Assembly: GCA_900318795.1 (NCBI GenBank)
Contig: ONLU01000028.1
Location: 1 to 33,735, forward strand
DNA: 33,735 nt
Source of the DNA: an uncultured Prevotellaceae bacterium
GTDB taxonomy: Bacteria > Bacteroidota > Bacteroidia > Bacteroidales > Bacteroidaceae
Reading direction: 5' to 3'
Shown: piece by piece, positions 1-33,735 of the stretch
How the letters are laid out: each line of letters opens with the position of its first letter
Position numbering within the stretch: the first letter of the stretch is position 1
Made by a program: the position numbers and the translations under genes
The notes under the pieces: model-generated
Database searches by the model: none
Told to the model about the DNA's origin: nothing
What the model saw: the letters and a program-made list of their open reading frames with translations, nothing else

Positions 1-2319
1 GTTGTAGTAGTGCCAGCCTATGCCGCCGCTTGCGTTGACGTCGTTCAGCGAGCAGTATCCGCCCGCGAACAGGTATTGCGCAGGTACGCCGTTCTCCATG
101 ACGAGGCTGCCCAGATAGTCGATGGAGTCCTTTGACAGTATCTCACTGGCCGTCAGCTGGTGTGTCTCGCCGCTCCCCACGGTGATGCCAGGGACGGCGG
201 TGTAATAGACGGCACGCAGCTTACGGCCCGTGGCTGTATAGACATACTCCGTCACATTGCCGTCGGCAAACTGGATGCGGCGGGGCATGCCGTTGTCGTC
301 GTACTCAATAAACATAATCCCCTTGCCCGTGTCGGTAATCAGCGAGCCGTTGGCGTTGTACTGGAACGCGCTGCTGTTCGATGCGTCGCCGTTGAAGTCG
401 AAGGCTCCGTCGTACTGCAGCTTGTCGGCATCGTCGCTGACATAGTGCAGACGGTTCCCCTTGAGTGTGATGTGCAGGTTGTCTATCTTTCCGCTATGCC
501 CGTCGTTCTTCCTGCCGCGCCGCTGCAGTCGTTTCACGGCCCCGCTCTTGGCGTACTCCAGTATCTGCTCGTTGAAGTAGTTCTGGTGGTTGTTGAGTCC
601 GTCACGCTCCCCGTAGATGCCTTCTGTAAGCCGGTTCAGTGCGTCGTATGCGAACTTGTAGCCGCGCTTCTGTGCATAGTTGTTGTTGCTCCACTTCTGT
701 ACGCTGACGTTGCCGTTGTAGCAGGGAGTGCCCGAGCATCCTCCGTCGGAGGCATAATAGAGTTCCTCCTTGAAGCTCGGCGAGTTGATAGCGGTAATCC
801 AACCGTGCAGGTCGTACCCGTAGCTGACCGTTCCCGCACTGCCGGGACGGGCTATAGAAGACTCCTGCCCCAAGTTGTCATAGGTGATGGTCTGTATGGT
901 GCGTGATGACGTAGGCTGACTGCTGTTGAGCCCTACCTGCAGGCTGGCGGTATGAAGGCGGTCGTTGGCCGGATAGTAGGTGTTGTCGGTGTGGGCGATG
1001 AATGCCGCGCCCTGACCCGTGCGGCTGAGCAGGTATTCTTCCGACAAAAGGTTGCCCGTGAAGGAATATGTCGTCGTAAGGCGCTCCGTGAGTGATGCAT
1101 CCGGCATGGTGTTGCGGGTTTCCACCATCCGCCCTTTATCATCGTATAGGTTCAGCGAGTATATGAATCCACCGTTGGAGACGGCCGTAACGCTGCCCGT
1201 GGTCAGTCCCTTCATGCAGGTGCCGCTTTGGGCGGCCACCGGCGAGAACATGCTGGACAGACTGCCATAGAGGAAAGCATAGCTGTCGTAGTAGTTGACA
1301 ATCTCCAGTGTGGGATCCGTCATGCTGACGCCGTTGCTGACGACATAGTCTGTGGAGAGGAATCCGCCAGAGTTTTGGGTGAACGTGGCCGTGGGTACTG
1401 TGGAGGCTATTGCCGCCACACCGGCTCCGCTGCATGTACCCTGCACGGCAAGCCGTCCGAAGGCATCGTAGAGCATGAAGCGGTAGCGGCCTTTCTGGCG
1501 GAGCATGCCGTCCTGCATGAAGGCTACGCGGTCGGCATGGTCGTACCAGTACTGGATGTACTCGGCTCCGGGATAGCGTTTTTTGACGACGCGCCCCATG
1601 GCATCGTATTCGTACCCGTAGGAAGTGTGGTTGGGATCGGCAGGGTTATGTCCGGGCATCAGGACATCGGTCAGCTGTCCGAGCGTGTTGTATATGTAAC
1701 GGGTGCGGTTTTCCGTTCCCCTGTTCTCCTGCACCTTTTGCCCCAGCAGGTTGTAGAAGGTGGTAAGCGAATGCCCGTCCTCGTCGGTAGCCGTTTCGCC
1801 GGTCAGCAGGCCATAGGAATAGGAGGTGTTGTCGGCAGACGTGTTGGTGATGTAGGAAACCGTCTTCTTCTTGTTTCCTGTATGCCAAGCGTCTCCAGGC
1901 ATGGTGGATTCCGTCTGCCTTCCGAGTGCGTCGTAACCGAAACAGCTGTAGCCGCAGTTGTCGCCGTATTGAGACGATGACATGGAAGACACATTGCTTG
2001 TGGTCGGGAGCTGTATGGAGGATGTGCCTGTGACGGGCAGCCACTGTCGGCTGACGTTCCCCGCTGCATCGTAGGACTGGAGGGTATAGGCATAGTTGCC
2101 GCTCATGCCCAGACCGTCCGTGGCGGAGAGTGAGGGACGCCCCCAGCCGTCGTAGAACTGGTAGGTGGTGATGCTGTTGTTCTGGAGGCTGTCGAGCATC
2201 CTGACAGTCTTCACGTAGTTGGCATTGGGCTGGGCAAGCGCACCTGTCAGACCAGTGAAGAGGCAAAGCAGTAGAAGTATGATATGTCTTCGTCCTTTCA
2301 TTTCTTGATAGATTCTCAT
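1..2319 (-). CDS. RHS/YD-repeat protein, DUF6443 type, C-terminus cut by window edge
   Basis: The reading frame is open from the ATG at 2319 to base 1 with no stop, giving 773 codons. An alternative ATG at 2301 would start the signal peptide more cleanly (MKGRRHIILLLLC...ALAQ); I kept the first because its upstream is A-rich and lies 11 nt after the previous stop. The mature N-terminus (NANYVKTVRMLDS, YQFYDGWGRP) matches the DUF6443 domain that opens Bacteroidota RHS proteins. Many YD-type repeats follow (YDAAGNVSRQW, YDALGRQTES, YDAMGRVVKK, YDAFGRLAVQ). The last visible residues (YLGSLVMENG ... GGIGWHYYN) are where an RHS-associated core normally begins, so the core and any polymorphic C-terminal domain lie outside the window. 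It is the last visible gene of the DUF3244/YD operon. Its GC content (about 60% in a line I counted) is well above that of its upstream operon partners. An export or surface role is inferred. Confidence 0.85.
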   Translation of the reverse strand, partial: MRIYQEMKGRRHIILLLLCLFTGLTGALAQPNANYVKTVRMLDSLQNNSITTYQFYDGWGRPSLSATDGLGMSGNYAYTLQSYDAAGNVSRQWLPVTGTSSIQLPTTSNVSSMSSSQYGDNCGYSCFGYDALGRQTESTMPGDAWHTGNKKKTVSYITNTSADNTSYSYGLLTGETATDEDGHSLTTFYNLLGQKVQENRGTENRTRYIYNTLGQLTDVLMPGHNPADPNHTSYGYEYDAMGRVVKKRYPGAEYIQYWYDHADRVAFMQDGMLRQKGRYRFMLYDAFGRLAVQGTCSGAGVAAIASTVPTATFTQNSGGFLSTDYVVSNGVSMTDPTLEIVNYYDSYAFLYGSLSSMFSPVAAQSGTCMKGLTTGSVTAVSNGGFIYSLNLYDDKGRMVETRNTMPDASLTERLTTTYSFTGNLLSEEYLLSRTGQGAAFIAHTDNTYYPANDRLHTASLQVGLNSSQPTSSRTIQTITYDNLGQESSIARPGSAGTVSYGYDLHGWITAINSPSFKEELYYASDGGCSGTPCYNGNVSVQKWSNNNYAQKRGYKFAYDALNRLTEGIYGERDGLNNHQNYFNEQILEYAKSGAVKRLQRRGRKNDGHSGKIDNLHITLKGNRLHYVSDDADKLQYDGAFDFNGDASNSSAFQYNANGSLITDTGKGIMFIEYDDNGMPRRIQFADGNVTEYVYTATGRKLRAVYYTAVPGITVGSGETHQLTASEILSKDSIDYLGSLVMENGVPAQYLFAGGYCSLNDVNASGGIGWHYYN

Positions 2320-2330
2320 GACTTTCTTTT

Positions 2331-3479
2331 TTAATTAACGTTGAACTTCTCAGAATATTGTTGACCGCCTGCTTCAATATAGAGCACATAAGATCCATAG
2401 TGAAGACCCGCATAGCTGAGTGACAATCGCTCACTATTCCCTTGGTGAAGATAGCCGGATGTCTGCCGGTAGAGGATTCCCTGCTGGTTGCAAAGCAGTA
2501 AGTTTACAGGAACAGGACCTTCAGTGGTTCCACTAACAGTACAGTTTACGGTTAGGGTTTTGCCCGAGGTGTCGATATCCAGTGAGTAGGAAAAGGATTT
2601 ATCGGGATTGTCCGCCGAAGATGCATTATTCTGCCTGTCGTTTGACTTTGACGAGGCGCCGCGATTGGCAGAAGCAAGACTCTCCTGGGAATAGGGGGAA
2701 CTGTAGAATGCCGCAGTCTGAGCGGCAGAATTTCCACCCCCTACAATACTGGTCTCACAGGTTTCCAAGACGGGGTACCGGCATCCTGGGGCATAGTATC
2801 GCTGGGTTATGGTACGGACAGTCCTGCCATCACTGCCCATAAGTCTAATTATACTGTCGTTTCCAAGGAGTGGAATGCTGTCTAATGTCCCGTATGTGGC
2901 AAGTATATTGTCAAGAGGCTGTGCAAGTGTAGTGGTAATGCGCTCCGTCTGGATTCGCAGTACATTATGAAGAGTGTCGGAATTCTCCATAATCAAGGCC
3001 CCCCAAGCATCTGCCTTGGTGGTATATCTTCCTATCTTACGAAGGAACAAGCGTTCGCAATACTGGCCTTTCCCCTCGAAGAACCCCTTGATACTGTCTC
3101 CAAGACTCAAGGGAAAACGCAACCACACTTCGGGGTGTGTATAGTCAATATGCATCAGTCTGCTTTCCGTACCTACCAGCAAGAGAGAATCGCCTTTCAG
3201 CCAGTACTTATTCATCCCTGCATTGTCTATGGCTATGAGAGAGTCCGTCCCCCATTCCATGTTCTCCACATTATTGCCGCCGATGACTTCTATGTTCTGC
3301 AAGTCAGCCAATATGTCTGGGTATTCCCTGATACTTGTGCGATTCACCTGCTGACGTTCTACCAAATCGTTAACTTGATACATATTCTGCCCATGGGTGA
3401 CTTGTGCTTTGCAGAAACAGACATCCAGTGTCATCAAAACAAGTAAAAGGATGCTTTTGTGATTTATTAAATTTGCCAT
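2331..3479 (-). CDS. Exported protein of unknown function, RHS operon partner
   Basis: A 382-residue protein with an N-terminal signal peptide (hydrophobic ILLLVLMTLDVCFC, then KAQ). I do not recognise the main domain. The body is beta-rich and has no catalytic motif I can name. A low-complexity Ser/Asn/Ala stretch lies around residues 245-295, followed by a C-terminal Ig-like or sorting-domain-like module. That module ends in a strand pattern (YGSYVLYIEAGG, then SEKFNV) resembling type IX secretion tail domains of Bacteroidota; the resemblance is by eye only. It sits 45 nt after the upstream YD-repeat gene and 11 nt before the DUF6443 RHS gene, so co-transcription is likely. An accessory role in export or surface display of the RHS products is inference from context. 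Confidence 0.8.
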   Translation of the reverse strand: MANLINHKSILLLVLMTLDVCFCKAQVTHGQNMYQVNDLVERQQVNRTSIREYPDILADLQNIEVIGGNNVENMEWGTDSLIAIDNAGMNKYWLKGDSLLLVGTESRLMHIDYTHPEVWLRFPLSLGDSIKGFFEGKGQYCERLFLRKIGRYTTKADAWGALIMENSDTLHNVLRIQTERITTTLAQPLDNILATYGTLDSIPLLGNDSIIRLMGSDGRTVRTITQRYYAPGCRYPVLETCETSIVGGGNSAAQTAAFYSSPYSQESLASANRGASSKSNDRQNNASSADNPDKSFSYSLDIDTSGKTLTVNCTVSGTTEGPVPVNLLLCNQQGILYRQTSGYLHQGNSERLSLSYAGLHYGSYVLYIEAGGQQYSEKFNVN

Positions 3480-3524
3480 TTTGCTTTTTCTTCTAAGATT
3501 AACGGTTTCTGTTAATTATTGAAA

Positions 3525-6500
3525 TCAATGCCCGTAATGATAGATGTAATTCTCAAGGAGATTGAAATTGTCATCATACTGCGCAGACAGTCTTCCAAAT
3601 CCGTCATAGGAGTAGATTGTGCCTACACCGGAATAGTCAAACTCAGAAGTAAGACCATAATAGGGGTCGTAAGTATATGTCTTTACAAGGACACCCTCTG
3701 GGAGGGCATTGCGGATATTCTGATTCAGACTTTTTAGTGCGGTACTTGTTGTCTGGTTACTTACCTTCCTAAAATTCTCTAATTGGGAAAGCATACTGCG
3801 CAATGGGATGTTGGCATTCAGTTCCTCATTAGAATAATTTTCAATGACAGCAACAGGATACCGTCCGCCATAGCCCCATACATAGACCTTGTCAGGAGAA
3901 GTACGTAAACTTACATGGATGGGATTGAAGTTCGCATCATAGGCCAAGGCTTCTTCCTGCAAATAGAATCCACTGTCTTTTATAATCGCTCCACCAGACA
4001 TAGACGGACCAGCGACATAAGAATTATTCAAAGAAAGGTTATAGAATGATTTGGGTACTACCATGCCGCCAGAGAGTACCATGAAGTCTCTGTAGTTACC
4101 TTCAACAGCGATATTATTATAACGCTTGACCGTTTGTATGGGTATTCCAATGATGTTCTTCTGCTGGAGTGCTGCTATCGCCTGTGCTTCTGAAGACAAA
4201 CCTGTACCTGTGCCCACATTGAGATAGTCTGGGTAATAGTTATTCATTTGGACAGTTTCTAATTGCCTGCTTGTGCTGATTGTACCAATTCTGCCCAGAC
4301 TGTATTCATATAATGTTTCAGTTACAACTGAGTCACGATGCCCGTTTCGGTAGTTATATGTTGTTTCTGACATGCGGTATAATTGACTTCTTGATGAATA
4401 ATGGCTTGACCTGCTGATGTTGTATGTTGACATATAGGATTGACCGTGTTCATCTGTAAAGTCATTTTTAATGAATATATACCCGTATCTGACATTATGA
4501 AAACTTGAAGAATATGCGTACTCCTTCTTAGCCAATAGGGTTCCGTTACTATCAATTATGATTTCCTTGTGAGGGCGTCCTCCATCCTGTGAGTACAGGT
4601 GAAATTCGCCAAGGGGGTAGGATATGTATGCGAAATTCTGGTTGCTGTAGTCGCTTATATTTGGTTCATATCCAATTTTTTTACCATAAATGATATTGGG
4701 TATGGGTGTAAAATGATCTTGTCCCAAACCATTATGATATCTTATATAAATATAATTCATCGGAGTTACTATAAGATTGTCAAGCATATAATGAATGATA
4801 CGCTTCTGTACACCACCGGAATTGTTCTTGATGACTTCCTCTACTTCTTTATAGTATACGGGCTGCCCTTGATAAGCGTTTAATGGTCTATTGCTGGTTA
4901 TGCGGTTAGCGACATATCCCATATCACCACTTGGTATTCTTCCCCATGTATAGAGAGTGGCATTGTGGAATGCCGGGGTAGTAAGGACACCGCTGCTTAC
5001 TCCTATCAGGGAAAAGTTGGAATCGTGCATTTGGTATTTGTATTCCGTAATGGAGGTAGTTCTCTCATTCCCGTTTACGTATTCGCTGACCTTTCTTTTC
5101 AGTCGTTTCCCTTCTATTTTCATATTGATTGATGGTTGCATGTCATTATTGTCAATTTGGGAGAATGCATGAGGTTCATACTCAAAAGTATCGAGTGCTC
5201 CTGTCGGATATTTGATACTGCTAAGACAAAAATAGTCATCTACAGTTCCATCATTATAATCACTCACAAAACTGAATCCATTCAGTCTTTCATTAGGGGT
5301 GTGGGGATATTGCAATAAACATGCCGGCAATCCTGATGTGTTTAGATCAACTATCGCCTGAAAATTGGGAGTTTCCGTCCAAGATCCTCTCTTTCCATTA
5401 AACCCGCTCTCGCCCGTATATTGATTGTAGCAGGTTTTTGCCCGATAGAAGCTATAGGAATAAGTGAAAACATAGGGAGGTAACCAATTTCCTGACGCAT
5501 CGTATTCTACTATACTGTCAAGTCGCATTCTGTAGTTGGTCCATCCCATATTACTGCGTGTATCCTGCATGGAATTGGTAAAGTAACTGTTGTTATACAA
5601 TTCGTAACCATTGACCAAGGTTCCAGTCTCGTCTTTCAGTTCTATTTTAGTTATTTTTCCAGAATATGTGGAAAAAGGCCCTCCATTTATATCATGTATG
5701 CTCCGGTCTGCACGTGACAAACTGGATGTAAAGACTATTGATCCGAACTCTGAGGAAACGGAAACAATTCGCTTGGACTGATGATATCCATACCGATCAT
5801 AATCAATTTCATCATGCAGGTCTATCATTTCCTCATCTGCATAGGTGAATTGGAAAGTACCTCCCTTAGCCGTTTCTATCCTCGTCAGAAACCATGCAGT
5901 GGATAAAATAGGCATATTATTACTATAGCTTTGCTTTTTTTCTTTGTCCTCAAAAATGAACTTAGTACCATCATCGGCAATGATTGTATAGCCATTGGCA
6001 GTCTTGTTCAGTTTATAGGACTCGTCTGGAAACAGTTTCTGATAGTACTGATGTTGACTATTGGAAACCATCTCAAGGGTTCCCTGATGTCCTGGGATAG
6101 AGTAATGGTATTCATCAGGCATTAAATCAGAATACATATTCTCAACAAAAACATCTCTTTCAGTAGGATTCTGGAACATAGAACTAAGATAATCTTCCTG
6201 AAACTGCCAAGGGGCATCGCTGTCGGTTTGGATGAAAGAGTCTTCCGTGCCCCTAATGGTTGTCGTGATACAGCCACCTGCCATCAATGACCATCCAAGT
6301 CCGACAGTTGAGGCTTCCGTCTCACAATTCACATCTCCGCCATAGAATACCAATGAAATGGGAAGGTTGTAACCTTTACCTTGAAGTTCAAATAAAGGGA
6401 TGGTGATTGAAGGCTGACCCTTGCTGAGGGCAGTCTCTATGGATGCTCCGATATTGAACTGCTCGGAATTAATACTTGGACGATTAATCTCATAATTGAA

Positions 6501-6608
6501 GCTGGATTGTGGAAACCCTTTTCCTACTATGAAGAGCAGAAAATGGAAAAGAATCAGTTTCTTTGGCTTCGCAATGCAAAGCAAATATAGATGCAATGTA
6601 TTTTTCAT
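3525..6608 (-). CDS. Large YD-repeat (RHS-like) exported protein without RHS core
   Basis: A 1027-residue protein. A hydrophobic N-terminal segment (LILFHFLLFIVGKGFPQ, about residues 18-34) is a probable signal peptide. Residues 40-130 show the pattern NIGASIETALSKGQPSITIPLF ... LPISLVFYGGDVN ... VGLGWSLMAGG, typical of the N-terminal barrel of Bacteroidota YD-repeat proteins. A long region of Tyr/Asp-rich beta strands follows (YEYDASGNW-like elements). The C-terminus holds one clear YD repeat (YSYDGFGRLSAQYDDNFN) and stops at YIYHYGH, with no RHS-associated core and no toxin-like tail. It is therefore a tail-less RHS relative that may act as a carrier or shell partner. The gene lies 10 nt downstream of the DUF3244 gene. 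Base composition is AT-rich (about 40% GC in a line I counted). Confidence 0.85.
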   Translation of the reverse strand: MKNTLHLYLLCIAKPKKLILFHFLLFIVGKGFPQSSFNYEINRPSINSEQFNIGASIETALSKGQPSITIPLFELQGKGYNLPISLVFYGGDVNCETEASTVGLGWSLMAGGCITTTIRGTEDSFIQTDSDAPWQFQEDYLSSMFQNPTERDVFVENMYSDLMPDEYHYSIPGHQGTLEMVSNSQHQYYQKLFPDESYKLNKTANGYTIIADDGTKFIFEDKEKKQSYSNNMPILSTAWFLTRIETAKGGTFQFTYADEEMIDLHDEIDYDRYGYHQSKRIVSVSSEFGSIVFTSSLSRADRSIHDINGGPFSTYSGKITKIELKDETGTLVNGYELYNNSYFTNSMQDTRSNMGWTNYRMRLDSIVEYDASGNWLPPYVFTYSYSFYRAKTCYNQYTGESGFNGKRGSWTETPNFQAIVDLNTSGLPACLLQYPHTPNERLNGFSFVSDYNDGTVDDYFCLSSIKYPTGALDTFEYEPHAFSQIDNNDMQPSINMKIEGKRLKRKVSEYVNGNERTTSITEYKYQMHDSNFSLIGVSSGVLTTPAFHNATLYTWGRIPSGDMGYVANRITSNRPLNAYQGQPVYYKEVEEVIKNNSGGVQKRIIHYMLDNLIVTPMNYIYIRYHNGLGQDHFTPIPNIIYGKKIGYEPNISDYSNQNFAYISYPLGEFHLYSQDGGRPHKEIIIDSNGTLLAKKEYAYSSSFHNVRYGYIFIKNDFTDEHGQSYMSTYNISRSSHYSSRSQLYRMSETTYNYRNGHRDSVVTETLYEYSLGRIGTISTSRQLETVQMNNYYPDYLNVGTGTGLSSEAQAIAALQQKNIIGIPIQTVKRYNNIAVEGNYRDFMVLSGGMVVPKSFYNLSLNNSYVAGPSMSGGAIIKDSGFYLQEEALAYDANFNPIHVSLRTSPDKVYVWGYGGRYPVAVIENYSNEELNANIPLRSMLSQLENFRKVSNQTTSTALKSLNQNIRNALPEGVLVKTYTYDPYYGLTSEFDYSGVGTIYSYDGFGRLSAQYDDNFNLLENYIYHYGH

Positions 6609-6618
6609 ACCCTATACT

Positions 6619-6981
6619 TTATAGTCCAATCCAGCCCGTGAACTTCCAGTTACCCATCAGGAGTTCTATCTCATAGTCGCCGAAGAGCGTAGAGGGCAGT
6701 ACGACCTGCGTCTGCGTAGAGAATACCATAGTGGTATAGACAACGTTGCCGTACTCATCCTTAATATTAAGGATATAGTCAGGATGATAGTTCTCGAACG
6801 TCAGCGTGTATTCCTCAATGTAGACCGTCGGAGGTTCAATGGGAGACTTGGGTTGGCCATTGCCACCAGGTAGATCGTCCTCTTCAATAATGACGGTTAA
6901 TGCTAATGGAACCAACACCTTAGCAGACACACTTGTGCTTAACATGAAAGCACCAAATAAAAACATTAGTAATTTCTTCAT
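6619..6981 (-). CDS. DUF3244-type small secreted protein
   Basis: A 120-residue protein with a clear signal peptide (MKKLLMFLFGAFMLSTSVSA). The mature part has an acidic Pro-rich linker (EEDDLPGGNGQPKSPIEPP) and a small beta-sandwich-like domain (YIEEYTLTFENY, VVYTTMVFSTQTQVVLP, GDYEIELLMGNWKFTGWI). This matches the DUF3244 pattern of short secreted Bacteroidales proteins, whose function is unknown. It is the first gene of the operon that runs into the two RHS/YD genes, with a 10-nt gap to the next start, and it has a promoter just upstream. The same neighbourhood contains a divergently positioned regulatory repeat cluster and the TPR/HTH regulator gene. Confidence 0.85.
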   Translation of the reverse strand: MKKLLMFLFGAFMLSTSVSAKVLVPLALTVIIEEDDLPGGNGQPKSPIEPPTVYIEEYTLTFENYHPDYILNIKDEYGNVVYTTMVFSTQTQVVLPSTLFGDYEIELLMGNWKFTGWIGL

Positions 6982-7010
6982 AATTTTGCGATTTTAAGAA
7001 TTTGTCTCTG

Positions 7011-7042
7011 CAAAATTATGAGAAGAAAATTACTCTTGCAAT
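7011..7042 (-). promoter_or_regulatory. Promoter of DUF3244/RHS operon
   Basis: On the minus strand a -7 element TAATTTTG (7018 to 7011) is preceded after 20 nt by ATTG (7042-7039), matching the Bacteroidota -33/-7 consensus. It leaves a short leader of about 25 nt before the DUF3244 ATG at 6981. Confidence 0.65.
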
Positions 7043-7058
7043 AAAAATGGTTTTTAAG

Positions 7059-7127
7059 AATTAACTAAAAATTAACCAAAACTATCCATCTGGCTATCAA
7101 CAAGATACCCCCAAAAATTAACCAAAA
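7059..7127 (-). promoter_or_regulatory. Three direct repeats upstream of RHS operon promoter
   Basis: The 12-mer AATTAACCAAAA occurs at 7070-7081 and 7116-7127, and a one-mismatch copy AATTAACTAAAA at 7059-7070. The first two are 11 bp apart, one helical turn. Two of the copies extend to the 15-mer AAAAATTAACCAAAA. The cluster starts 17 bp upstream of the -33 element. It is a candidate binding site for the HTH domain of the neighbouring TPR regulator; that link is inferred. Confidence 0.45.
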
Positions 7128-7142
7128 TTTCACCCATGCCTA

Positions 7143-8759
7143 TCAATCTATTTTTCTCAATTCCTTGGATAATTCCTTTGAACTACCTTTTTTCCCAAAA
7201 AGACATCCCAAGATATCCGTGCTGGTTTTGGAAATATATGGTGGTGTTACCCCCAGCATATTCGCAATTTCGCCCGTCTTGAAATGCAGACGTAACAGAA
7301 GGCATATGTGATAATCTATGGAATCAAGTTGCAAACGGGACAAGAGAAAGTCGTAGAATCCTGGATAATATTCACTTGCCAAATTGCAAACAGTATCCCA
7401 ATCGTCCTCAGATAGTTTCAGACCTTTATAGGCAAGCTCTTCTATTTGCTGATAGTTGGGCGACTGTTTCAAGTTGTTGTCCATCCTTTCCGAACCAAAG
7501 AACACTATTTTCCCGTATTTGCCTAGCTTCTTCTCCAAGTGCTTGATTCTTTTTTCATTCTCGATAATCTGCTGTTGATTGGCAATAGTATCGTGTTTCA
7601 ATGCATTGTTCTCTTCCCTAATCTCATTAAGTTCTGATGCCGTTTGCTCTAAACTCTCGATTACTTTTCTTCTGGCGATGTATAACCACGATGCAGTAAG
7701 AAGGACAAAGAGTAAAATAACGATGCTGATTAAAAACCTAATGTTTGCTCGCGTTGCACTTTGTGATTCTTTAAGTGCAATCGCCTGATGACGGGTATAG
7801 TTGTACATGGCCTGAATGCGCTCAATGTCCTTTGTTTTCCGTTGGGCATACAAAGAGTCGCTCATATCATAGGCATATTTGTAGTATTTTGCTGTAGAGT
7901 CTGTTTGCTGTCGGATTTGATAGAGTTCTGCCAGACCTAAAGAACCTGAATGCTGGTTGTTAAAGTCCTTTCCGTCACGAAGCTCTTTACGAAAATAGTG
8001 TTCCGCAGAATCCAAGATGTTTGTATGAAGGAAGTATAATCCCTTTATACGATAATAGATTTCACGTCCCTTTTGTATGTTGCCGATAGTATCAAAGTAT
8101 CCAGATTCTGACTCATATATTTGCATGTTATTTCTTGCCTTGTCGAATTGTTTGCGAATAATAAGTATCCTTATGGTGTGAAATAATGCACTTGCAGAAT
8201 AGTGGAGGTAGCCATATTTACGATAAAGTTGAGAGACGTGCTCACATATATATAATAATGAGTCTGGTATGTTTAGATTACGGTGTGCCTGACTCTCCTG
8301 TTCATAACTCATCAATGCTGCGAGGGTGTCCTGTCCTTTCCACGCATACTTCTCAGAATATTGTTCATAGGTTAACATTTGTCTATACAGACCTTGTTGA
8401 TAGAAAATTAATGCCATTTGACCATACACTCTACTCAACTGTGCGAAGTCGCAGTCTTGGGCGGTGGTGTCGGCACAGTCGAGGGCTTCGTGATAGCACT
8501 GCAGAGCCATGGGGGCCTCGCCGTGCTCGTGGTAGGCGCGGCCCAGCAGGTAGTGGGCCAGCAGCTGGTCGTTAGGCGTGCCGTGGTCGTCGAAGAAACG
8601 GACGTAGGGTTCTACGTCTTGGGCGGTAAAGGGCTGGTCGTTGTGGTTGCGTATATTGATGCTGTCAAGGCCGGCCCGCATCAGAGCCCGCTCGCCAGCC
8701 GTGGTGCATCCCATCAGCACCAACAGCAGCCCGAAAAAGAAGCCTGCCAGTCGTTTCAC
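7143..8759 (-). CDS. Lipoprotein-anchored TPR / transmembrane / HTH regulator
   Basis: A 538-residue protein. It starts with GTG and has a lipoprotein signal (GLLLVLMGC, Cys18). TPR-like helical repeats fill about residues 60-320 (AHYLLGRAYHEHGEAPMAL, QMALIFYQQGLY, GSLGLAELYQIRQQTDSTAKYY). A single transmembrane helix lies at about 340-361, a coiled coil at about 365-412, and a C-terminal helix-turn-helix-like region at about 480-515 (HFKTGEIANMLGVTPPYIS). This layout is a one-component sensor: periplasmic TPRs and a cytoplasmic DNA-binding end. It lies directly upstream of the DUF3244/YD/RHS operon in the same direction, with 161 nt and an operon promoter between them, so it is the obvious candidate regulator. 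The first roughly 106 codons are GC-rich (about 63% over 8461-8760) while the following part is about 40%, suggesting a mosaic gene. Confidence 0.85.
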   Translation of the reverse strand: MKRLAGFFFGLLLVLMGCTTAGERALMRAGLDSINIRNHNDQPFTAQDVEPYVRFFDDHGTPNDQLLAHYLLGRAYHEHGEAPMALQCYHEALDCADTTAQDCDFAQLSRVYGQMALIFYQQGLYRQMLTYEQYSEKYAWKGQDTLAALMSYEQESQAHRNLNIPDSLLYICEHVSQLYRKYGYLHYSASALFHTIRILIIRKQFDKARNNMQIYESESGYFDTIGNIQKGREIYYRIKGLYFLHTNILDSAEHYFRKELRDGKDFNNQHSGSLGLAELYQIRQQTDSTAKYYKYAYDMSDSLYAQRKTKDIERIQAMYNYTRHQAIALKESQSATRANIRFLISIVILLFVLLTASWLYIARRKVIESLEQTASELNEIREENNALKHDTIANQQQIIENEKRIKHLEKKLGKYGKIVFFGSERMDNNLKQSPNYQQIEELAYKGLKLSEDDWDTVCNLASEYYPGFYDFLLSRLQLDSIDYHICLLLRLHFKTGEIANMLGVTPPYISKTSTDILGCLFGKKGSSKELSKELRKID

Positions 8760-8764
8760 GGCTG

Positions 8765-8797
8765 CAAAGGTACGTTAAAATTCTTGAAGCAACCAAA
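8765..8797 (-). promoter_or_regulatory. Promoter of TPR/HTH regulator
   Basis: Minus-strand TTTG (8797-8794), 21 nt, TACCTTTG (8772-8765). The GTG start is only 5 nt beyond the -7 element, so the transcript would be leaderless or nearly so. Confidence 0.6.
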
Positions 8798-8909
8798 CTT
8801 TTGAGGAAGAATCTTCGATATTGGTCGAAAAAAGACTGGAAAATGACGGAATAATCTACAAGAAGTCTATAACAATTCCCTAAATTTCCTCTATCATTAG
8901 AAAGAATAC

Positions 8910-8947
8910 TCCGAGTTCTTTCCGAAACCTTTCGGAGATGTTTCGGA
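8910..8947. promoter_or_regulatory. Symmetric four-half-site operator-like array
   Basis: Four pentamer half-sites occur in exact 11-bp steps: TCCGA (8910), TCCGA (8921), TCGGA (8932) and TCGGA (8943), each separated by 6 nt. The whole block has dyad symmetry about 8928/8929, and the inner pair extends to the 7-bp inverted repeat TCCGAAA-cc-TTTCGGA. It lies between the divergent promoters of the TPR regulator and surE, centred about 84 bp upstream of the predicted surE transcription start. Geometry suggests cooperative binding of two dimers on one DNA face. The regulator is unknown. Confidence 0.5.
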
Positions 8948-8975
8948 GACCTTCCCACAAAAAGTAAGCATACAA

Positions 8976-9007
8976 TTTGGCTAGTCCGTTTTCTTTTTGT
9001 ACTTTTG
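8976..9007 (+). promoter_or_regulatory. Promoter of surE-lpxB
   Basis: TTTG (8976-8979), 20 nt, TACTTTTG (9000-9007), a strong match to the Bacteroidota consensus. Predicted start near 9013, about 15 nt before the surE ATG. Confidence 0.7.
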
Positions 9008-9027
9008 CACCACAATTGTAGAAAAGG

Positions 9028-9810
9028 ATGAGACCACTGATATTAATTTCCAATGACGACGGCTATCAAGCCAAGGGCATCAACGAGCTAGTCAGGATGG
9101 TTCGCGACTATGGCGACGTGCTGGTGTGTGCTCCTGATGGAGCCCGAAGCGGTATGTCGTGTGCATTCTCGGCGACCATTCCCCTTACCCTGACGCTGAG
9201 ACGTAAGGAGCCGGGACTTGAGGTCTGGTCGTGCAACGGAACCCCTGTAGACTGTGTGAAGATGGCATTGGCCAACCTGTGTGCACGAAAGCCTGACTTG
9301 GTCATTGGTGGTATCAATCACGGTGATAATGCCTCTGTCAATACCCACTATTCGGGTACGATGGGCGTGACGATGGAAGGCTGCATGAAGTATATTCCCA
9401 GTGTAGCCTATTCGTTGTGCGACCACGACGAGCAGGCTGATTTCACTCCCCTGGAACCTTATGTCAGGCAGATGACCCAGCGTGTGCTGTCTGAGGGATT
9501 GCCTACAGGAGTCTGTCTGAATGTGAACTTCCCCAAGACGGAAGCTCGCTGGGTTAAGGACGGCAGTGCCTATCAGGGTGTGCGTGTGTGTCGCATGTCG
9601 CGAGGCTCGTGGCAGAACGAAGTCACCCAGTGCCATCATCCGCGAGGCTATGACTACTGGTGGATGGTAGGTCATTATCACAACGACGAGCCCGAGGCTC
9701 AGGACACAGACCGCTGGGCGTTGGATCATGGCTTTGTAGCCATCACACCTACTACTTTTGACGTCACGGCCTATGAGGCTCTGCAATGCATGAAGGACTG
9801 GAACCAGTAA
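9028..9810 (+). CDS. surE: 5'/3'-nucleotidase SurE
   Basis: A 260-residue cytoplasmic metal-dependent phosphatase that hydrolyses nucleoside 5'- and 3'-monophosphates. The N-terminal metal-binding motif SNDDG is at residues 8-12, followed by the family blocks GMSCAFSAT, WSCNGTPVDCVKMAL, and IGGINHGDNAS ... YSGTMGVTMEG. Length is normal for the family (about 250). The ATG at 9028 is the natural start: it directly precedes the conserved beta strand (LILISNDDG) and follows a promoter. It is followed after 37 nt by lpxB on the same strand, so the two are probably co-transcribed. Confidence 0.95.
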   Translation: MRPLILISNDDGYQAKGINELVRMVRDYGDVLVCAPDGARSGMSCAFSATIPLTLTLRRKEPGLEVWSCNGTPVDCVKMALANLCARKPDLVIGGINHGDNASVNTHYSGTMGVTMEGCMKYIPSVAYSLCDHDEQADFTPLEPYVRQMTQRVLSEGLPTGVCLNVNFPKTEARWVKDGSAYQGVRVCRMSRGSWQNEVTQCHHPRGYDYWWMVGHYHNDEPEAQDTDRWALDHGFVAITPTTFDVTAYEALQCMKDWNQ

Positions 9811-9847
9811 TATATTTGGAAGCTAAAAAGGGGAAAGGGTCAAGCGG

Positions 9848-10975
9848 ATGAAGTATTATTTGATAGTTGGAGAAGCCTCTGGCGACTTGCACGCCTCGCA
9901 CTTGATGCGTATGTTGAAAGAGCGCGATGCAGAGGCTCAGTTCCGCTTCTTCGGTGGTGACCTGATGTCGGAAGTGGGTGGTACGCGCGTCAAGCACTAT
10001 CGGGAACTGGCCTACATGGGTTTCGTGCCTGTGCTGTTGCACCTGCGCACGATACTGAACAACATGAAGTACTGTAAGCAGGACATTCTTTCCTGGCAGC
10101 CTGACGTTGTGATACTGGTAGACTATCCAGGCTTCAATCTTGATATTGCCAAATATGTGAAAACCAAAGGGATATGTCCTGTCTACTACTATATATCCCC
10201 CAAGATATGGGCTTGGAAAGAGTATCGCATCAAGAACATCAAGCGCGACGTCGACGAGCTGTTCTCCATATTGCCCTTCGAGGTGGACTTCTTTGAGGGC
10301 AAGCATCACTATCCCATCCACTATGTGGGTAACCCCACTGCCCAGGAAGTCAGGGAGTTCTTGAGGGAACATGAGAATAGTTCCAGTGGTCATTCCGTTC
10401 CTTCTACCCCCGTCATTGCCCTGTTGGCAGGCTCGCGAAAGCAGGAAATCAAGGACAACCTTCCGGCGATGATTGCTGCAACAGAACATCTTTCCGGGCA
10501 ATACGATATTGTGCTGGCTGGGGCACCCTCTATAGAGCCGGCTTACTATGAACAGTTCATAGAGGGAACAAAGGTTCGTTTGGTGGTCAACCAGACCTAT
10601 GCGTTGTTGGCGTCTGCTACGGCAGCACTCGTCACCAGTGGAACGGCCACCTTGGAGACTTGCATGTTCCGTGTGCCTCAAGTGGTGTGCTATGAGACAC
10701 CTCTCCCACAGCTTATCGGCTTCCTGAAGCGTCACTTCATCAAGGTCCGTTGGGTGTCGCTGGTCAATCTGATTGCTGACAGGGAAGTAGTGCCCGAGCT
10801 GGTGGCAGAGACGTTCAGCGTAGACAACATCCGTCGTGAACTGGAGGCCCTGTTGCCGGGAGGCCACAAACGTGAGCAGATGCTGGCTGATTACGATGAA
10901 GTGTTTCGCCGTTTAGGCGATAGCCATGCACCAGAGCGTGCTGCTGATATCATGATAGAAAAATTGAATCATTAG
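9848..10975 (+). CDS. lpxB: Lipid-A-disaccharide synthase
   Basis: A 375-residue GT19 glycosyltransferase that joins UDP-2,3-diacylglucosamine and lipid X to make the lipid A disaccharide at the inner membrane. Family signatures are visible: GEASGDLHAS (residues 8-17), DYPGFNLDIAKY, YYISPKIWAWKEYRIKNIKRDVD, LLAGSRKQEI, and the C-terminal TSGTATLETCMF. Length is normal. It follows surE, and the DUF5020 gene starts 23 nt after its stop. No anomalies seen. Confidence 0.95.
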   Translation: MKYYLIVGEASGDLHASHLMRMLKERDAEAQFRFFGGDLMSEVGGTRVKHYRELAYMGFVPVLLHLRTILNNMKYCKQDILSWQPDVVILVDYPGFNLDIAKYVKTKGICPVYYYISPKIWAWKEYRIKNIKRDVDELFSILPFEVDFFEGKHHYPIHYVGNPTAQEVREFLREHENSSSGHSVPSTPVIALLAGSRKQEIKDNLPAMIAATEHLSGQYDIVLAGAPSIEPAYYEQFIEGTKVRLVVNQTYALLASATAALVTSGTATLETCMFRVPQVVCYETPLPQLIGFLKRHFIKVRWVSLVNLIADREVVPELVAETFSVDNIRRELEALLPGGHKREQMLADYDEVFRRLGDSHAPERAADIMIEKLNH

Positions 10976-10998
10976 TTATCATTTAATTCCAATATGAC

Positions 10999-11733
10999 AT
11001 GAAAAAGATTTTCTTTTCGTTGGTTTGCATGGCAATAGCCATGACGGCCAGTGCACAGAACATTCAGTTGCACTATGACCTGGGACATTCGTTCTACAGT
11101 GATTTGAGGACTCGTCCCAATGTGACCACCACTGTTGAGATGTTCAAGCCCGACAAGTGGGGCTCCACTTTCTTGTTTACTGATATCGACTACTTCAGCG
11201 ACGGTGCTGCTGGTGCCTACTGGGAGATTGCGCGTGAGTTCAACGTGACAGCCAACAAGCAGTGGGCCGTTCATGTGGAGTACGACGGCGGTGCGACAAC
11301 CATCGAGCGTACGGGTATTGGCAATCGCTTCCAGCATGCCTTCCTGGCTGGTGGAGCGTGGAACTGGGCTTCGAAGGATTTCTCCAAGACCTTCTCGCTG
11401 CAGGCTATGTACAAGTACTACTTCAAGGGCTATGGTCGTGGGGCTTTCAACGGATTCCAGGCGACTGCCGTTTGGGGCGACACCTTTGCAAAGGGACTCT
11501 GCACCTTCTCTGGCTTCTTGGATGTATGGTACGACAAGGATGTCTGTGGCAAGCTGATTCTGCTGTCTGAGCCTCAGTTCTGGTTCAACTTCAATGCCCT
11601 GAAAGGCATGGAGGGCATCAACGTCAGTGTGGGTACTGAGGTGGAAATCAGCAACAACTTCGTGTTCAACGACGATGGCAACAACCACAAGTTCTATGCC
11701 ATTCCTACGATTGCCGCCAAGTGGACCTTCTAA
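10999..11733 (+). CDS. DUF5020-family outer-membrane beta-barrel protein
   Basis: A 244-residue protein with a signal peptide (MKKIFFSLVCMAIAMTASAQ). The mature part consists of alternating amphipathic strands with many aromatic residues (QLHYDLGHSFY, GSTFLFTDIDYFSDG, FSLQAMYKYYFKGYG, FWFNFNALKG) and ends in an aromatic residue (KWTF), as is usual for outer-membrane barrels assembled by BamA. The pattern matches DUF5020, a Bacteroidota family distantly resembling nucleoside-specific Tsx channels. Substrate is unknown. It is the third gene of the surE-lpxB unit and is followed by a strong bidirectional terminator. Confidence 0.85.
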   Translation: MKKIFFSLVCMAIAMTASAQNIQLHYDLGHSFYSDLRTRPNVTTTVEMFKPDKWGSTFLFTDIDYFSDGAAGAYWEIAREFNVTANKQWAVHVEYDGGATTIERTGIGNRFQHAFLAGGAWNWASKDFSKTFSLQAMYKYYFKGYGRGAFNGFQATAVWGDTFAKGLCTFSGFLDVWYDKDVCGKLILLSEPQFWFNFNALKGMEGINVSVGTEVEISNNFVFNDDGNNHKFYAIPTIAAKWTF

Positions 11734-11753
11734 GGGGTTGGCAAAGCGGAAAA

Positions 11754-11795
11754 GAATAAAAAAAGGAGGCCTGTGCCTCCTTTGTTCTTTTTCTT
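11754..11795. terminator. Bidirectional Rho-independent terminator
   Basis: Perfect 9-bp stem AAAGGAGGC (11762-11770) / GCCTCCTTT (11775-11783) with a CTGT loop, flanked by an A-tract on the left and a T-rich run on the right. It sits between the convergent DUF5020 and sigma-fusion genes and can serve both. Confidence 0.85.
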
Positions 11796-11808
11796 CCCGT
11801 GTCTGCCG

Positions 11809-13170
11809 TCAGAAGATGATGTCGTACTGGCGTAGCTTCTGCATGAAGATGGCCTCGTGGGCTATCATGCGACACAAGTGGGCGTCTTCTGCGTTGATGG
11901 TTTGGGGACGATAGGTGTTGCTGTCTATGTTGCGCCCTGTCAGCATTTCGCACCAGACAGACGCTACAGTATAGCGCCCGAGGGTCATCGACAGGTGCTG
12001 GCCGTCGCGATTCAGTGTGTCGCCCTTGTGGTAACGCATCAGACGGATGGCTGTTCCTGAGGGGATGATGGTGTTGATGCTGGCCTTGGGGACCTCCTTG
12101 CGCAGGCAGTCGACAATGCTGTTGAACATGCGCAGCTGGTCGTTGCCATAGACTTCGAAGTTGGCACTCTTGAAGCTTTTGGCGTAGGCCCAGGTCATGT
12201 GCCACCAGATGTCCACTTTCTGATTGGTAGCCAGCAGCTTAACCTGGCGCTTCAGTGCTGGCAGGTTCTTGTAGGTGTCTGCAAGTCCTGAGACCAGACT
12301 GGCCTGTTGCAGGGTGATGATGTCCCACGGCTCGTCCAGGATGATGCGCTGCAACGTGACGTTCTTCTCTTCTTTCTTCTCGCCGCCTACCACCTTGCGA
12401 TAGGCATATTTCTTCCTCGAGTTCTTCAGGTTGTCCAGATGCATATCGATGGTGCAGGCTGGGATGTAGGCATTGCCGATGACCAGCGAGTCGCCTTGTG
12501 CTGCAGCCAGTTCGTAGAGGTTCTGCTCTACGGCATCTTCCGAGAAGCTGTTGCCGATAGCCAGTACTTTGACCAGTTTGGCGTCGATGGGCAGTGAGCA
12601 CATCAGCAGGCATAGCACGACGGCAATGGTGCGTGCAGCCTTGTGCAGCTTGCGCAGGGCTTGGTCGCGTATCTGTCGAACGCGCTCGCGCTTCAGTTCC
12701 ATGACCTCGCCAATCTCAGCCATGGTCTGACGCTCGTATCCGTTGCCGTAGTAGAGGTTCAGCACCCGTTGCTCGCGCTCGCTGAGGACGTTCATCACGC
12801 GCAGCAGGTCGTCGGTCAGCGTGTTTTCCTCAGCCACCAGGTCTGCCTTGTGGGCGTCTTTGTCTTCCAGCACGTTGAGCAGTGTGTAGTTGTTGCGACT
12901 GCCCACGGGTAGTGACTCGTCCGTAGAACGTACGTCGGTGTTGGTCTTCAGCCGGCTGATGGCAGACTCTATGCTGTGCCGGATGTAAGGTGCAGCAAAG
13001 GTGACGAATGGTTTCCCGCGTGAGGGGTCGTACTTGTCAGCGGCCTTCATCAGTCCGATGCTGCCCTCGCTGACCAGGTCGTCAATGCTCAGGATGTCGC
13101 TTTTGTACTGCCGGGCCAGGGTCACCACATAGCCCATATTGGCGGTGATAAGTTTGTCGCGTTCGGTCAT
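11809..13170 (-). CDS. Sigma-70 factor fused to DUF4886 SGNH-hydrolase domain
   Basis: A 453-residue reading frame from the ATG at 13170, which overlaps the stop of the GH5 gene (ATGA). Residues 1-72 are sigma region 2 (LITANMGYVVTLARQY, DLVSEGSIGLMKAADKYDPSRG, YIRHSIESAI). Residues 118-178 are region 4 with its helix-turn-helix (LSEREQRVLNLYYG, MAEIGEVMELKRERVRQIRDQALRKL). Residues 181-197 are a signal-peptide or TM-like stretch (TIAVVLCLLMCSLPIDA). Residues 198-453 are a DUF4886 domain with the SGNH signatures GNS (Ser208) and DGQH (Asp389/His392), so the hydrolase looks intact. The sigma part lacks regions 1.1/1.2 and is divergent. Sigma factors are cytoplasmic and DUF4886 proteins normally exported, so the fusion is odd. 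Alternatives are internal initiation near 12650 or a lost stop or indel. Confidence 0.75.
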   Translation of the reverse strand: MTERDKLITANMGYVVTLARQYKSDILSIDDLVSEGSIGLMKAADKYDPSRGKPFVTFAAPYIRHSIESAISRLKTNTDVRSTDESLPVGSRNNYTLLNVLEDKDAHKADLVAEENTLTDDLLRVMNVLSEREQRVLNLYYGNGYERQTMAEIGEVMELKRERVRQIRDQALRKLHKAARTIAVVLCLLMCSLPIDAKLVKVLAIGNSFSEDAVEQNLYELAAAQGDSLVIGNAYIPACTIDMHLDNLKNSRKKYAYRKVVGGEKKEEKNVTLQRIILDEPWDIITLQQASLVSGLADTYKNLPALKRQVKLLATNQKVDIWWHMTWAYAKSFKSANFEVYGNDQLRMFNSIVDCLRKEVPKASINTIIPSGTAIRLMRYHKGDTLNRDGQHLSMTLGRYTVASVWCEMLTGRNIDSNTYRPQTINAEDAHLCRMIAHEAIFMQKLRQYDIIF

Positions 13171-14117
13171 TTGTTGTACTTTAATAAGAGTCGTTTCACT
13201 AGTTTTCCGTATTCCTTGATGACGTCGTCTGTCCAAGGACCTGTAGCAGTTGCACGAGGAAGCAGCATCGAGCAGCTCTCGTTCTTGTCGCTGATGCTCC
13301 AGCATACCCAGCTGATGCCCAGGCGCTCACACATCTGTATCCACTGTTCCTCGCTCTCGGGGTCTATCTTGCCGTCGCCGGAGGCTTCTGTGGCTCCGCT
13401 TTCAGAGATGAATACGGGGATGCCCTTTTTGACGGCCTCTTCCGTGCGCTGGCGCAGATAGTCGCCGTGGGTGGCAGCATAGAAGTGGACGGTGTACATG
13501 ATGTTGTCGAAGCCCTGCAGGGGACTCTCGGCTACCAGGTGGATGTCCTGGTCCCAGTGTGGACAGCCTACCAGCACTACGTTGTCGGGGTCGTACTTGC
13601 GTATTTCGCCGATGACCTCGGAGGCGTATTTCTTCAGGTCTGCCCAGCTGTCTTCCACGGGTTCGTTGAAGATTTCATAGATGACGTGCGGATACTTGCC
13701 GTACTTCTGTGCCATCTGTCCGAAGAAGGCTTTTGCCTCCTGTGTCTTCAGCACGTGCGAGTGCCAGTCGATGATGACATACACGTTCTGCTTGATGGCA
13801 GACTCGATGACGGGTGTCATGCACTGCAGGGCGAAGGTCGGGTTCTCCAGATAGTTGTCTTCTATCATGATGCCCATGGCGGCACGTACCACTGAGGCGT
13901 GCCAGTCCTGCTTCAGGGTCTGCACGATTTTCTTGTTGTAGAATCGTGGCCAGAGGTTGTGCCATCCCAGGCTGACACCACGGAGAATAACTGGGTGTCC
14001 TTGCTGGTCGCACAGCTGGGCGCCTTTCACTTGCAACTGTCCGTACTGCTTGACGGGTTCTTGGGCTACTGCGTTCAGAACGCATAGACAAAGGATTGTA
14101 GTTAATAGCTTTTTCAT
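13167..14117 (-). CDS. GH5 endoglucanase-like secreted glycoside hydrolase
   Basis: A 316-residue protein starting at the ATG at 14117, chosen because it begins a signal peptide (MKKLLTTILCLCVLNAVAQ); any upstream extension would overlap cdsA. The GH5 fold is clear: ILRGVSLGWHNLWP, YVIIDWHSH, the acid/base motif IYEIFNEP (Glu152) and the nucleophile motif FISESGAT (Glu239), with a late Trp (VCWSISDK). It resembles subfamily 2 cellulases acting on beta-1,4-glucan, but the substrate is not proven by sequence. No carbohydrate-binding module. It lies 10 nt after cdsA and overlaps the sigma gene by 4 nt, so it belongs to the rsfS-ftsH-cdsA transcript, an unexpected place for a cellulase. Confidence 0.9.
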   Translation of the reverse strand: MKKLLTTILCLCVLNAVAQEPVKQYGQLQVKGAQLCDQQGHPVILRGVSLGWHNLWPRFYNKKIVQTLKQDWHASVVRAAMGIMIEDNYLENPTFALQCMTPVIESAIKQNVYVIIDWHSHVLKTQEAKAFFGQMAQKYGKYPHVIYEIFNEPVEDSWADLKKYASEVIGEIRKYDPDNVVLVGCPHWDQDIHLVAESPLQGFDNIMYTVHFYAATHGDYLRQRTEEAVKKGIPVFISESGATEASGDGKIDPESEEQWIQMCERLGISWVCWSISDKNESCSMLLPRATATGPWTDDVIKEYGKLVKRLLLKYNK

Positions 14118-14127
14118 ATGATTGAAG

Positions 14128-14976
14128 TTAAAAGAGTGACAGTGTGTATAGGTAGACCACTGCTGCCGGTATGGCGAGCAGCGATGAGTCGAAGCGGTCC
14201 AGCATGCCACCGTGTCCGGGCAGGATGTTGCCACTGTCCTTGATGCCCAGGGTGCGCTTGAAGAGGCTTTCTACCAGGTCGCCCCATGTGCCGAAGACCA
14301 CCACGACGAGTCCCAGTCCCAGCCACTGCAGCGTGTTGAGTATGCCCATGTCGATGTATTCGCCGATGAGGTAGGCAGCTGCCAGTACGAAGACGGCTCC
14401 TCCGATGCAGCCTTCCCACGATTTGCCTGGTGAGATGCGTGGGAAGAGTTTGTGGCGCCCCAGCAGCGAGCCGACACAGTAGGCTCCCGTGTCGTTCACC
14501 CACAGGAACACGAAGACGGACAGGGGCAGCAGGGTGTTGAAGCTGATGTGTCCGTTGGGTGTTGCCGTGAAGGCCAGCACGTTGAGCAGCGAGAAGGGTA
14601 GGGCGATGTACATCTGCGAGAGCATGGTGTATGCCCAGTTGTTGATGGGGTCTTCCTGCTTGGCGTAGAGCTCGGAGACGAGCAGATAGACCACTGTTAC
14701 CAGGTAGGGGATGAACACCACCGACTTGGCTGCTCCGCCATAGAGGTCGCTGCAGAAGTAGGTCATGGCGTAGAAGAAATAGACGCCGGCCACGGTGCAG
14801 ATGAATCGGTTGATGGTGACGCCGGGTCGTTCGTTGACGAGTCCGGCATACTCCCAGATGGTCATTCCTGTGACGATGCTGAACAGCAGCACCATCGCCT
14901 CTGGTCGCAAGAAGGACGCCACGATGGCTGCCACGAAGATGACGCCTGTAATGGTGCGGATAATAAGGTTCTTCAT
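14128..14976 (-). CDS. cdsA: Phosphatidate cytidylyltransferase (CDP-diglyceride synthase)
   Basis: A 282-residue integral membrane enzyme that makes CDP-diacylglycerol from CTP and phosphatidic acid, the branch point of phospholipid synthesis. The start at 14976 gives MKNLIIRTITGVIFVAAIVA, the first membrane helix, and falls 13 nt after the ftsH stop. Several hydrophobic helices follow. The C-terminal family signature SLFKRTLGIKDSGNILPGHG followed by GMLDR is complete, preceded by DTGAYCVGSLLGRHKLFPRI with SPGKSWEG. Length is typical. Confidence 0.95.
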   Translation of the reverse strand: MKNLIIRTITGVIFVAAIVASFLRPEAMVLLFSIVTGMTIWEYAGLVNERPGVTINRFICTVAGVYFFYAMTYFCSDLYGGAAKSVVFIPYLVTVVYLLVSELYAKQEDPINNWAYTMLSQMYIALPFSLLNVLAFTATPNGHISFNTLLPLSVFVFLWVNDTGAYCVGSLLGRHKLFPRISPGKSWEGCIGGAVFVLAAAYLIGEYIDMGILNTLQWLGLGLVVVVFGTWGDLVESLFKRTLGIKDSGNILPGHGGMLDRFDSSLLAIPAAVVYLYTLSLF

Positions 14977-14989
14977 ATCCTGTTGGGTT

Positions 14990-17101
14990 TTAGTTATTCT
15001 CGGGGGGTGTGCCGGGGTTTTCGGGTTCTCTGGGTTCTCCGGGTTCTCCTGAGGGCTCAGTGTCCTTCGTCTGTAATCCCAGTTCCTTGGCGCGGCGTTC
15101 TGCCATGGCCTCGGCCTCGGCTCGCTGCTGGGCTTCCAGCAGCTCTTCGGCACGGCTTGTCCAGGGACGCTTGCCGAAGATTCTTTCTACGTCGTCGGCA
15201 AAGATGACTTCGCGTTCAGCCAGCAGTTGTGCCAGTTGGGCGTGTCCTTCCTTGTGCTCGCTCAGTATCTGCTTGGCGCGTTCGTACTGCTCGCCTATCA
15301 TTTTCTTCACTTCCTCGTCTATCTGCCTGGCTGTGCTTTCCGAGTAGGGACGCTGGAAGCTGTATTCGCTGTTGTTGTAGAAGTTGAGGTTCGGCAGCTG
15401 TTCCGACATGCCGGCATAGGTCACCATGCTGAAGGCCATCTTGGTGGTGCGCTCCAGGTCGTTCATGGCACCTGTTGATATGTCTCCGATAAACAGTTCC
15501 TCGGCAGCGCGGCCTCCCAGCAGCGAGCACATCTCGTCGAGCATGGCGCGCTTGGTTTGCATGACGCGCTCCTCGGGCAGATACCAAGCGGCTCCCAGGG
15601 CGCGTCCTCGCGGTACGATGGTGACCTTGACCAGGGGGTTGGCAAACTCGGTGAACCAGGAGATGGTGGCGTGTCCGGCCTCATGGATGGCTATCGACTT
15701 CTTCTCGGCCTCGGTCATCACCTTCGTCTTCTTCTCCAGTCCGCCGATGATGCGGTCCACGGCGTCCAGGAAGTCCTGTTTGCCCACCTTCTCGCTGTTA
15801 TGGCGTGCGGCTATGAGTGCTGCCTCGTTGCAGACGTTGGCAATGTCGGCACCCGAGAATCCTGGTGTCTGGCGAGCCAGGAAGTCGATGTCGAGGTTCT
15901 CGTCCAGCTTCAGGGGCTTCAGGTGTACTACGAATATCTCCCTGCGCTCGTTCAGGTCGGGCAGCTCGACGTGTATCTGGCGGTCAAAGCGTCCTGCTCG
16001 CATCAGTGCTGAGTCCAGCATGTCGGCGCGGTTGGTGGCTGCCAGTGTGATGATGCCGCTGTTGGTGCCGAATCCGTCCATCTCGGTCAGCAGGGCGTTC
16101 AGCGTGTTCTCGCGCTCGTCGTTGCCGCCCATGGCGGGGTTCTTGCTTCGTGCACGGCCTACGGCGTCAATCTCGTCGATGAAGATGATGCAGGGAGCCT
16201 TCTGCTTAGCTTTTTCAAATAGGTCGCGCACGCGTGAGGCGCCTACGCCTACAAACATCTCGACGAAGTCGGAGCCCGACATCGAGAAGAAGGGTACGCC
16301 GGCCTCTCCTGCCACAGCCTTGGCCAGCAGCGTCTTACCAGTTCCCGGAGGACCTACCAGCAGGGCACCCTTGGGTATCTTGCCGCCCAGCTCGGTGTAT
16401 TTCTGCGGATTTTTCAGGAAGTCCACGATTTCCTGCATCTCCTGTTTGGCGCCAGCCTGTCCTGCCACGTCCTTGAAGGTGATGCCCAAGTCGCCGCCTT
16501 TCTCGTACATCTGTGCCTTGGACTTGCCTACGTTGAAGATGCCTGCTCCTCCCATGCCTGCTCCTCCACCGCCCATGCGGCGCATGATGAACATCCACAC
16601 GAAGATGATGCCGGCAAAGAACAGCACGTTCATCAGCAGTGAGCTGAAGAACTCGTTGTCCTTGGAGTTGTCGTACGAGAACTTGCCGGTGAACTTCTGC
16701 TCCTGTCGGGCTTGGTTGACAAACTGCTCCACCTGGCCTACATCGCCGATGGCTACCGTCACCGTGGGGCTCTTGCCAGTTTGCTGCACGCCCTGGTGGA
16801 ATACGTCGCGAATGTGCTCGGGCTTGACATACATCTCCAGCGAGTTCGAATGCTTGTTCACTACTATCTTGTCGGCATAGCCCTTCATGACCATCGTCTT
16901 GAAGTCCGAGTACGACGTTTCCGTCCTGACGCTCGACTGCTCGCTGCCCTGGGTGAAGTAGAGCAGCACCAGTGCCAGGAGCACCAGTCCGTAGATCCAA
17001 TTCATGTTGAATCGGGGCATGTTCATCTGTGGCTTGTTATTTTGATTCTGTTGCACGTTCTTGCTTTTTGTTTTTTGTTCTTTACCTTCATTTACCTTCA
17101 T
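14990..17101 (-). CDS. ftsH: ATP-dependent zinc metalloprotease FtsH
   Basis: A 703-residue inner-membrane AAA+ protease that degrades membrane and short-lived cytosolic proteins. Two transmembrane helices (about 34-51 and 153-173) enclose a periplasmic domain. A Gly-rich linker is followed by Walker A GPPGTGKT (250-257), Walker B IIFIDEID (305-312), the second region of homology ([20 protein letters not shown]) and the zinc-protease motif HEAGH (473-477). It is longer than the usual 610-650 residues because of a hydrophilic C-terminal tail rich in Pro/Glu/Gly ([21 protein letters not shown]). The start lies 5 nt after the rsfS stop, inside a 10-bp tandem repeat. Confidence 0.96.
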
Positions 17102-17108
17102 TTACCTT
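17081..17108. repeat. 10-bp tandem repeat at the ftsH start
   Basis: The octamer TTTACCTT occurs at 17081, 17091 and 17101, exactly 10 bp apart (period TTTACCTTCA). The minus-strand unit contains ATG, so a second ATG at 17091 lies in a different frame from the ftsH ATG at 17101. Loss or gain of one unit would shift the ftsH frame. Confidence 0.8.
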
Positions 17109-17466
17109 AGTCCACGTCGGGAATCTGTGTCAGCTCAGCGTCGTCCCACAGATGTTCCAGGTCGTAGTATTCGCGCACGTCGGGCAGAAAGACGTGCACC
17201 AGCACGTCGCCGTAGTCCATGGCCACCCACTGGGCGTTCTCCAGTCCTGCCACCGTCGAGGGCTTCTCGCCCATCTCCTTGCGTGCAAAGTCGCCGATGG
17301 ACTCAGTGATGGCCTCTACCTGCGAGGGCGAGTTGCCCTGGCATATCACGAAATAGCGGCAGATGGCCCCCTCGATGCTGCTCAGGTCTGCCACCACGAT
17401 GCGCTGTCCTTTCTTCTCTTGTATTCCTTTGGTAATCGTCTCTACTAAACTTGTTGTTTGCTCCAT
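17107..17466 (-). CDS. rsfS: Ribosomal silencing factor RsfS
   Basis: A 119-residue cytoplasmic protein of the RsfS/Iojap family. It binds ribosomal protein uL14 and blocks joining of the ribosomal subunits when nutrients are scarce. Family features: ADLSSIEGAICRYFVICQGNS near the N-terminus, then VAGLENAQWVAMDYGDVLVHVF and EYYDLEHLWDDAE at the end. Length is typical (105-130). First gene of the rsfS-ftsH-cdsA-GH5-sigma unit, with a -7 promoter element about 33 nt upstream. Confidence 0.95.
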   Translation of the reverse strand: MEQTTSLVETITKGIQEKKGQRIVVADLSSIEGAICRYFVICQGNSPSQVEAITESIGDFARKEMGEKPSTVAGLENAQWVAMDYGDVLVHVFLPDVREYYDLEHLWDDAELTQIPDVD

Positions 17467-17498
17467 TGAATGTCTTTACGTAATATAAATATGGAATG

Positions 17499-17506
17499 CA
17501 AAGATA
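17499..17506 (-). promoter_or_regulatory. -7 promoter element of rsfS-ftsH operon
   Basis: Minus-strand TATCTTTG matches TAnnTTTG. No clear TTTG lies at the usual 17-23 nt spacing, so only the -7 box is called. It would give a leader of about 25-30 nt. Confidence 0.5.
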
Positions 17507-17577
17507 CACCTTATTATTGACAAAACGGCTTAAAATGTACTTTTTTTGCGATTTTTTATAAAAAACCTTCGATTTTT

Positions 17578-17608
17578 TTTGTTGTTTCAGAAAAAAGCGC
17601 TACCTTTG
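17578..17608 (+). promoter_or_regulatory. Promoter of tRNA-Gln
   Basis: TTTG (17578-17581), 19 nt, TACCTTTG (17601-17608), a near-perfect Bacteroidota promoter. The predicted start is followed by a small leader hairpin GCAAAT-GAGAG-ATTTGC (17614-17630) before the tRNA. Confidence 0.75.
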
Positions 17609-17650
17609 CACCCGCAAATGAGAGATTTGCTCCTGCAAAGGATTTCAGTT

Positions 17651-17721
17651 TGGGGTATGGTGTAATGGTAACACTGCAGATTCTGGTCCTGCCTTTCCTG
17701 GTTCGAATCCGGGTACCCCAA
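17651..17721 (+). tRNA. tRNA-Gln (CTG anticodon)
   Basis: A 71-nt cloverleaf: acceptor TGGGGTA/TACCCCA, D-arm GTG-TAATGGTAA-CAC, anticodon stem GCAGA/CCTGC with loop TTCTGGT (anticodon CTG at 17683-17685, reading CAG codons), T-arm CCTGG-TTCGAAT-CCGGG, discriminator A. The U1-A72 start is typical of glutamine tRNAs. The A31-C39 position at the base of the anticodon loop is a mismatch. CCA follows directly (17722-17724), which may be genome-encoded or chance. A terminator lies 10 nt downstream. Confidence 0.93.
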
Positions 17722-17730
17722 CCACTCAAA

Positions 17731-17767
17731 AGAGAGGTTTCCACACAAGGAAGCCTCTTTTTTTTTT
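17731..17767 (+). terminator. Rho-independent terminator of tRNA-Gln
   Basis: A 12-bp stem (17731-17742 with 17749-17760, containing two G-T pairs), loop ACACAA, followed by an unbroken T-run to 17767. Confidence 0.9.
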
Positions 17768-17816
17768 GTATAAATCGCCAGCGGAAGCCACGGGAAAGTA
17801 TCTCAAAACACAAAAG

Positions 17817-17846
17817 TATCTCTCAAGCCACGTGGCTTGAGAGATA
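17817..17846. repeat. Perfect 30-bp palindrome between tRNA-Gln and DUF349 gene
   Basis: All 15 base pairs match around the centre GCCACGTGGC; outer ends are TATCTCTCAA and TTGAGAGATA. It begins 71 nt past the DUF349 stop. The octamer AGTATCTC occurs twice just left of and into the palindrome (17798, 17816). On the minus strand a moderately T-rich stretch follows, so it could act as the DUF349 terminator, but the T-run is interrupted. It could also be a REP-like repeat. Confidence 0.7.
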
Positions 17847-17917
17847 TTCTTGCACCTGCAGCCTCACCTTCAGTGGAAGCCGCCGGTTTCTTATGTTCTT
17901 GCTTTCTGCCGGCCTTA

Positions 17918-19765
17918 TTACTTGGCGGCGTTCTGCGCGTCGATGGCCTTGATCTTGTCGCGCACCAGCTGCACTTCGTCCTTGAGCTTCTGCACCTTGC
18001 GGTTCATCTCGTCGATGAGCGAGTTGCCCTTCTTGGACGAGGCGTTCAGGAAACCGAGGTTGTTCTCGTAGGTCTGAACCTCGCTCTTCAGCTGCTCGTA
18101 CTGGCGCATCAGACGGGCACGCTCGTTGTCCAGGGCGTTCTCGCCACGCTCTGCCACCTGCTTGAGGCTGTCCTTGAACTTGCTGAGACGACGCTTGGCA
18201 ACGGTGATGTTCAGGTCTTTGTATAGCTTGTCCAGCACGGCGTGATACTCTTCGTAGAGCTTGTCTTTCTCCTTATAGGGTACGTGCCCGATGGACTGAT
18301 ACTCCTCTACCAGTTTCTGGACGCGCTCCTGCAGTCCGTCGCCAGCTTCTTGGGCTGCGACCTTCAGACGCTCTATGACGTCGCGCTTCTTCTCCAGGTT
18401 TTCGCGCTCTTCCGAACGGGTGCCGGCACCTGCTGCATTGCGGGCCTCGAAGAACTTGTTGCAGGTTCCGAGGAACTCGTCCCACAGCTGGTCGCCCAGC
18501 TTCTTGGGCACCATGCCGATGGTCTTCCACTCCTTCTGCAGGTTGATGAGCTTGTCGCTGGTGGACTTCCAGTCGGTAGAGTCCTGCAGGGCCTTTGCCT
18601 TCTCGATGAGGGCACGCTTCTTGTCGGCATTCACCTTGAACTGCTCCTTGAGGTTCTTGAAGAACTCCGCCTTGCGACCGAAGAAGTCGTCACAGGCTGC
18701 ACGGAAGCGCTCGAATATCTTGACGTTCATCTTCTGGGGGGCAAAGCCGATGGTCTTCCACTCTGTCTGCAGTTCGATAATCTCCTTGGTGCGACGCTCC
18801 CAGTCTGCGCTGCCCTTGTTTTCCTCGGCTACGATGGCTTCGACTTTCTCGCAGAGGGCTGTCTTCTTGGCCAGGTTCTCCTCTTCCTTGGCGCGCAGAT
18901 TGTCGTAGTGCTGCTGGAAACGCTTGTTGACAACGGTTGACGCTGCCTTGAAGCGGTTCCATATCTCCTCGCGGAGCTCTTTGGAGACGGGACCTGTCTC
19001 GCGATATTCCTGATGCAGCTTCTGCAACTGGTGGAAAGCGCTGATGACGTCATCCTCCTCAGCCAGCTTCTCGGCGGCCTCGCACAGGTGAGTCTTGGCC
19101 TCCAGGTTCTTCTTGAAGTCGTACTCGCGGGCTTCGATGTTCAGCTTCAGCAGGTCGTAGAACTGCTCTACGTAGAGCTGGTAGTTACGCCACAGTTCGT
19201 TGGCACGCTCGGCGGGCACGTTCTTGATGTCGCGCCATTCGTCCTGCAGGGCCTTGAACTCCTTGTATGACTTGTTGGCCTCCTCGGGCGAGGTGACCAT
19301 AGCCTTGATCTTCTCGATGATGTCCAGTTTCTTCTGCAGGTTGTCCTGCTTCTCCTGCTCAAGTTCCTTGAACAACTGCTGGCGCTTCTCCTTGATGAGC
19401 AGCATTTCTGCCTTGAAGGCCTCCTCGTCAGGGTCGGGCGTAATCTGATATTGTTCGGGGTCGCCTCCTCCGTCAATGTATTCCTTCAGCTTGGCTTCAC
19501 GCTCGGCAATGTGCAACTTGTAGAAGCAGGTCTTCAGGTAGTCGACCTCTTCCTTCTGTGGAGCCTCTTCGTTATGGGCTATTTCGCGCACACGATCCAG
19601 CACGGCTTTCTTCGAGTCGTACTGCTTGCGTTCGGTTTCCACATTGCTTGCCGCACTTGCCTCTTCGGCGGGAAGTACGTTTTGTTCTACATTCTCCGTG
19701 TCTGTTGCCGGAGAGAGGATTGCATTCTGCTCCTCGATGGGAGTGTTTACTTGAGAGTCCATCAT
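17918..19765 (-). CDS. DUF349 repeat protein
   Basis: A 615-residue, highly charged, almost entirely helical cytoplasmic protein. After a disordered acidic N-terminus it contains about five copies of the roughly 70-residue DUF349 helical repeat, recognisable by recurring units such as LQTEWKTIGFAPQKMNVKIF, LQKEWKTIGMVPKKLGDQLW and LQDEWRDIKNVPAERANELW, each followed by a helix of the type FRAACDDFFGRKAEFF. The C-terminus is coiled coil (YEQLKSEVQTYENNLG, MNRKVQKLKDEVQLVRDKIKA). Exact function is unknown. Start ATG at 19765; another ATG follows directly. Monocistronic by appearance. Confidence 0.9.
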   Translation of the reverse strand: MMDSQVNTPIEEQNAILSPATDTENVEQNVLPAEEASAASNVETERKQYDSKKAVLDRVREIAHNEEAPQKEEVDYLKTCFYKLHIAEREAKLKEYIDGGGDPEQYQITPDPDEEAFKAEMLLIKEKRQQLFKELEQEKQDNLQKKLDIIEKIKAMVTSPEEANKSYKEFKALQDEWRDIKNVPAERANELWRNYQLYVEQFYDLLKLNIEAREYDFKKNLEAKTHLCEAAEKLAEEDDVISAFHQLQKLHQEYRETGPVSKELREEIWNRFKAASTVVNKRFQQHYDNLRAKEEENLAKKTALCEKVEAIVAEENKGSADWERRTKEIIELQTEWKTIGFAPQKMNVKIFERFRAACDDFFGRKAEFFKNLKEQFKVNADKKRALIEKAKALQDSTDWKSTSDKLINLQKEWKTIGMVPKKLGDQLWDEFLGTCNKFFEARNAAGAGTRSEERENLEKKRDVIERLKVAAQEAGDGLQERVQKLVEEYQSIGHVPYKEKDKLYEEYHAVLDKLYKDLNITVAKRRLSKFKDSLKQVAERGENALDNERARLMRQYEQLKSEVQTYENNLGFLNASSKKGNSLIDEMNRKVQKLKDEVQLVRDKIKAIDAQNAAK

Positions 19766-19814
19766 CTTAATCGATTTAGTGAATGATAGGGGTTAGTACA
19801 TACAAATTGGGCTT

Positions 19815-19822
19815 CAAAATTA
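19815..19822 (-). promoter_or_regulatory. -7 promoter element of DUF349 gene
   Basis: Minus-strand TAATTTTG matches TAnnTTTG, 49 nt before the start codon. The -33 box is not obvious. Confidence 0.45.
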
Positions 19823-19866
19823 GTGAAAAATTCTGAAACTGCCTAATTTTTTTCTGAAAAAATGAA

Positions 19867-20793
19867 TTATATCAGCCGTTTATGCCTGAAAATGAACAGG
19901 CAGATGACAGAAATGCCTACCGAAAGGACTATGGCAATGATGAAACCTACAGGGTTGTTCTCCATGCCGTTGATGAGGTTCATACCGAAGAACGAGGCTA
20001 CCAGCGTGGGCAACATGAGGATGATGGTAGCCGAGGTCAGCGTACGCATGATGGTGTTCATGTTGTTGTTGATAATAGACTGGTAGGTGTCCATCGTCGA
20101 CTCCAGGATGTTGGAGTAGATGCTGGTGGTCTCGCGGGCCTGCGTCATCTCGATGTTGACATCCTCGATGAGGTCGGCGTCCAGCTCGTCTATCTGCAGC
20201 TTGAACTTCAGCTTCTGCAGCAGGTTCTCGTTGCCTCGGATGGAGGTGTTGAAGTAGGTCAGCGAGTCCTGTAGGCGGGACAGTCCGATGAGCGACTCGT
20301 TGTTCACCTCGCGGTCCAGGTTGCGCTTGGCTTTCTCGATGAGCATCGATATCTGCTTCAGGCGCTTCAGGTACCAGACGGCTGACGAGAGGAACAGGCG
20401 GAATATCATGTCGACATAGTCGGTGAAGCCCACTCCGCGCTTCTGCTGGTACGAGACGAAGTCTATCATCATGTTGGTCTCATAGTAGCAGACGGTGATG
20501 GTGACGTCGCGCTTGTGGATGATGCCAAGAGGCACGGTGGTATAGGGCGTGCGCGAGCGTACCTCCTTGACATAAGGGATGCGGAGGATGATGAGCATCC
20601 AGCCGTCGTCGTACTCGTAGCGTGCACGCTCGTCGGTATCGCTGACGTCGGAAAGGAAGTAGTCGGGAATCTTGTACTCTTCTTCCAGTATCTGCTGATC
20701 TTCTTCTGTTGGACACGTCATCTGTATCCAGCAGTTGGGCTGCCATTCGTCTATTTGGCTCAGCCCGCCTTGGGTGTTCCAGTAAGTCTTCAT
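19867..20793 (-). CDS. corA: CorA-family magnesium/cobalt transporter
   Basis: A 308-residue inner-membrane divalent cation channel. It has a large cytoplasmic N-terminal domain and two C-terminal transmembrane helices. The signature GMN sits at residues 270-272 at the end of TM1 (LVASFFGMNLINGM); the second helix is VGFIIAIVLSVGISVICLFIF, ending in the basic tail RHKRLI. The long stalk helix (DLIEDVNIEMTQARETTSIYSN) is typical. Length is normal. It has its own promoter and an unusual structured leader. Confidence 0.94.
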   Translation of the reverse strand: MKTYWNTQGGLSQIDEWQPNCWIQMTCPTEEDQQILEEEYKIPDYFLSDVSDTDERARYEYDDGWMLIILRIPYVKEVRSRTPYTTVPLGIIHKRDVTITVCYYETNMMIDFVSYQQKRGVGFTDYVDMIFRLFLSSAVWYLKRLKQISMLIEKAKRNLDREVNNESLIGLSRLQDSLTYFNTSIRGNENLLQKLKFKLQIDELDADLIEDVNIEMTQARETTSIYSNILESTMDTYQSIINNNMNTIMRTLTSATIILMLPTLVASFFGMNLINGMENNPVGFIIAIVLSVGISVICLFIFRHKRLI

Positions 20794-20936
20794 TGTGCTA
20801 ATCCTTTTTCGTTTGATGAAATGGTTTTAGCGGCAAAGGGATTAGCAGCCTTGCCACTCTCCCCCGCCTTTACGAATTGTAATTATCCGCCGGGTAGTCG
20901 TCCATTTTTTTTATTAATATTTTGGTTATACGGCTG
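20794..20936 (-). promoter_or_regulatory. Structured 5' leader of corA, candidate switch
   Basis: The roughly 140-nt leader contains a perfect 9-bp long-range stem, TGCTAATCC / GGATTAGCA on the plus strand at 20796-20804 and 20839-20847, whose 3' arm ends 2 nt before the corA ATG. An alternative imperfect stem, GGCAAGG with CCTTTGCC, would put the 5' arm of the first stem in its loop, so the two are competing folds. A GC-rich stretch lies further upstream. It does not look like the known M-box. A metal-responsive translational switch is inference. Confidence 0.45.
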
Positions 20937-20972
20937 CAAAGATACGAAATATTTTAAAAGAAAAAAAGCAAA
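20937..20972 (-). promoter_or_regulatory. Promoter of corA
   Basis: Minus-strand TATCTTTG (20944-20937) with TTTG (20972-20969) at a slightly long 24-nt spacing. It implies a leader of about 140 nt. Confidence 0.5.
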
Positions 20973-20974
20973 AA

Positions 20975-21017
20975 GGTAAAAAAGTAAAGCAGGAAACTCC
21001 TTTTTCGCTTTTTTACC
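20975..21017 (-). terminator. Terminator downstream of pepD
   Basis: Outer stem GGTAAAAAAG (20975-20984) with CTTTTTTACC (21008-21017), a perfect 10 bp, plus an inner GGA/TCC pairing. On the minus strand a T-rich run follows. Its left edge abuts the corA -33 region. Confidence 0.65.
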
Positions 21018-21026
21018 CTTTTTATG

Positions 21027-21100
21027 GCATTGCGACGCTACACGCTCAAAGCGAGAACGCCACACGTTGCTGACATCGGTCAGAAACCATTCTTGTCTCT
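21027..21100. other. Gene-free spacer between terminator and pepD stop
   Basis: Together with the corA leader, promoter and pepD terminator this completes a 307-nt interval without a gene. In this part I see only a small hairpin CGCT-CAA-AGCG and no recognised feature. Confidence 0.5.
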
Positions 21101-22561
21101 TTATTTCACAGGAATGTCCTCGAGTGTCTTCTTCAACAACTCCCAGAAGGGAGCGACGGTCTCGATGAGGGCGCGCTCTGTGGTGGTGTGCGGAGACTTC
21201 ATCGTGGGACCGAGGCTGACAACGTCCAGATGCGGATACTTGCCCAGGATGACTGAGCACTCCAGTCCGGCATGGTCTACCTGGATGATGCCGTCCTGTC
21301 CGAACAGCTCCTTATACTCCTTCAGCAGCAGGTGCAGAATCTCTGAGTCGGGATTGGGGTCCCAGCCTCCGTAGGAACCGCTGGTCTCTACCTTCATGCC
21401 TGCCATTGAGAAACAGCTCTGCAGCATGGTGGCTACGTAGTCCTTCATGTCCTCACGGCTCGAGCGAGCCAGAATCTTGATAGAAGCGTGTCCGCCTTCG
21501 ATGTTGATAATGGCCAGGTTCGACGAGGTCTCTACCACGCTGGGATAGGCTGGTATGAAGCGGATGACTCCGTCGTGGCAGGCGAAGATGGCATCCACCA
21601 GGTTGTCCTGAATCTCAACGGGCACTTCCTTGGCAGGCGTTGCTACATCCTCTACGAGGACTTCGATGCCCTGTGGCTCAATCAGCTTGAACTCGTCGTT
21701 GAAGGTCTCCTGCCAGTCTGCTGCCATCTCTTTCAGGGCGGCAATGTTCTCCTTAGGCAGTGTCAGCACAGCCTCGGCCTTGAAGGGAATGGCATTGCGC
21801 ATGTTGCCACCGTTCCAGGAGGCCAGTCGGGCTTCCGTCTCGCTGATAGCCTCGCGGACTATCTGTACCAACAACTTGTTGGCATTGCCACGGCCCTCGT
21901 TGATCTCCAAGCCGCTGTGTCCGCCGCGCAGGTTCTTTACCGTTACGCGTACGGCAGCATCCTCTGCGTCGGTGTCTGCCTCCTGATAGTCCAGTGTGGC
22001 AGTTACGTCAATGCCGCCAGCACTGCCTATGACAAACTTACCCCAGTGCTCAGAGTCCAGGTTCATCAGGATATCGCCCTGCAGCTCGCCTTCAGGCAGC
22101 TCGTTGGCTCCAAACATGCCTGTCTCTTCATCGCGGGTGATGAGGGCGTCAATGGGACCATGCTTCAGGGTCTTGTCCTCCATGACTGACATGATGGCAG
22201 CAACGCCCAGACCGTTGTCGGCGCCCAGTGTGGTGCCCTTGGCCTTTACCCATTCGCCGTCTATCCAAGGCTCAATGGGGTCTGTCTCGAAATGATGCTG
22301 TGACTCGGGCGTCTTCTGGGGCACCATGTCCATGTGGGCCTGCAGGATGACACCCTTGCGGTTCTCCATGCCTGCAGAGGCGGCCTTGCGCATCACTATG
22401 TTGCCTGCGGGGTCCTTGAAGACCTCTACACCGGCTTGCTTGCCGAAGTCGAGCAGGAATTGCTGTATTTTCTCCAGATGTCCGCTGGGACGTGGTACTT
22501 GTGTGAGTGCATAGAAGTTTTTCCAGATGCACTTCGGATTCAGGTTCAGAATTTCGTTCAT
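21101..22561 (-). CDS. pepD: Cytosolic aminoacyl-histidine dipeptidase (M20)
   Basis: A 486-residue zinc dipeptidase of family M20 that cleaves Xaa-His and other dipeptides. The start at 22561 gives MNEILNLNPKCIWKNFYALT; upstream codons in this frame only overlap the preceding gene. Motifs: metal and catalytic block LQAHMDMVPQK, then GTTLGADNGLGVAA, the general-base block ITRDEETGMFGA, HSGLEINEGRGNANK, and the terminal metal ligand region LGPTMKSPHTTTE. Length matches PepD (about 485). It follows the LPG-synthase-like gene after 29 nt, suggesting co-transcription. Confidence 0.93.
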   Translation of the reverse strand: MNEILNLNPKCIWKNFYALTQVPRPSGHLEKIQQFLLDFGKQAGVEVFKDPAGNIVMRKAASAGMENRKGVILQAHMDMVPQKTPESQHHFETDPIEPWIDGEWVKAKGTTLGADNGLGVAAIMSVMEDKTLKHGPIDALITRDEETGMFGANELPEGELQGDILMNLDSEHWGKFVIGSAGGIDVTATLDYQEADTDAEDAAVRVTVKNLRGGHSGLEINEGRGNANKLLVQIVREAISETEARLASWNGGNMRNAIPFKAEAVLTLPKENIAALKEMAADWQETFNDEFKLIEPQGIEVLVEDVATPAKEVPVEIQDNLVDAIFACHDGVIRFIPAYPSVVETSSNLAIINIEGGHASIKILARSSREDMKDYVATMLQSCFSMAGMKVETSGSYGGWDPNPDSEILHLLLKEYKELFGQDGIIQVDHAGLECSVILGKYPHLDVVSLGPTMKSPHTTTERALIETVAPFWELLKKTLEDIPVK

Positions 22562-22590
22562 AGTTTTTTGTTTTTTTTGTATGATATTGT

Positions 22591-23568
22591 TTATTTGATC
22601 TTCGTGAAGTTCAGTGCCAGCCAGGCATAGACGCCCAGCAGCACGACGAGCATGGTCTGTATGGTATGGACGATGAGCACAAAGTAGAGGGCTTGCTCGT
22701 CGGCTACACCATAGAGAATGAGCATGGTCTTGACTGCAAAGTGCCAGGGACCAGCACCGTTGGGCGTGGGTACGATGACGGCTATAGAGCCTACGATGAA
22801 CGTGACCAGAGCACAACCCAGACCCAGGTCTGCCGTGAAGTCGAAGCAGAAGAAGGTGAGGTAGTAGTGCAGGAAGTAGCTCAGCCAAATGCCTAAGGTG
22901 AAGAAGACGAACAGCGGAATGTTGCGCACATCCTTCAGCGAGATGACGCCCTGCCAAATGCCGCGCAATGTCGCGCGTACCTTATTATATATTGACAATT
23001 TTCGCAACAGGAAGTGTAGCAGGATGAGAATTGCTGCCAGGCAGACGGCTACCACCAGATAGCCCGTCAAGGAGAATTTCTGCAGAATGCCCTGGATGCT
23101 GGTACCTGTCTTCTGAAAGAAAGTGCCAAAGGTGCTCATCTCCAACAACAGCACCATCATGGTGATGCCCATTACCAGCAAGGAGTCGATGGCACGTTCT
23201 GTCACCACCGTTCCCAGGGCTTTGGGGAACGAGATGTTGTCGTAGCGCTTCAGGACGCCACAGCGTGTGAACTCACCCACACGGGGTATGAGCAGCGATA
23301 CGGCATAGCTCAGGAAGATGCTGTGTACGCTGACTGACTGACGGGGCTTCTCGCCTACAGGCTCCAGTGTCTGGCGCCAGCGCCATCCGCGGAAGGCCTG
23401 TGCCAAGATGCCAAAGGGGAACGACAGCAACATCCAAGTCCAGTTCATCTCGTCGGTGGCAACATGGACGATGGTCTGCCAGTCTTCGCCTCTGTACATC
23501 CAGTAAAGGATGGCACCGCCCAGCGCCAAGGGCATCAGTATCTTCAATATGATGTTGCTTATCTTCAT
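22591..23568 (-). CDS. Lysylphosphatidylglycerol synthase TM-region family protein (YbhN-like)
   Basis: A 325-residue integral membrane protein with about 8 hydrophobic helices, matching the flippase-like membrane domain of MprF (UPF0104 / YbhN). Recognisable blocks are WRWRQTLEP near residue 68, the SYAVSLLIPRVGEFTRCGVL loop followed by KRYDNISFPKALGTVVTERA, and IAVIVPTPNGAGPWHF in the C-terminal half. There is no aminoacyl-transferase domain, so it is a stand-alone membrane domain; a lipid-related transport role is inferred from the family. It has its own promoter and is followed by pepD. Confidence 0.88.
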   Translation of the reverse strand: MKISNIILKILMPLALGGAILYWMYRGEDWQTIVHVATDEMNWTWMLLSFPFGILAQAFRGWRWRQTLEPVGEKPRQSVSVHSIFLSYAVSLLIPRVGEFTRCGVLKRYDNISFPKALGTVVTERAIDSLLVMGITMMVLLLEMSTFGTFFQKTGTSIQGILQKFSLTGYLVVAVCLAAILILLHFLLRKLSIYNKVRATLRGIWQGVISLKDVRNIPLFVFFTLGIWLSYFLHYYLTFFCFDFTADLGLGCALVTFIVGSIAVIVPTPNGAGPWHFAVKTMLILYGVADEQALYFVLIVHTIQTMLVVLLGVYAWLALNFTKIK

Positions 23569-23576
23569 AACTTTTG

Positions 23577-23609
23577 CAAAGGTACAAATAATTTTTGATA
23601 CAGGTCAAA
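23577..23609 (-). promoter_or_regulatory. Promoter of YbhN-like gene and pepD
   Basis: Minus-strand TTTG (23609-23606), 21 nt, TACCTTTG (23584-23577), 8 nt before the ATG at 23568. The leader is therefore very short. Confidence 0.65.
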
Positions 23610-23664
23610 GAAAAGGCTGAAAAATCACCATTGTTGCCAGTCTTTCTCATTGGCCGTGGCTGTC

Positions 23665-23770
23665 ATCGTTGTTGCTGAGTCAATGTACGTAAACAACAAG
23701 ATTATTCTTGAGAATAAGTAAGAAGAATGTAAATAATCCGGGCCGCAGACTTTGTAGTCTGCGGTTTTTT
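23665..23770 (+). ncRNA. Candidate small RNA or attenuator upstream of ksgA
   Basis: Three consecutive stem-loops are visible: TTGTTG/CAACAA (23669-23674 with 23694-23699), GATTATTCTT with AAGAAT plus ATAATC (23700-23709 with 23723-23738, one bulge), and the terminator hairpin at 23743-23764. The interval also holds a 12-codon ORF (23683-23721, MYVNNKIILENK) without a clear ribosome site. The only promoter-like string upstream is an imperfect TAATTTTTG (23589-23597). No plus-strand gene precedes it, so the terminator needs a local transcript. Confidence 0.35.
23743..23770 (+). terminator. Rho-independent terminator overlapping the ksgA promoter
   Basis: Perfect 9-bp stem CCGCAGACT / AGTCTGCGG with a TTGT loop, followed by six T. 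The ksgA -33 box starts at the last stem base and runs through the loop. Confidence 0.75.
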
Positions 23771-23781
23771 GTTTAATTTTG
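23751..23781 (+). promoter_or_regulatory. Promoter of ksgA
   Basis: TTTG (23751-23754), 19 nt, TAATTTTG (23774-23781). The ATG is 5 nt after the -7 box, so the mRNA is probably leaderless or nearly so. Confidence 0.65.
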
Positions 23782-23786
23782 CACCC

Positions 23787-24596
23787 ATGAAGCAAGTAAG
23801 ACCAAAGAAGAACCTGGGTCAGCACTTCCTGACTGACCTCTCGATAGCCAGACGCATTGCCGATACCGTGGATGCATGTCCCGACCTGCCCGTCCTTGAG
23901 GTGGGACCTGGCATGGGTGTGATGACACAGTATCTGGTGGAGAAACCTCGTCCGTTCAAGGTGGTGGAGATTGATCGCGAGAGTGTGGAGTACCTGAAGG
24001 GAACATTGTTTAAGGGGGACGAATCTCCGATTATCGAGGGTGACTTCCTGCGTATGGACTTGTCGAAGGTCTTCGACGGAGCACAATTTGTCCTCACAGG
24101 CAACTACCCCTACGACATTTCGTCACAGATATTCTTCAAGATGATTGATAATCGCCAGCTTATACCCTGTTGTACGGGCATGATTCAGCATGAGGTGGCA
24201 CAGCGCATCGCCTCGCAGCCAGGTAACAAAGCGTATGGCATCCTGTCTGTGCTCATTCAGGCATGGTACGACGTGGAGTATCTGTTCATGGTCGATGAGA
24301 CGGTTTTCAATCCGCCTCCTAAGGTCAAGAGTGCTGTCATCCGTATGACGCGCAATCAGACCCAGCAGCTGGGTTGCGACGAACAACTCTTCAAACGTGT
24401 GGTAAAGACGGTGTTCAACCAGCGTCGCAAGATGCTGCGTGTATCCTTGAAGCAGCTGGTGAACGATCTGTCCTCAGTTTCCGATCATCCCTTCATGACA
24501 TTGCGCCCTGAGCAGCTGACCATTCCCCAGTTTGTGGAGTTGACCAATCTGGTGGAAAAGCTGTTGTCCAGTCAGGACGGGAAAGTTGAAAAATAG
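23787..24596 (+). CDS. rsmA: 16S rRNA dimethyladenosine transferase KsgA/RsmA
   Basis: A 269-residue SAM-dependent methyltransferase that dimethylates two adjacent adenines in helix 45 of 16S rRNA late in 30S assembly. I chose the ATG at 23787 (MKQVRPKKNLGQHFL); a TTG six codons upstream lies inside the promoter. Motifs: VRPKKNLGQHFL, the SAM-binding VLEVGPGMG (36-44), the acidic VVEIDRE, and the catalytic NYPY (106-109). The C-terminal helical domain (VFNQRRKMLRVSLKQL) is present. Length is normal. Confidence 0.95.
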   Translation: MKQVRPKKNLGQHFLTDLSIARRIADTVDACPDLPVLEVGPGMGVMTQYLVEKPRPFKVVEIDRESVEYLKGTLFKGDESPIIEGDFLRMDLSKVFDGAQFVLTGNYPYDISSQIFFKMIDNRQLIPCCTGMIQHEVAQRIASQPGNKAYGILSVLIQAWYDVEYLFMVDETVFNPPPKVKSAVIRMTRNQTQQLGCDEQLFKRVVKTVFNQRRKMLRVSLKQLVNDLSSVSDHPFMTLRPEQLTIPQFVELTNLVEKLLSSQDGKVEK

Positions 24597-24599
24597 TGG

Positions 24600-24653
24600 T
24601 GTGTTCGGACACAAAATGAGTGTGTTCGCACACAATTGATTGATGTACATCAA
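24600..24653. promoter_or_regulatory. Array of three 14-bp palindromes spaced 20 bp, one an exact FNR-type box
   Basis: Three 5-4-5 inverted repeats: TGTGT-TCGG-ACACA (24600-24613), GTGTG-TTCG-CACAC (24620-24633) and TTGAT-GTAC-ATCAA (24640-24653), with centres at 24606.5, 24626.5 and 24646.5. The third equals the FNR consensus TTGATnnnnATCAA. A degenerate fourth, TGTGT-TGGT-ACAAT (24685-24698), overlaps the -33 region of the next promoter. CRP/FNR-like binding is inferred. As RNA the first two could be UUCG-type hairpins of the ksgA 3' end. Confidence 0.55.
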
Positions 24654-24688
24654 GAATAACCTCGTTTTTTTGCGAAAAGAGGGGTGTG

Positions 24689-24722
24689 TTGGTACAATTT
24701 CTCAAAAATCATCGTACCTTTG
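24689..24722 (+). promoter_or_regulatory. Promoter of small RNA downstream of ksgA
   Basis: TACCTTTG at 24715-24722 is a perfect -7 box; TTG at 24689-24691 with 23-nt spacing is a weaker -33 element. Predicted start near 24729. Confidence 0.55.
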
Positions 24723-24728
24723 CATCGT

Positions 24729-24889
24729 CTTCAAGAGAGAAAGTTAGTAATAAGGTAAAAGTTTTCAGGAAAAACACAACGACGTCGTGAGACGCACTTT
24801 TTTTCATAAGAATAGGTTTTTAGTTATTGATAGTTTGAGATGCAGCCCACGGGGGGAACCCGAGTGCTGCATCTCATTCTTTTTTTCAA
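24729..24889 (+). ncRNA. Candidate small noncoding RNA, about 160 nt
   Basis: The interval is bracketed by a good -7 box and a strong terminator, and contains no plausible coding sequence. The only ATG on this strand lies inside the terminator stem. Internal features are a small hairpin CGTC-GTGA-GACG and T-rich stretches. The MATE gene beyond the terminator is on the opposite strand, so this transcript is not an mRNA leader. I do not recognise a known RNA family, though 6S-like or trans-acting RNAs are possible. Confidence 0.5.
24836..24888 (+). terminator. Rho-independent terminator of the small RNA
   Basis: An 11-bp perfect stem TGAGATGCAGC (24836-24846) / GCTGCATCTCA (24866-24876), with an inner CGGG/CCCG pairing in the loop, then TTCTTTTTTTC. 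The minus strand lacks a following T-run, so it acts in the plus direction. Confidence 0.85.
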
Positions 24890-24893
24890 TCAC

Positions 24894-26264
24894 TTAACCT
24901 ATTTTCTTCATCCAGCCACCATGTATGAGTCGGGTCAGGAACAGCAGTCCTCTGAAGGTCAGCTCAATAGCCATCGCCGTCCATACACCAGGCAGTCCGT
25001 AGGTGGAGGCTAACAAAGCAGCCAATGTTAGGCGCACACCCCACATGGAAGCCAGACTCATGATGGCAGGACGCAATGTGTCGCCAGCACCTATGAACAC
25101 ACCATTGCAGACGATGGCTGCTGCAAACATCGGTTCGGCAAAGGCCTCGATGCGCAGACAGGAGGTGCCCGTCTGGATAATCTCGTCCACAGGCGTCATC
25201 AGCGACATCAGCTCAGGCGCAAACACCCACATCAGCATACCCATCATCGTCATCACACCCATGCCCAGTACTACTGACATTCGGGCAAAAGAACGCGTAA
25301 GCAGACGCTGGCCGGCGCCAAAACTCTGTCCCACCAGTGTGGTGGCTGCCTCGGCAATGCCATAGCCGGGCATATAGCACAGGCTTTCGACGGTGATGCC
25401 CAGCGAGTGGGCGGCAATAGCCACCGTACCCAGTGGAGCGACAATCAGCGTACTTACAATCTGTGCTCCGCCCATCAGCATGTGCTGAAGACCCATGGGG
25501 GCACCAATATTGAACGCATTGCCCACCACGTCGCTCTTGGGACGGAACGACCCTGGACGGCCTTTCAGATGAAGCATGTCCGAGCGCACCAGCAGGAAGT
25601 AGAGCATCAGTCCGGCCGTTATCAATTCGGCAACACCAGTGCCCATGGCAGCACCCATGACACCCATGTCGAGGATGTATATAAAGACGTAGTTGAAGCA
25701 GACATCCATCACGCACATCAGTATGTTCAGGATGGAAGGAATCTTCATGTTTCCAGAGCATTTCAGCATCGAACCTGCCAGTCCTTCCATTTGGAAGAAA
25801 ATGCCGAAAACGCCAATCAGCGCAAAATAGAGTGAGGCATCGTGGGCTATCTCCTCAGAACCGCCCATCCAATAGGGGAGGGGACCACTGACAGCAACAG
25901 CTATCAGCGACATGCTTATAGCCCACAACAGACAGCACACCAACGACTGGCGCAATACCCTGCGCGCCCGTTCAAAGTCGTTGGCACCGATGGCATGGGC
26001 CACTTGTACTGAAAAGCCCATGTTGGCTGCGGAGGCCAGTCCGCCCAGCAGCCATCCCGTGGTCTCTACTATGCCGATGGCAGCTGAAGCCTTAGCTCCC
26101 AGGTGGCCTACCATCGAGGCATCGATGAAGAACATGACGGTAGCAGAAATCTGTGCTAATATGGACGGAATACTCAGGCTGACAATCAGCCTGAGTTTCT
26201 CGCCTTGGGTCATCTCGCGTCCTTCGCGGATGTAGGCTAGCAGATCTTTCTTCTCGCCTTTCAC
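24894..26264 (-). CDS. MATE-family efflux transporter
   Basis: A 456-residue inner-membrane antiporter of the MATE/NorM superfamily with 12 predicted helices in two similar halves. N-terminal half: LRLIVSLSIPSILAQISATV with MFFIDASMVG, the first-helix signature. Second half: GNAFNIGAPMGLQHMLMGGA and YMPGYGIAEAATTLVGQSFG, the repeated signature. It exports cationic or other small molecules by exchange with H+ or Na+; the substrate cannot be told. Its start lies 8 nt after the alpha-galactosidase stop, so it is translated from the same transcript. Confidence 0.92.
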   Translation of the reverse strand: MKGEKKDLLAYIREGREMTQGEKLRLIVSLSIPSILAQISATVMFFIDASMVGHLGAKASAAIGIVETTGWLLGGLASAANMGFSVQVAHAIGANDFERARRVLRQSLVCCLLWAISMSLIAVAVSGPLPYWMGGSEEIAHDASLYFALIGVFGIFFQMEGLAGSMLKCSGNMKIPSILNILMCVMDVCFNYVFIYILDMGVMGAAMGTGVAELITAGLMLYFLLVRSDMLHLKGRPGSFRPKSDVVGNAFNIGAPMGLQHMLMGGAQIVSTLIVAPLGTVAIAAHSLGITVESLCYMPGYGIAEAATTLVGQSFGAGQRLLTRSFARMSVVLGMGVMTMMGMLMWVFAPELMSLMTPVDEIIQTGTSCLRIEAFAEPMFAAAIVCNGVFIGAGDTLRPAIMSLASMWGVRLTLAALLASTYGLPGVWTAMAIELTFRGLLFLTRLIHGGWMKKIG

Positions 26265-26272
26265 CTCTTATT

Positions 26273-28480
26273 TCATTCTGCTTCCAGCAATAATACGCGA
26301 CTTGACCAGTCACTCTTCTTATTCCATTCTGGTTCGTTGCGATAAGGCACGTCCAGACCATGTGACATCAGATAAGCGCCACTGAAAGACTGACCCTCGA
26401 AATCCAACGGCTTCAGGTCAATGCGGTTCAACTCGTGTACCTTATACATACGGGTGGGGTTCAGACCTGCCATCTTGACGCGTGGCAGGTGCTCGTTCTG
26501 GAACGACTCTGTCTTCCACCAGTACCAGACGGCCTTCGATTGTTCGTCGTTGACATACATCATAGAGGCAAGCCCTTGCTTGTCGTAGGGCGATACCAGG
26601 CGATAGATGTTGCCGAACTGCACGATGGGACGTATCTGCTTGTATTCGGCGATGGCCTTGCGGCAGAGTTCTTTCTCGTCGTCTGTCATGTTCTTCGGCT
26701 GAATCTCCATACCCAGGCGCCCGCTCATGGCTACATCGATGCGATACTTCAGGGCTGTTGTGCGGAACACGGTGTGGTTGGGGGTTGCCGAGATGTGTGA
26801 GGCCATAGCGATGGCGGGAAAGAAGTAGCTGGTACCCCACTGCATGTAGATGCGCTGCAAGGCGTCTGTATTGTCTGATACCCAGAACTCGTCAAACCAA
26901 GGCAGTACACCCCAGTTGGCTCGTCCACCACCAGAGGCGCAGGCCTGTATGGTGACGTCAGGATACTTGTTGCGGATGCGCTGGCAAACCTTCTCAAAAC
27001 CACGATGATATTCGATATACAGGTGGCTTTGGTTCTGCATGGTCAGGTATTGTGAACCATGGTTCAGAATAGGCATGTTGGCATCCCATTTGATATAGTC
27101 TATCTCGGGATATTTCGTCATCAGGTTGTCGACGATGCTGAACACGAAGTCCTGCACCTTGGGATTGCTCAGGTCGAGCACCACCTGTGTGCCGCCACGT
27201 CCAAGCACGGCATCGCGTTTGGGGGCCTTGACTATCCAGTCGGGATGCTTCTCGTACAACTCGCTGGTGGTATTGGCCATTTCGGGTTCTATCCAGATGC
27301 CGAACTTGACACCGTTCTTCTTGGCATCGCGCAGCAGTCCCTCAATACCATCGGGCAGTTTCTGCTTGTCTACCACCCAGTCACCAAGACTCGAGTTGTC
27401 GGTCTTACGCGGATACTTTTCGCCAAACCATCCGTCGTCCATCACGAATAGCTCGCCACCCATCGAGGCTATGTCCTTCATCATCTGGTCCATGCCCTGC
27501 TGGTTGATGTCGAAGTATACGCCTTCCCAGGAGTTCAGCAGTATCTTGCGCTCTTTGTTGCCATGCATCAGCTTGTATTTGCGGCCCCACTTGTGGAAGT
27601 TGCGCGATACGCCCGAGAGACCGGCAGCAGAGTAGGTCAGTGCCAATGCCGGAGTCTTGAAGGTCTCGCCCTTCTTCAGGTGGTATGCTGAGTTTGTTTC
27701 GTCAATGCCGGCAAAGAAGTAGTGGTAGTCCGTGTCGTCCGTGATGACCTTCAGACGATAGTTGCCTGAGTAGCAGATAGCTGCACCAATGACATCGCCC
27801 TTGTTCTCCTGGCCTTTGCCGTCCAGCGAGAACATTACCTCACCATGGTCTGTATGCGAGTTGCGGGTGCCGTCTCTGTTGACAATGACCTTCTGGCCAG
27901 GTGTCAGAGGCTCCTCGCACAACTGGGTCTCGTTGGCCCACGAGCCGTAGAAGTGGCTCATCCATACGTTGCCGCGACGGATGGGCAGCATGGCCGAGGC
28001 AAAAGCGGTCAGTGTCACTGCCTGCTTCTCGTTGTTCGTGATTTCCGTCCATGCCTCAATCATGTCTTCTTGAACGTACGCTTTGTAGTTCAGTGTCACT
28101 GTGATAGGGTAGGCGGGGTCTTTCAGTGTGATGCATGTCACGAAGTTGCCTTCGTCCACCACCTCGCCCTGCTCAAAGTATTCTGCTACCAGGGCTGTCG
28201 ACATATTGCCGTCCGAATGGGTCATGGCCAGTGCGGCTTCAGCGGGTGTGTTCAGACCATGGGCTGGGTAGGCCTCCATGCGTCCGAAGACGGCAGGTTT
28301 CTGCAGATGCTGCAGTTCCTGGGCGTTCAGCTTCTGACCATAATACACATACTTGGGCTGTTGCCCCTTCTCTACATCCAGTACCAGTGTGGTGTTCTTG
28401 GTTTCCACAACCACCTGCTCTGCCTGCATCGTGATAGGTGCCAGACAAAGCATTGCTGCAGCGAATAGTCCTTTTCTCAT
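26273..28480 (-). CDS. Secreted GH36 alpha-galactosidase
   Basis: A 735-residue protein with a signal peptide (MRKGLFAAAMLCLAPITMQA), so periplasmic or beyond. It has an N-terminal beta-sandwich domain (to about 310) and a catalytic barrel: FVMDDGWFG (346-353), FGIWIEPEMAN (393-403), and the nucleophile motif KWDAN (464-468, Asp466). A Cys/Gly-rich loop (QACASGGGRANWG) and the acid/base region WVSDNTDA follow, then a C-terminal beta domain. It removes alpha-1,6-linked galactose from raffinose-type oligosaccharides or galactomannan side chains. There is no SusC/SusD pair nearby, so this is not a full polysaccharide utilisation locus. Confidence 0.93.
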   Translation of the reverse strand: MRKGLFAAAMLCLAPITMQAEQVVVETKNTTLVLDVEKGQQPKYVYYGQKLNAQELQHLQKPAVFGRMEAYPAHGLNTPAEAALAMTHSDGNMSTALVAEYFEQGEVVDEGNFVTCITLKDPAYPITVTLNYKAYVQEDMIEAWTEITNNEKQAVTLTAFASAMLPIRRGNVWMSHFYGSWANETQLCEEPLTPGQKVIVNRDGTRNSHTDHGEVMFSLDGKGQENKGDVIGAAICYSGNYRLKVITDDTDYHYFFAGIDETNSAYHLKKGETFKTPALALTYSAAGLSGVSRNFHKWGRKYKLMHGNKERKILLNSWEGVYFDINQQGMDQMMKDIASMGGELFVMDDGWFGEKYPRKTDNSSLGDWVVDKQKLPDGIEGLLRDAKKNGVKFGIWIEPEMANTTSELYEKHPDWIVKAPKRDAVLGRGGTQVVLDLSNPKVQDFVFSIVDNLMTKYPEIDYIKWDANMPILNHGSQYLTMQNQSHLYIEYHRGFEKVCQRIRNKYPDVTIQACASGGGRANWGVLPWFDEFWVSDNTDALQRIYMQWGTSYFFPAIAMASHISATPNHTVFRTTALKYRIDVAMSGRLGMEIQPKNMTDDEKELCRKAIAEYKQIRPIVQFGNIYRLVSPYDKQGLASMMYVNDEQSKAVWYWWKTESFQNEHLPRVKMAGLNPTRMYKVHELNRIDLKPLDFEGQSFSGAYLMSHGLDVPYRNEPEWNKKSDWSSRVLLLEAE

Positions 28481-28514
28481 AGTTGTTTTTAGTTGTTTCC
28501 TTTAAATGCTGATG

Positions 28515-28522
28515 CAAAGATA
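28515..28522 (-). promoter_or_regulatory. -7 promoter element of alpha-galactosidase
   Basis: Minus-strand TATCTTTG matches TAnnTTTG and lies 34 nt before the start codon. No clear TTTG is present at the expected distance. It separates the galactosidase/MATE unit from the NRPS unit upstream. Confidence 0.5.
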
Positions 28523-28564
28523 ATCATTTTACAGTAATAATTTGGTCTTTATCACTATCTTTTT

Positions 28565-29899
28565 TTAGCTTCCAGTATATTCATGCTTGTGAGTGATGTA
28601 GAAATACAATCCTACGAGACAGGCTGTGAATTCTGCGACTGCCTGTGCCAGCCACAGGCCTTCAATGCCCAAGAACATGGGTAGCAGCATAATGGATGCA
28701 GTCTGAATGATGAAGGTCTTGCTGAAGGCGATGATGGCCGATACCTTGCCATTGTTCAGACCGGTGAAATAGGCAGAAGAGAACTCGTTGAACCCTTGAA
28801 AGAGAAATGCCAGCGCATATAGTTGCATCGCATGTATCGACAAGCGGTATACCTCCTCGTCGTAGCCCACATAAATCTTTGCCACCATGGGTGCACAGAC
28901 TATGCAGAGTATGGTCATGACTATGCCGAATCCGAAGTTCAGGGCATTGCCTTTCTTGAGCAGGCTCTTCAGTTCGGTGTAGTTCTTGGCTCCAAAGTTA
29001 TAGCCCACCACTGTCGTAGCCTCCAGTGCAAATCCGTAGAAGAAGGAGGCAAAGATGCCTTCCACGAAGATGATGACGCCATAGGCTGCTACACCATCCT
29101 CGCCAATCATGCGCAACAACTGATAGTTGTAGAGTACGAAAATGAATGATGTCGCCATGTCGTTGACCATCTCGGAGGCTCCATTGCTGCAGGCTTTCAG
29201 CAGGGGCTTCAGTTCGGTCTTGCATCTGATGAAACGAAGCCTGCTGGAGTTGGGACGCATGAAATATATCAGTGGCACGATGCCATTGAGGCAGGCTCCT
29301 ATGCCGGTAGCTGCCGCAGCACCTATCATTCCCCATCCGAAATGGACGATGAACAGATAGTCGAAAACAATATTGCTCAGCAGGTTGGCAATGGACAGAT
29401 AGAAACCGAACTGGGGTTTCTCGGCCGTTATCAACAGGCTTTGGAAAGCATAGCCCACAATCATGATGGGCAGGAACACAAAGAGAGTACGTCCGTAGGG
29501 TACGCCATATTTCAGGATTTCAGGAGTGGCTCCGATTAGCGAGGCGACCCAAGGCAGGAAAATCATGCCCAGCACGGCCAGTAGCAAACCAACCGCTATG
29601 GCAACTCGGATAATCATGGTGAAATACTGGTTCGCCTTTTCCGTGTTGCCGTTTCCCAATTGGCTGGCTATCAGGGCACTGCCTCCTGTGCCGAACATGT
29701 AGCCCACCATGGAGAGCAGCAATTGGAAAGGATAGACAATGTTGACGGCTGAGAAGGCGGTCTTACCGATGTAATTAGACGTGAAATAGCCATCCACCAC
29801 ATCATATGTGATGGAAATCAAAATCATACCAATGGTAGGCATTGCAAAAAGCAACAGCTTTTGGTATGTAAAATGGTCAGACAGATTAATCTCTTTCAT
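28565..29899 (-). CDS. MATE-family efflux transporter linked to NRPS gene
   Basis: A 444-residue, 12-helix MATE antiporter. Signatures: LLLFAMPTIGMILISITYDVV at helix 1, GTGGSALIASQLGNG, and in the second half YGFALEATTVVGYNFGAKNY. It is distinct in sequence from the other MATE protein in this window. Its start is 11 nt after the NRPS stop, so the genes are almost certainly co-transcribed. The natural guess is that it exports the NRPS product or protects the producer. Like other MATE proteins, its substrate cannot be read from sequence. Confidence 0.92.
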   Translation of the reverse strand: MKEINLSDHFTYQKLLLFAMPTIGMILISITYDVVDGYFTSNYIGKTAFSAVNIVYPFQLLLSMVGYMFGTGGSALIASQLGNGNTEKANQYFTMIIRVAIAVGLLLAVLGMIFLPWVASLIGATPEILKYGVPYGRTLFVFLPIMIVGYAFQSLLITAEKPQFGFYLSIANLLSNIVFDYLFIVHFGWGMIGAAAATGIGACLNGIVPLIYFMRPNSSRLRFIRCKTELKPLLKACSNGASEMVNDMATSFIFVLYNYQLLRMIGEDGVAAYGVIIFVEGIFASFFYGFALEATTVVGYNFGAKNYTELKSLLKKGNALNFGFGIVMTILCIVCAPMVAKIYVGYDEEVYRLSIHAMQLYALAFLFQGFNEFSSAYFTGLNNGKVSAIIAFSKTFIIQTASIMLLPMFLGIEGLWLAQAVAEFTACLVGLYFYITHKHEYTGS

Positions 29900-29910
29900 A
29901 CTGGTAGATG

Positions 29911-32900
29911 TTACCCTAAAACTATACTTTCAAAATAGTGGATGTAGAGTTGGTGGAAATTAATCATATCGGTTGTCTGGAAACAGTTGGCGGCCCACTC
30001 CATCTCGGAGTCGAAGCGGCCGGAGTTGTCGTCATTCTCCAGGAACTCCAGTTCCAACCGGGCACCGGGAGCCTGGTGTGTGTTGCTGAGTTCCAATTGG
30101 AAGGGGTAGAGCTCGTCCAACTCGTCAGCATTGATGTTCAGCTGGTAGTTGACTTCCATGGGGTCGCTGTAGAAAGGAGAGTCGCTGTTGGCAAAAAAGT
30201 CATAGCTGCAGTGGGTAATGCCGTCTGTCACCTGTTTCTTCACCTCGGCAAGTGCTTCTTCGACACTGTGTATCTGGTCCATGTGCAGACCTACGGGAAG
30301 ATTCTTGATGAGCATTCCCACTGAATCTGTGGCGAAGCTGCCCAGTCGGTTGTTGAATATCCAGTTGGTCATCACGTCGTTATTACCTGTCATCTTGTGT
30401 AGTGCCAACAGACCGGCTGTGATGGCAATGACGCTTCTCGAGGAATTCAGACGAGACTCGGCGGCCTCAAGGTCCTCTGCGTCAAATGGCAGTCGAACTA
30501 CGCGCCTTCCTGCCTTTAGTTTGCGCATCCCTTCCTTGACAGGGGCTGGAACTGTGCACCAATCGTACCCTCCATATTGTGACTGGAAGTAGGCTTTATC
30601 TTCCTGATATTGTTGAGACTTGTGAAGACGCTCCTCTGTGGCCAGATAGGTGCAGTAATAGTCTTTCGGCAACGGCTCACCCTTGTAGGCTCGTACCACG
30701 TCGGCCAGCACAATGCTCAGCGACGAGCCGTCCATAAGCAAGTGGTGGACGTCGAAGAAGAGGTAGGCATAACGGTCTGTCTGGAACATGCGTACCCGCA
30801 GCAGTGGTGAGTTGAATATGCTGAAGGGCTCCACCAGTGAGTCGGCCATGCTGACCACTTCTATGTCAGTCATGGGCTCCAATATCACCTCTGGAGTCAG
30901 CTCCGGATGGTAGGTTTGTACGAGATGGCCTTCGTCGTCAAAGGATATCCTCATGGAGAGCGCCGGATGATTACGGATGGCGTCATTGACTGCCTGGCAC
31001 AGTCGCTTGGCATCTGTCTTTCGGTTAAAGCGGAACAGGTAGTACATGTTGTTCCACATGGTAGAATCGACATTGACAAACTGGAAATCGACCATTTTGG
31101 TCTGCATCATGCTCAGCCTGTGAGGCCTCTTGCGTTCCTGCTCCTCTATCTCGTCAAGCGATTTCCCCTGCTTTTTCTCTTGTAGCATGGCGGCTATTCG
31201 TTCTATGGTGCGCAGTGAGAAAATGTCGGAACTCATGATGTTAAGTGGCTGCAAACGTGACAGTAGCATCATGCTCTTCAGTGAATCACCTCCCAGTTCA
31301 AAGAAGTCGTCCGTGATGCTGATTTCTTCTTGATCCATGTGTAGCACTTCTGCAAAAGCGTCTCGCAGTTGTCGCTCCATGTCGTTGTGCGGAGCCTTCA
31401 TCTCGTGAACAGAGGCTGTTGGTTCTACGTCGGGCAAGGCTTTTCGATCCACTTTGCCATTGACGGTCTCGGGCAGCGTGTCCAATTGTGTGATGACAGC
31501 AGGTATCATATATTCAGGCAACTGTTGGCGCAGGAAGGTGCGCACCTCGTCCATGTCCAGTGGTGCGGAGGCAGTCAGATAGCCTGCCAAGTAGTCGGAC
31601 TTCCCATGACAGAGTTTGACGGCACTTCCCTTGACGGTGGGATAGGTGCTCATCACCTGTTCTATCTCGTCTAACTCAATGCGGAATCCGCGAAGTTTAA
31701 TTTGGTTGTCAATGCGTCCCCATATCTGGATACGCCCGTCTGATGTCCATGAAGCGAGGTCGCCGCTATGGTAGGCACGCATACCCTGATACGTGAAGAA
31801 GGCTTTTGCCGTCTTCTCAGGAAGCTTTACATACCCACGGCCTACACAGTCACCACAGATAATCAGTTCTCCTTTTTCACCTACGTTCAGTTCCTCGCCC
31901 TTGTCGTTCATGACATAGAAACAGGTATTCACCATCGGACCGCCAATGGTAATATCGCCATCGTTCTCCATCACTGCAGACGAACAGCCCATAGTGCACT
32001 CAGTAGGACCATATACATTCAGGATGATACTGTCTTCGCGTATCTCGCGCAGCCTGCTGTACAGTCCGCTGGGAAATGCCTCGGCACCGATGTCGTAGAA
32101 TCGGATTTGCCGCAGTGCTTCCCGACAGATGTCCATATCCACAATATTCACCAGAAAGGTCGGGGTACATGTAATGCCCGTCACTCCGCTGTCTGTAATG
32201 GCCTTTGCCAACAGCAGCGGATTGTGAATCTCCTCATCCGTGGCCATACAGACCGTATTACCATTACATAAAGGAACAAACTGTTCCACAATGGAAACAT
32301 CGAAAGAGAAGGCTGCCATAGCCAGCGATACCATGCCAGGTGACGCATAGTGCATGATTTCTATGGACTTCTCGTCTCTTTGAACGTAGTTGGCAAGGTT
32401 TCCCTGTTCGATGAGTACTCCTTTGGGTCTTCCTGTAGAACCTGAGGTGTAGATGCAGTATGCCAGGTCGTTCTTGCCGATGTCGTCTGACGATGGGTAA
32501 GCCGTCAAAGACTCGTCATACGTGCTGCAGATGCCAGGGATGTCCTCCATGCAGATGATTTCAAATCCCTTGTCGGAAAGTTCGTCATGTTCTGTCAATA
32601 CTTTACGGCTGGTCAGCAAGACTGGCACGTCACCATCTTCCATGCAGAAACTGATGCGGTCGTCTGGATAGGACGTGATGAAGGGGAGAAAAGCAGCATG
32701 TGCTTTCAGAATGCCTTGCTCGGCATAGTAAGCATATTCCGACCGTTCCAGCAACACTCCCACGAGGGTATCCTTGTCTAGGTGGCGTGATAGCAGTACA
32801 TTGGCTACGCAGTTTGATTTCTTATCCAGTTCAGCATAACTGATCTTACGTCCTGAAACAATGACTGCCGTCTTCTCTGGTTGTTCGATGGCATGTCGGT

Positions 32901-32973
32901 GAATCTGTTCCGATGCTGGAACAAAAGGAAAGTCCGACCTTGTTTGATTGGCTTGTTCAATAATCTTTTCCAT
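29911..32973 (-). CDS. Nonribosomal peptide synthetase module, A-PCP-C
   Basis: A 1020-residue protein from the ATG at 32973 (a TTG four codons earlier is less likely). Adenylation domain, residues 20-515: IYTSGSTGRPKG (174-185), FDVSIVEQF, NVYGPTE (319-325), YHSGDLASW, GRIDNQIKLRGFRIELDEIE, and NGKVDRKAL with Lys507. Carrier domain: DDFFELGGDSLKSM, phosphopantetheine Ser564. Condensation domain, about 618-1020, with intact HHLLMDG (743-749). There is no thioesterase, reductase or upstream module, so release must come from the terminal C domain or a partner. By-eye binding-pocket residues are D225, V226, V229, T268, Y293, I295, V320, M328, G329, K507; Asp225 indicates an alpha-amino acid. No phosphopantetheinyl transferase gene is in the window. 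Confidence 0.93.
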   Translation of the reverse strand: MEKIIEQANQTRSDFPFVPASEQIHRHAIEQPEKTAVIVSGRKISYAELDKKSNCVANVLLSRHLDKDTLVGVLLERSEYAYYAEQGILKAHAAFLPFITSYPDDRISFCMEDGDVPVLLTSRKVLTEHDELSDKGFEIICMEDIPGICSTYDESLTAYPSSDDIGKNDLAYCIYTSGSTGRPKGVLIEQGNLANYVQRDEKSIEIMHYASPGMVSLAMAAFSFDVSIVEQFVPLCNGNTVCMATDEEIHNPLLLAKAITDSGVTGITCTPTFLVNIVDMDICREALRQIRFYDIGAEAFPSGLYSRLREIREDSIILNVYGPTECTMGCSSAVMENDGDITIGGPMVNTCFYVMNDKGEELNVGEKGELIICGDCVGRGYVKLPEKTAKAFFTYQGMRAYHSGDLASWTSDGRIQIWGRIDNQIKLRGFRIELDEIEQVMSTYPTVKGSAVKLCHGKSDYLAGYLTASAPLDMDEVRTFLRQQLPEYMIPAVITQLDTLPETVNGKVDRKALPDVEPTASVHEMKAPHNDMERQLRDAFAEVLHMDQEEISITDDFFELGGDSLKSMMLLSRLQPLNIMSSDIFSLRTIERIAAMLQEKKQGKSLDEIEEQERKRPHRLSMMQTKMVDFQFVNVDSTMWNNMYYLFRFNRKTDAKRLCQAVNDAIRNHPALSMRISFDDEGHLVQTYHPELTPEVILEPMTDIEVVSMADSLVEPFSIFNSPLLRVRMFQTDRYAYLFFDVHHLLMDGSSLSIVLADVVRAYKGEPLPKDYYCTYLATEERLHKSQQYQEDKAYFQSQYGGYDWCTVPAPVKEGMRKLKAGRRVVRLPFDAEDLEAAESRLNSSRSVIAITAGLLALHKMTGNNDVMTNWIFNNRLGSFATDSVGMLIKNLPVGLHMDQIHSVEEALAEVKKQVTDGITHCSYDFFANSDSPFYSDPMEVNYQLNINADELDELYPFQLELSNTHQAPGARLELEFLENDDNSGRFDSEMEWAANCFQTTDMINFHQLYIHYFESIVLG

Positions 32974-32989
32974 TAACTTAATCAATATT

Positions 32990-33610
32990 TTAGTAACCGA
33001 TAGGGTGGTTCAGTTCCAGATAACTGGTATCTGCGAGTTTCAATTCACGTTTCAGCGTGTCGTAATCCATCGTACCGCGAGCTACCGTCTTCAGCCCAAG
33101 GGCAGTACAAGCCAGATAGATGTTCTGCGACACGTAGCCTGTATCCATAGCTCCCCAGCGGTCGTTGGGCGAGCGGTCACTGTCCTTGGTACTAACTAGT
33201 ACGAGCGAGATAGGTGCCTCCTTGGCGAAAGCTTGACGCCCGGCAATCGCGTCCAGAAGGTTCTTGTCTGACACCTTTGTCAGTGTGTTCGCCTTGGCAT
33301 TATATAGACAAGCACCACTCTTCGAGCAGACGTATACTTTCACGTCCTGCATGTTGACAGCTGAAGGGGCTGTAATCTTGCCCGACTTAGGGTCGCTGAC
33401 GCCACAGGCTGCCCACAGCAGGGTAGAGAGCGTTTGCATACTGATTTCCTTGTCAGAAAACTTGCGCTCTGAGCGGCGTTGTGCCAGCGCGTTGCCCAGC
33501 GTCATTGAGAGTTTGCTCACTTCGGGTTGTGGTAGACTGATTGTTTCTTGAGCCTGCATGTCCATCGTCATCATCAGGACAAGCATAAAGAGAATTGTTT
33601 TCTTCATCAT
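32990..33610 (-). CDS. Exported nitroreductase-family (SagB/ThcOx-like) protein
   Basis: A 206-residue protein with a signal peptide (MMKKTILFMLVLMMTMDMQAQ). The mature part is an FMN-dependent nitroreductase fold: RRSERKFSDKEISMQTLSTL followed by LWAACGVSD, APSAVNMQDVKVYV, and DTGYVSQNIYLACTALGLKTVARG near the end. The RRS.R.FS / LLWAA.G pattern is that of the SagB/thiazoline-oxidase branch. Predicted export is notable, because flavin must then be acquired outside the cytoplasm. Its stop is 16 nt before the NRPS start, so it is probably co-transcribed with it. A role in oxidising the NRPS product is inference; a general periplasmic redox enzyme is the alternative. Confidence 0.88.
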   Translation of the reverse strand: MMKKTILFMLVLMMTMDMQAQETISLPQPEVSKLSMTLGNALAQRRSERKFSDKEISMQTLSTLLWAACGVSDPKSGKITAPSAVNMQDVKVYVCSKSGACLYNAKANTLTKVSDKNLLDAIAGRQAFAKEAPISLVLVSTKDSDRSPNDRWGAMDTGYVSQNIYLACTALGLKTVARGTMDYDTLKRELKLADTSYLELNHPIGY

Positions 33611-33641
33611 TTTGTTGTATTTTTTTTAATTGTTACTTCAC

Positions 33642-33735
33642 TAGTGTCCACTAAAAAATAGCGGAGATGTTTGTAAATTACTTAAATATAGAGTTTTAGA
33701 GCAGAAAATTGACGGTGACGATTTGAATTGACTAC
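33642..33735. mobile_element. Possible insertion-sequence end at the right window edge
   Basis: The sequence changes character upstream of the nitroreductase start. It has a palindrome TAGTG-TC-CACTA (33642-33653), an A-run, and AT-rich DNA with no TAnnTTTG promoter for the adjacent gene. The pattern resembles terminal sequences of Bacteroidales transposons as I recall them, but no transposase is visible, so this is tentative. Confidence 0.25.

Follow-up and report, generated by a model that had tools for sequence, protein, structure and literature searches.

A rare in-frame fusion of a short sigma-70 factor with a DUF4886 SGNH-type hydrolase in Prevotella-type bacteria, and its possible resolution by signal-peptide processing

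How could a sigma factor be used by a cell that encodes it in one uninterrupted frame with a predicted exported esterase? This question is raised by a gene of an uncultured Prevotellaceae bacterium (assembly GCA_900318795.1), located on a stretch of 33,735 nucleotides, hereafter the window, that represents an entire contig (C29, ONLU01000028.1) of an assembly of 2.77 Mb in 71 contigs with a completeness of 88.47%. Provided that the full-length chain is produced, nature would here offer a sigma factor with a DNA-binding helix that leads almost straight into a signal sequence and with no anti-sigma domain found. Such a fusion would allow one to test whether the processing of a signal peptide is sufficient to release a transcription factor. 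It also connects DUF4886, an uncharacterized SGNH family, to a small sigma factor of Prevotella-type bacteria.

The gene is encoded on the minus strand, where positions 13170 to 11809 form a single stop-free frame of 453 codons plus stop; the first frame of the plus strand contains stops in the same interval (11809-13170). A sequence-only reading, which gave no strand, had described a frame of this length with sigma regions, a hydrophobic stretch and a DUF4886 domain, and this architecture was confirmed for the minus strand, on which all features of the gene lie. Region 2 of the sigma-70 family extends over residues 7-74 (12949-13152; Pfam PF04542, Sigma70_r2, 6.6e-14) and region 4 over residues 126-175 (12646-12795; PF04545, Sigma70_r4, 1.4e-14), and according to the alignment the end of the last helix, RKLHKAAR, lies just behind. 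Immediately C-terminal to this motif, between region 4 and DUF4886, follows TIAVVLCLLMCSLPI, the sole strongly hydrophobic stretch of the chain (residues 181-195; 12586-12630), which corresponds to the signal peptides of separate DUF4886 genes. The 15-residue Kyte-Doolittle mean peaks here at 2.55 (residue 181), and no 15-residue segment starting outside residues 166-199 exceeds 1.6. Behind it, a candidate signal peptidase I site (A197/K198) was assigned by eye. The remainder of the chain is a DUF4886 SGNH hydrolase domain (residues 201-440; 11851-12570; PF16227, 1.3e-84) that covers profile positions 1-242 of 242. An in-frame ATG within region 4 (M157; 12700-12702) is a possible internal start of the esterase. 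Another ATG upstream of the annotated start would extend the frame to 498 amino acids, but it is an unlikely start that lies inside the preceding glycoside hydrolase gene, and the aligned relatives begin at residues 1-3.

Both halves can be assigned to known families. The sigma half contains regions 2 and 4 of the sigma-70 family, while Pfam gave no match to region 3 (Sigma70_r3) in the window frame up to an E value of 0.1. With no match to this region, and with full RpoD and RpoS models scoring far under their cut-offs, the protein does not fit the group 1-3 (RpoD-type) sigma factors. Its size fits ECF sigma factors, and TIGR02937 is matched with 92.5 bits against a cut-off of 42.9. Region 4, however, scores 53.7 bits with Sigma70_r4 versus 18.6 bits with Sigma70_r4_2, which is below the cut-off of the latter model, and the best solved relatives of the sigma part are SigA and RpoS. 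Membership of the second half in the DUF4886/SGNH hydrolases follows from the full-length profile match and from the GNS and DGQH motifs, which had been claimed before and were found here aligned with those of relatives in a complete SGNH-type domain; GNS and DGQH are blocks of SGNH hydrolases. The solved DUF4886 relative, 4i8i, is a "hypothetical protein", and the accessible text of a 2022 review of SGNH hydrolases gives no known activity for DUF4886 (PMC9487903). We regard this half as a predicted exported esterase. An anti-sigma domain could not be identified in the chain with Pfam, and only a few residues separate the end of the region 4 match (175) from the start of the hydrophobic segment (181). 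Elsewhere in the same assembly, a search at an E value of 0.001 returned matches to the sigma half alone in three places (about 29-31% identity), and no second DUF4886 gene was among the matches listed.

The fusion is real, rare and common to two species. A search of related genomes for the same fusion, of the kind that the sequence-only reading had proposed, revealed a second species (G596; locus L082 on its contig C21, with L085 being the same place) that has a fused gene of 453 codons with the same neighbors. A gapless alignment of the two fused genes spans 1362 bases, with 75.5% DNA identity, and sigma regions 2 and 4 were also recognized in the second one (L085). In both genomes it is the last part of the recognition helix of sigma that contributes the positive charges preceding the hydrophobic segment (KLRRLCR-TALTLLLLLLTAATAEA in G596), as had been suggested for the window. 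Relatives were collected in overlapping draws from the genus, comprising 150 (E 1e-20), 398 (1e-70), 398 (1e-100), 277 (1e-110) and 328 genomes (1e-100), and in a further draw of 397 relatives (1e-100) that overlaps with these. Among the matches listed, only the window and G596 showed a stop-free match across all 453 residues, a count that distant or differently spaced fusions may escape at such strict E limits. One contig search yielded 12 loci (five from Prevotella/Prevotellaceae, three with an adjacent unfused pair, two with DUF4886 but no sigma match), and the named relatives of the whole frame or of the DUF4886 half are Prevotella and Prevotellaceae metagenome-assembled genomes. When 40 genomes around G204, a genome listed as belonging to the window's genus, were searched at the DNA level, no match spanning the junction was obtained; viral contigs contributed one distant sigma factor only, and none of 81 matching phage records covered 80% of the query.

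Reading of the retrieved loci with an adjacent pair, after removal of 15 with an identical junction, gave 31 distinct sigma/DUF4886 junctions. Two of these are fused, and 29 consist of two genes with a stop in between, including that of the nearest relative, Prevotella sp. UBA2456 (L037). Separate genes in close relatives had been named in advance as an argument against the fusion; they are indeed the usual state, but the fusion itself stands, as a second species has it. In the split junctions the sigma stop lies 2-15 residues past the KL of the last helix. DUF4886 then has a start of its own, in most cases M(K/R) followed by a hydrophobic run. When the nearest plausible start is chosen, as was done by us, the two genes overlap by at most 8 bases or are up to 162 bases apart. 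The distance from the matched sigma end to the DUF4886 start is 42 nt in both fusions versus 47-237 nt in the others. Since 29 of the 31 junctions are unfused, separate genes are probably also the ancestral state.

Whether one fusion event or two gave rise to the known cases was addressed with phylogenetic trees. In the tree of sigma and DUF4886 the window pairs with the unfused locus L102 (support 93/94), and a pairing with L085 is not rejected (AU p 0.104). In the tree of the neighboring genes both fused loci belong to a group of five (98/98) whose other three members are unfused; here the pairs window+L085 (p 0.0388, a mild rejection) and window+L102 (p 0.0305) were evaluated. In comparison with many relatives, synonymous sites approach saturation, and an attempt at a species tree recovered rpoB in seven of ten genomes, the window's own assembly not being one of them. 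Two independent losses of the junction that ended at the same codon are somewhat favored by these trees; alternatively, a single DUF4886 fusion may have been followed by exchange of the locus between species. At another locus (L100, G040) the neighboring genes cluster with the window's relatives, whereas sigma and DUF4886 fall elsewhere in the trees, a discrepancy that points to an exchange of this pair among species.

The fused frame is located at the end of a close-packed string of minus-strand genes, rsfS (17107-17466), ftsH (14990-17101), cdsA (cytidylyltransferase; 14128-14976), a GH5 glycoside hydrolase gene (13167-14117; PF00150) and sigma-DUF4886. The GH5 stop overlaps the sigma start (ATGA), and GH5 is upstream in most relatives. 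DUF5020, lpxB and surE are encoded nearby on the opposite strand. G596 has rsfS, ftsH, cdsA, GH5, lpxB and surE all in place, and the relatives with an adjacent pair have the same gene order with local differences (DUF5020, GH5, lpxB or surE missing in some stretches). FtsH had been put forward as a protease that might release the sigma factor. Its gene is indeed the third one upstream in the same string, but the functional link is weak because ftsH-cdsA is found upstream of fused and unfused pairs alike. Further away, positions 29911-32985 of the window encode an NRPS-like protein with AMP-binding, carrier and condensation domains; MatE transporters and a GH36 gene lie close by.

DUF4886 also occurs in other contexts. 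Genes about 75-80% identical to that of the window but without a nearby sigma gene are present in L098 (4566-7858), where DUF4886 follows the gene of an M20 peptidase and a membrane gene of the LPG-synthase type, and genes of similar length in L093 and L096. The window contains an M20 peptidase/LPG-synthase-type gene pair as well (21101-23568), with no DUF4886 behind it. In L025 (positions 1-2313; G090) DUF4886 and a GH3 glycoside hydrolase share one frame that is open at the end of the locus, hinting at polysaccharide de-esterification. In G276 (L112), a candidate rejected as a sigma fusion, the 3' end of a DUF4886 gene is extended in frame by ~200 residues that resemble, by eye, a second, diverged SGNH-type domain.

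Sigma genes that run into other partners were found in addition. Most sigma matches of the 150-genome draw were fetched with downstream sequence (85 stretches, among them two DUF4886 loci and one place that was obtained twice). The length of the frame past residue 166 was then measured in all loci retrieved, which comprise 136 distinct sigma loci and extend to distant sigma genes from other genera. In 132 of them the frame runs on for no more than 32 residues. The four exceptions continue for 288 (window), 288 (L082), 839 (L114) and 167 residues (L115), and in each a hydrophobic segment (12-residue mean 2.54-3.05) starts 16-24 residues after position 166. L114 (1496-4705; G118) measures 1070 residues from stop to stop and combines sigma regions 1.2, 2 and 4 with a hydrophobic segment, a Reg_prop propeller and a C-terminal AraC-type HTH_18 domain, a possible sigma-sensor-regulator chain in this one genome; no copy of its partner occurs in the other loci examined (best other E 0.011). 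In L115 (1368-2582; G008) the sigma frame is joined to a small protein without a Pfam match that keeps its own ATG and looks exported by eye (MKHTLLLLVAFMLGMPVMAQ). Sigma genes are followed by relatives of this partner at six other places, where a stop intervenes or the frame differs; one of these places is contig C37 of the window's own genome (L004, L005), with the relative in a separate frame. The family may be a conserved sigma partner. L114 and L115 are known from one genome each, where a frame error is possible. Further candidates for long sigma frames were rejected, as there are stops after the sigma tail (G197, G248) or 5' continuations only (G050, G023). With two further sigma genes in frame with other exported proteins, the pattern appears wider than one accident, and short sigma factors may have been joined to exported partners repeatedly in the genus. 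Among the sigma genes read, four have such a partner, of three types in all, so that the phenomenon goes beyond an oddity of a single genome.

We propose, with a probability of about 0.48, that the window carries a rare fusion in which the Sec signal of the partner is now internal, and that signal peptidase and an RseP-type protease convert the chain into roughly the two products of the separate genes. In relatives, a short RpoD-like sigma gene adjoins a DUF4886 gene with a signal-like N-terminus of its own; by comparison, the window and G596 are missing the sigma tail, the stop, the start codon of the esterase and its first charged residues, which leaves one frame. The charged end of region 4 would replace the lost n-region and turn the old signal peptide into an internal signal sequence, so that sigma would face the cytoplasm and the esterase the outside. 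Signal peptidase I could then free the esterase by cutting after IDA (AEA in L082; sites assigned by eye), and an RseP-type site-2 protease might subsequently release the sigma factor with a short tail. Sigma release would thereby be coupled to export of the partner. The cell would obtain roughly the same two products as from separate genes, and this would account for the repeated tolerance of such joins. The window's genome encodes an RseP-type protein (207.6 bits versus a family cut-off of 147.55). A folded domain of 180 residues ahead of a signal sequence is unusual. RseP of Escherichia coli is described, in the accessible text of the source, as removing remnant signal peptides after cutting by leader peptidase (PMC8144685).

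The conservation of the junction is consistent with the proposed processing. Between the two fused genomes its residues vary (pN 0.563) while hydrophobicity is kept; residues 165-182 contain six and seven Lys/Arg, respectively, and the segment ends with IDA-K or AEA-K. Conserved hydrophobicity, a Lys/Arg flank and an A-K end with otherwise variable residues are as in signal peptides. The main alternative, which we consider less likely, is a sigma factor that stands tethered to the membrane by an uncleaved signal anchor. DUF4886 would then lie outside, serving as a sensor or as a handle for processing, and proteolysis upon a signal would set sigma free. The hydrophobic segment could be such an anchor. 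The domain order of sigma, hydrophobic segment and outer domain (topology deduced from hydropathy and charges) and the presence of the fusion in two species would fit a tether, as would the related sigma of L114 with its sensor-like partner (Reg_prop, HTH_18); the adjoining GH5 gene and the DUF4886-GH3 frame elsewhere hint at a polysaccharide context, and precedents of sigma factors with membrane C-terminal extensions are reported in the available parts of two studies (PMC8999054; PMC5826349). However, Pfam finds no anti-sigma domain, a plausible cleavage site is present at the end of the segment, and the ftsH neighborhood is unchanged where the fusion is missing. The idea of a sense-and-transcribe device is moreover weakened by the 29 of 31 split junctions, because most relatives read encode sigma and esterase as two proteins, and processing as a signal peptide is the more economical explanation. 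A generalization of our proposal appears rather unlikely, namely that repeated joins behind region 4 to the signal sequences of partners have created export-licensed sigma factors, which would be free only after Sec export and clipping so that transcription would report export of the partner.

It is improbable that the frame represents two nested genes, the esterase being translated from ATG 150 or ATG 157 inside region 4 and carrying a long charged n-region, while the full chain is minor or harmless. In-frame ATGs are present in both fused genomes, and the partner in L115 keeps its own ATG and an MKH-type signal start inside the joined frame. Yet the ATGs in the DUF4886 case encode ordinary region 4 residues that are common to several unfused relatives. 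Neither synonymous conservation at codons 150-182 (14 of 24 identical versus 0.617 overall; permutation p 0.72) nor RNA folding at the junction (z 0.85) is unusual, and the sigma factor would still carry the esterase because no stop exists. Still less probable is a decaying state in which fusion cripples one half, for example a sigma factor unable to reach promoters. The fusion is rare (2 of 31 junctions), and on the window lineage versus that of L037 polarized changes number 10 versus 5 in DUF4886 (36 sites unpolarizable), with 3 versus 6 in sigma (11 unpolarizable). Pfam nevertheless finds all domains in both fused genomes, and purifying selection acts on both halves, with dN well below dS between the window and L082 (0.133/0.832 for sigma, 0.199/0.840 for DUF4886); no clear decay of either half is seen. 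An assembly or frame error, as might be suspected in a draft contig whose nearest relatives read are split, can hardly be the cause, because the very same arrangement of 453 codons, again without a gap, recurs in a second genome that is clearly diverged.

Membrane-fused ECF sigma factors are known, while the openly available literature searched yielded no report of a fusion between a sigma factor and an SGNH hydrolase. The following comparisons are based on the accessible parts of the cited sources. In IutY of Pseudomonas putida (ECF243), a membrane-bound chain with a cytoplasmic sigma domain and a periplasmic domain, the sigma domain is freed by Prc and RseP (PMC5411451). A comparable chain of sigma factor, hydrophobic segment and outer domain may be present here, with the topology predicted from hydropathy and charges. 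Unlike IutY, which unites an ECF sigma factor with an anti-sigma domain, the window encodes a short RpoD-like sigma factor joined to an SGNH domain; Pfam detected no anti-sigma domain in this chain, and its processing is putative. The ECF52 family, e.g., SCO4117 of Streptomyces, likewise has a sigma domain, a transmembrane region and a carbohydrate-related outer domain in one chain (PMC5826349), and proteolytic release of its sigma domain is an expectation (PMC5826349; PMC8999054). ECF52 proteins, however, contain a zinc finger and a carbohydrate-binding domain and are described as exclusive to Actinobacteria, whereas here an SGNH domain follows almost directly after region 4. The SigI/RsgI systems of cellulolytic clostridia combine operon-linked sigma control with outer sensory modules and saccharolytic genes (PMC6056542); in contrast to the window fusion, their outer module resides on a separate anti-sigma protein. 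With the DUF4886 family at large, finally, the window shares the full-length domain and its SGNH motifs, but at 29 of the 31 junctions this domain is encoded by a gene of its own.
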